Shown here: positions 1 through 64,000 of the stretch, in pieces | How positions within the stretch are numbered: the stretch's first letter is position 1 | How the letters are laid out: every line of letters begins with the position of its first letter | Assembly: GCA_001023575.1 (NCBI GenBank) | Contig: CP011489.1 | Span: forward strand, 1,363,001 to 1,427,000 | Source: Actinobacteria bacterium IMCC26256 | GTDB taxonomy: Bacteria; Actinomycetota; Acidimicrobiia; IMCC26256 | Length of the DNA stretch: 64,000 bases | Reading direction: 5' to 3' | Program-made: the position numbers and the translations under genes | The notes under the pieces: generated by a model | What the model saw: the letters and a program-made list of their open reading frames with translations, nothing else | Told to the model about the DNA's origin: nothing | The model's database searches: none

Positions 1-1571
1 ATGCGACAGGGCTACTCGTTACACCAGGCTTCGTAGATATTCACACGCACTTCGACGGCCAGGTCACATGGGACCCCCTCCTAACTCCTACATGTTGGCA
101 TGGGGTGACCTCTGTGGTGATGGGGAACTGCGGCGTCGGCTTTGCACCTGTATCCCCGGATCGTCGCGACTGGTTGATCGGGCTCATGGAGGGTGTGGAG
201 GATATTCCAGGTGCCGCTCTTAGCGAAGGCATCCGCTGGGAATGGGAGACTTTTAGTGAGTACCTCGATGCAGTTGATAGAGCACCAAAGATGCTTGATG
301 TAGCTGCGCAGATACCGCACGGAGCGGTGCGCGCATATGTCATGGGTGAGCGCGGTGCGCGTAATGAGCCGGCGACCTCAGAGGATATTGCAGCAATGGC
401 CGCTATCGTGAGAGATGCAATAGCGGCTGGAGCACTTGGTTTCTCAACATCGCGCACGATTGCTCATATGGCCATAGACGGTGAACCAGTACCAGGCACG
501 TTCGCTGCCGAGGACGAGTTATTTGGTCTCGGAAATGCACTCAAAGATGCGGGCGGCGGAGTATTCGAACTCGCACCGGCCGGCGCTCTTGGCGAGGACC
601 TCGCTGCACCGGAGCGCGAGATGGATTGGATGCGTCGATTGGCAGCGATATGCGGACGACCGGTTTCATTCGCACTCACTCAGAACGATCACGACTCAGA
701 GTCTTGGAGGCGCATGCTTGATCTATGCGCTGAGGCTGCGAGCAAAGGCTCCAATGTACGACCCCAAGTTGCAGGCCGACCAGTAACACTCCTCCTTGGA
801 CTCAAGACCTTTCACCCCTTCGCCTACTGTCCATCTTGGGGCCCGGTCGGCATTCTTCCCTTGGATGAACGAGTTGCACGGATGGCAGACCCCGAGATCA
901 GGCGCCGGCTTCTAGCCGAGGCATCCAACCCCGACCCCACAATGCGTCAGTTCTTTGATCCAGATAAATCGTTCCCACTCGGCGACCCCCCCGATTACGA
1001 ACCGCACCCTTCGACATCAATCGCTCAAATTGCACAGCGCGCCGGAGCTGATGTCTGGAGTGTTTTCTACGATGCATTGATGGCAGATAATGGGCATGCA
1101 TTTGTGATGCGCCCTCTCCTCAACTACACCGATGGAAACCTTGACGCAGTTCGAGAGATGCTCATGCATCCGACGACAGTCTGGGGACTCGGCGATGGCG
1201 GAGCACACTGCGGCACTACCTGTGATGCCTCAACACCCACTTATATGCTCACTCACTGGGCTCGCGACCGCGAGGCCGGAATACCACTTGAGACCGTTAT
1301 CAAGAAGATGACTTCACAGACTGCCGGACTCTTTGGGCTCGGCGATCGCGGCGTGCTTGCTCCAGGGATGCGGGCAGACATAAACCTGATTGACCATGCC
1401 GGGCTAACTCTCCATGCTCCAGTCATGGTCCATGACCTACCCGGCGACGCTCGTCGTTTCATACAGAGATCAACTGGTTATGTAGCCACAATCTTGGCCG
1501 GGCAGGTAACGCTACGTAATGGCGAGGAGACCGGCGCTCGCCCTGGCGCTTTAGTACGTGGAGCTCGATAA
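1..1571 (+). CDS. N-acyl-D-amino-acid deacylase-family amidohydrolase (5' end outside window)
   Basis: The reading frame is open from base 3, so the gene begins before the window. It encodes a zinc amidohydrolase of the D-aminoacylase type, which hydrolyses N-acyl or cyclic amide bonds; the substrate is not evident. The first visible residues hold the metal motif HTHFDGQ (bases 42-62), followed by a GNCG segment after strand 2 and DGGAHCG near the C-terminus, all typical of the family. A GTG at 105 could be mistaken for the start, but it lies downstream of the metal-binding HTH. A full-length paralogue lies at 43411-45132 on the other strand. The CbiX-like gene follows after 43 bases in the same direction. 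Family is secure; substrate is unknown. Confidence 0.85.
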   Translation, partial: ATGLLVTPGFVDIHTHFDGQVTWDPLLTPTCWHGVTSVVMGNCGVGFAPVSPDRRDWLIGLMEGVEDIPGAALSEGIRWEWETFSEYLDAVDRAPKMLDVAAQIPHGAVRAYVMGERGARNEPATSEDIAAMAAIVRDAIAAGALGFSTSRTIAHMAIDGEPVPGTFAAEDELFGLGNALKDAGGGVFELAPAGALGEDLAAPEREMDWMRRLAAICGRPVSFALTQNDHDSESWRRMLDLCAEAASKGSNVRPQVAGRPVTLLLGLKTFHPFAYCPSWGPVGILPLDERVARMADPEIRRRLLAEASNPDPTMRQFFDPDKSFPLGDPPDYEPHPSTSIAQIAQRAGADVWSVFYDALMADNGHAFVMRPLLNYTDGNLDAVREMLMHPTTVWGLGDGGAHCGTTCDASTPTYMLTHWARDREAGIPLETVIKKMTSQTAGLFGLGDRGVLAPGMRADINLIDHAGLTLHAPVMVHDLPGDARRFIQRSTGYVATILAGQVTLRNGEETGARPGALVRGAR

Positions 1572-1614
1572 CTTCATTTCGATTATTTAACCTGAACTGG
1601 GAGAGAATGCGCAG

Positions 1615-2052
1615 ATGCCTACAGCACTATTGATTGTTGATCACGGATCTCGTCGCGCTGAATCGAATACGTTCTTAGACGGTTTCGCCGTGAGCTTTGC
1701 TGAACAACATAAATATGAAATAGTCGAGACCGCACATATGGAGTTGGCTGAACCCGGCATCGGCGTTGCATTTGATGCGTGCATCGAGCGTGGTGCAACA
1801 AAGGTCGTAGTCTGCCCATTCTTCCTACTCCCGGGAAACCACTGGCGAGTCGATATCCCAGCCCTAACGCAAGAGGCTGCGACACGCCATCCAGGAATCG
1901 AGTGGCTTGTGACCGCTCCAATCGGCCTACATTCCCTTATGAGCGAGGTTCTTGCCGCAACTGTAGAGGGGTGTATCAAAGCCGCATCGGGCGACGGAGA
2001 CCGCTGCAAGGCATGCGGGGCTGAGCCCGATGCCGCCTGTATGTGGAGATAG
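1615..2052 (+). CDS. cbiX: CbiX/SirB-type sirohydrochlorin chelatase-like protein
   Basis: This 145-residue protein resembles the single-domain chelatases that insert Co2+ or Fe2+ into sirohydrochlorin for cobalamin or siroheme synthesis in the cytoplasm. The N-terminal HGSR motif (residues 10-13) carries the expected metal-binding His. The segment VVCPFFLLPGNHWRVDIP (about 62-79) matches the family's second conserved block. The C-terminus carries CKACGAEPDAAC, a CxxC plus one Cys; some CbiX proteins have a C-terminal cysteine motif that holds a 4Fe-4S cluster. ATG 1615 is the only sensible start. No other tetrapyrrole gene is visible here, so the metal cannot be assigned. Confidence 0.8.
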   Translation: MPTALLIVDHGSRRAESNTFLDGFAVSFAEQHKYEIVETAHMELAEPGIGVAFDACIERGATKVVVCPFFLLPGNHWRVDIPALTQEAATRHPGIEWLVTAPIGLHSLMSEVLAATVEGCIKAASGDGDRCKACGAEPDAACMWR

Positions 2053-2119
2053 CAAGTCATTAAGCGCTGCCAATCCCCCGGTTAAGGGAATACACCCTCA
2101 GACCTGACTGCTCTCTCCC

Positions 2120-2344
2120 TTAGCTAGGCGCACCCTGAACGATTACTTCCCCGTCTCGGATAATCGAGATTGCCTGTGTCGGGCAGCCCTGCGCAGCGAG
2201 AATGACTTTCTCCTCGGGAGAACCATCAATGCTCGTGACGATCGCTACCCCATCGTCATCAAGGTCAAATACATCAGGGGCCCAGAACGAACAGTTCCCC
2301 GAGCCCATGCAGATTTCACGATTAATCTTTATCTCTAGTGCCAT
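2120..2344 (-). CDS. 3Fe-4S-type ferredoxin
   Basis: A small acidic electron carrier of the actinobacterial 3Fe-4S ferredoxin type, which usually serves cytochromes P450 or Rieske oxygenases. The cluster motif is CMGSGNC followed by the APDVFDLDDDG block, with the last Cys in GCPTQAI; the spacing leaves three ligand cysteines, as in single 3Fe-4S proteins. I chose ATG 2344 (74 residues), with GAAAGG upstream; a TTG at 2353 is possible. It lies downstream of hisN in the same direction. No P450 is visible in the window. The nearest candidate partner is the Rieske-MBL protein at 5140-6702, but that link is speculative. Confidence 0.85.
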   Translation of the reverse strand: MALEIKINREICMGSGNCSFWAPDVFDLDDDGVAIVTSIDGSPEEKVILAAQGCPTQAISIIRDGEVIVQGAPS

Positions 2345-2421
2345 GAATTTCAATGCCTTTCAGTGGCGCAGCTGCGCGCTTTGCGTTTTTGGATTCGTAC
2401 CTTATTCTCTATTGGATTTTT

Positions 2422-3183
2422 CTATGGCTTCTTTAGGATCGCAAGCACGGCTTCGTGCAGAAGCCCATTCGAACTAACCGCGTTTCCACCCGCAGGTGTT
2501 GGAGCCCCTGAGTGGTCAGAGAAGCGCCCTCCGGCCTCCTCAATGATCGGTTGTATCGCAGCGAGATCCCAGAGATTCACTATTGGCTCTACAGCAATAT
2601 CTGCGGCCCCCTCGGCCACGAGCATGTGCTGCCAGAAGTCTCCAAATCCACGGGTCCTCCATACGGCGTTTACTAGCGCAAGGAACTGCTCACCAAGCCC
2701 GAAGGCCTCCCACCACGGAAGGTCTGCATAGCAGAGCTGCGCATCAGATATATCTGCAACCCCTGAGACGCTGAGCTTCCGGCCATCGCAGAAAGCACCT
2801 TCTCCACGCGCCGCCCACCAACGTCGAGGCATCGCAGGAGCAGAGACGACCCCGATATCCACTACACCGTCTCGCTCTAGTCCTATCAAGGTTGCCCAGA
2901 TTGGGATCCCTCTCATGAAATTCGCAGTTCCATCTATCGGATCGATTATCCAGCGGCGCCCAGAGTCTCCCTCCGCCCCAAACTCCTCACCAAGAATCGC
3001 ATCGCTTGGGAAACGCTCAAGAATCGCTGAGCGAATAACTAGTTCAGCTGCATGGTCAGCATCTGTTACATGTGTCGTATCGGGCTTGCGCTCAATCTTT
3101 AAATCATCAGAGAGAAACCGCGCAAGAGTTACTTGATCTGCAAGGTCTGCGAGTTTGAGTGCGAATACGAGATCGGGGTCCAT
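2422..3183 (-). CDS. hisN: Histidinol-phosphatase, inositol-monophosphatase family
   Basis: This 253-residue Mg2+-dependent phosphatase has the inositol-monophosphatase fold. Visible motifs are GEEFGAEG (metal Glu, about residue 66), WIIDPIDGTANF (DPIDGT, about 79-90) and NLWDLAA near residue 205. The segment GFGDFWQHMLVAEGAAD is typical of actinobacterial HisN, which dephosphorylates L-histidinol phosphate in histidine synthesis. ATG 3183 starts 13 bases after the stop of the upstream thiolase gene, so the two are probably co-transcribed. No other his gene is present, which leaves a general inositol-phosphate phosphatase as the alternative. Confidence 0.8.
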   Translation of the reverse strand: MDPDLVFALKLADLADQVTLARFLSDDLKIERKPDTTHVTDADHAAELVIRSAILERFPSDAILGEEFGAEGDSGRRWIIDPIDGTANFMRGIPIWATLIGLERDGVVDIGVVSAPAMPRRWWAARGEGAFCDGRKLSVSGVADISDAQLCYADLPWWEAFGLGEQFLALVNAVWRTRGFGDFWQHMLVAEGAADIAVEPIVNLWDLAAIQPIIEEAGGRFSDHSGAPTPAGGNAVSSNGLLHEAVLAILKKP

Positions 3184-3195
3184 GGTTTTACCGGC

Positions 3196-4374
3196 TTAAC
3201 CGGGCATTACCTCAAGGACAGTTGCGCTTCCCATACCCCCAGCGGCGCACATGCTTGCAACACCAAGGCCACCGCCGCGACGGCGCAACTCATTTATAAG
3301 CGTGACGACCATGCGCGCTCCGGTAGCGGCGATTGGGTGCCCGAGACTGCATCCAGACCCGTTGACATTCACAATGTCATGGTCAAAGCCAAGCATGCGT
3401 GTACTCGCAACGGCCATCGATGCAAATGCCTCATTAATCTCGACGAGATCCATATCCTCGACGCTTAGGCCCGCTCGCTCAAGGGCTTTCGGAATCGCGT
3501 ATACCGGGCCAAGCCCGGTGTCACGAGGGGCTAGTGCTGCATTTGCCCAAGACTTAATTACGGCAAGGGGCACCAGCCCATGAGCCTTGGCGAACTCAGA
3601 GTCACAGATCATGATTGCTGCAGCAGCGTCGTTGAGCCCAGAGGAATTACCGGCAGTAATGCTGAATCCCTCGATCTCTGGGTGAATTGGTTTCAAGGCA
3701 GCAAGTCTCTCGAGGGTCGTCTCTCGCCTCGGGTGCTCATCGACTTGGAACATCGTCGTTGTTCCGTCACGACGTGTTACCTCGAAGGGAACGATCTCTT
3801 CCTCAAAGCGCCCATCATCGATAGCGCTAATTGCACGCCGGTGAGATTCGTACGACCACTCGTCCATCTGCAGACGACTCACGTCGGCGCGTTGAGCCGT
3901 ATTCCATCCGACGGTGATTGACATATCCCATGCAGGCGCATCAGGCGTCTCACGGTGGCTCGCAGACATCCACGGCCCCATCTCGTCGCCCGGTAGCCGC
4001 CGTTTCATGCTCCCTGGCGTCGTAGAGATTGACTCTGTCCCAGCAGCAATTACAACCTTGTCCATCCCCTCCATGACACTTCCGGCGGCGCCCTGTACGG
4101 CGGCCATCCCAGAGGCGCAGTGACGTTGAAGAGCAACTCCAGGAACGTTGAGCAGGCCTAGTTCGACAGCCGTGTAACGAGCAAGGTCTCCCCCACCTTG
4201 CAGAGACTCCCCCATCTGTAGATCGTCGATGTACTCAGACGGAACGCCTGCACGCTCGAGGAGTCCACCGACAGCTACGACGGCGAGGTCGGCGGCACTC
4301 AAATCGGCAAGAGTTCCCTTACGTGCCGTACCTATTGCGGTTCTTGCGGTCGAGACAATTACTGCTTCACCCAT
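3196..4374 (-). CDS. Acetyl-CoA acetyltransferase (thiolase)
   Basis: This 392-residue thiolase catalyses reversible or degradative Claisen condensation of acyl-CoAs. The nucleophile Cys86 lies in RHCASGM, the GHP motif with its catalytic His is near residue 346, and the second active-site Cys is in MCAAGGMG (about 376). All catalytic residues are present and the length is normal. The start ATG 4374 has an AAAGGA ribosome site upstream. It leads hisN and the ferredoxin gene in one direction. It belongs to the FadA/AtoB-like group; whether it is biosynthetic or degradative is not decided by sequence. A second thiolase with the full triad lies at 56754-57965. Confidence 0.9.
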   Translation of the reverse strand: MGEAVIVSTARTAIGTARKGTLADLSAADLAVVAVGGLLERAGVPSEYIDDLQMGESLQGGGDLARYTAVELGLLNVPGVALQRHCASGMAAVQGAAGSVMEGMDKVVIAAGTESISTTPGSMKRRLPGDEMGPWMSASHRETPDAPAWDMSITVGWNTAQRADVSRLQMDEWSYESHRRAISAIDDGRFEEEIVPFEVTRRDGTTTMFQVDEHPRRETTLERLAALKPIHPEIEGFSITAGNSSGLNDAAAAIMICDSEFAKAHGLVPLAVIKSWANAALAPRDTGLGPVYAIPKALERAGLSVEDMDLVEINEAFASMAVASTRMLGFDHDIVNVNGSGCSLGHPIAATGARMVVTLINELRRRGGGLGVASMCAAGGMGSATVLEVMPG

Positions 4375-4462
4375 TTTATAATTCCTTTCGCGGAGTTAAT
4401 AACGTTTGGATGGTACTCCCCGATCGATGCTGTAGACCTCTCGGTTTAGGTCTTAGAACAAC

Positions 4463-5104
4463 TCAACCCTCAAATCTCACGGGCCGGACATGCCCTGCCC
4501 TAATCTCAGCCGCCAACCCTTCTACATCAACGATGCTTGCTGAGAAGTCGGTGGCAAAGATTCCCGCCAAACCTGGCCCATGCGCATCGCTTGCACCCAC
4601 ACTCGGCATCGGAGCAACCCGAAGGGCTGCCGCGGTCAATTCGTGCTCAGCACTAATGGTTTGAGTACTCATGGCCTCAATAGCGTGAACCAGCGACCAA
4701 TGCTCCCATCCTGCAACGGTCTCAGGTGAAGGTTCAACATGGCGGGCTGCCTTTGCCCTCGCGCCGGCAACGTTGCGAACTGGATGCGGAAGGACGATAG
4801 CGGTCCCCGTTCTAGCGACCTCCTCTACGAGTTGCTCAAAGCGGTACCCGAGCCAAAGCGGTCGCTCAAGCGGGCCGAATACCAAGACATGACCAACATC
4901 GGTTGAGAGCTCGACCCCTGGTATCAATGGAAATTTTAGTAACCGAGAAGCATCTTCAAGCTCGCCCTCTGGCCAGCGAACATCGTGCTCCGTAATACAG
5001 AGAGCATCTAGCCCGCGACTCCGAGCACTCTCGACAAGTTCTTCGAGGGTTGCGCTCGAGCAGTTTGAGCGTGGAGTTGTGTGGGCGTGCAGATCTATCA
5101 ACAT
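4463..5104 (-). CDS. PHP-domain putative metal-dependent phosphoesterase
   Basis: This 213-residue protein begins with the PHP motif LIDLHAHTTPRS (metal His pair) and continues with CITEHDV, PGVELST, VLPHPVRN and SVGASDAHGPG, the successive metal-ligand blocks of PHP phosphoesterases. Members include histidinol phosphatases and RNase AM-like nucleases; the substrate here is unknown. The start at 5104 lies in a 17-base tandem duplication that also supplies an out-of-frame upstream ATG (see the repeat at 5097). It sits 35 bases downstream of the MBL-Rieske gene in the same direction and could be translated from the same transcript. Confidence 0.82.
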   Translation of the reverse strand: MLIDLHAHTTPRSNCSSATLEELVESARSRGLDALCITEHDVRWPEGELEDASRLLKFPLIPGVELSTDVGHVLVFGPLERPLWLGYRFEQLVEEVARTGTAIVLPHPVRNVAGARAKAARHVEPSPETVAGWEHWSLVHAIEAMSTQTISAEHELTAAALRVAPMPSVGASDAHGPGLAGIFATDFSASIVDVEGLAAEIRAGHVRPVRFEG

Positions 5105-5129
5105 TTTAAGAGCATCAACATTTTAAGAG
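5097..5129. repeat. 17-base tandem duplication over a start codon
   Basis: The 16-base unit ATCAACATTTTAAGAG occurs at 5097-5112 and again at 5114-5129 (period 17). On the minus strand each copy contains an ATG TTG start context. The downstream ATG (5104) begins the PHP protein. The upstream ATG (5121) opens a seven-codon frame that ends in TGA at 5100-5098, overlapping the real start region. Confidence 0.85.
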
Positions 5130-5139
5130 AACCAGCATC

Positions 5140-6702
5140 TCAAGAGATGCGACGAGACTTGATCTCGTTCTCCAGCGAATCGGCGTTCAAGCACTTCCCG
5201 GTATTGAGATCAAACTCCCAGCCATGAACCTGGCAATGAAGCACATTCCCATCACGAAGCGTTCCAAATCTCGTTAGATCTGCACGTAGGTGAGGGCATC
5301 TACGCTGTACCTCATAATCTCCACAAATGAATCTCTCGTCATCGTTGCTCCGCGAGGCGTAATAACCCTCACAGAATGACATTCGCTCAAGAGATAAACA
5401 CTTAAAGAAGGTATAGACGTACTCGTTATACGAACCCTCTCGGTGGGCCGTAAATCGACACGAGAGAAAAATCTCGTTGACCCAATCCTCAGCGTGATTC
5501 TCGATACACCACTCGACTAGTCCCCGATCCATAGTCAGCGTGTAAGAAAAAACATCCCCGGGCAGAGCCTCTCTCACCACTCCGGCAGGGAAGTCAATAA
5601 CTACATCTTGAGGAGGACCCGATGAGTCGATTCCGTCCGCCAGGCGGAGCAAGATTGCCGACCCAACTCCAGCACGCGTAAGCGGTGCAGCCTCCAGAAC
5701 TGGTCCCCACCAAGTACTCAACTCCTCGAGAATGTCGTAACGATTTCTAGGGAGAGAACTAAGCGTCGTGAGCAGAAAAGATTCTTGATCAGCGCGATAT
5801 TTTCTTAAGTAAGAACGTTTATCAGAGAAAATCGCCTCGGGCGAGGCCTCCCCATCAGGGTGCAGAACACTGCAGTTCCCTCCCTCGAGAGTGACGACGC
5901 TACCTGGGACAACAAGCCTTCCGCCCTCGATCCCGTTCTGCCTCAAGTACTCAAGAAACGACGGTTGATCCGGAAAAATATTCGATGGAACGGAGTCCAA
6001 ATCATTTAAATTGAATAAGGAGTCGTCCAGAAAACACGGGGGGCCTGCACATGGGAAGACAAATGCCGCATCAGCGTCTCGAATATATGCAAGCGCCCGC
6101 GTCTCTTGATCCGCTCTCTTACGCCTTCCCAGTTGTTCCTTCTCAGCGGCATCAAAGTCGTAGACCATTGGATACCAGATTGCGCCAGAGAACTGTGTGA
6201 AATGTCCGTCATACGGACCAAGGTCTCTGACTTCATCTGCATCACGCGGTCGTGAATCGTTCTGATTCAGGATTCGAGCAGTGGAGTCAGCAATGACAAT
6301 CGCAGAGTCTCCTGCAGGTCCATCGGCAGGCGCCGTCATTGCAAGAATAGCTACCTCTAGACCGCCGAGGTCGAGCTTGTCCCCATGCTTGGTCTGAAGA
6401 AACTTGGTGAACCCGCACTCTCGGAGAGCCTCCTCGAGATGGTTTACTCGAAACTCTGGGAGCAAGACCGTGGTGGATTTATCGACGTTCTCAATCAACC
6501 ACTCAGGGTCGTAGTGATCGTGATGGAGGTGAGAGATGTAGAGAAAATCTGGTTTCAGGAACTGAGAGACATCAAGGCCATCGTTACGAGGAAAAACGAA
6601 CCACGAAGCGAAGTATGCAGGGGTGAACCATGGGTCGCATAGGACCGACCCGCCCTCAGTCTCAACATACATACCTACATGTCCAAGAAATGTTACGCGC
6701 AC
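5140..6702 (-). CDS. Metallo-beta-lactamase-fold hydrolase fused to a C-terminal Rieske [2Fe-2S] domain
   Basis: This 520-residue protein has two recognisable parts. Residues 1-250 are an MBL fold of the UlaG/CMP-Neu5Ac-hydroxylase-like type, with the metal motif HLHHDH near residue 57 inside YISHLHHDHYDP. Residues about 455-515 are a Rieske domain with CPH and, 18 residues on, CQVH, the four ligands of a [2Fe-2S] cluster. The middle region has no motif I can name. CMP-N-acetylneuraminate hydroxylase combines the same two modules in the opposite order (Rieske first). The product is therefore a probable non-haem or metal-centre redox enzyme of unknown substrate. The start GTG 6702 follows CAGAGG directly. 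The PHP gene follows downstream. Confidence 0.75.
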   Translation of the reverse strand: MRVTFLGHVGMYVETEGGSVLCDPWFTPAYFASWFVFPRNDGLDVSQFLKPDFLYISHLHHDHYDPEWLIENVDKSTTVLLPEFRVNHLEEALRECGFTKFLQTKHGDKLDLGGLEVAILAMTAPADGPAGDSAIVIADSTARILNQNDSRPRDADEVRDLGPYDGHFTQFSGAIWYPMVYDFDAAEKEQLGRRKRADQETRALAYIRDADAAFVFPCAGPPCFLDDSLFNLNDLDSVPSNIFPDQPSFLEYLRQNGIEGGRLVVPGSVVTLEGGNCSVLHPDGEASPEAIFSDKRSYLRKYRADQESFLLTTLSSLPRNRYDILEELSTWWGPVLEAAPLTRAGVGSAILLRLADGIDSSGPPQDVVIDFPAGVVREALPGDVFSYTLTMDRGLVEWCIENHAEDWVNEIFLSCRFTAHREGSYNEYVYTFFKCLSLERMSFCEGYYASRSNDDERFICGDYEVQRRCPHLRADLTRFGTLRDGNVLHCQVHGWEFDLNTGKCLNADSLENEIKSRRIS

Positions 6703-6876
6703 CCTCTGAGCCTTACAGAGAGAGGGGCTCCAAGGTTGGACTCAGCCCACCAAGTTAGGATCCCCCACCCCCGCAGGGTTATCCTCGCTAAGTCTTTGCA
6801 AGCAGCAGATGGCCCAGTACGGATATATGCCCACCAAGATATCTCCACCAAAATATTTGCCCCAGAGGAGAACGCT
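6703..6876. other. Divergent intergenic region
   Basis: This 174-base gap separates the MBL-Rieske gene (-) from the MaoC-like gene (+). The frame of the + gene stays open back to 6679, but no ribosome site supports the upstream ATG. The region should hold promoters for both directions; I see no strong operator. Confidence 0.5.
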
Positions 6877-7332
6877 ATGGCGTTGATTGAGTTAATTGGC
6901 CAAGAGACCGGCACTCAGACGGTCCGTATTGAGCGGGGCCCGGTCAAGGTATTTGCTCAGGCCTTACTAGACAACGATTCAATCTACGACTCTGACTCCG
7001 CTCCCGTCCCGCCTACCTATCCATTTGTCATGCATTTTTGGGGAACCGTGGACCAGGAGGGAACGCCAGGGCTTCCAATTGAGAGGCTTAGAGGAGCAGG
7101 TAGAGCGATACTCCACGGAGAGCAAGGCTTCACTTACACGCGTTGGCCGCGTGTAGGGGATGTGCTTAAGGGAACTACAACCATCACAGACGTATATGAG
7201 AAGACAAAATCGAATGGCGGCAGCCTCGATTTCTACGTCACCGAGACAGACTGGCGCGACGTGGAGAGCGGCGAACCAGTAGTGAAATCCACATTTACCC
7301 TTGTCGTAAATGTGCGACCGCCAAAAAACTAA
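6877..7332 (+). CDS. MaoC-like / FAS1-like dehydratase-domain protein
   Basis: This 151-residue hot-dog-fold protein resembles the N-terminal MaoC dehydratase domain, as in HadA/HadC-like (3R)-hydroxyacyl dehydratase subunits or steroid-pathway hydratases. Supporting segments are IERGPVKVFAQALLDND at the N-terminus, the PTYPFVMHFWG block, and ILHGEQGFTYTRWPRVGD, which is typical of the family. I chose ATG 6877 because GAGGAG lies 6 bases upstream; an in-frame ATG at 6679 would add 66 residues unlike the family. It is a lone gene with no visible partner subunit next to it; such proteins often act as heterodimers. Confidence 0.75.
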   Translation: MALIELIGQETGTQTVRIERGPVKVFAQALLDNDSIYDSDSAPVPPTYPFVMHFWGTVDQEGTPGLPIERLRGAGRAILHGEQGFTYTRWPRVGDVLKGTTTITDVYEKTKSNGGSLDFYVTETDWRDVESGEPVVKSTFTLVVNVRPPKN

Positions 7333-7340
7333 CGGCAGAA

Positions 7341-8078
7341 CTAACCGGCTTGTTTCTTTACTCCCTCGGCAGCGGCCTCCGCAGCCTCAGGGTCGAGGTA
7401 ACCACGTGTCAGAACATTTAAGTGCTCGTCGAGCTCGTAAACAAGTGGCTGACCGGTCGGGATATTAAGTTCAACAATCTCTGCATCCGAGACTCCATCA
7501 AGGTGTTTTACAAGTGCCCTCAGCGAATTGCCGTGTGCGGTCACTAGCGTTTTCTTCCCCTCGGCGAGGTCAGGCACTATCGCGTCATACCAATACGGAA
7601 GCATTCTCTCGAGCACATCGGCAAGACACTCAGAGCTCGGCAACACGTCAGCGGGGAGGGAGGCGTACCGAGGATCGAAGCGAGGGTGCCCAGGATCGTC
7701 GAAGTCAAGAGGCGGGGGTGCGATGTCGTAAGCGCGACGCCAGAGCTTGACTTGTTCGGCTCCAAACTCTTCGGTCGTCTGCTTCTTGTCTTTGCCCTGC
7801 AGAGCCCCATAGTGCCGCTCGTTGAGTCGCCATGAACGCTGTACCGGTATCCACAGAAGGTCGGCCGCACGAAGTGCAATCTCGGCGGTGCGAATAGCGC
7901 GCTTCTGAAGTGAGGTGTGGAGAATGTCAGGCAGAACTCCATGCTCGCGCAGCGCCGCTCCCGAGCGTTGGGCCTCAGCCTCACCCTGCTCAGTGAGATC
8001 GCAATCCACCCAACCAGTAAAACGGTTCTCAAGATTCCAAACACTCTGTCCATGGCGAAGAAGTATGAGCGTCGACAT
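7341..8078 (-). CDS. gpmA: 2,3-bisphosphoglycerate-dependent phosphoglycerate mutase
   Basis: This 245-residue glycolytic enzyme interconverts 3- and 2-phosphoglycerate through a phosphohistidine. [10 protein letters not shown] (His9) is the phosphorylated motif. [29 protein letters not shown] and [14 protein letters not shown] are the standard dPGM blocks. Length is normal. The start ATG 8078 lacks a ribosome site but has a TANNNT box (TAGGCT) 7 bases upstream, suggesting a leaderless message. It is divergent from ppx and converges on the MaoC-like gene with a 8-base gap. Confidence 0.95.
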
Positions 8079-8085
8079 ACTCAGC

Positions 8086-8091
8086 AGCCTA
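8086..8091 (-). promoter_or_regulatory. -10 box of a probable leaderless promoter for gpmA
   Basis: On the minus strand TAGGCT ends 7 bases before ATG 8078. Actinobacterial leaderless genes typically place a TANNNT box 6-8 bases before the start codon. No Shine-Dalgarno sequence fits this gene. Confidence 0.5.
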
Positions 8092-8133
8092 GATCGCAGA
8101 CCCCCGGTCCAAGGTTCTTGTAGCGAGTAGCGG

Positions 8134-8139
8134 TACGGT
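8134..8139 (+). promoter_or_regulatory. -10 box of a probable leaderless promoter for ppx
   Basis: TACGGT ends 6 bases before GTG 8146. The same hexamer and spacing occur before the aldehyde dehydrogenase gene at 21081. A CAGGGG run touches the start codon and is too close to act as a normal ribosome site. Confidence 0.5.
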
Positions 8140-8145
8140 CAGGGG

Positions 8146-9696
8146 GTGCGGATAGCGGCAATGGACCTCGGCTCCAACTCTTTTCATCTAGTGGTGGCAG
8201 ATGTGCGCCCAGACGGAACCTTTGCGCCGACGATTAGAGAGAAAGAAATGCTCCACTTAGGCGAGGATGTCACCCGTCTCGGAGAGATCCCGAAAGCATC
8301 TGCTGATGCTGCAGTCGCTGCTATCAGAAGATTTAGGAAGCTCGCCGAGGCCGCGGGCGCCGACGAGATTCACGCTAAAGCAACGAGTGCAATACGCAGC
8401 GCCGCTAATGGCCCGGCACTTGTAGACCGCATCGAGGCTGAGGCAGGGGTAGTTGTAGATGTAATTGACGGCCTCGAGGAGGCGCGTCTCATATTTACAG
8501 CCATACGCGCTGCCGTCGTCCTTGACCCAGGGCCGGCGATCTGCTTCGACCTTGGCGGCGGGAGCCTGGAGATAGCAGTTGGCGACAAGAACGGCCTCCA
8601 ATTTGCGGCGAGCGAGCGACTAGGGGTGGGGCGCTTGACAGCAATGTATGCAGAGCAAGATCCGCTCAGCGATGCCTCTCGAAGATCAATGAGGGAGCAC
8701 TGCGTCTCGCTTCTCTCACCGATTGCAGAGCAGGTCAAGGAGATAGGGGCACTCTTAGCGGTTGGGTCTAGTGGATCCTTCGAGGCGATTGCCGCGATGG
8801 TTGCTGTCACCAGAGGCGGAGGGGCGCCGAGCAGCCTCAATCAATATTCATTTACCTACGAGGATTTTCTCCCGTTATATCGAACCATCACGCGATCATC
8901 GCAATCTGAGCGGCGAGCGATTCCAGGCATGGATTCAAAACGCGTTGACCTAATCGCTGCCGGAGCCGTAGTGATGCGTTCGATTTTTGAGGTATTCGAT
9001 CTCAAATCAATGACCATCTCTGACTGGGCGCTACGAGAAGGCATCGTTCTCAACGCAATTGCACAGCATGAACCCGAGGAGTGGACAGGCGAACTTCAGT
9101 CGATACGAAGAGGCTCCGTGCTTGGGCTCGCTAGGCGCTGCTCCTGGCCCGAGGCACACTCACTACACGTCTCTAAGCTTGCGCTGCAGTGCTTCGACGC
9201 AACTCGCAACATTCACGGCCTAGATCTGTTAGACCGCGAGCTGCTCGAGTACGCCGCGATACTCCATGACATAGGAGAGCATGTCGCACATGAGGGGCAC
9301 GAGAAACATGCTGCATACCTTGTCAGATACGGAGAACTGCGCGGCTTCTCTCCGGCCGAGATCACGATGCTCGTCGCCCTAGTTAGATGGCATAGACGAG
9401 GCGAGGTCCGCTCCGACTCTAGAACCGGCGACCTCGACCGTTATGCACTGCAGAAATGCAGAATTCTTACTGGACTCCTTAGAATCGCAGATGGCCTCGA
9501 TCGCAGTCGTCACCAAATAGTTACAGATATTCAGGTGAGCTCTAACCCATCTCTTATTCTTTTTCGATTGAGCACGAGACTCGATCCGGAACTCGAAATC
9601 TGGGGAGCGAGGCGCAAGCGCGGAGTTCTTGAGGCCACACTTGGAAGAGATGTTGAGTTCACCGCCCACCCTGCTCGACGTGAAGCAGCGTCTTAA
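8146..9696 (+). CDS. ppx: Exopolyphosphatase / guanosine pentaphosphatase family (Ppx/GppA) with HD domain
   Basis: This 516-residue protein has the ASKHA-type Ppx/GppA fold. The first phosphate loop is MDLGSNSFHLVV (residues 6-17) and the second is CFDLGGGSLEIAVG (about 132-145). A C-terminal HD-type domain follows with LHDIGEHVAHEGH near residue 374. It should hydrolyse inorganic polyphosphate or pppGpp in the cytoplasm. The two-part layout and length match the longer Ppx form. The start is GTG 8146, supported by a leaderless-type TACGGT box. It is divergent from gpmA and ends at a long inverted repeat shared with the converging tetR-type gene. Confidence 0.9.
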   Translation: MRIAAMDLGSNSFHLVVADVRPDGTFAPTIREKEMLHLGEDVTRLGEIPKASADAAVAAIRRFRKLAEAAGADEIHAKATSAIRSAANGPALVDRIEAEAGVVVDVIDGLEEARLIFTAIRAAVVLDPGPAICFDLGGGSLEIAVGDKNGLQFAASERLGVGRLTAMYAEQDPLSDASRRSMREHCVSLLSPIAEQVKEIGALLAVGSSGSFEAIAAMVAVTRGGGAPSSLNQYSFTYEDFLPLYRTITRSSQSERRAIPGMDSKRVDLIAAGAVVMRSIFEVFDLKSMTISDWALREGIVLNAIAQHEPEEWTGELQSIRRGSVLGLARRCSWPEAHSLHVSKLALQCFDATRNIHGLDLLDRELLEYAAILHDIGEHVAHEGHEKHAAYLVRYGELRGFSPAEITMLVALVRWHRRGEVRSDSRTGDLDRYALQKCRILTGLLRIADGLDRSRHQIVTDIQVSSNPSLILFRLSTRLDPELEIWGARRKRGVLEATLGRDVEFTAHPARREAAS

Positions 9697-9709
9697 ATTA
9701 GTTATCTAC

Positions 9710-9751
9710 TTAATTATTCTCTCAACGCGTAACAGTTGAGTGAATAATTAA
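9710..9751. terminator. Inverted repeat between convergent ppx and tetR-type genes
   Basis: Arms at 9710-9726 and 9735-9751 pair over 17 bases with one mismatch around an 8-base loop. The stem is AT-rich outside with a GTTGAG core. It lies 13 bases after the ppx stop and covers the stop codon of the TetR gene, so a bidirectional terminator is the simplest reading. The low GC of the stem makes an operator role conceivable. Confidence 0.5.
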
Positions 9752-10405
9752 CGCAGTCGTCGTGACAACATCGTCGCGCGAGGCCCCGTATCCCTCAAGG
9801 TCAGAGTGGAACTCTGCCATGCGCTCGAGCATCGCAACCAACGCCGCTGCAGCCGCGTATGGCGTAAGTTCCTTCGACCCCTCCCCAGGCGACTCGCTAA
9901 TCATTAGAGCAAGGCCTTCAGTCAGTGGGCGCAGCGCACGGTTCCTCACCTCTCGAAAACGTTGGTCACCCTCTTGCGCCGCGAGATTGCGAGTACGTAG
10001 TACAGCGCGATGCGCGTCCCAATAACGAACGAATCCGTCTACCATTCGTCTAGCCGCGGCTGCTCCATCAGGTCCACGCCAATCAATCCGCATCTCAGCG
10101 CCTAACGGAATCGTCTCCTCGCCAACCTGCTCAGCAAGTGCGAGCACTGCATCCGACGAGTCGCGAAAATACTGATAAAACGTTGCAGGAGAACAACCTA
10201 CGGAGCGCGCAATATCAACGACTCGTAGATCGTTGATACCTACCGCCTCGAGAATTGTTGCCGTGCTGGTCAGTATTCGGCTGCGGGTCCGCGACCCGCG
10301 TTCTCCGATAGCCCGTCCGTCGAGAGCGAGGTCTTGAACCTTGAGGGGATCCCTAGCCCCGTCTTGGGTCGGAGGCATTCTGTGGAGCAATTCACCAGGG
10401 GTCAT
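9722..10405 (-). CDS. TetR/AcrR-family transcriptional regulator
   Basis: This 227-residue regulator has an N-terminal TetR helix-turn-helix at about residues 38-85. The recognition segment DIARSVGCSPATFYQYF is characteristic. The C-terminal ligand-binding half is diverse, as expected. About 35 residues precede the HTH, slightly long for the family, so a shorter start is possible. ATG 10405 has a TAAACT box 7 bases upstream and no ribosome site. It is divergent from the TPP-enzyme-like gene at 10440 with a 34-base gap, so it may regulate that gene and itself. It is the only TetR protein in the window. Confidence 0.85.
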   Translation of the reverse strand: MTPGELLHRMPPTQDGARDPLKVQDLALDGRAIGERGSRTRSRILTSTATILEAVGINDLRVVDIARSVGCSPATFYQYFRDSSDAVLALAEQVGEETIPLGAEMRIDWRGPDGAAAARRMVDGFVRYWDAHRAVLRTRNLAAQEGDQRFREVRNRALRPLTEGLALMISESPGEGSKELTPYAAAAALVAMLERMAEFHSDLEGYGASRDDVVTTTALIIHSTVTR

Positions 10406-10412
10406 AGTGGGG

Positions 10413-10418
10413 AGTTTA
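10413..10418 (-). promoter_or_regulatory. -10 box of a probable leaderless promoter for the TetR gene
   Basis: On the minus strand TAAACT ends 7 bases before ATG 10405. On the opposite strand TAGAAT (10425-10430) could be the -10 box of the divergent gene at 10440, so two promoters would share this short gap. Confidence 0.45.
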
Positions 10419-10439
10419 GATGGCTAGAATTACGCTGTT

Positions 10440-11411
10440 ATGAGGTCGGCACCGTTAATCCAAAGTAATTCGGGCCGGGCGATTCGAAGCGTTGGAGACC
10501 TGCTGCGCCCAGTCTCGGCCGAGTTAGCTGATTTATTCGATGACGCCCCGATACCTGCAGGTCTTGCATTTGCAATAAACCTCGATCCACCAGCGTGGGA
10601 CCCCGAAGACGCCCTCATAATTCCCGAAGGGGCCAGACTTGGACTGCTCGCTGGGCCAGAGGTTCTTCGATTCGATGCGATCGCCCCTCTACAGAGTCTG
10701 GCGAAGAGCGCCGGGATGATGGTCGCAAATACATGGGGGGCAAAGGGCGTTTTCAACTGGGCTGACCCGCACCACATGGGGACCGTCGGTCTTCAAGCGG
10801 GCGACTTCAGGCTCTTAAATTTTCATGAACTAGATCTTGTCATCGCATTTGGTGCGGATCCCCTCGAATCGCCCGATGATGCCATTGGGTGTGAGGTGCT
10901 CCACATACACCCACTCCAAATTGAGAAGTTGTCTATCCCACAAACAACAACGGGAATCGACTCTCTAACGAAGCCACCGCTCTTCACCGCTATTGCAGAT
11001 ATCGCACAGCCTGGGTACTTGAGTAATCAATCTCCGCGCCATCCGGCTCGATGCGTAATGGACGTAAAGCGCTCCGTTCCCCCAGGAGGAATTGTCGTCG
11101 TGGAGCCTGGACCTCTAGGGCTTTGGTTCGCTCGAACCTTCCCAACCGAGGCTCCTGGGACAATTATTGTTCCGGCATGGAGTAAGCCGGGAGCAGCCGC
11201 TGCCATTGGTTTAATCAGCGCAATTTATGGGCATCATGCAACCGTCATCACCAGTTCTCGTATGGATGAGGTCTCTGCTGCGATACAAGAGATCGGCGCA
11301 GACCTTGAGGCACCCCTTAAGATCGAGGAGTGGGGACCAAAAGACATTGACCTCTCGGTAACAGAGTCGCTGATTGCAGTGGCTGGGGAGGTAACAGCGT
11401 GGAGAACTTGA
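10440..11411 (+). CDS. Degenerate thiamine-pyrophosphate-enzyme-like protein (acetolactate-synthase-like fragment)
   Basis: This 323-residue protein resembles the central and part of the C-terminal domains of acetolactate-synthase-type TPP enzymes. Residues about 55-145 follow the middle domain: LGLLAGPEVLRFDAIAPL, WGAKGVFNWADPHHMGTVGL and DLVIAFGADPLE. Residues about 240-275 resemble the start of the TPP-binding domain (PGAAAAIGLISAIYG), but the expected GDG of the cofactor site is absent (TSSR follows). The N-terminal catalytic PYR domain with its Glu is also missing. It is unlikely to be an active TPP enzyme; a binding or regulatory role, or a decaying gene, are alternatives. Its end overlaps the GGDEF-EAL gene by 13 bases, so the two are probably co-expressed. 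Confidence 0.55.
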   Translation: MRSAPLIQSNSGRAIRSVGDLLRPVSAELADLFDDAPIPAGLAFAINLDPPAWDPEDALIIPEGARLGLLAGPEVLRFDAIAPLQSLAKSAGMMVANTWGAKGVFNWADPHHMGTVGLQAGDFRLLNFHELDLVIAFGADPLESPDDAIGCEVLHIHPLQIEKLSIPQTTTGIDSLTKPPLFTAIADIAQPGYLSNQSPRHPARCVMDVKRSVPPGGIVVVEPGPLGLWFARTFPTEAPGTIIVPAWSKPGAAAAIGLISAIYGHHATVITSSRMDEVSAAIQEIGADLEAPLKIEEWGPKDIDLSVTESLIAVAGEVTAWRT

Positions 11412-13510
11412 GTGAAGGCACGCCTCAGATCATCGACAGCAGTTCCAGTTCATTTCTTGAGCAACTTCTGCGCCACTCCTCAGACGCTGCGATTGTGGTA
11501 CATCCGAAATACGGTGTTACCTATGCAAGCCCGGCGATAGCGGATGTCCTCGGCATCTCTCCGGATGCCTTCCTTGGACGAATGGCCGCCGAATGGATTC
11601 ACTCTGATGACGTAGCGTCAATGCTCGAGCATCGCTCGGCTGCCGAGCAATCTGGCCATGCAGGCCCCATCATTATTCGCGGGCTTCACGAAGACCACAC
11701 TTGGCGATATTTCGAGGCTGAATGGTGGCGCCCGGACGACTCCAATTTCGCAGACGGAACGATCCTGCACTTCCGCGATGTTTCACAGCGAGAACGAGCA
11801 CGAGCAGAGGCAGCCCGCAGTGAAGCGAGGCTAGGAGCTCTACTTTTAGAGGCCTCAGATGTAGTTATGGTTATTGGCAAAGACGGACAGCAACTTAGTT
11901 ACGTCAGCCCGTCAATCGAACGCGTCATGGGTTGGAGCACCGAATTGGCTAGTGAACTCACATGGCGACAAGTCATCCATCCTGATCATCTACAACGCTG
12001 GATCGATGCTGTCACCAGCGTCGCCGAGGACCCCGAGGGTAGACGCCAAATAGAGTTAAAGGGGCTACATAAAGACGGAACATGGAGATGGCTAGACGCA
12101 TCTATCTTGAATCGATTCGAAGATCCGCTAATAGAAGGAATAATTCTCCATTTTCATGATGTAACTCCAAGGCATTTGGCAGAGCAAGAACTAGCGCGGC
12201 GCTCCCTTCACGACAGCCTCACTGCTCTTCCGAACAGGGTCCTGTTCGTGGATAGGCTGGAGTCAGCACTCAATAGAAGTCAGCGATCCGGTGGGCTAGT
12301 CGCGCTCCTCTACTGCGACCTCGACCGCTTTAAGAATGTAAACGACACCATCGGGCATGGTGGAGCAGACCTCCTCCTCTGCGAGGTTGCTCGTCGTATG
12401 GAGGTAGCGATACGTGCGGGAGACTCATTGGCACGACTCCACGGCGACGAATTTGTTGTCTGCGCTGAGGAGATTGATTCATGGGAGGAGGCTCAAATAC
12501 TCGCCAATCGCCTGCGCCGTGATCTTGCAAAGCCATTCATTCACGACGGCAGAGAGATACACCTAACAACAACCATCGGAATAGCGATCTCCTCTAAAGA
12601 CAATCCATACTCAGCGAGCGATCTGCTTGAGAACGCCGATGCTGCGATGTTTGTTGCGAAGAAGGGCGGGCGAGACCGAATTGCTTTTTACAATGAGGAG
12701 GTTCGCTCACGCGAACTCTCGGAATTAGCCATTCGAGACGAAATACGTGGTGCTATTGAGAACGACCAACTCGTGCTTCATTACCAGCCCATCTATGACC
12801 TTACTTCCGGAGCCCTACTAGGGACGGAGGCCCTCGTCCGATGGCAGCACCCTGTTCGCGGACTGCTCTATCCAGGGGACTTTATTCCGGTGGCCGAGGA
12901 ATCAGGGCTGATAGTTGCCCTCGGATCATGGGTCATTGAGAGCGCTATGCGTCAGGCCAACGTTTGGGGATTTGGCACAGCGAGGCAGGCCAAGATGTGG
13001 ATCAATTTCTCTGCGCTTCAGCTCGAGCGCATTCAAATTGTCGATGAGATAACCGAACTACTCTCTAGATTCGCGATTCCCTCCCGTGCAATAGGAATCG
13101 AGATTACAGAGACGGCACTAATAGATGCACAGCCAGAGATAGATACAAGACTCCGCATTTTGAGATATCTTGGTTACTCGATAGCGATTGACGATTTTGG
13201 AACCGGCTACTCATCTTTGTTGTACCTGCGTAGATACTCGGCCGATACCTTAAAAATTGATCGTGCATTCGTATCTGGCCTTGGCGTCAGTAGAGATGAC
13301 ACTGCAATCGTCTCTTCGCTTAGGGGCCTCGCTGCGATGCTCGAGCTTCGAGTTGTGGCTGAAGGGGTCGAGACCCAAGATCAACTCCAGGCGCTGCGCG
13401 CAATGGGCTGCGAGAGTGCAAGCGGGTATCTTCTTGCGAAGCCAGCGGATGCATCCGTCATCACTCAACTTCTTGATGAGCCTCTAGAACTCATTCGCTC
13501 ACATTCTTAG
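11399..13510 (+). CDS. PAS-PAS-GGDEF-EAL cyclic-di-GMP signalling protein
   Basis: This 703-residue protein has two PAS domains (about 15-130 and 145-265), a GGDEF domain (about 275-430) and an EAL domain (about 445-695). The GGDEF signature reads HGDEF (near residue 347), so the first Gly is replaced and cyclase activity is doubtful. The EAL domain keeps TEALVRW (about 476), DDFGTGYSS (about 597) and KIDRAFV, so cyclic-di-GMP phosphodiesterase activity is likely. No membrane segment is seen; the PAS domains probably sense a cytoplasmic ligand or redox state. The start GTG 11399 lies inside the preceding gene. It converges on the carboxyltransferase gene. Confidence 0.92.
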   Translation: MENLSEGTPQIIDSSSSSFLEQLLRHSSDAAIVVHPKYGVTYASPAIADVLGISPDAFLGRMAAEWIHSDDVASMLEHRSAAEQSGHAGPIIIRGLHEDHTWRYFEAEWWRPDDSNFADGTILHFRDVSQRERARAEAARSEARLGALLLEASDVVMVIGKDGQQLSYVSPSIERVMGWSTELASELTWRQVIHPDHLQRWIDAVTSVAEDPEGRRQIELKGLHKDGTWRWLDASILNRFEDPLIEGIILHFHDVTPRHLAEQELARRSLHDSLTALPNRVLFVDRLESALNRSQRSGGLVALLYCDLDRFKNVNDTIGHGGADLLLCEVARRMEVAIRAGDSLARLHGDEFVVCAEEIDSWEEAQILANRLRRDLAKPFIHDGREIHLTTTIGIAISSKDNPYSASDLLENADAAMFVAKKGGRDRIAFYNEEVRSRELSELAIRDEIRGAIENDQLVLHYQPIYDLTSGALLGTEALVRWQHPVRGLLYPGDFIPVAEESGLIVALGSWVIESAMRQANVWGFGTARQAKMWINFSALQLERIQIVDEITELLSRFAIPSRAIGIEITETALIDAQPEIDTRLRILRYLGYSIAIDDFGTGYSSLLYLRRYSADTLKIDRAFVSGLGVSRDDTAIVSSLRGLAAMLELRVVAEGVETQDQLQALRAMGCESASGYLLAKPADASVITQLLDEPLELIRSHS

Positions 13511-13524
13511 AGTTCTTAAACTTC

Positions 13525-15084
13525 TTAGAGCAGACGCAGCGTAGATTTGATCGCAGGAATGAGCTCGTTGGGGGCTATTACGCTGTCAAAGAGAAGGTGT
13601 TCGGCTCCGTCTATTGCTCCACCAAACTCTGTATGTGCAAGGACTGCCAAGGAGTCTCCAGAGTTCTGAACTGCCTCGCTCGCCGTCTCTGCCGGGAGTT
13701 CACCAACACGCGCTCCTGCTAACGCAAGGGTGCAGATTTGACCACCAAGTGGGTCAAGCCCCATCAAAGCCGAGATGACGCCGTACGATCGACGAAGCGT
13801 TACATGAATCATGCAACCTTTGAATCGGCGCTGCTCTGAGAGTAGAGCCTGTGCAGCCCTAAGCACCCCGGAGGTCTCAGCCTCTAACCCCATCGCAAGC
13901 CCGGGCGAATCAGCGAGCACGAGAACATGAGTATTGGTCTGAACGGCCATCGATAGTGCCTTAGCCGCTGCAAAAGCCCCATCGCTATCGAGCCTGCCAT
14001 CAAACCACGCTGGCTGATTAGCAATAACTACGAATTGGTATCCAAAAAAACTAAGTCGAGCTGTGACGACAGAGCCAACGCTCGAGAGAATCTCGAGGCT
14101 GTCATCATCAGCAATCTCCTCAATCAAGCTCAGAACATCCCATGGGGTCACCAGATCAGCCGGGATGATCTCTTGTATGTTGGACTCAAATTGTTTGGGG
14201 CGCTTCTCGAGGAGATCCCGCTGACCTGAGCGCACAGCACCACGTGAGGGATCGTCAATGCGCTCTCCTCGCGGAGCCAAGGAGATAAACCTCTTTCTTA
14301 TCTCTGCTATCGCTGATTGGTCATCGCTTGCAACAAAGTCGACGATCCCCAAATATTCCTCAGCATCGCTAGAGCTCTTGTTGCTCGTCTCAGATTCTCG
14401 GACTTCGCGACTATGAACCTGAACGCCGCCAAGTTCGACAGAACTGATATCCACTCCAGTGACAGCGGAGACGACCGGTGGGCCCGCTCCGAATAGTGCC
14501 GCCCCATCCACCATAACTAGATGGTCGGCAAAGGTAGAGGTAAGCGCACCGTGACCCGCGCAGGTACCCATTACTCCCACGATTATCGGGGATGAACCCT
14601 TTACCGCAGCGAGAGCCTTTAAATCGCCTGGCATTAAGAGAGCCCGATCGTTTGGGTGGCGCGTGCGCATCCCTGCTCCGTCTAGTAACAGAACCAGGGG
14701 TAACGCAGTTTTTTTGGCTAGGTCAAAGAGCCTCAATCTTTTAGCCTGTGTCCCGACTCCGATGGTTCCGCCCATCACGGTTGCATCCTCAGCGCCAACG
14801 AAGATAACGCGCCCGTTAATGGTTCCATGCCCCATCACGAAAGCATCTGCGGGAGCCACGGGCAGTGCACCGCGCTGAATTGACCCCACAAAAGCACCTA
14901 TTTCGCAGAACGAATCTTCATCAAGGAGCATCTCAAGGCGCTCCCGAGCAGTGAGTCTCCCTTTGGCGTGCTGGGCAAGAACACGCTGCTCCCCGCCCAT
15001 CTGCAGCACAAGGCCTCTGCGGGTCTCTAGATCACTAATCAGAGATTCCCACTCTTCGCCCTGTGAGGTCCGAGGCATCTCCAC
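13525..15084 (-). CDS. Acyl-CoA carboxylase carboxyltransferase (beta) subunit
   Basis: This 519-residue protein belongs to the propionyl/acetyl-CoA carboxylase beta family, which transfers carboxyl from carboxybiotin to an acyl-CoA. Typical features are the N-terminal KGRLTARERLEMLLD, the GHGTINGR and AEDATVMGGTIG blocks, LLDGAGMR, and the second-half block LGGQICTLALAGARVG. No biotin carboxylase or biotin carrier gene is in the window, so it must pair with one elsewhere. It is the last gene of an operon led by the amidohydrolase at 19282 and starts 3 bases after the acyl-CoA dehydrogenase stop. The acyl-CoA substrate is not evident. Confidence 0.88.
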   Translation of the reverse strand: MEMPRTSQGEEWESLISDLETRRGLVLQMGGEQRVLAQHAKGRLTARERLEMLLDEDSFCEIGAFVGSIQRGALPVAPADAFVMGHGTINGRVIFVGAEDATVMGGTIGVGTQAKRLRLFDLAKKTALPLVLLLDGAGMRTRHPNDRALLMPGDLKALAAVKGSSPIIVGVMGTCAGHGALTSTFADHLVMVDGAALFGAGPPVVSAVTGVDISSVELGGVQVHSREVRESETSNKSSSDAEEYLGIVDFVASDDQSAIAEIRKRFISLAPRGERIDDPSRGAVRSGQRDLLEKRPKQFESNIQEIIPADLVTPWDVLSLIEEIADDDSLEILSSVGSVVTARLSFFGYQFVVIANQPAWFDGRLDSDGAFAAAKALSMAVQTNTHVLVLADSPGLAMGLEAETSGVLRAAQALLSEQRRFKGCMIHVTLRRSYGVISALMGLDPLGGQICTLALAGARVGELPAETASEAVQNSGDSLAVLAHTEFGGAIDGAEHLLFDSVIAPNELIPAIKSTLRLL

Positions 15085-15087
15085 TTG

Positions 15088-16014
15088 CTAGCGCTGCGAA
15101 CGCTCTGGCTGAGGAAGCATCTCAGCGACTGCGTCAGCATGTGTATCTGCTGAGCCAAAACGGGTCTCTAATACCCATGCACGCTTCAAATAAAGGTGAA
15201 CATCGACTTCCCACGTGAACCCCATACCGCCATAAACCTGTGTTGCAGTCCGGCCGTTCATAATCGCAGACTCCCCCGCAACAATCTTCGCTCCATGTAG
15301 TGAACGCATCATGTCTCCCGTATCTGGATCATCCATGATGCATGCCGCCGCCTGTACTGCAGCGCGCGCTACCTCCGCCTTTACAGCCATCTCCGCGCAC
15401 ATGTGCTTAACAGCTTGGAATGAACCAATCGGGCGACCAAATTGCTCTCGTGCTATTGCATATCCAACCGACATATCAACTAGTGCGGATGCGAGCCCAA
15501 CCTGTTGGGCAGCGGTTAGCAGCGTCGACTCGTTAAGCAGTTGCGAAGCCTCGCTCGCACTCCCAACTAACTCGCCGGCAGGAAGGGACTCGACTCGATG
15601 AGCAGGGGTTAGCGGATCTAGTGGCCAATCGGCCTCCGCTCCCATAAGACTCGCCGCTGGAATCTCTCTAATTCCGTCATGACCAAGTGTTAAAAGACGA
15701 TCCAATGAAGCGAGGTGCTCAACCCATACTGCATCGCCACTGCGACCCTCAATTACATCAACTACCGCATCTGCACCAGCCGAGCCGACGAGCGGACCAG
15801 GAACACAGGCACGCCCAAGCTCCTCGTATACGACGACTGAATCTGCCCAGGAGAAACCATCAGCCCGAAGAGAGAAGACCCCAGCCTCTGTAAGTTCGTC
15901 GAACATCGAACGATCAAAGCCTTCGCGCACTCGCTCCATGGAGAATCGCCCTATTAGGAGACTCCTGATGCCATCGCGCAGCGCTACCTGATCATCAGTT
16001 AAATCAAAGTTCAT
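15088..16014 (-). CDS. Acyl-CoA dehydrogenase, short subunit
   Basis: This 308-residue flavoprotein-family subunit is short for an acyl-CoA dehydrogenase (usually about 380-400). It keeps AREQFGRPIGSFQAVKHMCAEM and the C-terminal YGGMGFTWEVDVHLYLKRA block. Its ATG overlaps the stop of the 381-residue dehydrogenase as ATGA. A full-length plus a short subunit, translationally coupled, is the arrangement of the heteromeric (alpha2beta2) dehydrogenases known from mycobacterial sterol side-chain degradation. One subunit then usually supplies FAD contacts and the other the catalytic base. I infer the same here, but the substrate is unknown. Confidence 0.85.
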   Translation of the reverse strand: MNFDLTDDQVALRDGIRSLLIGRFSMERVREGFDRSMFDELTEAGVFSLRADGFSWADSVVVYEELGRACVPGPLVGSAGADAVVDVIEGRSGDAVWVEHLASLDRLLTLGHDGIREIPAASLMGAEADWPLDPLTPAHRVESLPAGELVGSASEASQLLNESTLLTAAQQVGLASALVDMSVGYAIAREQFGRPIGSFQAVKHMCAEMAVKAEVARAAVQAAACIMDDPDTGDMMRSLHGAKIVAGESAIMNGRTATQVYGGMGFTWEVDVHLYLKRAWVLETRFGSADTHADAVAEMLPQPERSQR

Positions 16015-17156
16015 GGGCGCGGCTCCTTCGGTAGTCCAAGCACGCGTTCACCAATAATGTTCTTCTGAATCTGGGATGTACCCGCAGCGATCGTCAGCGC
16101 CAATGTACGCAGCCTCTCCTCGACAAATTCACCTACAGCATCGATCGCCAATACATCGCGTTCTAATACCTTCATAGACAACTCTCCGAGACGCTGACGG
16201 AGTTCCGAGTATGCATACTTGATCATCATCGAACCTGGGCCCATGACCCCCGTGCGGGCGGCTTGGGTGACGTTACGTTTCGTGAGAGCCCAGATCCCAT
16301 CCATCTCTGCGGCGAGATGCCCAAGCTCGCGACGGTAGGCAGGGTCAGTGACGTAAGGAGATAGGTCATCGATGAGCCGAAGAGCATCGACCATCTCGCT
16401 CACAAATGCAGTTCCGCGCTCGAACGCGAGGGTCACATTCGTTACGCGCCAGCCATCGTTCTCGGCCCCTATTCGACAGGAGACTGGAACCCTGACCTCG
16501 TCGAGAAATAACTCTGCGAATTCGCTAGACCCGAGAACAGTCTTTAGCGGACGAATCTCAATACCTGGTAGGTCCATTGGAAGCATTAACCATGTAATCC
16601 CCTTGTGCTTAGGAGCATCCGGGTCTGTACGCACAAGCAACTCGCCGTAGTCCCCTATCTGCCCATATGAACACCAGATCTTCTGCCCAGTAACTATGTA
16701 GTGGTCTCCGTCTAATACTGCCTTGGTGCGAACTGCAGCTAAGTCTGAACCTGCTTGAGGCTCACTAAATCCTTGACACCAGACTTCATCGCCGCGAAGG
16801 ATATTGGCGAGGTGATCCGTCTTCTGAGCATCGGTTCCTTCAGCAATAATTGTGGGCCCTGCGTGGAGTAGCCCAACAAAGTTGACCCCAACATACGGAG
16901 CACGCGCACGCGTTGTCTCTTCAAGAAAAACTAAGTGCTGGCTAGGTGTCGCACCTTGACCACCGAACTCCTTTGGCCAATTGATCCCGGCGTAACCCGC
17001 GTCGAATAAGCGGCGCTGCCAGTCTGTATCCCATCCACGCCGAGCGCTCCAGTCATCACGAGCTGGCTGCACAGGAAGCTTTGGCAGCTCACTCGATAGC
17101 CATTCACGGAGTCTGGCTCGAAAGGCTTCGTCTACATCTGAGTATCTAAGGTCCAT
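16011..17156 (-). CDS. Acyl-CoA dehydrogenase, full-length subunit
   Basis: This 381-residue acyl-CoA dehydrogenase has QGFSEPQAGSDLAAVRT (flavin and substrate contacts), WCSYGQIGDYGELLVRT, and the C-terminal GTSQIQKNIIGERVLGLP signature. It should oxidise an acyl-CoA to the 2-enoyl-CoA, passing electrons to an ETF. It is coupled by ATGA to the short subunit downstream, and the phosphatase gene lies 24 bases upstream. The pairing suggests a heteromeric enzyme for a bulky or branched substrate. Confidence 0.88.
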   Translation of the reverse strand: MDLRYSDVDEAFRARLREWLSSELPKLPVQPARDDWSARRGWDTDWQRRLFDAGYAGINWPKEFGGQGATPSQHLVFLEETTRARAPYVGVNFVGLLHAGPTIIAEGTDAQKTDHLANILRGDEVWCQGFSEPQAGSDLAAVRTKAVLDGDHYIVTGQKIWCSYGQIGDYGELLVRTDPDAPKHKGITWLMLPMDLPGIEIRPLKTVLGSSEFAELFLDEVRVPVSCRIGAENDGWRVTNVTLAFERGTAFVSEMVDALRLIDDLSPYVTDPAYRRELGHLAAEMDGIWALTKRNVTQAARTGVMGPGSMMIKYAYSELRQRLGELSMKVLERDVLAIDAVGEFVEERLRTLALTIAAGTSQIQKNIIGERVLGLPKEPRP

Positions 17157-17180
17157 TAAGAATTCATCCTACGGTGGGTA

Positions 17181-18011
17181 TTAAGCCGGTCTCGGCTCGA
17201 CGAGTGCGCTCCGGAGACTGGCAATTACCTTGGGGTCTATCCCTGCGGCTAGCAGATATGCCTCAGCGCCTCCATGGCGAACATCGAACTCTCTAAAAAG
17301 ATTGATCAAAATCTCCTCAGTTGGGAAAAGCGTTTGAGCCTCAATCTCAGGCTCTCGGCCCGAAGCCTCGGCTGATTCCCGATGCCTCTCAATCATTAAT
17401 TCCATGCGGTCATTAGTTAGGAGAAAATCATGAATGATCAAATCCCTCTCCACTCCGCATAACTCAAGTACTAGGGCTCCGATTAATCCGGTGCGGTCTT
17501 TGCCCGCTGCACAGTGAAAAACAACTGGCTGTCGCTCTGGGTCTGATAGCGCCTCGACGGCAGCAGCGAATCTCTGCGGGAATGTCTCGAGCATGTAGAG
17601 GTAGATGAGATCAAGTGAGAGCGGGGCCTCTCTAAGCGCAACCTCTGGCCTCTGGCCCTCGGGGTTGTCTTTGGATTTAGGGCCACGCGTCTCATCGACA
17701 ATTGGTTGGTGGATGATCTCTACACCGCAAGCCTCGAGATCCGATTGCCCGTGGCGCTCTATCTCAGGACCTGATCGAAGATCCACGACCCGACGCAGCC
17801 CAACAGTGGTCACCAAGAACTCAAGGTCTCCATCTGTGAGCATCTTGAGCGAGTCGCTTCGGAAGAGAACCCCCATGCGGACTGCACCGCCAGCGGCGAT
17901 AGGCAATCCACCAAGATCGCGAAAATTCGCAGGGCCCTCTAAATCGACCCAACGCCCTTCGCTGCTGCCATTTTGATTCACACTCGATGAGGCCAAAGCG
18001 GACTCCTCCAC
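17181..18011 (-). CDS. Tyrosine/serine protein phosphatase (PtpB-like)
   Basis: This 276-residue protein belongs to the PtpB-type (tyrosine phosphatase-like) family. The P-loop HCAAGKDRTG (near residue 166) contains the nucleophile Cys and the Arg of the HCx5R motif, and an extra Lys-Asp pair as in PtpB. NFRDLGGLP near residue 30 is the family's N-terminal signature. The start is GTG 18011, with a TAATTT box 6 bases upstream and no ribosome site. It lies inside a catabolic operon between amidohydrolase and dehydrogenase genes, which is an unexpected neighbour for a signalling enzyme. Family members also act on phosphoinositides. Confidence 0.85.
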   Translation of the reverse strand: MEESALASSSVNQNGSSEGRWVDLEGPANFRDLGGLPIAAGGAVRMGVLFRSDSLKMLTDGDLEFLVTTVGLRRVVDLRSGPEIERHGQSDLEACGVEIIHQPIVDETRGPKSKDNPEGQRPEVALREAPLSLDLIYLYMLETFPQRFAAAVEALSDPERQPVVFHCAAGKDRTGLIGALVLELCGVERDLIIHDFLLTNDRMELMIERHRESAEASGREPEIEAQTLFPTEEILINLFREFDVRHGGAEAYLLAAGIDPKVIASLRSALVEPRPA

Positions 18012-18017
18012 AGGCTT

Positions 18018-18023
18018 AAATTA
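18018..18023 (-). promoter_or_regulatory. -10 box of a possible internal leaderless promoter
   Basis: On the minus strand TAATTT ends 6 bases before GTG 18011 of the phosphatase gene, within the 41-base gap after the amidohydrolase gene. It could give phosphatase and dehydrogenase expression independent of the operon promoter. Confidence 0.4.
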
Positions 18024-18052
18024 AAGACTCTCGCTACTAACAGAATTGACCG

Positions 18053-19282
18053 CTAGACGATGTCCAAGCCAAGCATTTTGATTGCGTTGCCCCGCACAAT
18101 CTTGTACTGCTGCTCGGGGGTTAAGTGCCCCATCAAGTCGATTGCTACCTCAAGAGTATTTGGCCAGGTCGAGTCTGTATGGGGATAATCGGTCTCGAAT
18201 GTGACGTTGTCGATACCAACTTTGTCGAGCGAATCAATACCGTGCCGGTCGCGGAAGAAACAGGTATATATCTGCTTGTAGTAATAGGACGAAGGCGCCT
18301 CTGGGATGAGGTCCTTGACACCTGCCCATGCACGGTGCTCGTTCCAGACATCATCGGCACGCTCAAGAATGTAGGGCACCCAACCAATCTGTCCCTCTGA
18401 GTATGCAAGCTTCAGCTCCGGGAAGCGCACGAGAACTCCGGAGAACAAGAAGTCGGTCATCGAAGACATCGCGTTGCCGAAGGACAGAGTTGCCTGCACT
18501 GCTGCTGGAGCATCCGAGGATGTAGAAGGCATCTTGGAGGAGGAACCGATATGCATGCAGACCACAGTCTGCGTCTCCTGGCATGCAATAAAGAATGGAT
18601 CCCAGTATCCCGAGTGGATACTCGGTAGCCCCAGGTGAGGCGGAATCTCGCTGAAGCAAACGGCGCGCGCACCGCGAGCCGCATTTCTACGCACCTCAGC
18701 AGCAGCGAGATCTGCATCCCATAGCGGAATAAGCGGCAGCGGTACCAGAGCACCGCCGCTATCTCCACACCACTCCTCAACCATCCAGTCGTTATAGGCA
18801 TAGACACAGGCCTCTGCAAGCTCACGATCCTTGGCCTCTAAAAAAGTCTGGCCACAGAAACGCGGGAACGATGGGAACGAGAGCGAGACATCAACCCAGT
18901 TCATCGTGTTATCAACGACGCGCGCCTTCGGGTCGTAGCAACCGGGGCGCATCTCATCGTAGGTAATAGGCAAGAGGCCCATGTCGTCGCGCGGAAATCC
19001 AACAGCGGCCACATGACGCTTGTGCGGGAACATCCCGTCCTCATAGAACCAGATGTCGCAGGGGGGAGCATCATCGTCGAGTTGGTACTCGTACTGTGTC
19101 CCGCCTAGATATTTAAGACCAGCTAGACCATGTCGCTCAATGCGCGGACCTCGCTCCTTGAACTTTGCAGGGAGCCATGTCTTCCAGAGGTGGGGAGGCT
19201 CAACGACGTGGTCATCGACACTGACGATGCGGGGAAAGTCGGAAACCTGCCCGTCCTTCGGGCTTTGATCGGTCGAAGTCAT
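18053..19282 (-). CDS. Amidohydrolase (ACMSD-like, amidohydrolase-2 family), paralogue A
   Basis: This 409-residue TIM-barrel metal hydrolase or decarboxylase starts with the motif SVDDHVVEPPHLW and continues with CMHIGSSSKMP, AYSEGQIGWVPYILERAD and TFETDYPHTDSTWP, the usual metal-ligand blocks of the ACMSD-like family. Members decarboxylate or hydrolyse aromatic or ring-cleavage acids; here the reaction is unknown. It is highly similar along its whole length to the gene at 39620-40837. The ATG has a strong TAGGAGG ribosome site. It heads an operon with phosphatase, two acyl-CoA dehydrogenases and a carboxyltransferase. A strong inverted repeat lies 85 bases upstream. Confidence 0.88.
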   Translation of the reverse strand: MTSTDQSPKDGQVSDFPRIVSVDDHVVEPPHLWKTWLPAKFKERGPRIERHGLAGLKYLGGTQYEYQLDDDAPPCDIWFYEDGMFPHKRHVAAVGFPRDDMGLLPITYDEMRPGCYDPKARVVDNTMNWVDVSLSFPSFPRFCGQTFLEAKDRELAEACVYAYNDWMVEEWCGDSGGALVPLPLIPLWDADLAAAEVRRNAARGARAVCFSEIPPHLGLPSIHSGYWDPFFIACQETQTVVCMHIGSSSKMPSTSSDAPAAVQATLSFGNAMSSMTDFLFSGVLVRFPELKLAYSEGQIGWVPYILERADDVWNEHRAWAGVKDLIPEAPSSYYYKQIYTCFFRDRHGIDSLDKVGIDNVTFETDYPHTDSTWPNTLEVAIDLMGHLTPEQQYKIVRGNAIKMLGLDIV

Positions 19283-19367
19283 TTAGGTCCTCCTAGATAG
19301 ACGGTTTATCGAAGCCAGGCGGAGAAATGCTCTCTTTCCTGACGTGCCATATAGGTTTCTTATCACC

Positions 19368-19388
19368 AATCTGACGCCCCGTCAGATT
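19368..19388. promoter_or_regulatory. Candidate operator A (CTGAC/GTCAG inverted repeat)
   Basis: AATCTGACG and CGTCAGATT form a perfect 9-base inverted repeat separated by CCC, a size and symmetry typical of TetR-family sites. It is 85 bases before the amidohydrolase A start and overlaps the stop codon of the upstream peptidase gene. A closely similar site (17 of 21 positions identical) lies at the same distance before amidohydrolase B, at 40922-40942. Confidence 0.65.
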
Positions 19389-21001
19389 ACAGGAAAACCT
19401 TTTGCAATAACGACTTGAGGAGCAGGGCATGACGCTTGATCCGGTGGAACCCTAAGGCGCACGAAATACGAATTAATGATCGGGTCTAAGCAGCCATCCC
19501 GTGAGGGGTATGAAGTGTGCTGGGCCCCAGGGGCGACTACAAGGTGCCCGTTACCGAGTTGAGCGGCGAGGCCCTCTGCCCAAGTGACCGGCGTAATGGG
19601 GTCATCGCGCGTCCCGATAATCACAATCGGCGGAGCATTCTTTGCCGATATGGGTTGAGCATCTCCGAGTAGCGCTTTGGCACCCCAAGCTGCGCATGGA
19701 TAACCCAGCCCAACGCTCGCCGCTCCAAAATCTTTAGCCGCAATGCCGGCACGATTGGAGGCGGCAGCTAGTTCTACTTCATTACCCAAACTTGGACCAT
19801 CAAGGCAGTTCACAGCGAGAAATGCAGACCAACTACCGTCGTAGTTTCCTGAGCTTGAACGCCCGACATAGGCATCCGCAGACTCAAGAAGAGTCGCCGG
19901 GTCTCCGTTTAACAATTCCTCTAATCCCGCTGCAAGGTATTCATAACCTGCCTCTCCTGAATACAGAAAAGAACTAACGGCAAGATCAAACTGGGTGGGT
20001 CCGAATACTCGGTTCTTCAATCGCAGAGGTCGCTTATCAATCGCAAGGCGCAGGGCTTCATATCCTCTCGACGCCCGGCGTGCACCAATTGCGCAATTAT
20101 TGGATGAGTCGCACCAGTTGAAGAAAAGTTTTAGCGATCTCCCTAATCCCTGAGCCTGCTCAATCAGCGAAGCCTCGGGCGATAGCGACGGATCTACAGC
20201 TCCATCAAGCACCATTGAGCGGACGCGCTTTGGGTAATCGCGTGCATATAAAGCACCTAGAAAAGTTCCATAGGAATATCCCAAGAAGTTTATTTTCTTC
20301 TCATGTAGCGCAGATCTAATGCTCTCCATGTCGCGAACAGTGTCAAAAGAAGAGACGTTGGATAGCAAGTCTCCACTCTTTTTTGCACATGTCTCTGCAA
20401 AACGCTTAGAAACGCGCTCCAATGCGCGACGCTCAGTCGCACTATCAGGGGCAGTGTCAACATTGAAGAGATAATCAAGTCGGTCTCCACACTGAATGTG
20501 CGTAGACCTACCGGTTCCGCGGGGGTCCCATCCGACGATGTCGAAATGATTCCTTATCGTCGCAGGAAGAGCAGTCGCCAATGATCGTGCTGCATCGAAA
20601 CCCGATCCACCTGGGCCTCCAGGATTAATCAGGAGCACGCCAATTCTTTTAGAGGACTCCGCTGCCTTTGCTCGAAAGAGTTCAAGGTTGATTACCTTCG
20701 CACCCTTCGCTCGAGGATTATCTGATGCGCGTAGGCCAACCTTCATAGAGCCACACTCGCCACCAGAGCATCTGCGCCACGAAATCTTCGACGCGCTGGA
20801 TTTAGAGGGGCTGGGCTCCGAGCCTGCTCCGCTACTTGCGCTGCATCCTGAAGCAACGAGAGCAAAGACGATTAGTGCACTCGTCCAGATAGTTGATCGA
20901 GTTTGCTTGATAGTTCTAAAGGAGCGATAAGAGCGAGGCCCCCGAGAGTCTTGATTTCTTAGAACCTGCATCGGTAAACAATCGCACAACTCAAGGGTCA
21001 C
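19382..21001 (-). CDS. Secreted lipoprotein alpha/beta hydrolase, tripeptidyl-aminopeptidase (TAP) type
   Basis: This 539-residue protein resembles SlpD/TAP-type serine peptidases that remove N-terminal tripeptides outside the cell. A long positively charged N-terminus precedes a hydrophobic stretch and a lipobox VASGC near residue 54, so it should be a lipid-anchored exported protein. The nucleophile lies in LGYSYGTFLGAL (about residue 243), the oxyanion region is LLINPGGPGGSGFD, the Asp is in TRDDPITPV and the His in GAQHTSYPS. The TAP C-terminal Cys-containing block (AWGAKALL, SCPAP) is present. GTG 21001 has AGGAG nine bases upstream; ATG 20968 is an alternative. It is divergent from the aldehyde dehydrogenase gene. 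Confidence 0.85.
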   Translation of the reverse strand: MTLELCDCLPMQVLRNQDSRGPRSYRSFRTIKQTRSTIWTSALIVFALVASGCSASSGAGSEPSPSKSSASKISWRRCSGGECGSMKVGLRASDNPRAKGAKVINLELFRAKAAESSKRIGVLLINPGGPGGSGFDAARSLATALPATIRNHFDIVGWDPRGTGRSTHIQCGDRLDYLFNVDTAPDSATERRALERVSKRFAETCAKKSGDLLSNVSSFDTVRDMESIRSALHEKKINFLGYSYGTFLGALYARDYPKRVRSMVLDGAVDPSLSPEASLIEQAQGLGRSLKLFFNWCDSSNNCAIGARRASRGYEALRLAIDKRPLRLKNRVFGPTQFDLAVSSFLYSGEAGYEYLAAGLEELLNGDPATLLESADAYVGRSSSGNYDGSWSAFLAVNCLDGPSLGNEVELAAASNRAGIAAKDFGAASVGLGYPCAAWGAKALLGDAQPISAKNAPPIVIIGTRDDPITPVTWAEGLAAQLGNGHLVVAPGAQHTSYPSRDGCLDPIINSYFVRLRVPPDQASCPAPQVVIAKGFPVI

Positions 21002-21068
21002 TCGGGTTCGCTCCTGGTAAAAATCATTACGCAGGCACCCTCAATCGCCTCTTCTACCCTCACCACGG

Positions 21069-21074
21069 TACGGT
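21069..21074 (+). promoter_or_regulatory. -10 box of a probable leaderless promoter for the aldehyde dehydrogenase
   Basis: TACGGT ends 6 bases before ATG 21081, identical in sequence and spacing to the box before ppx. No ribosome site precedes this ATG. Confidence 0.5.
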
Positions 21075-21080
21075 TGCGAT

Positions 21081-22517
21081 ATGACTGAGAATCTATTTAT
21101 TGCAGGCGAGCGGAGGGCTTCGATAGATGGGGCCACCTTCACGGTAATTAATCCAGCTACAGGCAGAGAGCTCGCAGAGGTATCGCAGGCGGGCACCTCC
21201 GATCTCGAACTCGCATTGAGCGCAGCCACCAAAGCGTTTAGCGGAGCATGGCCACGGACCTCCGCAACTACACGCGGACGGGTCCTTTATGCCGTTGCAT
21301 CTGGGATTAGGGCAAGGGCTGAGGAGTTCGCACTGCTCGAGTCAAACAACACAGGAAAGCCGATCGGTGATGCTCATTGGGAGGTAGAGGCAGCTGCAAG
21401 CACATTTGAGTATTTCGCAGGGGCGGCCAACAAACACCTTGGAGAAGTAATACCGGTTACCGAACCGGGGCTAAATGTTGTTCTGCGTGAACCGATCGGG
21501 GTCTGCGCACTAATCGTTCCATGGAATTTTCCTCTTCTAATTACTTCATGGAAAGTAGCGCCGGCACTTGCAGCGGGTAATCCAGTAATCATTAAGCCGG
21601 CATCGTTGACTCCCCTTACCGCATTGCTTCTTGGCGAGGTTCTCGTTGATGCCGGAGTTCCAGCAGAGGCCGTCTCTGTAATCCCAGGGCCAGGTCGGAG
21701 CCTCGGAGATGCGCTCGTAGGCGATCCTCGCGTCTCCAAAATTTCATTTACAGGAGAGACTGCGACCGGAGCCCATATCCTTCAACGCAGCGCTCCAAAC
21801 ATTTCACGTGTCTCGCTGGAGCTAGGCGGGAAGAGTGCAAGCATCGTCTTTGCAGATAGCGACTGGCAACGGAGTGCTGATGAAACTCTCATGGCAGTCT
21901 TTGGGAATGCAGGGCAAGACTGCTGCGCCCGTAGTCGAATCCTAATTGAGTCGAAAATTTATGACGACTATGTCAATCGTTTTGCGGAGGCGACGCGATC
22001 AATCAAGGTCGGTGATCCTCTCGATGAATCTACAGAGATGGGTCCTCTCACATCAGAGCGCCAGCGAGCCATTACCCTCGAGTATCTAGATAGCGGCCTC
22101 GCTGCGGGTGCAGAGCAACTCTCCGTGCGGAGCGACTCGAGCACTCCCGATGTAAATGGCTTCTACCTAGACCCGATTGTTCTAGCGAATGTCGATAACA
22201 GCATGACCGTCGCTCAAGAAGAAGTCTTCGGACCACTTGCCTGCTTGATTCCATTCAAGGATGAAGCCGATGCAATAGAGATCGCTAACGACAGTCCATA
22301 TGGATTATCGGGATCGATATGGACAGAGAACCTGGGTCGGTCGATGCGGGTCGCTCGAGGTATACGTACAGGCGTACTCAGCGTAAACACGAATAAGAGT
22401 GTGCGCACTGAGACCCCATTTGGTGGCTACAAACAAAGTGGATTGGGTCGAGAACTCGGGATGCAGGCACTTAACCACTACACAGAGGTAAAGAACGTCT
22501 TCTTCTCTTCGGAGTAG
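21081..22517 (+). CDS. NAD(P)+-dependent aldehyde dehydrogenase A
   Basis: This 478-residue ALDH has the catalytic Glu in LELGGKSA (about residue 247) and Cys in GQDCCARSR (about 280), plus PWNFPLL and GGYKQSGLGRELG blocks. It resembles betaine-aldehyde, gamma-glutamyl-aminobutyraldehyde and related amine-derived aldehyde dehydrogenases. It lies near the glutamine-synthetase-like and PuuD-like genes but is separated from them by an LLM gene on the other strand. A PuuC-like role in the gamma-glutamylated amine pathway is plausible but inferred from context only. Confidence 0.9.
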   Translation: MTENLFIAGERRASIDGATFTVINPATGRELAEVSQAGTSDLELALSAATKAFSGAWPRTSATTRGRVLYAVASGIRARAEEFALLESNNTGKPIGDAHWEVEAAASTFEYFAGAANKHLGEVIPVTEPGLNVVLREPIGVCALIVPWNFPLLITSWKVAPALAAGNPVIIKPASLTPLTALLLGEVLVDAGVPAEAVSVIPGPGRSLGDALVGDPRVSKISFTGETATGAHILQRSAPNISRVSLELGGKSASIVFADSDWQRSADETLMAVFGNAGQDCCARSRILIESKIYDDYVNRFAEATRSIKVGDPLDESTEMGPLTSERQRAITLEYLDSGLAAGAEQLSVRSDSSTPDVNGFYLDPIVLANVDNSMTVAQEEVFGPLACLIPFKDEADAIEIANDSPYGLSGSIWTENLGRSMRVARGIRTGVLSVNTNKSVRTETPFGGYKQSGLGRELGMQALNHYTEVKNVFFSSE

Positions 22518-22527
22518 CGGTTAAGAA

Positions 22528-23427
22528 TTAAGAGAACGCTTCTCCAAGCCCCTGAATGAATGGCGCGACATCCTCTGGCCCTGCGAGAAAGCGCCCTAAC
22601 GCAACAGAGATGGTTGTTACTCCCATCGTCTCAAGAACTCCCGCTCGTCGCTTCATCTCCGAGAAGTCGACCCTTCCCTTCGCGTCAGTCATTCCAGGTA
22701 GGCCAACTCGAACCTCAATTGTTGCCGGGTCTCTCCCCTGCTCCGCATAAGCAGCGCGAATTGCAGAGAGCCCCTCAACTATTTCTTCATCAGGCATGAC
22801 ACCGATAGGAAGCCATCCATCACCGAGTTCAGCGATGCGCGTCGCAGTGACGGTGGATGCTGGACCCCCGAAACCAATCGGAATTCTGCTCTGCACAGGT
22901 CGCGGCTCACACCACAAGTCAGTAAATGTCACGCTCTCACTAGCGAACGAGACTGGGGGTTCCTGCTCCCACAGCGCGCGACACGCGCTAACCGTATCCA
23001 CCATTCGAGAGGTGCGCCCAACAAAGCCCAGGCCTGCATCTACAAATTCTTCGCGCTGCCATCCGCTCCCAACGCCGAGGTCCACACGTCCGTTTGAGAG
23101 AACATCAAGTGTCGCTACTGACTTAGCGGTTAGCAATGCAGGGCGAACCGGAGAGATCAAAACACCCGTCGCAAGCCTCACCCGCTTAGTCACGGCGGCG
23201 ATGGCAGCGAGGGTGGTTATCGGTTCGAGCCAAGGTTCCTCAGGCGGATACGGAAACTTCTCAGCAAATGGATACCTATCGAGTCTTGGTCCAATAGCGA
23301 GATGGTCAGGAAGGACGACTTGATGTATCCCCGCTCCGTCAGCGACTCGAGCCGCTTCAAGGACCCCTGTTAACTCGCCAGCGAATAGGCGCCCAAGACC
23401 CGAGATTGTGACTGCGACCTTCAACAT
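22528..23427 (-). CDS. LLM-class (F420-type) oxidoreductase A
   Basis: This luciferase-like monooxygenase-family protein of about 299 residues is of the TIGR03619-like group, often F420-dependent in actinobacteria. Segments supporting this are VVLPDHLAIG near the N-terminus, TLDVLSNGRVDLGVGSGW in the barrel, and PIGFGGPASTVTATRIAELGDGWLPIG. I chose ATG 23427, preceded closely by GGAGG; a TTG at 23436 is also in frame. The cofactor (F420 or FMN) cannot be decided by eye. It stands alone and converges on aldehyde dehydrogenase A with a 10-base gap. Two further LLM genes lie at 36091-38027. Confidence 0.85.
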   Translation of the reverse strand: MLKVAVTISGLGRLFAGELTGVLEAARVADGAGIHQVVLPDHLAIGPRLDRYPFAEKFPYPPEEPWLEPITTLAAIAAVTKRVRLATGVLISPVRPALLTAKSVATLDVLSNGRVDLGVGSGWQREEFVDAGLGFVGRTSRMVDTVSACRALWEQEPPVSFASESVTFTDLWCEPRPVQSRIPIGFGGPASTVTATRIAELGDGWLPIGVMPDEEIVEGLSAIRAAYAEQGRDPATIEVRVGLPGMTDAKGRVDFSEMKRRAGVLETMGVTTISVALGRFLAGPEDVAPFIQGLGEAFS

Positions 23428-23561
23428 GCCCTCCAATTAGGGGATTCGTGATGGAACTAATTCGAAATAGGCTGCCAACTCCAACATTGCCACATAGAGC
23501 AACACGTCTGGACTCATAACTTTGGCGTAGCGTCTGCCGACGATCCTAGGAGGAGAAGATA

Positions 23562-24338
23562 ATGGGGAGACTCGAGAACAAAGTTGCTCTAATTACGGGC
23601 GCAGGGAACGGCATGGGCCGAGCTGCGGCGATCCTCTTCGCCAGTGAGGGAGCGAAGGTCGTAGCAGCAGATTGGGACCACGCATCCGCCATAGAGACTG
23701 TGAGCGTTATCGAGTCCTCTGGCGGAGAAGGCCTTGCCGTCAAGGTAGATGTCTCTAACGCAACCCAGGTTGAGGCCATGATTTCTGCGACCGACGACGA
23801 GTTTGGGGCTCTTCACGTCATGTACAACAACGCCGGAATTTTCCCATCCGACGATGGAGGCCCGACCGACACCCCGGAGCCGACATGGGATCGCGTCATG
23901 GAGGTCAACCTTAAAGGGGTATGGCTTGGGTGCAAATACGGCATCCCGCTAATGCTGCGCTCGGGTGGCGGCTCTATCGTCAATGTTGCTTCGTTCGTCG
24001 CTCTCATGGGTGCTGCTACATCGCAGATCGCATATACAGCTAGCAAGGGCGGGGTGCTCTCAATGACACGCGAGATCGCGGTCGAGTACGCACGTCAAGG
24101 AATACGAGCTAACTCCCTCTGCCCCGGCCCTATAGATACCCCGTTACTCGCCGAACTCCTATCAGACCCAGAGCGCAAGGCGCGCCGAATGGTTCACGTT
24201 CCGATGGGCAGGCTCGGACTAGCGGAGGAACTCGCAAAGGCAGCCCTATTCCTGGCATGCGACGACTCTTCCTTCATGACCGGTGCACAGTTAGTAGTAG
24301 ACGGCGGAATTACCGCAGCGTATGTAACGCCTGAATAA
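23562..24338 (+). CDS. Short-chain dehydrogenase/reductase A
   Basis: This 258-residue classical SDR has the cofactor loop TGAGNGMGRAA (about 11-21), NNAG, the catalytic Ser region NVASFVA and YTASK. Its start is well defined by AGGAGGAGAAG before ATG 23562. It leads an operon: the glutamine-synthetase-like gene follows after 22 bases, then a PuuD-like hydrolase and a methyltransferase. It may oxidise or reduce an alcohol or keto intermediate of the amine pathway. Substrate is unknown. Confidence 0.88.
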   Translation: MGRLENKVALITGAGNGMGRAAAILFASEGAKVVAADWDHASAIETVSVIESSGGEGLAVKVDVSNATQVEAMISATDDEFGALHVMYNNAGIFPSDDGGPTDTPEPTWDRVMEVNLKGVWLGCKYGIPLMLRSGGGSIVNVASFVALMGAATSQIAYTASKGGVLSMTREIAVEYARQGIRANSLCPGPIDTPLLAELLSDPERKARRMVHVPMGRLGLAEELAKAALFLACDDSSFMTGAQLVVDGGITAAYVTPE

Positions 24339-24360
24339 CTAGTTGAATTAAGGGGTATAA

Positions 24361-25734
24361 ATGCTTCGAGGAATGCTCACGCCCGATGAAATAAGAGATG
24401 AGATCAAGGATGGAAGCATCGATACGGTGCTCGTCGTTTTCCCAGACCTACAGGGACGGCTCATGGGCAAACGCGTTGTTGGTGATTACTTCGTTGAGGA
24501 GGTTCTTGACGGAGGAGCGCTAGAGGCATGCAACTACCTACTTGCTCTCGACATAGATATGACTCCGATGCCCGGTTACCGCTACGCGAACTGGGAGCAA
24601 GGCTACGGAGACTTTCGACTGCGCCCCGACCTCTCAACAATGCGCAGAATTCCATGGATCGAGCGCACAGCGTTAGTTATGTGCGACCTAGAGGACGAGA
24701 CTACAGGGGCTCCTGTTGAGGTCTCTCCGAGGCAGATACTCAGGCGCCAGATTGAGCGAGCAGCCAAGCTTGGATACACCGTCAACATTGGAGCGGAGCT
24801 CGAGTTCTTCTTATTTCGCGATACCTACGAGGAGGCGGCAGCCAAGGGTTACCGCGACCTAGTACCCCACTCCGATGTCATAGAGGATTACCACATCTTT
24901 CAAACAACACGCGATGAGTACCTCATTCGTGAGATCCGAAACAGCATGAATAATGCTGGGATCAAGGTCGAGTTCTCAAAGGGCGAGGCAGGGAAGGGCC
25001 AGCACGAGATCAACCTTAAGTATGCCGACGCACTCGTAATGGCAGACCGGCATGCAATCTACAAAAATGGAACAAAGGAGATCGCTGCGAACGCGGGTCG
25101 CTCGATCACATTCATGGCTAAATACTCGATGGAGGAGGTTGGCTCCTCCTGCCATCTCCACTCAAGCCTCTGGAGCACTACCGGCGAGTCACAGATGTGG
25201 GACGAGAATGCCCCTGAGAATATGACGCCGGCTTTTCGTGGATGGCTAGGCGGGATGATTGCAATGGGGCAGGAGTTCGCTTGGATGTTCGCTCCATATG
25301 TCAACTCTTATAAGCGTTATCAGCCAGAGTCTTGGGCCCCAACTGCACTCGCATGGGGCAAGGACAACCGCACATGCGGATACCGCGTTGTCGGGCACGG
25401 ATCGGCCTACCGAATGGAGTCGCGCATACCTGGCGCAGATTGCAATCCGTACCTTGCATATGCAGCGACAATCGCCGCTGGGCTCCACGGTATCGAGAAG
25501 GGTCTCGACCCGGGCGATGCCTTCTCCGGGAATGCATATGCAGACGAATCGCTCGAGCGCGTGCCCCATACGCTTGTTGATGCGATTAATGCCTTTGCGA
25601 CCAGTCAGGTAGCCAAGGATGCATTCGGTGAAGACGTGCATCACCACCTGCTAAACACAGCCCAGCAAGAGTGGAACTCGTTCAACAAAGTCGTCACTGA
25701 CTGGGAACGTCGCCGGAACTTCGAGCAAATCTAA
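24361..25734 (+). CDS. Glutamine-synthetase-like gamma-glutamyl-amine ligase
   Basis: This 457-residue protein belongs to the glutamine synthetase superfamily but resembles the GlnA3/GlnA4/PuuA group that ligates glutamate to polyamines, ethanolamine or other amines rather than to ammonia. Visible blocks are GAELEFFLF (metal Glu), GEAGKGQHEINLKYAD, CHLHSSLW (ATP and ammonium-site region), NSYKRYQPESWAP and ESRIPGADCNPYLAYAA. AAGGGG precedes ATG 24361. The adjoining PuuD-like hydrolase (1-base gap) strongly supports a gamma-glutamylation pathway. True ammonia-assimilating GS is less likely because of this context. Confidence 0.85.
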   Translation: MLRGMLTPDEIRDEIKDGSIDTVLVVFPDLQGRLMGKRVVGDYFVEEVLDGGALEACNYLLALDIDMTPMPGYRYANWEQGYGDFRLRPDLSTMRRIPWIERTALVMCDLEDETTGAPVEVSPRQILRRQIERAAKLGYTVNIGAELEFFLFRDTYEEAAAKGYRDLVPHSDVIEDYHIFQTTRDEYLIREIRNSMNNAGIKVEFSKGEAGKGQHEINLKYADALVMADRHAIYKNGTKEIAANAGRSITFMAKYSMEEVGSSCHLHSSLWSTTGESQMWDENAPENMTPAFRGWLGGMIAMGQEFAWMFAPYVNSYKRYQPESWAPTALAWGKDNRTCGYRVVGHGSAYRMESRIPGADCNPYLAYAATIAAGLHGIEKGLDPGDAFSGNAYADESLERVPHTLVDAINAFATSQVAKDAFGEDVHHHLLNTAQQEWNSFNKVVTDWERRRNFEQI

Positions 25735-25735
25735 A

Positions 25736-26473
25736 TTGCAGACTAAATCGCGACCATTAATCGCAGTACCTGCTTACCCATTGCGCACGGGGCGAGTAGA
25801 TGGCTGGGTCACTAAAGGAGTTGCAGTTCCGCGGCCTTACCTCGAGGCGATTCTGCGTGCAGGCGGAGAGGGCGCTGTACTACTCCCACGCCGAATAACT
25901 GCCACGGAGGCAGACGAGATCATTTCGCTCTTCGCTGGACTCATTCTCCTAGGTGGCGGAGATGTAGATCCAGCACAGTACGGCGAGGAGAGGAGCGATC
26001 GAACCTATGGAGTAATCGGACTGCGCGACGAGTTTGAGATCGCTCTCCTTGAAGCAGCAACCCGCCGAGGAATGCCCGTCTTCGGTATCTGCCGTGGAGC
26101 GCAGTTATTAGCCGTTGCGCGCGGCGGAACCCTGCTGCAGCACATCACCGATAATCCCGGAATAGAAAACCACGGCAAGCCCGGGGTTGAGTCGGGTGCG
26201 CACCTTCACGAACTCTCGATTACCCCAGAGACAAAGATCTCCGCAATTCTTGGGGTTGAAACCGTGATGGCCTCATGCCACCACCATCAAGCAGTTGCAA
26301 CGATTCCGAGCGGGCTTCGTCAAAGTGCAAATGCACCGGACGGCATCATTGAGGCAATCGAATCTACCGACGATCATTTCTGCATAGCGGTGCAGTGGCA
26401 CCCCGAGGACACCGCTGTAAGTGATCCAAATCAACAGCGACTATTCGATGCATTTATAGAGGCATGCAGGTGA
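25736..26473 (+). CDS. Gamma-glutamyl-gamma-aminobutyrate hydrolase-like class I amidotransferase (PuuD-like)
   Basis: This 245-residue enzyme has the class I glutamine-amidotransferase-like triad: Cys in GICRGAQLLAV (about residue 120) and His-Glu in QWHPED (about 222-224). LLGGGDVDPAQYGEE is typical of the PuuD/peptidase C26 family. It should release glutamate from a gamma-glutamylated acid formed after ligation by the neighbouring GS-like enzyme and oxidation. The start is a TTG at 25736, one base after the upstream stop, so translation is probably coupled. The end overlaps the methyltransferase gene by 10 bases. Confidence 0.87.
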   Translation: MQTKSRPLIAVPAYPLRTGRVDGWVTKGVAVPRPYLEAILRAGGEGAVLLPRRITATEADEIISLFAGLILLGGGDVDPAQYGEERSDRTYGVIGLRDEFEIALLEAATRRGMPVFGICRGAQLLAVARGGTLLQHITDNPGIENHGKPGVESGAHLHELSITPETKISAILGVETVMASCHHHQAVATIPSGLRQSANAPDGIIEAIESTDDHFCIAVQWHPEDTAVSDPNQQRLFDAFIEACR

Positions 26474-27135
26474 GCGAACTCACACGTCTCCCTGAGCCGG
26501 AGTTAATGGATACTCCCGAGCAAGTATCTGCCTACGTAGCCGCAGATTTCTCGGTCCCTCATGAAGCGCTGGTCTCTAAGTTCGCCGAGCTTTTCCCTGA
26601 CTTTGGGTCTGGGCTTGTACTCGACATCGGCTGCGGGGCTGCTGATGTAACTGCGCGCTTCGCTCTTCGGTACCCAGAGGCTCGGATACTCGGTATCGAT
26701 GCGGGCCCTGAGATGTTGAGAGTTGGAGTCGCCCACATAGAGAGACTTGGATTATCGAGCCGTGTCACTCTTGAGGAGCTCCACATCCCAAGCCCCAGAC
26801 TCGAGGAGTTGGGGGCATTCGATGCATTTATAAGCAACTCGCTCCTCCACCACCTAGCGGATCCGTCAGCGCTCTGGGAGAGCCTCAAATACTCGGCACC
26901 TGGAGCCCCCGTATTCGTGCAGGACCTTCGGCGCCCTTATAACCGTCAAATGCTTGAGGCACTCGTCGAGACGCACACAGAGGATTTTGCTCACGAACTG
27001 ATAACGGATTTTCATAACTCGCTTCGGGCTTCCTATACCGCAGCCGAGGTACGCGAGCAACTAACTAAAGCTGGTCTAACGCTCACGGTTGAGGAGGTAG
27101 GCGACCGCCACCTCATTGTTTACGGACGCCTATAA
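26464..27135 (+). CDS. Class I SAM-dependent methyltransferase
   Basis: This 223-residue methyltransferase has motif I VLDIGCGAADVTARFA (about 56-71), followed by GIDAGPEML and an FDAFISNSLLHHL motif IV/V region. It resembles methyltransferase domain 11/25 proteins; the substrate is unknown. ATG 26464 lies inside the end of the PuuD-like gene, and AGAGG is just upstream. As the last gene of the SDR/GS-like/PuuD-like operon it may modify an amine or act on an unrelated metabolite. Confidence 0.85.
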   Translation: MQVSELTRLPEPELMDTPEQVSAYVAADFSVPHEALVSKFAELFPDFGSGLVLDIGCGAADVTARFALRYPEARILGIDAGPEMLRVGVAHIERLGLSSRVTLEELHIPSPRLEELGAFDAFISNSLLHHLADPSALWESLKYSAPGAPVFVQDLRRPYNRQMLEALVETHTEDFAHELITDFHNSLRASYTAAEVREQLTKAGLTLTVEEVGDRHLIVYGRL

Positions 27136-27164
27136 GCCTCTGACTCGAGAGAACCTGAAGGAAC

Positions 27165-27932
27165 CTAAATAGCGTTCGGGCGAATTAGTGCGTCGGTACC
27201 GCCGTCTACAAAGAGAAGACTGCCGTGCACCCATGAGGCTTCTTCGCTTAATAACCAAGCGATTGGTGCAGCGACTTCATCGGCGCTCCCCTGACGCCCC
27301 AATGGGATAGGTACAAGGTCGACTAGCGGGCCGAGTGTTTCATCGGCACGCGATGCGTCAAGAAGTGCGCTTGCAAAAGGACCTGGAGCTATAGCGTTTA
27401 AGCGCACACCGGCCTCTCCCCAGAGAGTTGTACGCCGCCTGATCGCCCTTGCCACTGCCAACTTCGATGAGGCATAGGCAGTATTCCCTGGGACACCGCC
27501 AGCGATTGATAGCGCTAGCACTTCGTCTCCTGCGACACATGCTTCGACAAGGTCTGCGCGAACTGTTGGGTCAAGAGTGATGGAGTTTGAGGAAACGGCT
27601 ACACAGGCTGCTCCCTCTCTCATTCTTAGCAATGGAAACAGACCGTCAATTAGAGCAAACGCTCCAAAGAAGTTCACAGCCACAACTAATGGCGACTCCA
27701 GATGTGGCCCTACTCCAGCGATAGAGGCAACGCCATCAAGAGCCCCATCGAGGAGTTTCTCAACCCCCGCTATTGCAGCAAGTCTTCCATCGACTTTTGA
27801 TAGGTCAGCATTTACCTCTGCGCCGTGCAGATCAATGCCGATGACGCGATCTCCTTGACCCTCAAGGCGTGCACGCAGTGCAGCGCCGAGGCCAGATGAG
27901 ACACCCGATACAGCAAATGTTCGCTGAGTCAT
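27165..27932 (-). CDS. Short-chain dehydrogenase/reductase B (3-alpha-HSD/carbonyl-reductase-like)
   Basis: This 255-residue SDR has a GVSSGLGAALR loop, lacks the usual NNAG (ASIAGVG stands in its place), and keeps the YASSK catalytic pair. The layout, with a short NADLSKVDG block after strand 3, resembles the 3-alpha-hydroxysteroid dehydrogenase/carbonyl reductase-like group. Its ATG overlaps the cyclase stop (ATGA), and it is the last gene of a four-gene operon with SDR C, an acyl-CoA ligase and a cyclase-family protein. Substrate is unknown. Confidence 0.85.
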   Translation of the reverse strand: MTQRTFAVSGVSSGLGAALRARLEGQGDRVIGIDLHGAEVNADLSKVDGRLAAIAGVEKLLDGALDGVASIAGVGPHLESPLVVAVNFFGAFALIDGLFPLLRMREGAACVAVSSNSITLDPTVRADLVEACVAGDEVLALSIAGGVPGNTAYASSKLAVARAIRRRTTLWGEAGVRLNAIAPGPFASALLDASRADETLGPLVDLVPIPLGRQGSADEVAAPIAWLLSEEASWVHGSLLFVDGGTDALIRPNAI

Positions 27933-28861
27933 TTAGTCGCGACCGGAGCAAGTAGCCCACCACATCCATTAGTAACTGGAATCGGGGTTGCACTCAGGAG
28001 AAATTCGTAGACACCGTCGGCTGCGCAGTCTTGCGCTAACTCATCTAGATCCCACTGCTGACCCTGCGGCATTCCAACATCTCTAAGCATGATCATGTGA
28101 ACAGGAAAGAGATACGGATTGGCTCCCGGGCAAGGGTATGGCTCAAAAACGTGCGTGTCGTTTGCAACGCAGGCGACATTGTTGTCGTGTAGCCATTCGA
28201 CTGCATCGAGACCTATCCCGGGGGAGATATCTGCGTAGCGCTGCTTGTCACCAATTTTAAAGAAATGCATCTGGCCGGTCCTCACCAGCACTGCATCACC
28301 GGGCATCACAGTTAACCCAGCCGTGGAGAGGCACTCCTCTAGATCTGCACCGGTAATTGAGTACGAATCCTCGAACCAATCGACACCTTTAAGGCGTGCA
28401 ACATCGCAGAGAAGGCCACGCGTAACCACAGGCCCAAAATTCTGAACTCCGAGGCGAGTCGCTCCGGCGTCCTGCGAGATTACCGATGCCGGCAATCCGT
28501 TGAAGAGCAGGCCGTCGTACCCCGCATGTGCAAGTGCATCCCAATGCGTTGTCGATTGAAGCCCAGTCTCAATTTTGTCGTCGCTAGTTGCAAAATCTCC
28601 TGAATCTCCCGTAAAGGCATACGAGACTGATGTCATTGTGTGCAGAGGATTCGACCGGCCAGGAATGCGGCCCGTCTGGGGACCATCTGCATCTACAGGA
28701 ATCGCTAACGGGAAAGAGACTCCGCGGCGTACAGCGGAGGCCCCTCGCATTGTGGAGGCCGCATCAAGGAGATTGAGGGTGCCGCGTTGATCCTCGGCTC
28801 CCCATCGCCCCCAATTAGATACCCTCGCAGCCAGGGCGCGCTGATTCTCGTCAAGTGGCAC
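27929..28861 (-). CDS. Cyclase-family metal hydrolase (kynurenine-formamidase-like)
   Basis: This 310-residue protein belongs to the cyclase family that includes bacterial kynurenine formamidase and isatin hydrolase. The motif STTHWDALAHAGYDG (about residue 97) supplies the His and Asp metal ligands. GDAVLVRTGQM and NDTHVFEPYP are further family blocks. It is longer than KynB (about 210) and matches the longer group found in actinobacteria. The start is GTG 28861, 6 bases after the acyl-CoA ligase stop. It probably hydrolyses a cyclic amide, lactone or ester within this operon's pathway. Confidence 0.82.
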   Translation of the reverse strand: MPLDENQRALAARVSNWGRWGAEDQRGTLNLLDAASTMRGASAVRRGVSFPLAIPVDADGPQTGRIPGRSNPLHTMTSVSYAFTGDSGDFATSDDKIETGLQSTTHWDALAHAGYDGLLFNGLPASVISQDAGATRLGVQNFGPVVTRGLLCDVARLKGVDWFEDSYSITGADLEECLSTAGLTVMPGDAVLVRTGQMHFFKIGDKQRYADISPGIGLDAVEWLHDNNVACVANDTHVFEPYPCPGANPYLFPVHMIMLRDVGMPQGQQWDLDELAQDCAADGVYEFLLSATPIPVTNGCGGLLAPVATK

Positions 28862-28867
28862 GGGGGG

Positions 28868-30460
28868 TCAAACCTCCGAGTACTTCTTGCGCAGTTCGTG
28901 CTTCAATACCTTGCCTGTTGGATTGCGAGGTAGCGCGGGAAGAATCTCAAGCTGCTCGGGAATCTTTTGAATCATTAGGCCTGCGTCCTTACAGAAAGTA
29001 AAGAGTTCAGCAAGCTCAGGCGCAGCTGCGTTCTCCGCGACAACTATTACCGCGCATGCCCTCTCACCAGATGAAACATCCGGAAGGCCAACCACAGCAA
29101 CATCTGCAATAGACGGGTGAGTAAAGAGCAGGTCCTCAACTTCCTTAGCGGAGATGTTCTCACCCTTGCGGATAATTACATCCTTAAGGCGCCCCGTGAT
29201 TGTGACGTAACCGTCAGCATCAACAATGCCGAGATCGCCTGTTCGGAAGTAACCCTCATCATCGAACCCAGTTGAGTTCAAAGCAGGTTCTGTATACCCA
29301 AGACACATCTGCGGGCCTCGAACGCGTATCTCTCCCTCTACCCCGCGTCCGACTACCTCGCCCTCAATTGTCACAACCTTGACCACGACACCTGCGGTGA
29401 GCGGGCCCTCGGTCTTTGCAAGCTGTTCATCGGTGTCGGTCGTGCGCGCCATCGAGAGAATCGGACACTCGGTAAGCCCATAACCAGAGAGAATGCCAGC
29501 GCCCCCGAGTTGTTCTTTTACGTCGTAGTGAAGCTGAGGCGGTTTCGCTGCTCCCCCGCCGACAAAGAGTCGTGTCTCTGGGAAGAGTGGGTGGTCCGCG
29601 TGCTGCTGCGCCTCTAGGTATGCAAGGTGAAAGAAGGTGCCAGCGCCTGCGACAGTTACCCGCTCACGTTCAAGCACAGGGATTGTTGTTGCAGGGAGAA
29701 ACGCCTCAACAATTACCTGGGGTGTGCCTGCGATCAGTCCTGCAAAAAGCCAGCCCGCTCCACCGATATGAGTAAAGGGAAATATCAACGCGTTGCGATC
29801 GGCAGCGGTGAGTTTAAAGGCATCGACCATTGCGTAGCCGGAGTGAGCAACCGTCATATCGGTATGGCGTGCTCCCTTTGGGTCAGCAGTAGTACCAGAT
29901 GTATAGAAGAGCCAGCGGAGCGGCGCCTCTATCTGCATGCCTGGACTAAAAGTGCCCAACGCTCCAGTCGGCTCTGCGCCAAGAGATTTTGGATCGCCCT
30001 CTGGAAGATTGCTGCGCTCAACAACGACCACCTTGAGCCCGGGCGTCTCGATCGCGATTGAATTCGCCATTGCCGCGTAGTCAAAGCCGCGCCACTCGCC
30101 GGTTACGACCAATACCTTTGCACCAGATTCACGCACAACGAAACCAACCTCACGATCACGGTAGATCGGAAGGATTGGATTCTGCACTGCACCGAGGCGG
30201 GAGAGGCCGCCTACAAGGACCATGGACTCAAGCCACGTCGGCAACTGCCATGCAACGACATCGCCCTCACCGATGCCTAGCGCAGCAAAGCCTGCTGCAC
30301 AGCGCAGTCCGGCATCACGGTATTCGGCAAACGTCAGCGAGCGACCGTCTTCATCTATAGCGAAACGAGCATCCGGCGTTGCCTCGGCGCGTTGATTGAT
30401 CAAATCCCAGAGTGAGCTCCACTCGGTTAACCAGCCATTAGCTCCGCTCGCTTGTGTCAT
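28868..30460 (-). CDS. AMP-forming acyl-CoA synthetase A
   Basis: This 530-residue adenylate-forming enzyme has the P-loop YTSGTTADPKG (about residue 191), GYGLTECPI, the hinge YFRTGDLGIVD and ITGRLKDVIIRKGENISAKEVE, and the catalytic Lys in NPTGKVLKHEL. It activates a carboxylic acid to its CoA thioester. The FadD-like length and the cyclase and SDR partners suggest a cyclic or alicyclic acid substrate, but this is inference. ATGA overlap with SDR C upstream. Confidence 0.9.
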   Translation of the reverse strand: MTQASGANGWLTEWSSLWDLINQRAEATPDARFAIDEDGRSLTFAEYRDAGLRCAAGFAALGIGEGDVVAWQLPTWLESMVLVGGLSRLGAVQNPILPIYRDREVGFVVRESGAKVLVVTGEWRGFDYAAMANSIAIETPGLKVVVVERSNLPEGDPKSLGAEPTGALGTFSPGMQIEAPLRWLFYTSGTTADPKGARHTDMTVAHSGYAMVDAFKLTAADRNALIFPFTHIGGAGWLFAGLIAGTPQVIVEAFLPATTIPVLERERVTVAGAGTFFHLAYLEAQQHADHPLFPETRLFVGGGAAKPPQLHYDVKEQLGGAGILSGYGLTECPILSMARTTDTDEQLAKTEGPLTAGVVVKVVTIEGEVVGRGVEGEIRVRGPQMCLGYTEPALNSTGFDDEGYFRTGDLGIVDADGYVTITGRLKDVIIRKGENISAKEVEDLLFTHPSIADVAVVGLPDVSSGERACAVIVVAENAAAPELAELFTFCKDAGLMIQKIPEQLEILPALPRNPTGKVLKHELRKKYSEV

Positions 30461-31227
30461 TCGGGGAATCCTCCGCCATAGCTAACAAGACCACCATCGA
30501 AGTTAACGATCGAACCCACCATGTAGCGAGCATCGTCTGAGGCTACATATGCAACGCAGGTTGCGACCTCCTCTGCCTGAGATACGCCGATCTTCGAGAT
30601 AATCGTACGAAGATCATCAACAGAGGCACCCTCGGGGAGTTTGAATGACTTGGTAAGAGGCGTGCGCATTCCGCCTGGAGCGACAGCGTTGACTCTGACT
30701 CCACGCGCTACGTACTCAACCGCGAGAGCACGCGTGAGATTCACGACTCCGCCCTTTGATGCGCAGTACGCGGCACTAAACGGCTGACCCATGAAGCCCG
30801 CATTCGACGCGATATTCACGATTGTGCCCCCACCGTCAAGAAGATAAGGAAGGGTTGCGCGGCACATGAAGAATGTCCCATCGAGGTTTACAGCGATGAT
30901 CCTTCTCCACTGCTCTGCAGTCTCCTCCTCAGATCGCGCAGAGCCAAGAATGCCTGCAGAGTTGACGAGTATCTGAGGGCGACCGAGGGCGGACGAGACG
31001 GCCTCCACCGTGGAGATACATCCATCAAAATCAGAGACATCGGAGCGGAAGGCTGTTGCTTTGCCTCCGTTGGAGACGATCTCGGCAGCGACTCGTTCGG
31101 CTGCCTCCTCCGCTATATCCAACACCGCGACCTTTGCGCCCTCAGCGGCGAATAGTTCAGCCGTGGCTTTCCCTAGGCCTGAGCCCGCTCCAGTAACGAT
31201 TGCAGTGCGGTCTGTAAAGCGGGGCAT
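30457..31227 (-). CDS. Short-chain dehydrogenase/reductase C
   Basis: This 256-residue classical SDR has TGAGSGLGKATAE (about 11-23), VNSAGILG, NIASNAGFMG and YCASKGG with the catalytic Tyr and Lys. AAGGGAG precedes ATG 31227. It is the first gene of a four-gene operon (SDR C, acyl-CoA ligase, cyclase, SDR B) with coupled junctions. Its upstream region is divergent from the next acyl-CoA ligase operon. Confidence 0.88.
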   Translation of the reverse strand: MPRFTDRTAIVTGAGSGLGKATAELFAAEGAKVAVLDIAEEAAERVAAEIVSNGGKATAFRSDVSDFDGCISTVEAVSSALGRPQILVNSAGILGSARSEEETAEQWRRIIAVNLDGTFFMCRATLPYLLDGGGTIVNIASNAGFMGQPFSAAYCASKGGVVNLTRALAVEYVARGVRVNAVAPGGMRTPLTKSFKLPEGASVDDLRTIISKIGVSQAEEVATCVAYVASDDARYMVGSIVNFDGGLVSYGGGFPE

Positions 31228-31395
31228 GGAACTCCCTTATGGAGGATTAGACGGGTATGGAGAATGAATTAAGGTTAGAGCCGTCGAATCTAACAAGCGG
31301 CGAGAGGTCCGTGCGAGGCAGAGGGCCTGGCGCAGCCCTCACCGTACTGCCGGAGACGCCAATGGAGACTCTGCCCACGTAACCTCCATAACTGC
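31228..31395. other. Divergent intergenic region with two inverted repeats
   Basis: This 168-base gap separates two operons. GTTAGA (31274-31279) and TCTAAC (31289-31294) form a spaced dyad. GAGGGC (31321-31326) and GCCCTC (31335-31340) form a hairpin with an 8-base loop. Either could be an operator; neither is strong alone. Confidence 0.35.
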
Positions 31396-32934
31396 GTGGA
31401 TCAAAGCAATGAAATACCTACCTCAGAGCCTCACTCACTAGGCATCGATACTGGCTTCACAACCAGAGACGCACTCCGGGCTGCTGCCCTACGCCATCCA
31501 CAGAGAGAGGCCTACGTCCACGGAGAGCGTCGCATCAACTATGCCCAACTTGAGGCGGCGAGCAAAGGGGCGGGTTCGCTCCTAATGGAGTCCGGCGTCA
31601 AGGTTGGCGATGTAGTGGCGATCCTGCTGCCTAGCGGAGTCGATTACGCAATTTGGTACTTGGCCTGCCTACGAATCGGAGCGATAGCGACTGGAGTAAA
31701 TCGTCGCCTCGCGGAGCCAGAGCAGCGCAGCATCATCTCGAGAACAATGCCAAGAGTCAGCATCGTCATGGAGCCTAACGACGCGCCATTTGGTCTCGAG
31801 TGTGGCCATTTGATTACCTCTGAGGCATTCGAGTCCGCATATTTGCGCCCACTCGCAGAGGAGCCGACCATCAATGAGAGCACGGTTGCATGCATCGTTT
31901 GGACAAGCGGAACAACCGGTGAACCTAAAGGCGCTGTTTATGACCACGCGCGCCTTGAGGCGATCTCGCGCAACATTGGGGATCTAACTGCAGATGCCGA
32001 TCGACGGCTTGTATCCCTCCCATTCGCACACGTCGGGTACATGACCCGAGTCTGGGATGAGATTGCACACGGAACAACTCTCGTCATGACCGGCGAGCCT
32101 TGGTCGCCCAGCGAGACGCTTCGCCTCCTACGCGATGAATCGATCACGGTTGGAACAGGGGTCCCGACACAGTGGGAGTTGGTGCTTGCCCATCCGGACC
32201 TTGCATTAACTGACTGCTCACACCTTCGACTATGTGGCATCGGTGGATCGGCTGTCTCGCCTGACTTGATCAGGCGCATGAGGTTTGCCCTCGCATGCCC
32301 AGTCATGAATCGATATACGAGTACCGAGGCAGGAGTCAGTACCGGCACCGAGATTGGGGATCCCGACGAGGTCGTTGCCGAGACAGTAGGAAAGCCGGCG
32401 AGCGAAGTCGAACTGCGTTTGGTTGACGGGGATGGCGATGATGTCGAGCCAGGAGCGGTAGGTGAGATTCTTCTGCGCTCCCCAATGGTCATGATCGGCT
32501 ACTGGCAAGACCCGTCCCTAACTTCAAGCGTGCTCGAAGCAGATGGCTGGCTAAGGACCGGAGACCTAGCTCGGCGCGATGAATCTGGCAACCTACGGAT
32601 AGTGGGGCGATTAAAGGAGATGTACATCCGCGGGGGCTATAACGTCTACCCGGCAGAGATTGAGAATGTCTTGAGCAAGCACCCGCAGATAGGGAGAGTG
32701 GCGATTGTGCCTGCTCCAGCTGCAGTGCTCGGCGAGATCGGAGTTGCATTCATTGTCCCTAGTGATGCTGCCAACCCTCCAACACTTGAGGCGCTACGGT
32801 CATGGCTGAAGAACAAGCTCGCAGATTACAAAGCCCCTGAGCGCATAGTTATCATGAACGAATTGCCGCTTACGAGCATGCTGAAAGTCGATAAGAAAAC
32901 CCTTACTGAACTAGCGAAAGCGAAAGAGGAATAA
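31396..32934 (+). CDS. AMP-forming acyl-CoA synthetase B
   Basis: This 512-residue adenylate-forming enzyme has the P-loop VWTSGTTGEPKG (about residue 169), YTSTEAGVSTG, WLRTGDLARRD and GRLKEMYIRGGYNVYPAEIE. The C-terminal Lys is in TSMLKVDKKTL, where the usual NxxGK motif is replaced by SMLK. The start is GTG 31396 with no clear ribosome site. Its stop overlaps the next ATG by one base. It forms an operon with an EthD-like protein and a saccharopine-dehydrogenase-like protein. Confidence 0.87.
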   Translation: MDQSNEIPTSEPHSLGIDTGFTTRDALRAAALRHPQREAYVHGERRINYAQLEAASKGAGSLLMESGVKVGDVVAILLPSGVDYAIWYLACLRIGAIATGVNRRLAEPEQRSIISRTMPRVSIVMEPNDAPFGLECGHLITSEAFESAYLRPLAEEPTINESTVACIVWTSGTTGEPKGAVYDHARLEAISRNIGDLTADADRRLVSLPFAHVGYMTRVWDEIAHGTTLVMTGEPWSPSETLRLLRDESITVGTGVPTQWELVLAHPDLALTDCSHLRLCGIGGSAVSPDLIRRMRFALACPVMNRYTSTEAGVSTGTEIGDPDEVVAETVGKPASEVELRLVDGDGDDVEPGAVGEILLRSPMVMIGYWQDPSLTSSVLEADGWLRTGDLARRDESGNLRIVGRLKEMYIRGGYNVYPAEIENVLSKHPQIGRVAIVPAPAAVLGEIGVAFIVPSDAANPPTLEALRSWLKNKLADYKAPERIVIMNELPLTSMLKVDKKTLTELAKAKEE

Positions 32935-33731
32935 TGGCAATCCAAGAAGTCGGGAGTGGCGATACACGCAAGAAGCCCATCAAACTTGGTGGGGCGCTCG
33001 TTACTCTCGTTGAGCCTCACCGCGGGCATGAGGTCGAGTACAACCGCTGGTACGAGCGCGACCACTACTACTCGGGGTGCATGATTGGTGCATGGACAAT
33101 CGCTGGCACGCGTTTTGTTGCGACGAGCGACTGCAAAGCGAAGCGCTATCCAGCCAACTCTTCATTTGCTCCTGATACCAGCAAGGGTTCCTACCTAGCG
33201 CTGTACTGGATACTCGCTGGCAAGTTTGGTGAGTGGATTCAATGGGGTACGGATCAGGTCAATTGGCTCCATGAGAATGATCGAATGTTCCCCCATCGCG
33301 ACCACGTGCACACGCTCATGTACAAGGTGGCCGGCGAGCAGCATGCAACCGAGGATGGCGTCCCCACCGAATTAGCACTTGACCGCAGATATCCAGGGCT
33401 TGCGATGTTCATGTTTGAACTCGCTGAGGGAGTCACGCTCGATCAGGTAAATACATGGTCCGAGTCTCGACCGTTATCGGCCGATCAGATGGTTCGATTT
33501 ACCCCGATTCCGATACTCGCTGACGCTCCATCGGATGTTCCGCGAGACGAGTCTCGCGATCGTGTCCTCCAACTCTTCTTCTTAGAAGGGGATCCGGTAG
33601 ATGCATGGGACTCAAACTTCGCAGCACTTGGGGACGAGTTCGCAGCTGCCGGCCTTGGAAAAGTTGTATTCGCATCGCCATTTAGAGCAACCGTACCGGG
33701 CACGGACACCTACACAGATCAGCTCTGGTAG
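32934..33731 (+). CDS. EthD-like / dimeric alpha-beta-barrel protein of unknown function
   Basis: This 265-residue protein has no confident enzyme match. The N-terminal segment NRWYERDHYYSGCMIGAW, with a substrate-type His, resembles the EthD-like and dimeric alpha-beta-barrel proteins. A second similar module seems to start near residue 160 (GLAMFMFELAEGVTLDQV). There is no signal peptide or membrane segment. The ATG overlaps the acyl-CoA ligase stop (TAATG), and the saccharopine-dehydrogenase-like gene follows after 5 bases, so all three probably act together. EthD-like proteins accompany oxidation of xenobiotic or polyketide-like substrates, but the role here is unknown. Confidence 0.6.
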   Translation: MAIQEVGSGDTRKKPIKLGGALVTLVEPHRGHEVEYNRWYERDHYYSGCMIGAWTIAGTRFVATSDCKAKRYPANSSFAPDTSKGSYLALYWILAGKFGEWIQWGTDQVNWLHENDRMFPHRDHVHTLMYKVAGEQHATEDGVPTELALDRRYPGLAMFMFELAEGVTLDQVNTWSESRPLSADQMVRFTPIPILADAPSDVPRDESRDRVLQLFFLEGDPVDAWDSNFAALGDEFAAAGLGKVVFASPFRATVPGTDTYTDQLW

Positions 33732-33736
33732 ATCAA

Positions 33737-34948
33737 ATGCGTATTCTCGTAATCGGTGCAGGCGGGGTAGGCGGTGCGATAGCAACAGCCGCGTCTCGTA
33801 GAGATTTCTTCGAGCATATGACTATCGCCGACATAGATAAAGAGCGCGCTCGCGAGGTCGCTATTAAGACGCAGGATTCACGCTTCGCCTCTGCTCAAGT
33901 AGATGCGAGTGATTCAGCCTCGATACTTGCACTTGCACGTGAGATCAATGCTGATGTAATCATGAACGCTGCGGACCCTAGATTCGTAATGCCGATATTT
34001 GATGCGGCATTCGAGGCCGGCGCTAATTACATAGATATGGCAATGAGCCTCTCTAAACGCCACCCGGAGTCTCCATACTCCAAGACCGGAGTAATGCTCG
34101 GCGACGAGCAGTTCTCAAGATCGACTGCATGGGAAGAGCGCGGGCTGCTCGCACTCTGCGGGATGGGTGTGGAGCCTGGATTATCAGATGTATTTGCTCG
34201 TTATGCCCAAGATCACCTCTTCTCGGAGATAGATGAAATTGGGGTGCGTGATGGAGGAAATCTTGTAGTGGAGGGATACGACTTCGCCCCTACGTTCTCT
34301 ATCTGGACCACTATCGAGGAGTGCCTCAACCCGCCCTTGATTTGGGAACGCGACCGTGGTTGGTTCACAACCGAGCCATTCTCTGAGCCAGAGGTCTTTA
34401 CTTTTCCGGCGGGCATTGGCGCTGTTGAGTGCGTCAATGTCGAGCACGAAGAGGTTGCTCTGATCCCGAGGTGGATAAAAGCAAAGCGCGTAACTTTTAA
34501 GTACGGACTCGGGGACGAGTTTATTGATGTTCTAAAGACACTCAACAAACTTGGACTTGATCGTGTGGAGCCGGTGCTCGTTAAAGGAAATCTCGTATCT
34601 CCACGAGATTTAGTTGCAGCCTCTCTCCCCAACCCAGCAATGCTCGGCGACCGCATGAGCGGTAAAACCTGTGCTGGTACCTACGTGACCGGGATAGGCA
34701 AAGATGGGAACCCACGAGCAACCTACATGTATCACGTCTCAGATAATGAGGAGACAATGCGTCTGCATGGAGCACAAGCAGTTGTTTGGCAGACAGCGAT
34801 TAACCCGGTAGTCGCAATGGAGCTCATCGCTACAGGGGTCTGGTCCGGGGCAGGAGTTCTAGGCCCCGAGGCTTTTGACGCAGTGCCCTTTCTCAATCTC
34901 ATGGCCGCGATAGGCGAGCCGACCGTCGTAGAGGACCGGGCAATCTGA
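33737..34948 (+). CDS. Saccharopine-dehydrogenase-family oxidoreductase
   Basis: This 403-residue protein begins with a Rossmann loop VIGAGGVGGAIA (about 5-16) and ADID at the end of strand 2. The C-terminal half carries SGKTCAGTYVTG, AVVWQTAINPVVAMEL and GVLGPEAFDAVPFL, typical of the saccharopine/carboxynorspermidine-dehydrogenase-like family. Members reduce an imine between a keto acid and an amine. The acyl-CoA ligase and EthD-like partners do not point to lysine or polyamine metabolism directly. It is the last gene of a three-gene operon. Confidence 0.82.
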   Translation: MRILVIGAGGVGGAIATAASRRDFFEHMTIADIDKERAREVAIKTQDSRFASAQVDASDSASILALAREINADVIMNAADPRFVMPIFDAAFEAGANYIDMAMSLSKRHPESPYSKTGVMLGDEQFSRSTAWEERGLLALCGMGVEPGLSDVFARYAQDHLFSEIDEIGVRDGGNLVVEGYDFAPTFSIWTTIEECLNPPLIWERDRGWFTTEPFSEPEVFTFPAGIGAVECVNVEHEEVALIPRWIKAKRVTFKYGLGDEFIDVLKTLNKLGLDRVEPVLVKGNLVSPRDLVAASLPNPAMLGDRMSGKTCAGTYVTGIGKDGNPRATYMYHVSDNEETMRLHGAQAVVWQTAINPVVAMELIATGVWSGAGVLGPEAFDAVPFLNLMAAIGEPTVVEDRAI

Positions 34949-35013
34949 TCCGGACCTAGTGGCAACAGAGAGGACGATTCACACATAACCACTAGATACA
35001 TAAGGCTGGCGAG

Positions 35014-35019
35014 TAGTTT
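35014..35019 (+). promoter_or_regulatory. -10 box of a possible leaderless promoter for the DUF202 pair
   Basis: TAGTTT ends 8 bases before ATG 35028. A dyad CTAGTGG (34956-34962) and CCACTAG (34989-34995) lies just upstream and might be an operator or a weak terminator for the preceding operon. Confidence 0.35.
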
Positions 35020-35027
35020 CAATCTCA

Positions 35028-35423
35028 ATGAGCAGCGAACCCGAACGTAATCAAGAGGCCACGCCTAGCCCGAGTGAGTCGGGCGGCGAGATAGAGCCCG
35101 ATGTTCGCTTTACCTATGCCAACGAGCGAACATTTCTCGCATGGAATAGAACAGCGCTCGCTCTCATCGCTACAGGAGTAGTCGTGGTGGGTGTCCTACC
35201 CAAATTTCAGATTGACTTCGGTCGGCGGGTGCTTGCAATCCCCATGATTCTCCTCGGTGCATTCATGTCGTTTGCATCGCTGCGCGAATGGAATGCAAAT
35301 GAAAATGCAATGCGACATGAACTTCCGCTACCGCGCTCGTCGCTACCTCGTATTCTCACGATAGGAGTGGTAGTCGTTGCTCTAATCGCTGCTGTTCTCG
35401 CGGCGTTCCAGCACGGCGCCTGA
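35028..35423 (+). CDS. DUF202 (YidH-like) membrane protein A
   Basis: This 131-residue protein has a hydrophilic N-terminus of about 30 residues, the DUF202 signature ANERTFLAWNRTALALI, and three hydrophobic segments (about 44-62, 70-88 and 108-126). The family is widespread and its function is unknown. The second DUF202 gene starts 2 bases after the stop, forming a co-translated pair. Confidence 0.85.
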   Translation: MSSEPERNQEATPSPSESGGEIEPDVRFTYANERTFLAWNRTALALIATGVVVVGVLPKFQIDFGRRVLAIPMILLGAFMSFASLREWNANENAMRHELPLPRSSLPRILTIGVVVVALIAAVLAAFQHGA

Positions 35424-35425
35424 CC

Positions 35426-35746
35426 GTGTCACCTAAGGCACACGACCCAGAGGGCGGTTTAGCCGGGGAGCGAACCGACCTTGCATGGAGCCGCACCGGG
35501 CTTGCGATGATCGTCATCATCGGAGGCATCGGCAGACGGGCCTTGACCGCGCCCGGGGCGCTCGAGATTGCCTCTTTAATTGTCGTATTCTTAGGGACCC
35601 TTACCTGGGCGTTTGGGCTACGCGGGGCACACCGCATTTCTCGCAGTACAGCAACGGGTAGACACACAGCCGAGATGCACCTGCTTACCGCAGTAACCAT
35701 TGGAAGCATTGCAATCGCAGTAGCAGCGTTACTGATCTCGATCTAA
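35426..35746 (+). CDS. DUF202 membrane protein B
   Basis: This 106-residue protein carries GLAGERTDLAWSRTGLAM, the DUF202 signature, and three hydrophobic segments. The start is GTG 35426, two bases after the first DUF202 stop. Paired YidH/YidG-type small membrane proteins are common in bacteria and may form a heteromer. The role is unknown. Confidence 0.82.
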   Translation: MSPKAHDPEGGLAGERTDLAWSRTGLAMIVIIGGIGRRALTAPGALEIASLIVVFLGTLTWAFGLRGAHRISRSTATGRHTAEMHLLTAVTIGSIAIAVAALLISI

Positions 35747-35805
35747 AGAATCACATTAACTTCGCAGTAGACCTTCAATTCCTCAGGCCACCAAAGCAGG
35801 AATTA

Positions 35806-36042
35806 CTACCTCTCAATATACGGGCAGTGCCTGCAGCCCTTCTCGCAGCAAGAACCTTGAGACCAGAGGTATCCCGCAGTCATCACAAATAAACCTGAGA
35901 CCGGGTCTATGTAGCCGCTCTGTGCATGCTCAAGCGCTGCTGAATGTGCGGCGCAGATCGCCTCATAATCGTAGTTATCAGGGCTCAGTCGAGACGCCGC
36001 AGGTGTGGCGAGGTGCGGGGGTAAGGTCGACTGCTCTCTCAT
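35806..36042 (-). CDS. DUF5522 cysteine-rich small protein
   Basis: This 78-residue protein ends in CCEKGCRHCPY, with the YIDPVSGLFVMT block before it, both typical of DUF5522. The four to five cysteines suggest a metal or Fe-S site. The family is found near diverse genes and has no known function. It is encoded just downstream of, and in the same direction as, the LLM gene at 36091 (48-base gap). Confidence 0.8.
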   Translation of the reverse strand: MREQSTLPPHLATPAASRLSPDNYDYEAICAAHSAALEHAQSGYIDPVSGLFVMTAGYLWSQGSCCEKGCRHCPYIER

Positions 36043-36090
36043 GCACTTAACATCATCGTCAAAAGTGCGCTCTCGTCAAGCACAACCGCA

Positions 36091-37083
36091 CTAGCCATCA
36101 ACGCGTATCTGCGGCAATACCTCTGCTGCAAAGAGTTCAAGACTCTCCCACGCCAACTTCGGCGGCAATCCGCCTGCAAGAGGGTTGAAGGTCATCGCAC
36201 CAAATTGTGGAATTGATCGCGCTGCCTCAATTACCTGCTCGGGCGTACCCACCACTATCTGAGCACTCTTCTTCAAGTCCTCGACATTGCTCGCATCAAC
36301 TTTCGGCGTTGACCACTGGCCTGGCGTTTGGAATGAAGCGTAGGTCTGAGTCTCATAGAGCAGATACTCGCCGATCTCGGCCCATGCCTTCTCAGGATCA
36401 TTAGTTACGTGAATAAAGGTAGGCCCCTGAGGAACCATGACGAATCCGCCGGTATAGCCAACCTTCTCTGCCTCGTCGTGGTACCACTCTTGAAGCTTTG
36501 GTTCGGTATTCATCGGCATCATGGGGAGGTGAAGCCTCGCCGCACGCCGAGCCGCAACCTCGACTCCTCCCCCGACAAGAACTCGAGGGTGGGGATCGCT
36601 AAAGGGTTTCGGTGTAACACGCACCGTTCGACCCTCATACTCAAACGGCTCACCCGTCCACGCTTGAATCATTGTTCGCAGATGCGACTCCAAGAGCGCA
36701 CCGCGACGCTTCATATCAACGCCAGCCATCTCAAACTCGACAGCGCGATATCCGGCACCTGCGACGCTCCACACTCTCCCCTCGCTCAAGTGATCAAGCA
36801 CGCTCAACTGCTCGGCGAGTCGAATGGGGTCGTGGAGGGGAACAATTATGGCTGAGAGCATGATCGGGATTCGCTTCGTTGCTCCAGCCACGGCTGCCGC
36901 TGCAACTATTGGCGAGGGAATCCAGCCATCCTCTAAACCATGGTGCTCTGAGATCACTGCAAAATCAAAACCGATTTCGTCAGCCCAGCGGTACTGAGCC
37001 ATGGCCTCAGAGTAAATCTCTGCCTGAGACGTAGGTCCAAATGACGGCGCCCGGAAATCTTGTCGTATCGTAAAGAGCGTCAT
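36091..37083 (-). CDS. LLM-class flavin/F420-type oxidoreductase B
   Basis: This 330-residue luciferase-like protein has DFAVISEHHGLEDGW (about 40), IVPLHDPIRLAEQLSVLD, and the GRVWSVAGAGYRAVEFEMAG block typical of bacterial luciferase-like monooxygenases and F420-dependent relatives. It starts 11 bases after LLM C ends. It is the fourth gene of the amidohydrolase-B operon. An oxidative or reductive step on a catabolic intermediate is expected; the cofactor is uncertain. Confidence 0.87.
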   Translation of the reverse strand: MTLFTIRQDFRAPSFGPTSQAEIYSEAMAQYRWADEIGFDFAVISEHHGLEDGWIPSPIVAAAAVAGATKRIPIMLSAIIVPLHDPIRLAEQLSVLDHLSEGRVWSVAGAGYRAVEFEMAGVDMKRRGALLESHLRTMIQAWTGEPFEYEGRTVRVTPKPFSDPHPRVLVGGGVEVAARRAARLHLPMMPMNTEPKLQEWYHDEAEKVGYTGGFVMVPQGPTFIHVTNDPEKAWAEIGEYLLYETQTYASFQTPGQWSTPKVDASNVEDLKKSAQIVVGTPEQVIEAARSIPQFGAMTFNPLAGGLPPKLAWESLELFAAEVLPQIRVDG

Positions 37084-37094
37084 GTTGTCCTATT

Positions 37095-38027
37095 TTACCT
37101 AGTCAGGTTTGGGCCGACCTCGGCACCAAACTTCTCCATCTGATCACAGAGTTCAGCGCAGTCGCGCGCCATAAAACGAATCTGAAGATGTGATACCCCC
37201 ATGGCTCCGTATTCATTTAGAGACTCGGCTATTGAATCCGCAGAACCCTTAACCACCCAGCGAGGGAGATCCTGATCGGTCTCACCAACATAGATCGCCT
37301 CTGTAATCACGCCGAGTTCGAGAGGCGCTTCAGGGCGCAGACGATCACGATGCTCAAGTATGTAGGCAATCGACTCCGGCATCTTCTTGCGCGGCGTGCC
37401 CTGCGGGATCCACCCATCTCCGCGCTCAGCGACGCGCCTCATTGCGGGGGCACTAGAGCCACCTACCCAGATTGGTGGCCGAGGCTGGCGAACTGGGCGC
37501 GGAGCCGCACCTACATCGCCAACAAATTCATTGAGCCAAGCCTCTACGATCGCATCGATTGCGTCATTGGTGGCTGGTCCGCGATTGGAGAAGTCAAGGC
37601 CGAGGGCATCGAACTCGCCCTCGACGTGTCCGGCACCAACCCCAAGGATGACCCGACCGCCGGAGAGTGCATCGAGTGTTGCAAAAGCTTTGGCGGTATC
37701 GAGGGGATGCCTATACGCAGGTATGTATACGTTCGTAAGGAGATTGACATTCGTTGTCTGCCCGGCGATCCACGAAAGAGTCGCAACGGGGTGGAACCAC
37801 GTAGTTGACATTGTCTCGGCTTTATCGCGAGGAATCACAATGTGATCGCAGACTGCTACGTAAAAAAAGCCGGACCGGTCTGCAGCCTGTGCAGCGAGCA
37901 GTAACTCAGCCGTTCCAGCGTCTTTCTCCCAAGGCGCCGCAACGACGCTGCTCAAGGCAACGGTCGGCAGCTGCATTCCGTATGCAAGTTGACCGGCTGG
38001 GATAACGGAGACGGTCTCGTGGCTCAT
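37095..38027 (-). CDS. LLM-class (F420-type) oxidoreductase C
   Basis: This 310-residue luciferase-like protein has VAVCDHIVIP, TLDALSGGRVILGVGAGH and PPIWVGGSSAPAMRRVAERGDGW, matching the TIGR03619-like F420 group as LLM A does. The stop is 11 bases before LLM B. It is encoded 5 bases downstream of aldehyde dehydrogenase B, so the two are coupled. Two different LLM enzymes side by side suggest sequential or subunit roles. Confidence 0.87.
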   Translation of the reverse strand: MSHETVSVIPAGQLAYGMQLPTVALSSVVAAPWEKDAGTAELLLAAQAADRSGFFYVAVCDHIVIPRDKAETMSTTWFHPVATLSWIAGQTTNVNLLTNVYIPAYRHPLDTAKAFATLDALSGGRVILGVGAGHVEGEFDALGLDFSNRGPATNDAIDAIVEAWLNEFVGDVGAAPRPVRQPRPPIWVGGSSAPAMRRVAERGDGWIPQGTPRKKMPESIAYILEHRDRLRPEAPLELGVITEAIYVGETDQDLPRWVVKGSADSIAESLNEYGAMGVSHLQIRFMARDCAELCDQMEKFGAEVGPNLTR

Positions 38028-38032
38028 CTAAA

Positions 38033-39511
38033 TCACCCAGGCCAAACAACAGACTGCAGGTCTGTATACGCATGGAGTCCGAAAGAACCCCCATCACGCC
38101 CAACTCCTGAGTATTTCGTTCCACCGAACGGTGTCTCATGGTTGCGCTGAACGGTATTTATACCGATATTCCCAGCGCGCATTCGTCGGCTAACGCGCAT
38201 CGCGCGTGCAGAGTCTTTTGAGAAGACGTAGTCGTAGAGGCCAAACTCAGTGCCATTAGCAATCGCTATGCCTTCGTCCTCGTCGTCGAAGGGAACCACA
38301 ACAATTACGGGCCCAAAGATCTCTTCTTTGACTACACGCATATCAGGGCGGCAGCCGGCGATCAAGGTTGGCTCCACGTACCAGCCCTTCTCCATATGCT
38401 CGGGGCGGCCTCCACCAGCGAGGATCTCGCCGCCTTCGTCGCGCCCTATCTTGATATACGACTCGACTCGAGCCCTATGAGCCTCAGTGATGACTGGCCC
38501 AACAACGGTTGTCTTCTCTAGCGGGTCCCCAACGGTTAAGCGCCCAGCCGCTGCGGCTAACCCCTCTACAACCTGCTCGTAAATTGAGCGGTGGACGATC
38601 GCGCGCGTCGGTGCGGTACATATCTGACCAGAGTGGAAAGCCCAGACCGATGAGATCATTCCAATTGCAGTCTTCGGGTCAGCATCATCGAGTACTAATG
38701 CCCCACCCTTACCGCCGAGCTCGAGGAGTTGGCGTTTCATAGTGCGGCCAGCAACCTCCCCAATGCGCATTCCCACGCCGGTGCTCCCAGTAAACGAGAC
38801 CATATCTACATCCGGGGATGCGATTAGTGCCTCACCAGTTGCAGGCGTAGAACCTGTGACGACATTTACTACGCCGGCAGGGAAACCGACATCGTTTAGG
38901 AGCTTGACGAGCTCAATCACAGCGAGCGGGTCTTGGCCAGCGGGGCGTACGACGACTGTGTTACCCATTGCCAGCGCCGGGGCAATCTTCCCAACCATAT
39001 TTACAATTGGAAAGTTATAAGAAGTGATGCACGCAACGACTCCGACCGGCGCGCGTCGCGCCAGAGCTCCAATAACCCCACCCGGAGCAAGGGCCGTTGA
39101 GGGCATCTCTTGAGGAGGTAGCGGAATCACACTGGGCTCGAGTGCTCCCTGTGCATAACGCTCAAAACGCGTCGCAGCCTGAGGAACCTGCATTGTGCGC
39201 CCCACCGTTGCTGTGCAGCCAGTCTCCGAGATCACCAGCGGAACAAATTCTTTAACGCGACTACGCAATGCATCAGCAGCGGCCTGAAGAAGCGCCGCGC
39301 GCTCCTTGGGGGTTGTCTGAGACCACGAATCAAACGCAGATCTCGCTGATGCGGCTGCGGCTAGTGCCTGATCCACCGAACCTTCAGGGGCCTCGCCAAC
39401 AATCTCCTCCGTTGCAGGATTGATGATTGGGTAAGTGCCATCCCCGCCCAATTGCCACTCGTCACCTATAAGCAAGCGATAAGAGTCGTCCCCTGAGAGC
39501 GTCTTAGTCAC
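38033..39511 (-). CDS. NAD(P)+-dependent aldehyde dehydrogenase B
   Basis: This 492-residue ALDH has the catalytic Glu in LLELGGKGGAL (about 267) and Cys in SGQICTAPTRA (about 295), with ITSYNFPIVN and the C-terminal GGTKYSGVGRDGG. The start is GTG 39511 with AGAAGGGA upstream. It lies between amidohydrolase B (108-base gap) and the LLM C gene. It should oxidise an aldehyde made in this operon's pathway to the acid. Confidence 0.92.
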   Translation of the reverse strand: MTKTLSGDDSYRLLIGDEWQLGGDGTYPIINPATEEIVGEAPEGSVDQALAAAASARSAFDSWSQTTPKERAALLQAAADALRSRVKEFVPLVISETGCTATVGRTMQVPQAATRFERYAQGALEPSVIPLPPQEMPSTALAPGGVIGALARRAPVGVVACITSYNFPIVNMVGKIAPALAMGNTVVVRPAGQDPLAVIELVKLLNDVGFPAGVVNVVTGSTPATGEALIASPDVDMVSFTGSTGVGMRIGEVAGRTMKRQLLELGGKGGALVLDDADPKTAIGMISSVWAFHSGQICTAPTRAIVHRSIYEQVVEGLAAAAGRLTVGDPLEKTTVVGPVITEAHRARVESYIKIGRDEGGEILAGGGRPEHMEKGWYVEPTLIAGCRPDMRVVKEEIFGPVIVVVPFDDEDEGIAIANGTEFGLYDYVFSKDSARAMRVSRRMRAGNIGINTVQRNHETPFGGTKYSGVGRDGGSFGLHAYTDLQSVVWPG

Positions 39512-39619
39512 ACGAATTCCCTTCTAAAGGCACCCTGCGAAGGGTACAGACTCCAACCCGCTTGGCTACCACTTGTCTGATTACTTGCCTGCCACTTACC
39601 TATCTAAATTCCGCCGCTA

Positions 39620-40837
39620 TCAGCGATCGAGAGGTAAGTGGAGCATCTTGATGGCGTTGCCGCGCACAATCTTGTAGATGGTTTCATCATCAAGATCTTT
39701 CATGATATCCATCGCGATCTTCAAGGAATGCGGCCACGTGGAGTCTGAGTGTGGATAGTCCGTCTCGAAAGTAACGTTGTCGATACCGATTGCTTCGATG
39801 TTCTTCACACCGTGTGGATCGTCGAAGAAGCAACCATAGACATGCTCGTAGTAGTACTCCGACGGCGGGCGTAGAACCTTGTCCTCGACACCGCCCCAAC
39901 CACGGTTGTCCTCCCAGACCTTGTCGGCCCGCTCAAGAACGTAAGGTATCCATCCGATCTGACCCTCCGAGTAGGCAATTTTGAGGCGAGGAAACTTCTC
40001 AAATAGCCCAGACATGAGGAAATCAGTCATAGACATCGCAGCGTTCATGTAGGTAAGCGTTGAGCCAACGGCGGCCGGGGCATCAAGGCTCGTAGATGGC
40101 ATCTTCGAGGAGGATCCAATATGCATGCAGACGACGGTGTCGGTCTCAGCGCAGGCATCAAAGAATGGATCCCAATGGTTACTCGGGTCATGGAGAGATG
40201 GAAGGCCCAAGAATGCGGGAATCTCACTGAAGGCAACTGCATGTCCTCCGCGAGCAGCATTTCGTCGCACCTCCGCTGCCGCTAATACTGGGTCCCATAG
40301 TTGAATTATCGGGAGCGGAATTAGGCGGCCATTCGTTCCGGCACACCACTCCTCAAACATCCAGTCGTTATAGGCCTTTACACATAGGTCTGCGAGAACC
40401 TTGTCTTCGCGCTCTTTGAAGGTCTGTCCACAGAAGCGAGGAAAAGTTGGGAAGCAGAGAGAGGCCTCAACGTGGTTTAGGTCCATGTCCTCAAGGCGAG
40501 CGGACTGCTCCCAGCAACCAGGGCGCATGTCCTCCATCGTGATCGGACCAATCGTAATTTCATCACGCGGGTAACCAGATGCTGCCATAACGCGCGTGAG
40601 CGGATAGCGCAGGTCCTCAACGAGCCACCAGTCGCACCAGTCGCCCTCCTCATGAGGGGCGACAGCGTTGTAAGAAAATACTCCACCGACAAACTTCATA
40701 TCGGCGACTTTCTCGCGCACTATGCGCGGACCGATAGCTTGATACTTCGCAGGCAGACGGTCTGACCAGACTGTCGCGGGTTCAATAATGTGGTCATCTA
40801 CCGAGATGATCTTGGGAAAAGTTTTCTCGTCGTACAT
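39620..40837 (-). CDS. Amidohydrolase (ACMSD-like, amidohydrolase-2 family), paralogue B
   Basis: This 405-residue protein is a close paralogue of the gene at 18053-19282: both have SVDDHxxEP, EDMRPGCW or EMRPGCY, FPSFPRFCGQTF or its variant, CMHIGSSSKMPST and TFETDYPHSDSTWP at matching places. The reaction class is metal-dependent hydrolysis or decarboxylation; the substrate is unknown. GGAG precedes ATG 40837. It heads an operon with aldehyde dehydrogenase B and two LLM oxidoreductases, and carries the same kind of operator 84 bases upstream as paralogue A. Confidence 0.88.
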   Translation of the reverse strand: MYDEKTFPKIISVDDHIIEPATVWSDRLPAKYQAIGPRIVREKVADMKFVGGVFSYNAVAPHEEGDWCDWWLVEDLRYPLTRVMAASGYPRDEITIGPITMEDMRPGCWEQSARLEDMDLNHVEASLCFPTFPRFCGQTFKEREDKVLADLCVKAYNDWMFEEWCAGTNGRLIPLPIIQLWDPVLAAAEVRRNAARGGHAVAFSEIPAFLGLPSLHDPSNHWDPFFDACAETDTVVCMHIGSSSKMPSTSLDAPAAVGSTLTYMNAAMSMTDFLMSGLFEKFPRLKIAYSEGQIGWIPYVLERADKVWEDNRGWGGVEDKVLRPPSEYYYEHVYGCFFDDPHGVKNIEAIGIDNVTFETDYPHSDSTWPHSLKIAMDIMKDLDDETIYKIVRGNAIKMLHLPLDR

Positions 40838-40921
40838 ATTGAGCTCCTATCACGCATCGCCAATCGGAGATGCTCTGGCTATCGCCTTACCGGATGTCAA
40901 GCATTGTTGCTCCTCACCCTA

Positions 40922-40942
40922 CAACTGACACACCGTCAGATT
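40922..40942. promoter_or_regulatory. Candidate operator B (CTGAC/GTCAG inverted repeat)
   Basis: CTGAC (40925-40929) and GTCAG (40935-40939) form a dyad within a 21-base region that matches 17 of 21 positions of operator A. It lies 84 bases before amidohydrolase B, and the downstream half-site CCGTCAGATT is identical in both. The shared position and sequence argue for one regulator controlling both operons. Confidence 0.65.
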
Positions 40943-40987
40943 CAGAAAGGCAAGGTGCGAAATGGCGTTTATTGAGGTTCGCCTGGC

Positions 40988-41608
40988 TCAGGTCCATGCC
41001 TTAATCAATGCATCTGTGGTGGTCAGGGTCGCTACGAAGGCGAGCGAGTTCTCGATCACTGACTCCCCGTACTCTCTCGGCACCCCTGCAACTGCATCTC
41101 TCGGCATCACGAACTGGTAGCCACGATTTACAGCGGAGAAGGCAAAATCAGTCATTCCAATGTTGAGGCTCACCCCTACCCCAACAATGGTTGTTACCCC
41201 GAGATTGCGAAGAATGCTGTCGAGCTGGGTTCCAGTCATCGGCCCTAGCCCGTGATAGCGCGGGAGCACAATGTCACTCGGGTCAACTCCAATCTCATCG
41301 GGCACCTCTACCGCAGAGGAGCCGGGGAGCAGACGTACCGGCGCCTTTAATACCCCCATGAAGAGTCGTGCATTGCGGTTTGCGCCTCTCAGGTCTTCAC
41401 GGGTCTCCGCGGTGCAGTGAATCACCGGTATACCCGAGAGTCGAGCCTGCTTAGCGAGTAGCGCGCAGTTTGGGACAAGGCCCACAGAGCGACACGAATC
41501 TGCAAGTGCCGGCAGCGCTGATGGGGTTCCGACAACACCGTTCTGCACCTCCTGCAAGACGAGTGCAGTATGCACTGGTGCAACGAGACTCGCTAGATCA
41601 AGAGCCAC
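40988..41608 (-). CDS. Isochorismatase-family hydrolase-like protein lacking the Cys nucleophile
   Basis: This 206-residue protein has the isochorismatase fold. The first catalytic block reads LVLQEVQNGVVG, so Glu stands where most members have Asp. The cysteine block reads GVSLNIGMTDFAFSA, with Gly at the place of the amidase Cys, as in true isochorismatases. The Lys position carries Arg in VLPRYHGLGPMTGTQLD. An HGL-PMTGTQLD block of this kind is seen in a recurring actinobacterial subgroup, so it is not obviously a pseudogene. The start is GTG 41608 with AAAGGAG upstream. It is encoded 19 bases downstream of acyl-CoA ligase C. The function is unknown. Confidence 0.8.
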   Translation of the reverse strand: MALDLASLVAPVHTALVLQEVQNGVVGTPSALPALADSCRSVGLVPNCALLAKQARLSGIPVIHCTAETREDLRGANRNARLFMGVLKAPVRLLPGSSAVEVPDEIGVDPSDIVLPRYHGLGPMTGTQLDSILRNLGVTTIVGVGVSLNIGMTDFAFSAVNRGYQFVMPRDAVAGVPREYGESVIENSLAFVATLTTTDALIKAWT

Positions 41609-41627
41609 TTGTACTCCTTTAGGATTC

Positions 41628-43319
41628 TTAGTCTTCTTCTATGAAGTGCAGATCGGCCTGTTGTGTAAGGACTGCTTTAACAACTTTGCCGGTTGCATTG
41701 CGCGGGAGGGGCTCTCGCCCAATTTCCCACAGTGCCGGAACCTTAAAGTACGCGAGTGCCTCAGCACACCAGAGTGTGAGTTCTGCTGCATCAACATTGG
41801 CTTCATCTTTGAGCACGCATACAGCTTTAACTATTTGACCGAGTTCATTATCGGCGACCCCCACCACGCAGACCTCCATGATCGCTGGGTGCGCCTCAAT
41901 TCTCTGCTCAATCTCAGCCGGGTAAATATTCTCACCACCGCGCAGAATGAGGTCATGCCTGCGTGATGCCAAGTAGAGGCGGCCCCCTTCAAATCTGCCG
42001 ACGTCTCCAGTTCGCAACCAGCGCCCCTCAAGGATCGCCGCAGCAGTCTCATCGGGTTTGTTCCAGTAACCAAGCATTATGTTAGGGCCGCGTAAGTGGA
42101 TATCCCCCTCTACCCCATCGGCTACTGCGAGGCCACTCTCATCGCGAATCTCGATCTCTACCGTCGGGAGCGGTCTCCCTACTGCTGTTGGGAAGAGGTC
42201 GAGCTCTGCTCCGCTGTTTAGCGTCGCTAGAGCAGTGCACTCTGTGAGGCCATAACCAACTCCAAACGTTGTACGCAGTTGGGGAAGAGATTCTTTGGCG
42301 CTGCTAATAAGTGCAGGCGAGAATGTTGATCCGCCACCCCCACCGCTGCGCAGCGACGAGAGGTTGTATGAACCAAACTCGGGGTGCAGCAGAAGTCTGT
42401 GGAGCATTGTCGGGGTAAACGACCAGTGAGTGACTTGCTCCGTCTCGATGAGGCGCATAACTACTGCTGGGTCAAAGCGCCCAACAGTCCAGACGCTCTT
42501 CACCCCACCGACTAAATACGCGATCGCTCCGGTGTGCAGCCCTGATACGTGGAACAGCGGACTCGAGACCAGTTGACACGTTGGGGGAAGCCCAGCCGGA
42601 GGTGGATCGTTGAGAATGTTGCGGAGCCCATGGAAAAAGGTGAGCCCGATTAATGCTCCGACATTACGGTGCGAATGTACTGCACCCTTCGGGCGCCCTG
42701 TTGTGCCACTCGTGTAGAGGATGATGGCCGGGTCGTCCTCGGCTATCGGAGGGTTGGGCAACTCTGCATCAGGGGCGTACGCCTCAAGCGCTGAAAAATC
42801 ATCCTCCATGACAATTACAGGAACGCCTGGGTCTTGCCCCTCCAAGCGGTCAAGGCGCTTGCGATCAACAATGAGAACCTTAGGAGAGCAGTCCTCAAGG
42901 CCATAGAGAATCTCAGGCGCAACCCACCAACCGTTTAGGCCTACCGCTACCGCCCCAAGACTCACCGTTGCCCAGAATGCAATGATCCACTCGGGAGAGT
43001 TTGCACCAAGAATCGCTACACGATCACCTGGCGTCACTCCATACTGATCGCGTAATGCAGAGGCGACTGAGGCAACCAAACGCTCATGCTCTCGGAATGT
43101 AATTCTTCGCTCTGTGACTCCATCACTGAAGACCAAGTAGTCACCGTCGCCATGCCCGACCGAGTTTGCAACTACGTCTCGAAGCGATTTAAGACGATTA
43201 GCCATTGCAGACATTGATTCGCCGAGAACCTCAACGCTCTCGAGCGCAAAAATGCCGCCCGGTTTGAGCAGGTCCGCCTCAATGGTGGCGAGACTCTCGG
43301 ATACTCCTATCTGAGCCAC
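41628..43319 (-). CDS. AMP-forming acyl-CoA synthetase C (FadD-like)
   Basis: This 563-residue enzyme has the P-loop LYTSGTTGRPKG (about residue 200), GYGLTECTALA, WLRTGDVGRFE, RHDLILRGGENIYPAEIE and the catalytic Lys in NATGKVVKAVL. It activates a fatty or aryl acid to its CoA ester. The start is GTG 43319 with GAAGGGAA upstream. It is co-directional with the isochorismatase-like gene downstream and lies 91 bases after the D-aminoacylase-like gene. Confidence 0.9.
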   Translation of the reverse strand: MAQIGVSESLATIEADLLKPGGIFALESVEVLGESMSAMANRLKSLRDVVANSVGHGDGDYLVFSDGVTERRITFREHERLVASVASALRDQYGVTPGDRVAILGANSPEWIIAFWATVSLGAVAVGLNGWWVAPEILYGLEDCSPKVLIVDRKRLDRLEGQDPGVPVIVMEDDFSALEAYAPDAELPNPPIAEDDPAIILYTSGTTGRPKGAVHSHRNVGALIGLTFFHGLRNILNDPPPAGLPPTCQLVSSPLFHVSGLHTGAIAYLVGGVKSVWTVGRFDPAVVMRLIETEQVTHWSFTPTMLHRLLLHPEFGSYNLSSLRSGGGGGSTFSPALISSAKESLPQLRTTFGVGYGLTECTALATLNSGAELDLFPTAVGRPLPTVEIEIRDESGLAVADGVEGDIHLRGPNIMLGYWNKPDETAAAILEGRWLRTGDVGRFEGGRLYLASRRHDLILRGGENIYPAEIEQRIEAHPAIMEVCVVGVADNELGQIVKAVCVLKDEANVDAAELTLWCAEALAYFKVPALWEIGREPLPRNATGKVVKAVLTQQADLHFIEED

Positions 43320-43410
43320 TTAGCTTTCCCTTCGGGTGATCGACACGGACTTCTGTAACCCACGAACCCAAAGAGGATTGTCCTGGGGGCCAAACTAGAT
43401 CCCGAGTTTG

Positions 43411-45132
43411 TCAGCGCGTACTCACTGTCTCGGTATCACGACCTGAACGCAGGATTGCACCTGGGATTGCGCCGGTCGCTGTGTTATCGCGCACAGTCTC
43501 GACGCCGTTCACATAGACACGAACCATTCCCTCGGCATCCGCTGTAAGGCGAGCGGAGTCTCCTGGCAAGTCCTTAACTAGCGTCGCCGCGGCTGAACCA
43601 ATACGCGTTGGATCGAATACCACAACGTCAGCGACCCATCCGAGGGCGATCTGTCCACGCCCTTTGAGCCCCATCAAGCGAGCGGGATCGTCCGTAAGCA
43701 TCTGAACGGCGCGCTCAAGCCCTACGAGCTTTCGACCGCGCAGCATGTCGCCCATAAAGCGCGTCGTATAGGGAGCGCCACACATACGGTCGAGATGGGC
43801 ACCAGCATCAGAGCCACCGATCATTGCCCGAGGGTCTTCCCATACCTCATGACGAAGGGCCCAGGAAGCCTCATCGTTATCTGTTGCGCTTGGCCAGAGC
43901 ACTGTCTGCAGATCGTCTGCGATCACAATCTCGACTAGCGCGTCGAAGTCAGAGATACCGCGCTGCTCGGCGACCTCGGATACGCGCTTACCTTTTAACC
44001 CATCGTTATCGGAGGAGAAGGTGTCGCCGATTACGTAGCCGCCCCAGCCGGTAAGGCGTCGGAATACTCCGGCCTCCTCACTTGTCGCGCGTTCGTGCAT
44101 CCATTTACGAGTCTCAGGATCTGCAAGCTTTGCCATGCTCTCTGCTAACGGCAGACCAAGGACATCCTTCCATCCTGGCATCAAGAAAAGCGCGCAGTGA
44201 TTAGCGAAGGACATGTTCATGGGAACAAGAACGGGCATTGTGAGAGCAACGATTCGCGCACCATTGGCTTCAGCGCGCGTCGAGGCCTCTAGTTGACGCG
44301 GCACGCGATCGACCACAGAGGCATCTACCGTTAGAACATTCCAATTCAATGGGCGCCCAGCAGCCGCGCTCATCGCGATCAAAAGATCTATTTCTTCGTC
44401 AGCAAAGCGGTCTAGGCATCCATCAACAATCGCCTCTAGTTGAGTGCCCTCGTGCTCGCCAGTCGCTGCGCATAGCGCAAGCAACTCCTCGTTGTTAGCC
44501 CACCGAGAGGCCACAGGCTGACCATCGCCATCGGAATGCGTACGTGAAAGTGTTGTGGAGAAACCAAATCCCCCTGCATCAAGGGATCGATGCAACTCTG
44601 CGACCATTGCTGCAATCTCCTCAGGTGTTGCAGCTCGACCGATCGCCTCCTCGCCCATCACATATCGTCTAAGCGCACAGTGACCGACCATGAACGCGGC
44701 ATTTACCGCAACTCCACCATCTAGGCGATCCAGATAGTCCCCGAAGGACTCCCAGTTCCACGGCACACCAGACTCAAGGGCAGCGAGCGGCATCCCCTCG
44801 ACCTGAGCCATCATTCGACGCGTGTAATCACCATCAACAGCACGAATAGGTGCAAGCGTAAACCCACAGTTACCGCCGATAATTGACGTCACACCATGCA
44901 CGTTTGAGGGCGTCGCCATCGGGTCCCAGAAGAGTTGGGCATCGTAGTGAGTATGCAGGTCTACAAAACCTGGACAGAGCACGAGTCCGGTGGCGTCGAG
45001 ACTCTCGCGCGCTTCTTCATCTATTGCGCCCATAGCGACAATCAGACCATCGCGTATCCCTACATCGATCACGCGGCCCGGAGTCCCGGTGCCGTCCACT
45101 ACCAAACCACCACGAATTACGATGTCGAGCAT
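43411..45132 (-). CDS. N-acyl-D-amino-acid deacylase-family amidohydrolase
   Basis: This 573-residue amidohydrolase has the metal motif DLHTHYDAQLFWDP (about 58-71), IIGGNCGFTLAP, GFGFSTTLSRTH and SDAGAHLDRM, all hallmarks of the D-aminoacylase/dihydroorotase-like family. The frame is open to 45204, but ATG 45132 has AGGGGG five bases upstream and begins the family sequence LDIVIRGGLVVDGTG, so I chose it. It is a full-length paralogue of the truncated gene at the window start. Such proteins in actinobacteria are often misannotated as D-aminoacylase; the substrate is unknown. Confidence 0.88.
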   Translation of the reverse strand: MLDIVIRGGLVVDGTGTPGRVIDVGIRDGLIVAMGAIDEEARESLDATGLVLCPGFVDLHTHYDAQLFWDPMATPSNVHGVTSIIGGNCGFTLAPIRAVDGDYTRRMMAQVEGMPLAALESGVPWNWESFGDYLDRLDGGVAVNAAFMVGHCALRRYVMGEEAIGRAATPEEIAAMVAELHRSLDAGGFGFSTTLSRTHSDGDGQPVASRWANNEELLALCAATGEHEGTQLEAIVDGCLDRFADEEIDLLIAMSAAAGRPLNWNVLTVDASVVDRVPRQLEASTRAEANGARIVALTMPVLVPMNMSFANHCALFLMPGWKDVLGLPLAESMAKLADPETRKWMHERATSEEAGVFRRLTGWGGYVIGDTFSSDNDGLKGKRVSEVAEQRGISDFDALVEIVIADDLQTVLWPSATDNDEASWALRHEVWEDPRAMIGGSDAGAHLDRMCGAPYTTRFMGDMLRGRKLVGLERAVQMLTDDPARLMGLKGRGQIALGWVADVVVFDPTRIGSAAATLVKDLPGDSARLTADAEGMVRVYVNGVETVRDNTATGAIPGAILRSGRDTETVSTR

Positions 45133-45207
45133 TCGGCCCCCTATAGACATTCTCCGCCACACCGGCGAGGCATCATTCTCTACCGATCTCCGCAGGCTAG
45201 ACAATGT

Positions 45208-45234
45208 GGGCGCATAACTGTTTATGATGCGCCC
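45208..45234. promoter_or_regulatory. Inverted repeat GGGCGCAT-N11-ATGCGCCC
   Basis: Perfect 8-base arms at 45208-45215 and 45227-45234 flank an 11-base AT-rich spacer. It lies in the divergent gap between the D-aminoacylase-like gene (-) and acyl-CoA synthetase D (+), ending 48 bases before the latter's ATG. The symmetry and location suit a dimeric repressor site for one or both genes. Confidence 0.45.
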
Positions 45235-45282
45235 GGTTAGAAGAGTACTTAAGCAAAATTTTCGCTACAGAGAGACAGATTT

Positions 45283-46917
45283 ATGACTGACACGGCTGAT
45301 TTTCGACCCGAGATTGAGTGGGGAACTACCGGTGGCCTTATCCGCTACGCGGCAGCAAAATTCGGCGGCACCGAGGCCATCAGCGATGGCCCAAGGTCGC
45401 TCTCCTACTCAGACATTCTCGCTTCAACTCAAGCTGTCTCAGCCTCCTTCATCAACCTAGGAATTAACCCCGGAGACAGAGTCGCAGTTTGGGCACCAAA
45501 TCTCTGGGAGTGGATTCCTGTAGCGCTTGGACTTCAATCTGTTGGCGCAGTACTTGTACCGCTGAATACTCGTTACAAGGGCAGGGAGGCCTCATACATC
45601 CTGCGGCGAAGCGGGGCGCGTGCTCTCGTCACCATGGCTGGCTTCCTAGGCAATGATTACGTCTCGCTGCTCAGAGATGCCCTCGATGACGAGAACACTC
45701 TCCCCTTGCTTGAGACCACTGTTGTTCTAAGAGATGAGAACCCACCAGAAGGAACACTCGGCTGGGGCCAATTCCTAGCCATCGGAGAGAACATAGGAAT
45801 AGATCAAGTCGAGGAGCGAGCCGCAGCGGTGCGCCCCGACGATCTATCTGACCTCCTCTTCACCTCTGGCACGACCGGCAACCCAAAAGGCGTGATGCAG
45901 ACCCACTCTGCGACACTGCGCGCGTTCTACGCGTGGAGCAGCGTGGTGGGTTTAAGAGCGGGCGACCGTTATCTAATAGTCAATCCGTTCTTCCATGCCT
46001 TTGGTTACAAAGCCGGTTGGCTTTCTTCGCTAATGGTGGGCGCGACGATTCTTCCGCAGGCCGTCTTTGACTCAGATGAAGTAATGGCGCGTATTGGTCG
46101 CGACAGGGTAACGGTTCTCCCTGGGCCGCCGACTCTTCTGCAAGGCATACTCAACCATCCCGAGCGCAACTCTTATGACCTCACATCACTACGTCTAACG
46201 GTTACAGGTGCGGCGGCAATCCCCGTTGAACTAATTACTCGTCTTCGTGACGAACTTACTTTTGAGACTGTCATCACCGGTTATGGGCTCACGGAGACCT
46301 GTGGAATAGCGACCATGTGCCGCTTCGATGATGACCCTGAGACGATCGCCACTACATCTGGGCGCGCTATTCCAGACGTAGAGGTGTTGGTCTTCGACGA
46401 AGCCGGTAAAGAAGTACCTCGCGGCGAACCTGGAGAGATAGTTGTGCGCGGTTACAACCTGATGGTCGGCTACTTCGACGACCCCGAGGAGACGGCAGCC
46501 ACCATCGATGGCGATGGCTGGCTCCACACAGGCGACATCGGCATCATGGATGAGCGCGGGTACCTTCGAATCACTGATCGAACAAAAGACATGTTTATTG
46601 TGGGCGGATTCAATGCGTATCCCGCTGAGATTGAGAACCTCATGCTGCGAAATGATCAAATTGCTCAGGTCGCAGTAGTTGGGGTGCCCGATGGACGCCT
46701 CGGCGAAGTCGGGATGGCATTTGTGGTTAGCCGACCGAACGCAAGCCCTGACCCAGACGAGTTGCTCTCATGGTGCAGAGCGGAGATGGCGAACTTCAAA
46801 GCCCCGCGCTATGTGGTGATAGTTGAGGAGTTGCCACTCAATGCAACAGGCAAGGTGCTTAAGTTTGAGCTGCGAGAACGCGGCCGCGAGATAGTTGCTA
46901 GCGGATTGCAGCCCTAA
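45283..46917 (+). CDS. AMP-forming acyl-CoA synthetase D (FadD3-like)
   Basis: This 544-residue enzyme has the P-loop LFTSGTTGNPKG (about residue 192), NPFFHAFGYKAGW, GYGLTETCGIA, WLHTGDIGIMDE, TDRTKDMFIVGGFNAYPAEIE and the catalytic Lys in NATGKVLKFEL. The layout and several blocks resemble FadD3-like ligases, which activate propanoate side chains of degraded sterol rings, but no other sterol-ring gene is present, so the substrate is open. AGAGAGAC precedes ATG 45283. It converges on the crotonase gene with a 23-base gap. Confidence 0.88.
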   Translation: MTDTADFRPEIEWGTTGGLIRYAAAKFGGTEAISDGPRSLSYSDILASTQAVSASFINLGINPGDRVAVWAPNLWEWIPVALGLQSVGAVLVPLNTRYKGREASYILRRSGARALVTMAGFLGNDYVSLLRDALDDENTLPLLETTVVLRDENPPEGTLGWGQFLAIGENIGIDQVEERAAAVRPDDLSDLLFTSGTTGNPKGVMQTHSATLRAFYAWSSVVGLRAGDRYLIVNPFFHAFGYKAGWLSSLMVGATILPQAVFDSDEVMARIGRDRVTVLPGPPTLLQGILNHPERNSYDLTSLRLTVTGAAAIPVELITRLRDELTFETVITGYGLTETCGIATMCRFDDDPETIATTSGRAIPDVEVLVFDEAGKEVPRGEPGEIVVRGYNLMVGYFDDPEETAATIDGDGWLHTGDIGIMDERGYLRITDRTKDMFIVGGFNAYPAEIENLMLRNDQIAQVAVVGVPDGRLGEVGMAFVVSRPNASPDPDELLSWCRAEMANFKAPRYVVIVEELPLNATGKVLKFELRERGREIVASGLQP

Positions 46918-46940
46918 CGATTTACCTGCGATTAAGCCCG

Positions 46941-47651
46941 TTACGTGCCAATTTGGTCTGAGGCAAAGCCTGCGCCCATCTCTTGCGCAACCAACGCACT
47001 GGCCCGCCTTGCCTCGGCTCCTCTGAGAAGGTCCTTGTTGCCTGAATACGCACCAGTTGGGATCTGAGCAAGCTCGGCGGCGAGCGCACTTACAGTCTGA
47101 GCGTGATCCTCAATCTCAACAGCCTCGTCGAGAATCCCAAACTTCACAGCATCCTCGGGGCTATATAGGTTGCCCTCGAGAATCACTTGGTTCCATGCCG
47201 ATGGACGAAGCCCTGCCTTGGCGATCACTATTGCCCAAGTCGGGAAGACCATCTTGAGGCGGGTCTCGTTGATGCCGAGTTTAAATTCTCCCTTGACTCC
47301 GATTCGCCGGTCACAGGCCATCGCCAGAATTGCACCACCGGCGATTGCGTGCCCTGTTACGGCTGCGATGGTCGGTATTGGTGCCGTCCAGACTGCGAGC
47401 ATTGTGTGTGCGACATTCGAGAGAGTTGCTGAGCGCTTGACGGGGTCTGGTTCTCTCACCATGGTGAGGTCAATCCCAGCCGAGAAGGTCTTCGCCTTGC
47501 CATGGATTACAAGAGCTCGCGCTGAGGCCTCGCCGGCTGCGTCAATACCGTCACGCAGAGCGGCACAGGATGCATCGTTCAAGACATTGGCCTTGCCATC
47601 GTCTAAGTAGACGTGAGCAATAGCGTCGTCATCAATTCGAAACTCGTGCAT
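46941..47651 (-). CDS. Enoyl-CoA hydratase/isomerase (crotonase) family protein
   Basis: This 236-residue crotonase has KTFSAGIDLTMV (oxyanion region), GHAIAGGAILAMACDRRIG and GINETRLKMVFP. The frame is open to 47735, but ATG 47651 has AGAAGAGA upstream and matches the family start HEFRIDDDAIAHVYLD, so I chose it. One of the usual catalytic Glu positions falls in the ETRL segment; the reaction cannot be fixed. It is divergent from the Liv permease fusion with a 203-base gap. Confidence 0.85.
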   Translation of the reverse strand: MHEFRIDDDAIAHVYLDDGKANVLNDASCAALRDGIDAAGEASARALVIHGKAKTFSAGIDLTMVREPDPVKRSATLSNVAHTMLAVWTAPIPTIAAVTGHAIAGGAILAMACDRRIGVKGEFKLGINETRLKMVFPTWAIVIAKAGLRPSAWNQVILEGNLYSPEDAVKFGILDEAVEIEDHAQTVSALAAELAQIPTGAYSGNKDLLRGAEARRASALVAQEMGAGFASDQIGT

Positions 47652-47854
47652 ACGATTCTCTTCTTTCACTCTGCAATAAATACTTCGATCAAACACGTAT
47701 GCGGTCGGAGCAAGTTTGAGGCAACCCATACTCATGGCCGGAACGCTGTGGATAGCTTCCCCACAATAGGGGTCAAGGGCTTTAGCGCGCCCTACCCAGA
47801 TGCGCCTAGTCTCTATCGGAGCGTTACTCGGTGCTGGAGAGGGGGGTCATCGGG
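47652..47854. other. Divergent intergenic region upstream of the Liv-type importer
   Basis: This gap of about 200 bases should hold the promoters of the crotonase and importer genes. CCCC and GGGG (about 47760-47775) form a short hairpin. I see no well-supported operator. An in-frame GTG at 47831 could add 8 residues to the permease. Confidence 0.4.
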
Positions 47855-49966
47855 GTGAGCACAGCCAATCGGCGCGAATGGTTTGAGAAGGCCCTATCCG
47901 AACGCGCCCTAGGGTTAGTTGCTCTAGTTGTTGTTTTCTTTGCGGTAATCGTCTGGCCCTTCCCCTCCCCGCTCGGAGTAGTCCTCGGCGGCATGCTTGT
48001 CGGTGGCCGCATCGCACTAATTGCTCTCGGGTTTGCGCTCGTCTATCGAGCAAGCCGAGTCGTCAACTTTGCCCAGGGTGACCTCGGGCAGGTTCCAGCG
48101 ACTCTCGTTGTACTGCTAGTGATATCAGCAGGATGGTCCTACTGGCTCGCTCTTGGCATTGGAGTCGTTGCCTCGTTGGCGCTTGGTGGGCTAGTCGAGG
48201 TATTGATCATTCGGAGATTCTTCCGAGCCCCTCGCCTGATACTTACGGTCGCAACTATTGGATTAGCGCAGGTCCTGACCGGCCTAGCTCTCTTCATCCC
48301 GGGCCTGTTCAACACGAGCGCGTTGGCATCAAGAATTGAACCTCCATTTAAAGTCCATATTGATTTTGGCGGCGTGATATTCAACGCAAATGATCTTCTG
48401 ACGATGATCATCGTGCCGATTGCGTTTATATCCCTCGCCTTATTCCTCCAGCGCTCAAGTTCGGGTATAGCGATTCGAGGGGCCGCTGAAAGAGCTGATC
48501 GGGCTTCAATGCTCGGCATTCCAGTCAAGCGCCTCAGCACAATTGTCTGGGCACTTGCATCGCTCCTTGCCTTTCTTGCGATGTTCCTGAGGGCCGGAGC
48601 AGTTGGACTGCCGATCGGCTCAGTACTAGGTCCAACTTTCTTCTTACAGGCACTCGCTGCTGCCGTAATCGGGCGCTTCGAGCGCTTTCCAACTATTGCA
48701 CTCGCAGCGATTGCACTCGGCGTGGTTGATCAAGCAATGACATTTCAACCAGGGAATAGACCTGCCTACAACGATCTGATGCTCTTCGGAGTCGTATTAG
48801 TAGGGCTGCTACTAACTGGTCGCTCAGCGAAGGGCCGCGCTGGGTCCGAGGCATCTACTTGGCAGGCAGCGCGTGAGGTGCGCCCGATTCCGCGCGAACT
48901 CGTAAACCTCCCTGAGATTCGAATCGGAAGATGGGTTCTTGGCCTCGGCCTAATTGGCTTCGTCCTAAGCCTCCCGGTTTGGTTAAGCGTGAGCCGCCTA
49001 GACCTTGCAACAGTCATTGTGATATCTGCCATTGTCGCTCTATCGCTCGTTGTGCTCACAGGGTGGGCAGGACAGGTAAGTCTTGGGCAGATGGCGCTCG
49101 CCGGAATCGGCGCTGCTGTCGGAGGGGCAATGACTGCAGTTCATGGACTCGACTTGCTCCTCGCCCTGCTTGGAGGTGGAGTCGCTGGCGCAATTATCGC
49201 TGTGATCATCGGTTATCCGGCCATTCGCCGAGGTGGACTTACTCTTGCGGTCAGCACACTTGCATTCGCATTGGCGACCTGGTCGTTCGTGCTGAACCAG
49301 GAGTTCCTTGGCGATTGGCTTCCATCAGGTCGGATAGAGACCCCTCAATTCCTCTGGGGAGCAGTCGACATCTCTACAGATACTCGCCTCTTCTACCTCT
49401 GCGTCGGTGTACTAGCTCTTGCTCTACTCGCAGTGCGCGGGATACGCGCGAGCAGAACGGGGCGCGTGCTAATTGCTATTCGAGAGAATGACCGCGCTGT
49501 TCGCTCATATGGCGTCTCTGCAGTCCGCACAACCCTGGCTGGATTCGCCGTCTCTGGTTTTCTCGCAGCAGTCGCTGGTGTGCTTCTCGTTCATCAGCAG
49601 CACGGTCTTGACGTAACCAACTTCGCCCCTTCGGAGAGCATCCAGGCGTTCTCCATGGTTGTCATCGGAGGGCTTGGCTCTATCTCGGGCGCCATTCTCG
49701 GTGCCATCTATGTTCGGGGTGCAGCCTGGCTCTTGCCCGCCGAGTGGCAGTTCCTTGCAACCGGCGCAGGGCTACTTCTCGTTCTTCTAATTCTCCCCGG
49801 AGGACTCGGCGCAGCCCTTGCCGATATTAGAGACGGTGTACTTAGAGCCATTGCTCGCCGCCGCAACATCATTGTCCCAAGCCTGCTTGCCGATAGACGC
49901 GTTGAAGAGTTAGTCCCGATCAATGTTGATGCGAGCGCAATAGAAGGCATTGGGGATTCGGCATGA
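47855..49966 (+). CDS. LivH-LivM fused branched-chain-amino-acid-type ABC permease
   Basis: This protein of about 703 residues joins both HAAT-family permeases. The first half is LivH-like, with ALIALGFALVYRASRVVNFAQGD and the segment AERADRASMLGIPV. The second half, from about residue 350, is LivM-like, with WAGQVSLGQMALAGIGAAVGG, AIRENDRAVRSYGV and IGGLGSISGAILGAIYV. Each half has about eight hydrophobic segments. I chose GTG 47855 because GGAGAGGGGGG lies upstream. Its stop overlaps the next gene's ATG (ATGA). It should form the membrane channel of an importer for branched-chain amino acids, amides or related organic acids. Confidence 0.87.
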   Translation: MSTANRREWFEKALSERALGLVALVVVFFAVIVWPFPSPLGVVLGGMLVGGRIALIALGFALVYRASRVVNFAQGDLGQVPATLVVLLVISAGWSYWLALGIGVVASLALGGLVEVLIIRRFFRAPRLILTVATIGLAQVLTGLALFIPGLFNTSALASRIEPPFKVHIDFGGVIFNANDLLTMIIVPIAFISLALFLQRSSSGIAIRGAAERADRASMLGIPVKRLSTIVWALASLLAFLAMFLRAGAVGLPIGSVLGPTFFLQALAAAVIGRFERFPTIALAAIALGVVDQAMTFQPGNRPAYNDLMLFGVVLVGLLLTGRSAKGRAGSEASTWQAAREVRPIPRELVNLPEIRIGRWVLGLGLIGFVLSLPVWLSVSRLDLATVIVISAIVALSLVVLTGWAGQVSLGQMALAGIGAAVGGAMTAVHGLDLLLALLGGGVAGAIIAVIIGYPAIRRGGLTLAVSTLAFALATWSFVLNQEFLGDWLPSGRIETPQFLWGAVDISTDTRLFYLCVGVLALALLAVRGIRASRTGRVLIAIRENDRAVRSYGVSAVRTTLAGFAVSGFLAAVAGVLLVHQQHGLDVTNFAPSESIQAFSMVVIGGLGSISGAILGAIYVRGAAWLLPAEWQFLATGAGLLLVLLILPGGLGAALADIRDGVLRAIARRRNIIVPSLLADRRVEELVPINVDASAIEGIGDSA

Positions 49967-52932
49967 CAGCAGCACCCATGCCAGCCGAGACAAGCAAGCC
50001 ACTTAACAAAATCCACGGCTTCCTCCTCAGTCTCACAGGTGGAGCACCTGTCTATCCGCTAGTCATCCTGACCGGTTTGCTGGCCGTTGACGAACTCGAT
50101 CGTGCCGCGTTCGGAATTCTCTTGCCAGAGATTCGTGCTGCATTCGGGCTTAACCTGCAAGCGGTTCTAAGTGTCGTTGCACTCGCGTCACTTGTTGCAT
50201 TATTAATTCAGGTTCCGATCGCCTTCTACGCTGACCGACTGCCTCGCACGAAGATCGCAGTGGCAGGTGCAGTTGTCTGGATGTTCTTTACGGGGATGAC
50301 GGGCCTTGCATTTGGAGTCATCATGCTCTCGATTGCGCGCGCCGGGTCAGGCCTAGGAAAGGCGGTTGTAGACCCCACTCACAACTCCCTTCTCTCCGAT
50401 TACTACGACATTCCCGTCAGGCCTCGCGTCTTCTCCTTCCATCGTGCCGGAAGCGTGGTTGGCCTGACTGTTGGGCCTCTAGCCGCCGGACTTCTCGCAT
50501 ATTGGCTTGGCTGGAGAGCACCATTCATTATCTTCATGATCCCGACGCTTATCTTCGTGATTCTCGGGCGTCGTTTACTTGAGCCACTACGCGGAACATG
50601 GGAGCGTCGCGCCGCTGGCGCAGCAGAGGAAGCAATCGACACGGAGGATATTCCTCCATCTTTTGCAGAGTCTTGGCGCATTGTTTGGCAGGTCGGGACG
50701 CTACGCCGAATCTTCTACTCGCTCCCCTTCTTAGCAGTTGCAATCATTGGGCTAGCGACACTCTCATCCCTCCAGTATGCGCAGACATTTGGTCTAGACG
50801 AGCGGGCACGTGGGTTTGTCGCATCAATTGTTGAGCCAGTCCAACTCATAGGGCTCTTTGCAGGCATCCCCATAGCAACTCGATTAATGAAGCGTGACCC
50901 TGGATTGATTCTTAAATTCATAGGGCTCGTCAACGCTGGGCTCGCTCTTTGCTGGGTCGGTTTTGCATTGGCACCCAATGTTTACGTAGCAGTCGGCATC
51001 AGCATGCTCACCGCAGCGCTTGTCTCGTTGATTGGTCCAGGTTTGGCTGCCGCTCTCTCAATAGCGACGCCTCCAAAAGTGCGCTCTTTTGGTTACGCAG
51101 TAGCCGCTCTCTGGATTCTTCCCGGATTAATTGTGCTCCCAGTCATTGGTGGCGTTGCTGATACGTACGGAATCAGAACAGGATTGCTGCTACTAGTGCC
51201 AGTTTTCCTAATTGGATCAGTGCTAATAGCATCAGCAAGCACTCAGGTGGCGGCAGATGTAACACAGGTATGGACCTCTGCAGCGGCGCAGTCTGAAGTG
51301 CTGTATCAACGCCGTCAAGGCCTTGTAAAGATGCTCCTCGTGCGTGGCCTCGATGTTGGCTACGACGGCGTTCAGGTTCTCTTCAAAGTCGATTTTGAGG
51401 TCGACGAAGGAGAGATTGTTGCGCTCCTAGGTACCAACGGATCTGGAAAATCAACACTCCTCAAAGCCATCTCTGGACTCGTTGAGGCGAGCGCTGGGGC
51501 AGTCATCTTCGATGGCCGCGACATGACCTACGCGCCGCCGCATGAGGTGGCAGGGCTCGGAATCACACAGGTTCCGGGGGGCCAAGGCGTATTCCCCACA
51601 CTCACTGTTAAAGAGAACCTGCATCTCGCAGGCTGGCTCCACCGCAAGGATAAAAATCGCGTAAAGGTGGCGACCGAAGAGGTCCTCGAGCTCTTTCCCA
51701 TATTAAGAGAGCGCCTCGAGGAGCCGGCAGGAAATCTCTCCGGAGGACAACAGCAGATGCTCACCCTCGGGATGGCGTTCATCGAGCGACCGCGCCTCCT
51801 GATGATTGATGAGCTATCGCTTGGATTAGCGCCGGTTGTCGTCGGGCAACTGCTACAGATCGTTGAACGCATTCGAGAGGCAGGTACAACAATCATCGTC
51901 GTGGAGCAATCGGTAAACGTTGCTCTAACGATTGCCGAGCGCGCGTATTTTATGGAGAAGGGAGAGATCCGTTTCGAGGGCCCAACCGCTGAGTTACTTG
52001 AACGACCTGACATTCTTCGCTCGGTTTATCTTGAGGGTGCTGCAAGCCGTGGAGCGGAACTTGCTGCGTCACGAACATACGATTCGGAGACGGCTGCTCT
52101 GGTTGAGAGACCGACACGCATCGAGGTGCAGAGCATCTCTAAACGCTTTGGGGGCATTCACGCTCTACGCGACGTCAGCTTCACTGCCGGAGCGGGAGAG
52201 ATTCTCGGATTCATAGGCCCGAACGGCGCTGGTAAGACGACGCTCTTTGACGCGATCTCGGGATTCATTCGCGTTGAGGGTGGACGCGTAATTCTCACCG
52301 GAGAGAATGGTCCTATCGACCTGACAAATGAGAAGGCCGAGCAGAGGGCGCGTCACGGCATCGGCCGATCATTCCAAGACGGACGTCTGTTTCCAGGCCT
52401 TACGGTTAGCGAGACAATCGCAGTGGCTCTTGAGCGCCACGTAGCTGTGCGTGATCCAATCGCCGCAGCCCTCCACCTACCAGCAGTCTCAGACTCGGAG
52501 TCTCAGGTGCGCCTTCGTGTCGACGAGTTGATTGACCTAATGGGGCTCGGGGCTTTTAGGGACAAGTTCTGCAGAGAACTCTCTACTGGAAGCCGCCGAA
52601 TTGTCGACATGGCCTGCCTACTCGCCCACCACCCCACCGCACTCCTCCTAGACGAGCCCTCGAGCGGCATTGCGCAGCGAGAGGCCGAGGCCCTAGGTCC
52701 CCTGCTATTAAAGATCAGGGACACTCTTGGGGCCACGATCCTCCTGATCGAGCATGACCTACCTCTTTTAACCTCGGTTGCTGACCGGCTCGTAGCAATG
52801 CACCTAGGGGAGATTGTCACCGTGGGGCTACCGGCCGACGTGGTTAGCCATCCTGTGGTCGTTGAGAGTTATCTCGGGACCTCTGAGGCAGCGATCGCTA
52901 GATCTGGCTCAGGGAATACACCAACTTCATAG
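49963..52932 (+). CDS. MFS transporter fused to LivF-like and LivG-like ABC ATPases
   Basis: This 989-residue protein has three modules. Residues about 20-430 are a twelve-segment MFS transporter with DELDRAAFGILLPEIRAAF in helix 1 and FYADRLPRTK as motif A. Residues about 456-690 are a LivF-like ATPase: Walker A GTNGSGKST (about 490), LSGGQQQML (about 591), Walker B LLMIDE. Residues about 717-975 are a LivG-like ATPase: Walker A GPNGAGKTT (about 752), GRSFQD, a variant signature LSTGSRR (about 872), Walker B LLLDEPSSG and IEHDL. ATGA overlap with the permease fusion shows coupled expression. The ATPases should power the LivHM permease; what the MFS part adds is unknown. The frame is uninterrupted, so this is not an obvious assembly join. 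Confidence 0.88.
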   Translation: MTAAPMPAETSKPLNKIHGFLLSLTGGAPVYPLVILTGLLAVDELDRAAFGILLPEIRAAFGLNLQAVLSVVALASLVALLIQVPIAFYADRLPRTKIAVAGAVVWMFFTGMTGLAFGVIMLSIARAGSGLGKAVVDPTHNSLLSDYYDIPVRPRVFSFHRAGSVVGLTVGPLAAGLLAYWLGWRAPFIIFMIPTLIFVILGRRLLEPLRGTWERRAAGAAEEAIDTEDIPPSFAESWRIVWQVGTLRRIFYSLPFLAVAIIGLATLSSLQYAQTFGLDERARGFVASIVEPVQLIGLFAGIPIATRLMKRDPGLILKFIGLVNAGLALCWVGFALAPNVYVAVGISMLTAALVSLIGPGLAAALSIATPPKVRSFGYAVAALWILPGLIVLPVIGGVADTYGIRTGLLLLVPVFLIGSVLIASASTQVAADVTQVWTSAAAQSEVLYQRRQGLVKMLLVRGLDVGYDGVQVLFKVDFEVDEGEIVALLGTNGSGKSTLLKAISGLVEASAGAVIFDGRDMTYAPPHEVAGLGITQVPGGQGVFPTLTVKENLHLAGWLHRKDKNRVKVATEEVLELFPILRERLEEPAGNLSGGQQQMLTLGMAFIERPRLLMIDELSLGLAPVVVGQLLQIVERIREAGTTIIVVEQSVNVALTIAERAYFMEKGEIRFEGPTAELLERPDILRSVYLEGAASRGAELAASRTYDSETAALVERPTRIEVQSISKRFGGIHALRDVSFTAGAGEILGFIGPNGAGKTTLFDAISGFIRVEGGRVILTGENGPIDLTNEKAEQRARHGIGRSFQDGRLFPGLTVSETIAVALERHVAVRDPIAAALHLPAVSDSESQVRLRVDELIDLMGLGAFRDKFCRELSTGSRRIVDMACLLAHHPTALLLDEPSSGIAQREAEALGPLLLKIRDTLGATILLIEHDLPLLTSVADRLVAMHLGEIVTVGLPADVVSHPVVVESYLGTSEAAIARSGSGNTPTS

Positions 52933-52955
52933 TTTGAGAGAGTAAACCTCCCAGT

Positions 52956-53000
52956 ATTCTCGCCCTCAAAGTAAAAGTCTGATACACCGAAGGCGAGAAT
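52956..53000. promoter_or_regulatory. Long-range inverted repeat upstream of the binding-protein gene
   Basis: ATTCTCGCC (52956-52964) and GGCGAGAAT (52992-53000) are perfect 9-base complements separated by 27 bases, in the 143-base gap after the MFS-ABC gene. In RNA they could form a stem controlling read-through into, or stability of, the binding-protein message. As DNA they could bind a regulator twice. Confidence 0.4.
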
Positions 53001-53075
53001 TAGGTACGCTCCAAATTGCTCCAACGAATACTCAGTTGAGAATTTAAATGTTTGCTAACCAATCCGGGGGGAACC

Positions 53076-54791
53076 ATGGAAGCAACGCCAAGCCAGCCTA
53101 AGAAGAGCGGTCTTCGTCGCTATGCACCTTTTATTGCGGCTGTCGTAGTAATTGCGCTAGCCGTATTTGTGGTCGGGAAAAATAATTCAAGCGACCCAAA
53201 ACCGAGCCAGCCGGCAGATCAAGGCGCAGCTTCTAACGAAGACTTGATAAAAGCAGGGCCAATGACCCCAGATAAGGCCGAACTGCTCGGCAAGACAGTC
53301 GACTTCGGAGCGAAGTGTGATACCTCAACGGGCAATGTCAAGATGCCCACAGAGTACGCGCCTATGTGCGTTGAGGCATTTACCGGCGACAATGGCGGGG
53401 CCACGTCACCTGGTGTTACAGGCGAGACAATCAAGGTAGTCGCCTACATCGGCGACCCGGCGAAAGACGCCCTGCAGGCAGCCCTCGTCAAAGGTGCTGG
53501 ATCCGACGTTGACATCAGCTTGACGAAGCAGACGTATAACGGCTGGGTAGAGATGTTCGAGAAGTATGCAGAGATGAGCGGACGCAAGGTATCTCTTGAT
53601 TTCTATATTGGAACAGGCGCTCCGAGCGATCCAGTTGCAGCCAAGGCAGACGCAAAAGCCATCATCGATAAGAAGCCATTTGCTGTATTCGGTGGACCAA
53701 ACCAGACCGATGCATTTGCAGATGAGTTAACCGCAGCAAAGATTGTCTGCCTCGGTTGCGCAACTGCAGCCGGCATCAAGTTCACCGCAGAGCGCTCTCC
53801 ATACCTCTGGACTACCGGGCCAATGCCCGAGCAAGCGAGCCTCCTAACGGCGCAGATGGTTGGAAGTCTCCTCAACGGGAAGAAGGCGAAGTGGGCTGGC
53901 GATGCTGCCACACGCTCTAAAACACGCGTATTCGGCGCTGTGCACTACGACACTCCAGCAGGGCAGCAACGCTCGGCATGGGCAACGTTTAGATCTGAGA
54001 TGAAGAAGAACGGCGTGAAGATCGCCTCAGACATTCAGTACTACTTAGACCTTCCGCGTGCGCAAGAGAATGCACGCACAACGATTGCGAAGCTCAAAGC
54101 AGCCAAGGTCACATCCGTAATTTTCTATGGTGACCCGCTTACTCCTCTTTATTTAACTAAGGAAGCAACCGCTCAGGACTACCACCCAGAGTGGATTCTT
54201 GGTCCGACTGTCTACGCAGATACGGCAGTATTTGGTCGCATCTATGACCAAGAACAATGGAAGCACGCATTCGGTATCTCACTTATTCCAGCCCGCACAA
54301 CTAAAGAGATCGCCGGTTGGTACGCGCTATGGGTATGGCAGTTTGGAACTCCCCCACCTAGCAACAATGTTGCTGTGATCTCTGGGCCTCCAGGAATGTT
54401 CTTTGCAGGTGTAAACCTTGCCGGGCCAAATCTCACGCCATTAACATTTAGAGATGGATTGTTTAGAGCAGGAGTGCAGGGAGGCAATTCGCTAGCGCCG
54501 ACCAACTCTCGAGGACGCCACGGCATTTGGAGTGGCACTGGCGAGGACCTCGGTGGGTCGGACGATGTAACCCTCGTATGGTGGAACTCAACCGCCAAGG
54601 GCGAGGACGAGATCGCGAACGCTGGTACTGGACTCTACGAATATGTAACAGGCGGCAAGCGCTACCTTCCTGGAACATGGCCGACGGTTGATCCGGGATT
54701 ATTTGATTCCAGTAAGTCTGTAACTATCTACACGACGATTCCGGCAGACCTACAGCCGCCGAGTTACCCATCACCCGCTGCCAAGAAATAG
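53076..54791 (+). CDS. LivK-like ABC substrate-binding protein with N-terminal membrane anchor
   Basis: This 571-residue protein belongs to the periplasmic-binding-protein type I family used by branched-chain amino acid importers. Supporting segments are GVTGETIKVVAYIGDP near residue 115, AVFGGPNQTDAFADELTAA and VTSVIFYGDPLTPLYL. ATG 53076 has GGGGGG five bases upstream. The N-terminus has KKSGLRRYAPFIAAVVVIAL, a positively charged then hydrophobic stretch with no lipobox Cys, so it is probably tethered by an uncleaved helix rather than a lipid. It is long for LivK (about 370-420). It completes the importer encoded upstream. Confidence 0.87.
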   Translation: MEATPSQPKKSGLRRYAPFIAAVVVIALAVFVVGKNNSSDPKPSQPADQGAASNEDLIKAGPMTPDKAELLGKTVDFGAKCDTSTGNVKMPTEYAPMCVEAFTGDNGGATSPGVTGETIKVVAYIGDPAKDALQAALVKGAGSDVDISLTKQTYNGWVEMFEKYAEMSGRKVSLDFYIGTGAPSDPVAAKADAKAIIDKKPFAVFGGPNQTDAFADELTAAKIVCLGCATAAGIKFTAERSPYLWTTGPMPEQASLLTAQMVGSLLNGKKAKWAGDAATRSKTRVFGAVHYDTPAGQQRSAWATFRSEMKKNGVKIASDIQYYLDLPRAQENARTTIAKLKAAKVTSVIFYGDPLTPLYLTKEATAQDYHPEWILGPTVYADTAVFGRIYDQEQWKHAFGISLIPARTTKEIAGWYALWVWQFGTPPPSNNVAVISGPPGMFFAGVNLAGPNLTPLTFRDGLFRAGVQGGNSLAPTNSRGRHGIWSGTGEDLGGSDDVTLVWWNSTAKGEDEIANAGTGLYEYVTGGKRYLPGTWPTVDPGLFDSSKSVTIYTTIPADLQPPSYPSPAAKK

Positions 54792-54820
54792 TTAGCGGAA
54801 ATATTTAGAGAACTAGTGCG

Positions 54821-55474
54821 TTAGGAGCCCGGGCTCACGGCAACCCAGCCTGAGTCCGGCTCCCATTGCCTGATTACTCGAGCAGGGTTCCCTACCGCAA
54901 CGCATCTATCTGGAATTACACCGGTAACGACTGAACCGGCACCGATCACAACGTGCTCTCCAATGTGCGCACCTGGAAGAACAATTGTCCCGTGGCCGAG
55001 CCATGAGCCTGCTCCGATCGATACCGCTCGCGGTGCGGCAAATTGATGACCAATAGCCGCATCGAGACTCTCATAACCATGATTCGCATCAGTGATGTAG
55101 ACGTTGTGCCCTGTGAAAACATTCTCACCAATCGTGATTGATTCATGCGCCACGATGCCACTGCCGCGCCCAATCAAAACCCCATCTTCGATTCGCAGAA
55201 TTACATCATGGGCAAGCACTTGATCTGGTGCAACGCCACAGGAGATCGAGCAATGGGGCCCAATGATGACGCGATCACCGAGATGCATATATTTCTCACC
55301 GTAGAGGGCAATGAGTGGAAAGAGAATCGCACTTGCTTCACCGAAATGACCAAAACGTGCCGCTCTGCGACTCGCAGTCCCGATTGTCCCGAGGCGGCAG
55401 ATGCGCTCCCAGAGTGAGCCAATTACATCGCTGGCACGTCTTGAGGGCTTGTGTGGGTATCTCGCATCGGGCAT
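54821..55474 (-). CDS. Hexapeptide-repeat (left-handed beta-helix) acyltransferase
   Basis: This 217-residue protein carries imperfect hexapeptide repeats from about residue 70, including HLGDRVIIGPHCSISCG, IGENVFTGHNVYITDANHG and VIGAGSVVTGVIPDRCVAVG. The last block is the usual end of O-acetyltransferases such as the maltose/galactoside or wzx-associated types. The frame is open to 55948, but that upstream part runs over the divergent cytochrome gene, so I chose ATG 55474, with TACGAT eight bases before it. The acceptor (sugar, polysaccharide or antibiotic) is unknown. A second LbH protein lies at 58068. Confidence 0.8.
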   Translation of the reverse strand: MPDARYPHKPSRRASDVIGSLWERICRLGTIGTASRRAARFGHFGEASAILFPLIALYGEKYMHLGDRVIIGPHCSISCGVAPDQVLAHDVILRIEDGVLIGRGSGIVAHESITIGENVFTGHNVYITDANHGYESLDAAIGHQFAAPRAVSIGAGSWLGHGTIVLPGAHIGEHVVIGAGSVVTGVIPDRCVAVGNPARVIRQWEPDSGWVAVSPGS

Positions 55475-55526
55475 GGCGAAGCATCGTAGTGGGGGGTCCT
55501 TGCAGTTCGCCTCTGCAGCGGCCACG

Positions 55527-55877
55527 ATGCACCCTGTGACTCTCTCCAAAACCCCATATCTGAGACCCCTAACTTCCCTAGCAATCTTGGCTGTGAGTCT
55601 TGGGGTCGTCCTAAGCGCCTGCAGTAGCGGCGGAGGCGAGACTCCCTCTGCAAGTGGCTCTGTCCTATACGCAGCTAACTGTGCACGCTGCCACGGGTCC
55701 CAGGGTGAGGGCATAATTGGCCCATCGCTCGCAGGCATTACCCAGACCTTCCCTGAAGAAGATGGAGAGATCGCCTTTGTCTCGAACGGTGGAGGAGGAA
55801 TGCCGAGGTTCTCTGCTTCTCTCTCTGAGGCTGACATTAAGGCCATCGTTGAGTACACGCGCTCAACCTTTAAATAG
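55527..55877 (+). CDS. c-type cytochrome lipoprotein
   Basis: This 116-residue protein has a lipoprotein signal: hydrophobic residues about 17-30 then the lipobox VLSAC (Cys32). The haem motif CARCH is at about 52-56, followed by GEGIIGPSLAGI, typical of small class I cytochromes c, with a candidate Met ligand in GGGGMPRF. It should be an exported, membrane-anchored electron carrier. The frame is open to 55401, but that upstream part overlaps the divergent acyltransferase gene and ATG 55527 starts the signal peptide, so I chose it. The next gene begins 35 bases on. Confidence 0.85.
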   Translation: MHPVTLSKTPYLRPLTSLAILAVSLGVVLSACSSGGGETPSASGSVLYAANCARCHGSQGEGIIGPSLAGITQTFPEEDGEIAFVSNGGGGMPRFSASLSEADIKAIVEYTRSTFK

Positions 55878-55912
55878 CTATCTATATAGATTCGGGAAGA
55901 ACAGGAGCCTTG

Positions 55913-56770
55913 ATGACAGAGAGAGACAGTCACCAATCTGCAGACCAAAAAGCGAGCAGTGAAGAATCTCCGCGCGGTCTAGCAGCGCTTCGAGCTTGGC
56001 GGCTCGGGATGCCCCGGTTAGGGCTGCTTCAGCCGAGTTCCGAGCCCTCCCCGCGCACCGATATTGGGGTTGTCTCCCCCAGATCACAGCCCCCCGCCAA
56101 ACCCCAGCCGCGAGATTCTCAACGCGTACGCGTCTACCGAGCTGAGACGCCCCTGAAGGGCCGAGAGCTCAAGACAATCGAGCAGTGCGAGGATTTCTGC
56201 GAAAGCGTCGTAGGGACGCTCTGGTGGCTCAACAGGTTCCCTGAACTCGGCCTTGAGAGGATCCCGCACCTCCGAGATGGGCGCGGGGCACGTCAGGCCT
56301 TTTACCGCGAGGATCCAGGGCACCCCACGATTACTCTCCCCCGCCGCTATCGGACAGTAAACGTCATCCTCCATGAGCTCGCTCACTGGACAATGCATGC
56401 GGATCACGACCTACCAAACCACGGATATACCTTCACGCGAGTATTCATGGATCTCACTGCCGAGTTCTGCGGCCCGGCGGCGCGCGAATTGCTTGCCGCC
56501 GCGTATGCCGAGCACAAGGTGCACATCGGGGCTGAAGCTGTACTCGGGCCGGACGGTATCTACCGTTATGGAAACGATGAACGTATACGCCTAGGGCGCG
56601 ACAGATTGCTTGTCATTGACCTTATCGAGTCTGAGAGTCCTGTCTCCGGAGTAATAGTTCGCGCGACGAAGAAGCAGATCACACTTCTTCTACAGGACAA
56701 GCAGTTGGATGATGAGCGACATCTCTCGATCCCGCTCGGGTCTATATGGAGAGTTAGAGGCGCTCAATAA
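55913..56770 (+). CDS. TIGR04338-like putative metallohydrolase with C-terminal extension
   Basis: This 285-residue protein has a zinc-peptidase-like motif HELAHWTMH (about 154-162), with HGYTFTRVFMD downstream supplying a third ligand. The segment RDSQRVRVYRAE before it is the start signature of the actinobacterial TIGR04338 family. The family core is about 170 residues; here an N-terminal Pro/Ser-rich tail of about 65 residues and a C-terminal domain (about 200-285) are added. AGGAG five bases before ATG 55913 defines the start. There is no signal peptide. The end overlaps the convergent thiolase by 17 bases. Function is unknown. Confidence 0.78.
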   Translation: MTERDSHQSADQKASSEESPRGLAALRAWRLGMPRLGLLQPSSEPSPRTDIGVVSPRSQPPAKPQPRDSQRVRVYRAETPLKGRELKTIEQCEDFCESVVGTLWWLNRFPELGLERIPHLRDGRGARQAFYREDPGHPTITLPRRYRTVNVILHELAHWTMHADHDLPNHGYTFTRVFMDLTAEFCGPAARELLAAAYAEHKVHIGAEAVLGPDGIYRYGNDERIRLGRDRLLVIDLIESESPVSGVIVRATKKQITLLLQDKQLDDERHLSIPLGSIWRVRGAQ

Positions 56771-57965
56771 TCATCGCCATACCCTGGCCGCCACCGACGC
56801 ACATCGTCTCGAGGCCGATCGTCTTGTCGGAGTCCTCAAGACCGTTGATGAGTGTCCCCATGATGCGGGCACCGGTCATACCGAACGGGTGACCAAGTGC
56901 AATTGCACCACCATTTACGTTCAGACGGCTCTCGTCGATACCTAGACCACGAGCAGAGGCGATTACCTGTGCAGCAAACGCCTCGTTGATCTCGACAAGG
57001 TCGATGTCATTAATAGTCATTCCTGCACGAGCAAGTGCCTGCTGGCTAGCAGCGATCGGGCCGAGCCCCATGATCTCAGGGTCAAGACCACTAACCCCAG
57101 ATGAAACGATGCGCGCAAGTGGCTTGATCCCAAGGGCCTTAGCCTTCGTGTCGCTCATAACAATTACTGCAGCAGCGCCGTCATTGAGTGGGCATGCATT
57201 ACCGGCAGTGACTCGGCCGGTTGGGCGGAATACAGGCGAGAGGGAACCTAACTTCTCGCGCTCTGTTGATGGACGGGGGCAGTCGTCTGCAGAGACAACC
57301 GTTCCATCGGCGAGCGTATAAGGAGTGATTTCACGCTCGTAGAACCCGCGATCAATCGCTGCTCCGGTGCGCTGCTGCGAACGGAACGCATAGTCATCCA
57401 TCTCGTCGCGAGTCACGTTCTCAATCTCGGCGACGTTCTCGGCGGTCTCGCCCATTGCAATGTAGACATCTGCAAGACCCTGTGGTGGGGTCCATGTTCC
57501 TTGATCGCCGTTCATGCGAGCAAGCGTGCGGAGTGCAGAGTCTTGGAATATCGGGTTCTGAGTTCCAGGAGTGTGGTCAGATGATCCACCAACTGCAAAA
57601 CGGCTAACACCCTCAACGCCTGCGGCGATAAAAGCATCTCCCTCGCCTGCGCGTACCGCGTGCGCTGCCATTCTGATGCTCTGAAGTGAGGATGAGCAGT
57701 AGCGAGTAATTGTGCACCCGGGGACGGCAGGCATTCCGGCGAGGATTGCTACAACGCGCCCCATGTTGAAGCCCTGCTCTCCACCGGGGAGCCCACACCC
57801 AAGAATGAGATCGTCAATGGACTGACGGTCGAGCTGAGGAACCTTGTTGAGAACAGTGTCGACAATAAATGCCGCCATGTTGTCAGCACGCTCGTCTTTG
57901 AACGAACCCTTAAATGCACGACCGATAGGGGTACGTGCGGCTGCGACAATTACTGCTTCTGGCAT
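56754..57965 (-). CDS. Acetyl-CoA acyltransferase (thiolase, FadA-like)
   Basis: This 403-residue thiolase has the nucleophile Cys90 in RYCSSSLQSI, GHPFGMTGARIMG (His near 359), and MCVGGGQGM (Cys near 389). All catalytic residues are in place. It cleaves 3-ketoacyl-CoA in beta-oxidation or makes acetoacetyl-CoA. The residues NVNGGAIALGHPFGMTG are close to mycobacterial FadA-type sequences. Its stop codon lies inside the converging TIGR04338-like gene. The gene stands alone on this strand, downstream of the carbonic-anhydrase-like gene by 102 bases. Confidence 0.92.
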   Translation of the reverse strand: MPEAVIVAAARTPIGRAFKGSFKDERADNMAAFIVDTVLNKVPQLDRQSIDDLILGCGLPGGEQGFNMGRVVAILAGMPAVPGCTITRYCSSSLQSIRMAAHAVRAGEGDAFIAAGVEGVSRFAVGGSSDHTPGTQNPIFQDSALRTLARMNGDQGTWTPPQGLADVYIAMGETAENVAEIENVTRDEMDDYAFRSQQRTGAAIDRGFYEREITPYTLADGTVVSADDCPRPSTEREKLGSLSPVFRPTGRVTAGNACPLNDGAAAVIVMSDTKAKALGIKPLARIVSSGVSGLDPEIMGLGPIAASQQALARAGMTINDIDLVEINEAFAAQVIASARGLGIDESRLNVNGGAIALGHPFGMTGARIMGTLINGLEDSDKTIGLETMCVGGGQGMAMIIERL

Positions 57966-58049
57966 ATCGGCTCCTGGATCATGTGTTGTGAAGCCGCGAC
58001 AATAGGCGCTTGCCTCCCCCTTAGGGCGAGTCGTCGCCTCCGGGAGAGA

Positions 58050-58069
58050 AGAACCCCGTCAGTGGGGTC
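58050..58069 (-). terminator. Hairpin after the gamma-carbonic-anhydrase-like gene
   Basis: On the minus strand the stop TGA overlaps the stem: ACCCC and GGGGT around a six-base loop, followed by a pyrimidine run (TTCTTCTCTC). It is a short but plausible intrinsic terminator separating this gene from the thiolase downstream. Confidence 0.45.
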
Positions 58070-58586
58070 ATTCGATTCGCCGCAACTCGCTGGCGTGGTA
58101 CTTGGCGTTGGCGACGTAGGAAGCAGCGTTGAGCGAGATCATCTCGGGCCTAACGGCATTATGGCGCAGAGTCGCTGGTACGCCGAGAGCCATTGCACCC
58201 GACGGCACCTCCATGCCATTTGGAACGAGCGCTGCAGCGGCCACAAGGGCTCCGCTTCTGATTAGAGCCCGATGAAGAACGATTGAGCCGGAGCCGATTA
58301 GCGAGCCGCTCTCAACGGTGCAGCACTCCATGTGGACGAGGTGCCCAATCACGCAGTCATCACCGATGACAGTCGGCATCTCATGCGTTGCATGTATAAC
58401 GGAACCGTCTTGGATATTGGTTCGAGCGCCGATAATGATGGGTCCATAATCGCCTCTAAGAACCGCTCTCGGCCACACTGAGGACTCTGCCCCAAGCGTG
58501 ACATTGCCGATGACAGTTGCATCGGGGTGAACAAACGCCGTTGGGTCGATCTTCGGCGTGTACTTGCCTAACGCGTAAATAGCCAT
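58068..58586 (-). CDS. Gamma-carbonic-anhydrase-like hexapeptide protein
   Basis: This 172-residue left-handed beta-helix protein is of the gamma carbonic anhydrase/PaaY/CaiE group, with YTPKIDPTAFVHPDA at the N-terminus, SSVWPRAVLRGDYG and GSVIHATHEMPT. The usual zinc region GHxxxxHGC appears as GHLVHMECC, so the last His falls three residues after the first and Glu stands at the usual place. This spacing recurs in some actinobacterial members as far as I recall, but activity as a carbonic anhydrase is uncertain. ATG 58586 has a TAGCCT box 6 bases upstream and is divergent from the CDF gene. Confidence 0.8.
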   Translation of the reverse strand: MAIYALGKYTPKIDPTAFVHPDATVIGNVTLGAESSVWPRAVLRGDYGPIIIGARTNIQDGSVIHATHEMPTVIGDDCVIGHLVHMECCTVESGSLIGSGSIVLHRALIRSGALVAAAALVPNGMEVPSGAMALGVPATLRHNAVRPEMISLNAASYVANAKYHASELRRIE

Positions 58587-58592
58587 GTAATC

Positions 58593-58598
58593 AGGCTA
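58593..58598 (-). promoter_or_regulatory. -10 box of a probable leaderless promoter (gamma-CA-like gene)
   Basis: On the minus strand TAGCCT ends 6 bases before ATG 58586. The 40-base divergent gap also holds the box for the CDF gene, so two leaderless promoters stand back to back. Confidence 0.5.
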
Positions 58599-58614
58599 CC
58601 CGCAGCGACTCCGG

Positions 58615-58620
58615 TACTGT
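58615..58620 (+). promoter_or_regulatory. -10 box of a probable leaderless promoter (CDF transporter)
   Basis: TACTGT ends 6 bases before ATG 58627, the same spacing as at ppx and the aldehyde dehydrogenase A gene. No ribosome site is present. Confidence 0.5.
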
Positions 58621-58626
58621 TACTTC

Positions 58627-59550
58627 ATGCATGAAGGAAGCCGCCGGGCAATCATCGCCGCACTATTCGCCAACCTGGGCATTGCAATCGCCAAAGGGAT
58701 CGCCTTTCTAATAACTGGATCGTCTGCACTGCTTGCAGAGGCGATCCACTCGGTGGCGGATACAGGCAATCAGGCGCTACTAATTTTTGGCGGACGCCGC
58801 TCAGAGCGCAAGGAGTCGCAGACTCATCAATTTGGTTACGGCACCGAGCGGTATTTCTGGGCATTCGTAGTCGCCCTTGTTCTCTTTACCCTCGGAGCAG
58901 TATTTGCTGTATATGAAGGTATCCACAAACTCTCTCACCCCGCCGAGCTCGAATCACCACTAATTGCAGTCTCAGTATTGGTTGTTGCAATCGGTCTGGA
59001 GTCATATTCTCTCCGCACTGCCATAAAGGAAGCTCGCCCATCGAAGGGGAGCAAGACTTGGTGGCAGTTCATACGCTCGACACGTAACCCTGAGTTGCCA
59101 GTAGTGCTTCTTGAGGATGTTGGAGCGCTGACCGGGCTCTTCATCGCACTCGCTGGAGTCGGGCTTAGTTGGTCTACAGGCGAGCCTCGCTTCGACTCAA
59201 TCGCCAGCATCTTGATCGGAGTACTGCTTGGCGTTATTGCCATCGTGCTTGCAATAGAGATGCATAGCCTTTTACTTGGAGAGGCCGCAGACCCAGAGAC
59301 ACAGCAGGCAGTTCGCGAGGCGATGCTTGCAGGCTCTGACGTGCAGAGCGTCATTCACATGCGCACACTTCACCTCGGACCAGAAGACCTATTAGTAGCA
59401 GCAAAAATTGCATTTGTTCCAGGTGATTTACCCACTATTGCCGCTGCGATTGATGCTGCAGAGGCACGCATTCGCGCTGTCGTGCCAACAGCGCGATTGA
59501 TCTACCTAGAGCCGGACCTTCTTCGAGAGATTGGGATCACCGAGGGGTGA
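58627..59550 (+). CDS. Cation diffusion facilitator (CDF) family metal exporter
   Basis: This 307-residue membrane protein has the CDF signature ALLAEAIHSVADTGNQA in helix 2, with the HxxxD metal pair. HQFGYGTERYFWAF is the loop after it. The second metal site in helix 5 seems to fall in LLEDVGALTGLF, where Glu-Asp precede the usual position. A cytoplasmic C-terminal domain follows, ending at VVPTARLIYLEPD. It should export Zn2+, Mn2+ or a similar divalent cation by proton exchange. Its end overlaps the converging DUF35 gene by 14 bases. Confidence 0.88.
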   Translation: MHEGSRRAIIAALFANLGIAIAKGIAFLITGSSALLAEAIHSVADTGNQALLIFGGRRSERKESQTHQFGYGTERYFWAFVVALVLFTLGAVFAVYEGIHKLSHPAELESPLIAVSVLVVAIGLESYSLRTAIKEARPSKGSKTWWQFIRSTRNPELPVVLLEDVGALTGLFIALAGVGLSWSTGEPRFDSIASILIGVLLGVIAIVLAIEMHSLLLGEAADPETQQAVREAMLAGSDVQSVIHMRTLHLGPEDLLVAAKIAFVPGDLPTIAAAIDAAEARIRAVVPTARLIYLEPDLLREIGITEG

Positions 59551-59971
59551 AGTCGATAAGCGCGATGTTGTCGTTGCGTTTATCGAGTGAGATATTGACC
59601 TCTAGCCCAATTCGCAGTTCTGAAACTTCAATAGATCTAAGATTACCGACGACCCGCACGCCTTCTTCGAGCTCCACTACAACCACCGCATAGGGAAGCT
59701 GTTCTGTAAAGGCCGGATCAATTGCCCGATGAGTAATGGTCCAAGACCAAACCACACCGCGCATTGTTGTAGGGCTCCAGCTCCATGCACCAGAGCCGCA
59801 ATGCGCGCAGCTAAAACGCGGAGGGTGCCTATAGACGCTGCAGTCGATACACCGCTGAACATTTAGGGTTTCAGTCTCTCCTGCGATCCGATAAAAGTCT
59901 GCGTTCAGCCCAGAGGGGTTTGGAAGCATCCGGTCTGTCGGTGGTAGAGAGCGCCCTTCACGTGGATTCAT
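59537..59971 (-). CDS. DUF35 zinc-ribbon/OB-fold protein, partner of the Ltp2-like thiolase
   Basis: This 144-residue protein has a zinc ribbon, [19 protein letters not shown] (about residue 45), followed by an OB-fold. DUF35 proteins bind acyl-CoA and form complexes with Ltp2-type aldolases or thiolases. The frame is open to 60115, but ATG 59971 has GGGAGG five bases upstream and overlaps the thiolase-like stop (ATGA), so it is the start. The coupling to the next gene strongly supports a functional pair. Confidence 0.85.
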
Positions 59972-61215
59972 CGATCCCTCCCAAGAATTGCGATTGAACC
60001 ATCGCCAAAATCTCCCCACCCTGTTACGAGCCCGAGTTCTGCATCCATTACTTGGCCCTCGCCGCCCTCGTGGCGAAGCTGCCTTACTGCCTCCACTACA
60101 TGATTCATTCCCCACATGTGCCCCTGTGACAGCAGACCTCCATGCGTGTTGAGTGGGAACTCGCCACCGAGTTTGATACGCCCATCGCGAACAAACTCCC
60201 CCGCGCCACCCCGCTCACAGAGACCTAGGGCCTCTAGCTGTAGGAGCACTACATAGGTAAAGCAGTCGTATATCTGCAGGAAATCCATATCGTGAGGAGA
60301 GACGCCAGCCATTGCAAACGCGCGTGGAGCAGCATCGCTTAAACCAATGTGGAACGGATCGGGGCGCCCCGCTATGTCATCCGCTGGGTACGGATGACCC
60401 TCGCCTACTCCAAGCACGACTACAGGCTCGTGGGGAAGATCTCGCGCGCGCTCGGTGGACGACACGATTACTGCAACGGCGCAGTCGGTCTCTAGACAGC
60501 AATCGAGAAGGCGAAACGGCTCTGATACCCATGGCGACGCTAAGTAATCCTCCATCGTAAGAGGTCTACCGCGCATGAGCGCCAGCTCGCTCGTCTGAGC
60601 ATGGGCACGGCACGCGAGCGCTACCTCGCCCGTGTCTGTCTCAAGCGTTCCGTATATCTCTCGGTGGCGCGTTGCAATCCAACCGTAAAACTGAGCAGCG
60701 GAACGCGCTCCGTAAGGAAGGTAAAAATCAAGCACCGTGTCTCCAACAGCGTTCGCATCGAACCCGCGCTTTGGAACCGGCACACCATCACGCGGCCGAA
60801 AGGCTGAGTAGCCGTTCCAACCAACCACAACTAGAACATTCTTAGCCACACCAGTTGCAACCGCCATCGCCGCGTTCTGAATCGCTGCCGTAGAGGATGC
60901 GCCCCCCATATGAACCGTTGATGAAAACGCAAGGTCCTCGATCCCAAGATTGACGGCCAGCTCCTCAACGGTCGTATATCCAGGCGGAGGAAGTATCCCG
61001 TCAATGTCACTAGGGGTGAGGCCTGCATCAGCAATGGCCTTAATTGATACCTCAAGCATCATCTCTACTGGAAGACGCGTAGATCCACGCAGATACTCGG
61101 TCTCTCCAACCCCAACAATTGAGGCCCGACCCGAGATGCCGCTCACGTCGCTCTCATTGTTGTTCTCGCAGCCGCCACGATTCTCTCCACCTAATTTGCT
61201 TGGTTTAAACCTCAA
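59968..61215 (-). CDS. Ltp2/SCP-x-like thiolase-family protein (retro-aldolase candidate)
   Basis: This protein of up to 415 residues has a thiolase fold but lacks the usual N-terminal Cys nucleophile: the segment reads [11 protein letters not shown] with Ser-Thr there. The blocks [14 protein letters not shown] (with Tyr residues), [17 protein letters not shown] and GWGDFGDGS match Ltp2-type proteins, which with DUF35 partners cleave aldol adducts in sterol side-chain degradation. The substrate here need not be a sterol. The exact start is uncertain: GTG 61146 begins the conserved family region ([17 protein letters not shown]) and is as likely as ATG 61215. It is divergent from the carboxylesterase gene. 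Confidence 0.85.
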
Positions 61216-61315
61216 TTATGGATTGACGGTAGCGGGTAAGTCGATCGACAGGCGCCATCTGCGATCACCCTCTATTCTTTGGGGGTATCCATATTGCGCG
61301 CTGAAGGAGAACTCC
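61216..61315. other. Divergent region between the Ltp2-like and carboxylesterase genes
   Basis: This gap of about 100 bases should hold both promoters. A TATTCTT run at 61272-61278 might be part of the esterase promoter. No strong dyad is visible. Confidence 0.35.
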
Positions 61316-62791
61316 ATGAGCCACCCGATAGTTGAGACCGCTAACGGCCCTATTCGCGGGACCACCCACGATGGGCATAGCCGATTCGCGGGGATCCCCT
61401 TCGCAGCACCCCCTGTTGGAGCGCTTCGCTTCATGCCCCCTGCACCGGTTGCCCCGTGGTCCGAGGTTCTCAACGCAGAGCACCTAGGACCGATCGTGCC
61501 CCAGATGCCTTCGATGATGGATGCAGCGCTCGCTCCCGGTGCGCCGAGCTCCGTTCAAGATGAAGCAACAAGCCTCACGCTAAATGTGTGGACACCTCAC
61601 CTTGATGGTTCACGACCCGTCATGGTTTGGATCCATGGAGGCGCATTCCTCAACGGGGCAGGATCGCTACCTGTTTATGACGGCACGAAACTCGCAGAGC
61701 AGGGCGACGTGGTTGTTGTCACCATCAACTACCGCCTCGCGGTCTTCGGATTTCTGCATCTTGCTGATCTTGGCGGAGAGGCCTTTAGGGGATCGGGTCT
61801 TGCTGGCAGCCTTGATCAGGTTGCTGCTCTTGCATGGGTTCGCGACAACATCGCTAACTTCGGCGGCGACCCATCAAACGTAACGGTCTTCGGTGAGTCT
61901 GCAGGTGCAATGAGTATCTGCACGCTTCTTGGGCTACCAGCTGCGCAGGGCCTATTCCAAAAGGCAATAACACAGAGTGGTGGAGCAAACTTCTGCACCT
62001 CAGCCGAGGACGCAACACTCAATGCCAAGCTGATCATGGAGCATGCTGGAGTCACAACGGTTGAGGAGCTCCAAGCTCTCCCGGTTCAGTCGCTGCTTGA
62101 TGCCCAGATGTTGCTTATGTCTGGCGGTCGACTAGATATGCCATTCACTCCGGTAATCGACAACGACATGCTCCCCGATGCTCCTCTTGTTGGAGTTCGA
62201 AAAGGCCTTGGAGATGTAAAACTCCTCACTGGATCCACGCGCGAAGAGTTCGCCCTATTCGCTCTCATGGACCCACGAATAGCAACCATTACGCGCGAAG
62301 AAGTGTTAGAGGAAGCCTCAAAGACAGTGGGGAGTAACGCCGAAGCGATGCTCTCCGCATATGAGGCTGCGCGCCCAGAAGCAACTACGACTGACATCTT
62401 GATCGCTTACATGACCGATCAAATGTTTCGTCTACCGGTCATTCGTATGGCAGAAGCACAGGCAGCACAGGGACGCGAGGCATGGATGTACTGGTTCACA
62501 TGGTCGAGCCCTGCGTTCGGTGGAATTCTCAAGTCTTGCCATGCGCTCGAGATTCCGTTCGTGTTCGACAATCTCGATGCCTTCGAGATGTTGATCGGAA
62601 CCGGAGACGACCGTCAAGGCCTTGCGGATTTGATGCAGGCGGCATGGGTTCGCTTTGCTCACGAGGGCAACCCTGGATGGGACTCCTACACGGAGGAGAC
62701 TCGCTCCACAATGCGGTTCGACTCAACTGATGCTGGAGTCATAAACGACCCACACAGCAGCGAGCGCGAGATGTGGGCCGGGCGCGCGTAG
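61316..62791 (+). CDS. Type-B carboxylesterase
   Basis: This 491-residue alpha/beta hydrolase is of the carboxylesterase type B family. The nucleophile Ser195 lies in FGESAGAMS, the oxyanion block is VWIHGGAFLNGAG and the C-terminal His is in SCHALEIPFVFD. The start begins IVETANGPIRGTTHDGHS, the usual family start, and AAGGAGA precedes ATG 61316. The open frame extends to 60950 across the Ltp2-like gene, which I rejected. No signal peptide is visible, so the enzyme is probably cytoplasmic. It hydrolyses an unknown ester. Confidence 0.9.
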   Translation: MSHPIVETANGPIRGTTHDGHSRFAGIPFAAPPVGALRFMPPAPVAPWSEVLNAEHLGPIVPQMPSMMDAALAPGAPSSVQDEATSLTLNVWTPHLDGSRPVMVWIHGGAFLNGAGSLPVYDGTKLAEQGDVVVVTINYRLAVFGFLHLADLGGEAFRGSGLAGSLDQVAALAWVRDNIANFGGDPSNVTVFGESAGAMSICTLLGLPAAQGLFQKAITQSGGANFCTSAEDATLNAKLIMEHAGVTTVEELQALPVQSLLDAQMLLMSGGRLDMPFTPVIDNDMLPDAPLVGVRKGLGDVKLLTGSTREEFALFALMDPRIATITREEVLEEASKTVGSNAEAMLSAYEAARPEATTTDILIAYMTDQMFRLPVIRMAEAQAAQGREAWMYWFTWSSPAFGGILKSCHALEIPFVFDNLDAFEMLIGTGDDRQGLADLMQAAWVRFAHEGNPGWDSYTEETRSTMRFDSTDAGVINDPHSSEREMWAGRA

Positions 62792-62864
62792 GGCTACTAG
62801 TAGCGGCAAACTAGCTGAGCTAGGGATTTCATTCCGCTCCTTCTTCCCTGTCACACCCCCCTGT

Positions 62865-62870
62865 TAGAGT
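62865..62870 (+). promoter_or_regulatory. -10 box of a probable leaderless promoter (HNH gene)
   Basis: TAGAGT ends 7 bases before ATG 62878. Transcription from it would start at or next to the start codon, inside the LexA-type site. Confidence 0.5.
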
Positions 62871-62885
62871 CGAACATATGTTCGA
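62870..62885. promoter_or_regulatory. LexA/SOS box overlapping the start codon
   Basis: TCGAACATATGTTCGA is a perfect 16-base palindrome that matches the actinobacterial (mycobacterial) SOS box TCGAAC-N4-GTTCGA exactly. Its centre is the start ATG at 62878. LexA bound here would cover the likely transcription start and the ribosome-entry site of a leaderless message. Confidence 0.85.
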
Positions 62886-64000
62886 TAAACTCAACGAAGC
62901 CTTTTCTCACCTAATCGATTGCGTTACTCGCGTTGATGTTGAGACGATTGATGGCAAGGGCGCGGCTCGCCTAGTTGGTATTGCTGACGGGATCCGCCGC
63001 TGTGGAGACTCGCTCCGCACTGTTGCGGTTGGCCAGGTAGAGCGCACGAATGGTTGGAAAGGTGAAGGCGCTAGGAGCATCTCCGAGTGGCTAGCCACCG
63101 AGACAGACTGTGCCCAATATGAAGCCCAGTCTGTAGTGATCCTCGCTAACCAGCTCCAGCATTTGCCGACTACTCAGGCAGCCTTGCTCTCTGGCGTGCT
63201 CTCCAACGCGCAGGCAGTCGAGGTCGCACGAGGTGCGATAGTGGCCCCGAATACGGAGTCTCAGCTCTTAAATCTCGCAAAACATGTAACGGTGCGCGAT
63301 CTGCGCGATGCAACAGCGCGCGTAATTGCAGGGGCCACCGATGAGGCCGCACGCCACAAGCAGATACATAAAACACGTTTCTTAAAATCGTGGAGAGACC
63401 CTGATGGTGCCTTCATCATCAAAGGGCGCATGACGGTTGCTAATGGCGCAATTGTGATGGCTGCACTCAAACCACTCCAAGACGAGATCTTTAACGCAGC
63501 ACGCAAGAGTGGTAATCATGAAAGGCCAGAGGCCTATGCCGCAGACGCGCTACTCGAACTCTGCACTGCAGAAAGCGCGATTGCGGCAAAACCAGCCCGC
63601 GCAAATGCCGTGATGAATATTCGCATCGACATGGCATCTCTCAAGCGTGGACATACCGAGAACGGAGAAGTCTGCGAGATCGCCGGCGTTGGGCCAATAC
63701 CTGTCGCTACCGCTACTGCGCACTTAGGCGAGGCATTCTTAAAGCTGCTCGTGATGGATGGCACAGACATACGAACAATCGCTCACATGGGGCGCTCAAT
63801 ACCAGCAAAACTCCGCACCGGACTCGAGGAGCGCGACCGAGTCTGTCAAGTCCCGACATGCGACATGAACATCGGCCTCGAGATCGATCACATCATCCCC
63901 TTCGCGGAGGGTGGTGCTACAAGCTTTGAGAACCTCGTGCGCCTCTGTAAACGGCATCACCTCCAAAAAACGCATGATGGTTATCGCTTAGAGGCAATCG
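62878..64000 (+). CDS. DUF222/HNH endonuclease-domain protein (13E12-repeat type), 3' end outside window
   Basis: Translation from ATG 62878 is open to the window end (374 codons). The N-terminal region is the DUF222 domain typical of actinobacterial 13E12-repeat proteins. The C-terminal region has an HNH nuclease motif: CQVPTC, then EIDHIIPFAEGG, ENLVRLCKRHH (about residues 320-355), with the four Cys/His zinc ligands and the catalytic His. In mycobacteria, members of this family are in the LexA regulon, matching the SOS box here. Such genes are multicopy and some carry introns or form recombining repeats. No ribosome site precedes the ATG. Confidence 0.9.
   Translation, partial: MFDKLNEAFSHLIDCVTRVDVETIDGKGAARLVGIADGIRRCGDSLRTVAVGQVERTNGWKGEGARSISEWLATETDCAQYEAQSVVILANQLQHLPTTQAALLSGVLSNAQAVEVARGAIVAPNTESQLLNLAKHVTVRDLRDATARVIAGATDEAARHKQIHKTRFLKSWRDPDGAFIIKGRMTVANGAIVMAALKPLQDEIFNAARKSGNHERPEAYAADALLELCTAESAIAAKPARANAVMNIRIDMASLKRGHTENGEVCEIAGVGPIPVATATAHLGEAFLKLLVMDGTDIRTIAHMGRSIPAKLRTGLEERDRVCQVPTCDMNIGLEIDHIIPFAEGGATSFENLVRLCKRHHLQKTHDGYRLEAI

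Follow-up and report, generated by a model that had tools for sequence, protein, structure and literature searches.

What does a carrier of the major facilitator superfamily (MFS) do when it shares one polypeptide with both ATPases of a Liv-type importer? Primary transporters of the ABC kind and secondary ones of the MFS kind are conventionally viewed as separate machines, and a fusion of the two questions this textbook divide. The case arises in IMCC26256, in a stretch of 64,000 nucleotides (CP011489.1, positions 1,363,001-1,427,000, forward strand) that was analysed as a whole, is termed the window here and provides all positions given below. Its positions 47855-54791 carry genes for a LivH-LivM permease, an MFS-LivF-LivG protein and a binding protein (SBP), in this order, with the following parts:

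47855-49966, + strand: LivH-LivM permease fusion, recognised by two BPD_transp_2 matches and by UrtB/UrtC and LivH/LivM models
49963-51243, + strand: Spinster-like MFS domain with twelve transmembrane (TM) helices, residues 1-427, assigned by MFS_1, PDB profile and AlphaFold2
50809-50811, + strand: codon for Arg283 in the extracellular TM7-TM8 loop of the MFS domain, a mark of the fused MFS as judged by conservation among relatives
51247-51315, + strand: junction helix leading from TM12 of the MFS domain to LivF, residues 429-451, predicted to be ordered (pLDDT of the block 87-92)
51328-52029, + strand: LivF-type ATPase, residues 456-689, matched by UrtE/LivF-type models and carrying the conserved motifs GTNGSGKST, LSGGQ and IDELS
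52030-52098, + strand: LivF-LivG linker, residues 690-712, predicted to be flexible (pLDDT below 50 at 690-701 and 705-712)
52111-52902, + strand: LivG-type ATPase, residues 717-980, matched by UrtD/LivG-type models and carrying GPNGAGKT, LSTGS, LDEPS and EHD
53076-54791, + strand: SBP with an N-terminal membrane anchor and a type I periplasmic fold, assigned from Pfam matches of homologues and the fold of the model

The LivH-LivM frame opens at 47831 and contains two PF02653 stretches. Translation probably starts at the GTG at 47855, just 5' of which lies a G-rich stretch, and another such stretch closely precedes the ATG at 53076, the probable start of the SBP. An ATGA overlap (49963-49966) couples the permease frame to a single frame of 989 residues (49963-52932). 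Both the coupling to a fused permease and the union of MFS, LivF and LivG in one frame had been claimed in the initial annotation and are borne out by the analysis. Pfam places MFS_1 at residues 42-382 (E 2.7e-32) together with two ABC_tran stretches, and NCBIfam assigns an UrtE/LivF-type ATPase to residues 460-678 and an UrtD/LivG-type ATPase to residues 720-973. LivF scores above the cut-off of TIGR03410 (305 versus 286 bits), while LivG stays slightly below that of TIGR03411 (293 versus 304 bits). Walker A, signature and Walker B motifs are intact in both ATPases, the LivG signature reading LSTGS. In the AlphaFold2 prediction for the full chain (mean pLDDT 89.9, pTM 0.75), twelve MFS helices, mostly with pLDDT values above 90, are followed by an ordered helix at 429-451 that runs into LivF; the linker at 690-712 is disordered. 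In Foldseek comparisons, the LivF-LivG pair resembles tandem-ATPase subunits such as DppD.

A search for the same architecture elsewhere, as suggested at the outset, retrieved the three-part frame from 79 loci with distinct LivF sequences (genomes and named contigs), nearly all free of internal stops. A frameshift or assembly join at about 51300 is therefore excluded, as is the occurrence of the MFS and ABC parts as separate genes in all other genomes. The former possibility is further rejected because the genome consists of one contig (2,461,858 bases, 99.93% complete) and because codon-position G+C is even across the MFS/LivF junction. The frame might also give rise to two products through internal initiation near residue 457, where an in-frame ATG is present and GTG codons are nearby. 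However, the consensus residue at this position is leucine and not methionine, which makes a start at Met457 unlikely. The helix at the junction is, moreover, both conserved and ordered, and the fused frame runs uninterrupted in dozens of independent genomes. We thus consider an annotation or assembly artefact, or an internal start, extremely improbable. Sequence comparison shows a genuine fusion that is both old and conserved.

Fused systems occur as two types. Nearly all named hosts of type A are Acidimicrobiia or related actinobacterial MAGs; Aquihabitans and Microthrix are also among the hosts. Within the class, a type-A MFS is present in 50 of 268 good-quality genomes. In type B, MFS-LivF lies beside LivH-LivM-LivG, and the hosts are other Actinomycetota including Haloechinothrix and Embleya. 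One genome (locus L120) unites all five domains, LivH-LivM-MFS-LivF-LivG, in a single open frame with a length of 1,729 residues. Across 74 fused relatives of both types, D432 and G453 of the junction are invariant and R450 is conserved in at least 90%. MFS-less relatives have LivH-LivM-LivF-LivG in a single chain or LivHM next to LivF-LivG. The existence of such relatives with LivH-LivM-LivF-LivG and an SBP shows that the ABC part needs no MFS. Relatives on plasmids comprise one type-B fusion, in Embleya, and otherwise MFS-less LivF/LivG pairs. The LSTGS signature, to which the initial annotation drew attention, is real, but a tie to the MFS had to be rejected: LSTG is found in nearly all LivG proteins of the family, MFS-less relatives included, and so says nothing on the fusion. 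The possible inequality of the ATP sites that had been derived from this signature likewise concerns the whole family, irrespective of the MFS.

In a tree of LivF plus LivG with 107 ingroup rows, MFS-less systems nest inside type A at several places, one of them strongly supported (L126, L128-L130), indicating that the MFS was lost repeatedly. Presence of the MFS changes 12 times on this tree, a slightly inflated number, given that the MFS was split or divergent in three of the rows counted as MFS-less. Since the ABC importer was retained upon these losses, the MFS is dispensable to the pump. A comparison of the MFS with stand-alone relatives had also been proposed; in the MFS tree, nine stand-alone Spinster-like carriers stand apart from the two fused groups, A and B. 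The shared attachment site and the residues D432, R450 and G453 common to both types make a single origin of the fusion likely. Independent fusions may nevertheless have occurred, because two further stand-alone proteins (L195, L196) diverge close to the base of the MFS tree.

In principle, the MFS domain could provide a second transport route for the ligand of the importer, it could be an exporter or exchanger kept at a fixed ratio to the importer, or it could be a scaffold for the ATPases. Of these three roles, all offered in the initial annotation, the first is favoured by our data, the second fits less well and the third is the main rival. A PDB profile search with the MFS domain returned a bacterial Spns protein as the best match (HnSpns, 6e8j/6e9c, 109 bits) and Spns1 as the second (83 bits). 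In HnSpns, Asp41, Arg42, Asp87, Arg91, Arg122 and Asp142 belong to a charged network for proton-coupled alternating access, and Glu129 in TM4 has been termed the intracellular protonation master switch (PMC9440201). Alignment to HnSpns, with residue roles taken from the same work (PMC9440201), identifies D46, R47, D91, R95, R126 and D146 of the window protein as the respective network residues. Of the 57 core type A proteins, 56 retain the equivalents of D46, D91, R95, R126 and D146 together, and 49 of the 57 retain that of R47. The position of Glu129 is occupied by Lys133 in the window and by Lys, Arg or Gln in 49 of the 57 core relatives, with Glu in two; proton coupling may therefore be altered or lost. 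Overall, the pattern points to a domain in which alternating access persists while ion coupling is altered.

These findings bear on the possibility that the MFS does not transport at all and either anchors LivF-LivG next to LivH-LivM or senses substrate or pH and thereby gates the pump. Such a role is in line with the replacement of the Glu129 switch in most members and with the direct connection of the MFS to LivF by an ordered, conserved helix, and fusions of MFS domains with sensor kinases are a recognised family (TC 2.A.1.34; table in PMC3924187). It gains further support from a sub-branch of type B (L106-L111, L113) and from the five-domain protein L120, in which the TM1 Asp, the motif-A Asp and the TM4 Arg are all lost and the domain is nevertheless retained. 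With these residues gone, the MFS of these proteins is probably no longer a proton-driven carrier, and scaffolding or regulation may be its role in this decayed branch. The MFS thus appears to be an accessory branch of the system, lost several times and decayed in one sub-branch. For the core members, the near-complete retention of the five charge-network residues speaks against a purely structural or regulatory function, and MFS-less single-chain relatives demonstrate that no anchor is required. We regard this explanation as the main alternative, albeit a rather unlikely one.

The SBP provided a further line of evidence. As previously claimed, the window protein has an N-terminal helix, and no lipobox was found in it. 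Lipobox-like sequences are present in the SBPs of some relatives, e.g., L028, L054 and L060. While the protein itself has no Pfam match, Peripla_BP_6 was detected in 27 of 55 homologues. A sequence profile search did not find a PDB relative; the structural model (pLDDT 88.7) has organic-acid and branched-chain amino acid binding proteins as its nearest solved folds.

Partial correlations of pairwise protein distances were calculated for 35 related core loci. The controls recovered expected partners, namely LivH-LivM (0.54), LivM-LivG (0.48) and LivF-LivG (0.33). The strongest correlation of the SBP was that with the MFS (0.53, half-sample range 0.37-0.63), compared with 0.23 for LivH and about zero for LivM. 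With Kimura distances the SBP-MFS value was 0.47, a level reached in none of 2000 permutations, and a rank-based calculation gave 0.32, still the highest value for the SBP. Evolutionary rate alone cannot account for this signal, because LivH and LivM have rates close to that of the MFS. Note that the MFS follows the SBP more closely than LivF, its own fusion partner (0.24), which is not what an anchor or sensor acting on the ATPases would lead one to expect, and co-evolution with an external binding protein would not be expected of an exporter either.

The two components also occur together in the absence of an ABC transporter. In one genus (g16), represented by fragmented MAGs, an orphan MFS that nests in type A is 83-85% identical among three species and retains Arg283. 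This residue is present in 98% of type A and 100% of type B proteins and in none of the nine stand-alone MFS proteins. In genome G033, a divergent pilT is followed by the orphan MFS gene and directly by a gene for a type-A-like SBP, with no ABC genes within 15.9 kb. At a contig end of G018, the last part of the MFS gene is followed by the SBP gene, and in G028 the start of the MFS gene and its PilT neighbour correspond to those in G033. The ABC systems found in the g16 genomes show lower similarity and possess separate ATPases of their own. A secondary carrier and an SBP are thus linked without ABC parts in G033 and, at the contig end, in G018, while the window system includes them. Persistence of the MFS beside an SBP and away from the ATPases speaks against a scaffold, and retention next to an external binding protein is unexpected for an exporter.

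The conserved charge residues, the SBP-MFS distances and the ABC-free MFS-SBP pair in one genus together favour the reading that the MFS offers the ligand of the importer an additional path, independent of ATP and supplied by the same SBP. We assign this reading, which is derived from comparative sequence data, a probability of roughly 0.45. The replacement of Glu129 in most members, the existence of MFS-less importers and the decayed MFS in one sub-branch of type B are points against it, as are the restriction of the ABC-free pair to a single genus with fragmented MAGs and the indirect nature of distance correlations among 35 related loci. Furthermore, we know of no binding protein that serves an MFS carrier, and this also counts against a second route.

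A different function would be export or exchange at a fixed 1:1 ratio to the importer, by which the MFS would expel a metabolite or excess substrate or swap an internal product for external substrate. Export of lysolipids or drugs is known for several members of the Spinster family (PMC13192786), to which the nearest solved relatives of the MFS belong, and an exchange of Glu129 for Lys or Arg could conceivably convert a proton-coupled carrier into an anion exchanger. However, MsSpns has been proposed to work in both directions, so that membership in the Spinster family leaves the direction of transport open. Combined with the close relationship to the SBP described above, this renders an exporting or exchanging MFS improbable.

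With regard to the ligand, genes for CoA ligases, an enoyl-CoA hydratase, thiolases, amidohydrolases and an esterase are located near the window locus. Genes for a CoA ligase, an enoyl-CoA hydratase, a TetR regulator and a hexapeptide transferase recur at some of the related loci, none of them universally. The CoA ligase and thiolase neighbours, along with the fold matches of the SBP, weakly suggest that the ligand is an organic acid; an aromatic or aliphatic carboxylate is conceivable. Naming the ligand from the SBP fold was rejected: the folds matched are those of binders of aromatic acids, fatty acids and amino acids, and an identity of about 13% is too loose for this purpose.

If the MFS is indeed a second route, the membrane-anchored SBP would capture the organic acid and pass it either to LivH-LivM for ATP-driven import or to the fused MFS, where uptake would be driven by a proton or substrate gradient. 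The fusion would hold one carrier per ATPase pair, and the cell could use the cheap MFS route when substrate is plentiful and the ATP-dependent route when it is scarce. More tentatively still, the polypeptide may combine a primary with a secondary transporter, both served by one SBP, with the MFS as an SBP-fed rocker-switch carrier and the ABC part as the alternative, ATP-driven route. If true, it would be the first case of an MFS fed by an SBP and also of a single fused complex in which either ATP or a gradient can power transport.

The locus is a candidate organic-acid uptake system in Acidimicrobiia, a largely uncultured group, and offers a natural test case for whether an MFS carrier can accept substrate delivered by an SBP. 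An MFS shown to do so would be a new kind of transporter. An elevator mechanism has been shown for TRAP transporters and inferred for other SBP-dependent secondary carriers, and a paper from 2025 asks why only elevator-type secondary carriers are known to use SBPs (PMC12344293). The orphan MFS-SBP pair would directly contradict this elevator-only rule.

No description of an ABC-MFS fusion was found in the literature searched. While the constituent families are known, their joining was not found described there, and we therefore consider the fusion a novel form of HAAT importer. With established HAAT systems (Liv/Urt, TC 3.A.1.4; E. coli LivJKHMGF, UrtABCDE) it shares LivH/LivM permeases, LivF/UrtE and LivG/UrtD ATPases and a type I SBP. 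It differs from them in that the permeases are fused to each other, as are the ATPases, that a whole MFS precedes LivF at its N-terminus, that the LivG signature reads LSTG(S/T) and that the SBP is mostly held by a membrane helix. Two ABC ATPases per chain are also found in the tandem ATPases DppD/OppD (TM-score 0.75 by target for M. tuberculosis DppD), but these belong to a peptide importer family and have no MFS. The MFS part has the twelve helices of the Spinster proteins (HnSpns of Hyphomonas neptunium, human SPNS1 and SPNS2) and, like HnSpns, the TM1 Asp, the Asp and Arg of motif A and the Arg and Asp of TM4. Unlike them, it is fused to two ABC ATPases, has mainly Lys, Arg or Gln in place of Glu129 and carries Arg283 in an outer loop. 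The proposed mode of action most resembles that of TAXI-GltS, TRAP and tripartite tricarboxylate transporters, in which an SBP lies beside or is fused to a secondary carrier; these, however, are shown or inferred to be elevators, and none of them is an MFS or joined to ABC ATPases (PMC12344293).

At locus L120 (3871-9057), LivH, LivM, MFS, LivF and LivG form one open frame of 1,729 residues, a five-domain importer in which the charge network of the MFS part has decayed. Single chains of LivH-LivM-LivF-LivG that lack the MFS part are encoded at L122, L126-L131, L164-L166 and L168, and these HAAT importers measure approximately 1,220-1,640 residues, counted from stop to stop. One frame in the Chloroflexi MAG CF_96 (L114, 3-4167) comprises LivH-LivM-LivF, with LivG encoded separately, and groups with the actinobacterial importer family.

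A type-A MFS protein stands alone at L178 (1-3409, contig C22 of genome G033), where the binding protein gene follows directly, a divergent pilT lies upstream and the ABC genes are absent. The arrangement returns at L171 and L192 and so spans three species of one genus, in two of which the contig holds just part of the locus. Type-B loci L117-L119 retain the LivF fusion with a highly divergent MFS part, scoring about 50 bits against the type-B profile. In one MAG (L197, 4765-7818, minus strand), the type-A fusion is split over several frames, reflecting either decay or sequencing errors.

Downstream of the importer in the window, the following reading frames were found:

54821-55948 (-) and 55401-55877 (+): hexapeptide transferase and cytochrome-c-like lipoprotein with CARCH; frames overlapping on opposite strands
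55910-56770 (+): protein with a metalloprotease-like HELAHWTMH motif; no Pfam match

The TTG start of the hexapeptide transferase is probably placed too far upstream. A hexapeptide transferase gene adjoins the importer in 13 loci.

Copies of the acidimicrobial system are also present in public MAG records whose titles are at odds with their content, namely L096, L101, L102 and L119, titled Bifidobacterium breve, and L076, titled Thermoanaerobacterales; the copies in L101 and L102 show 94-95% identity.
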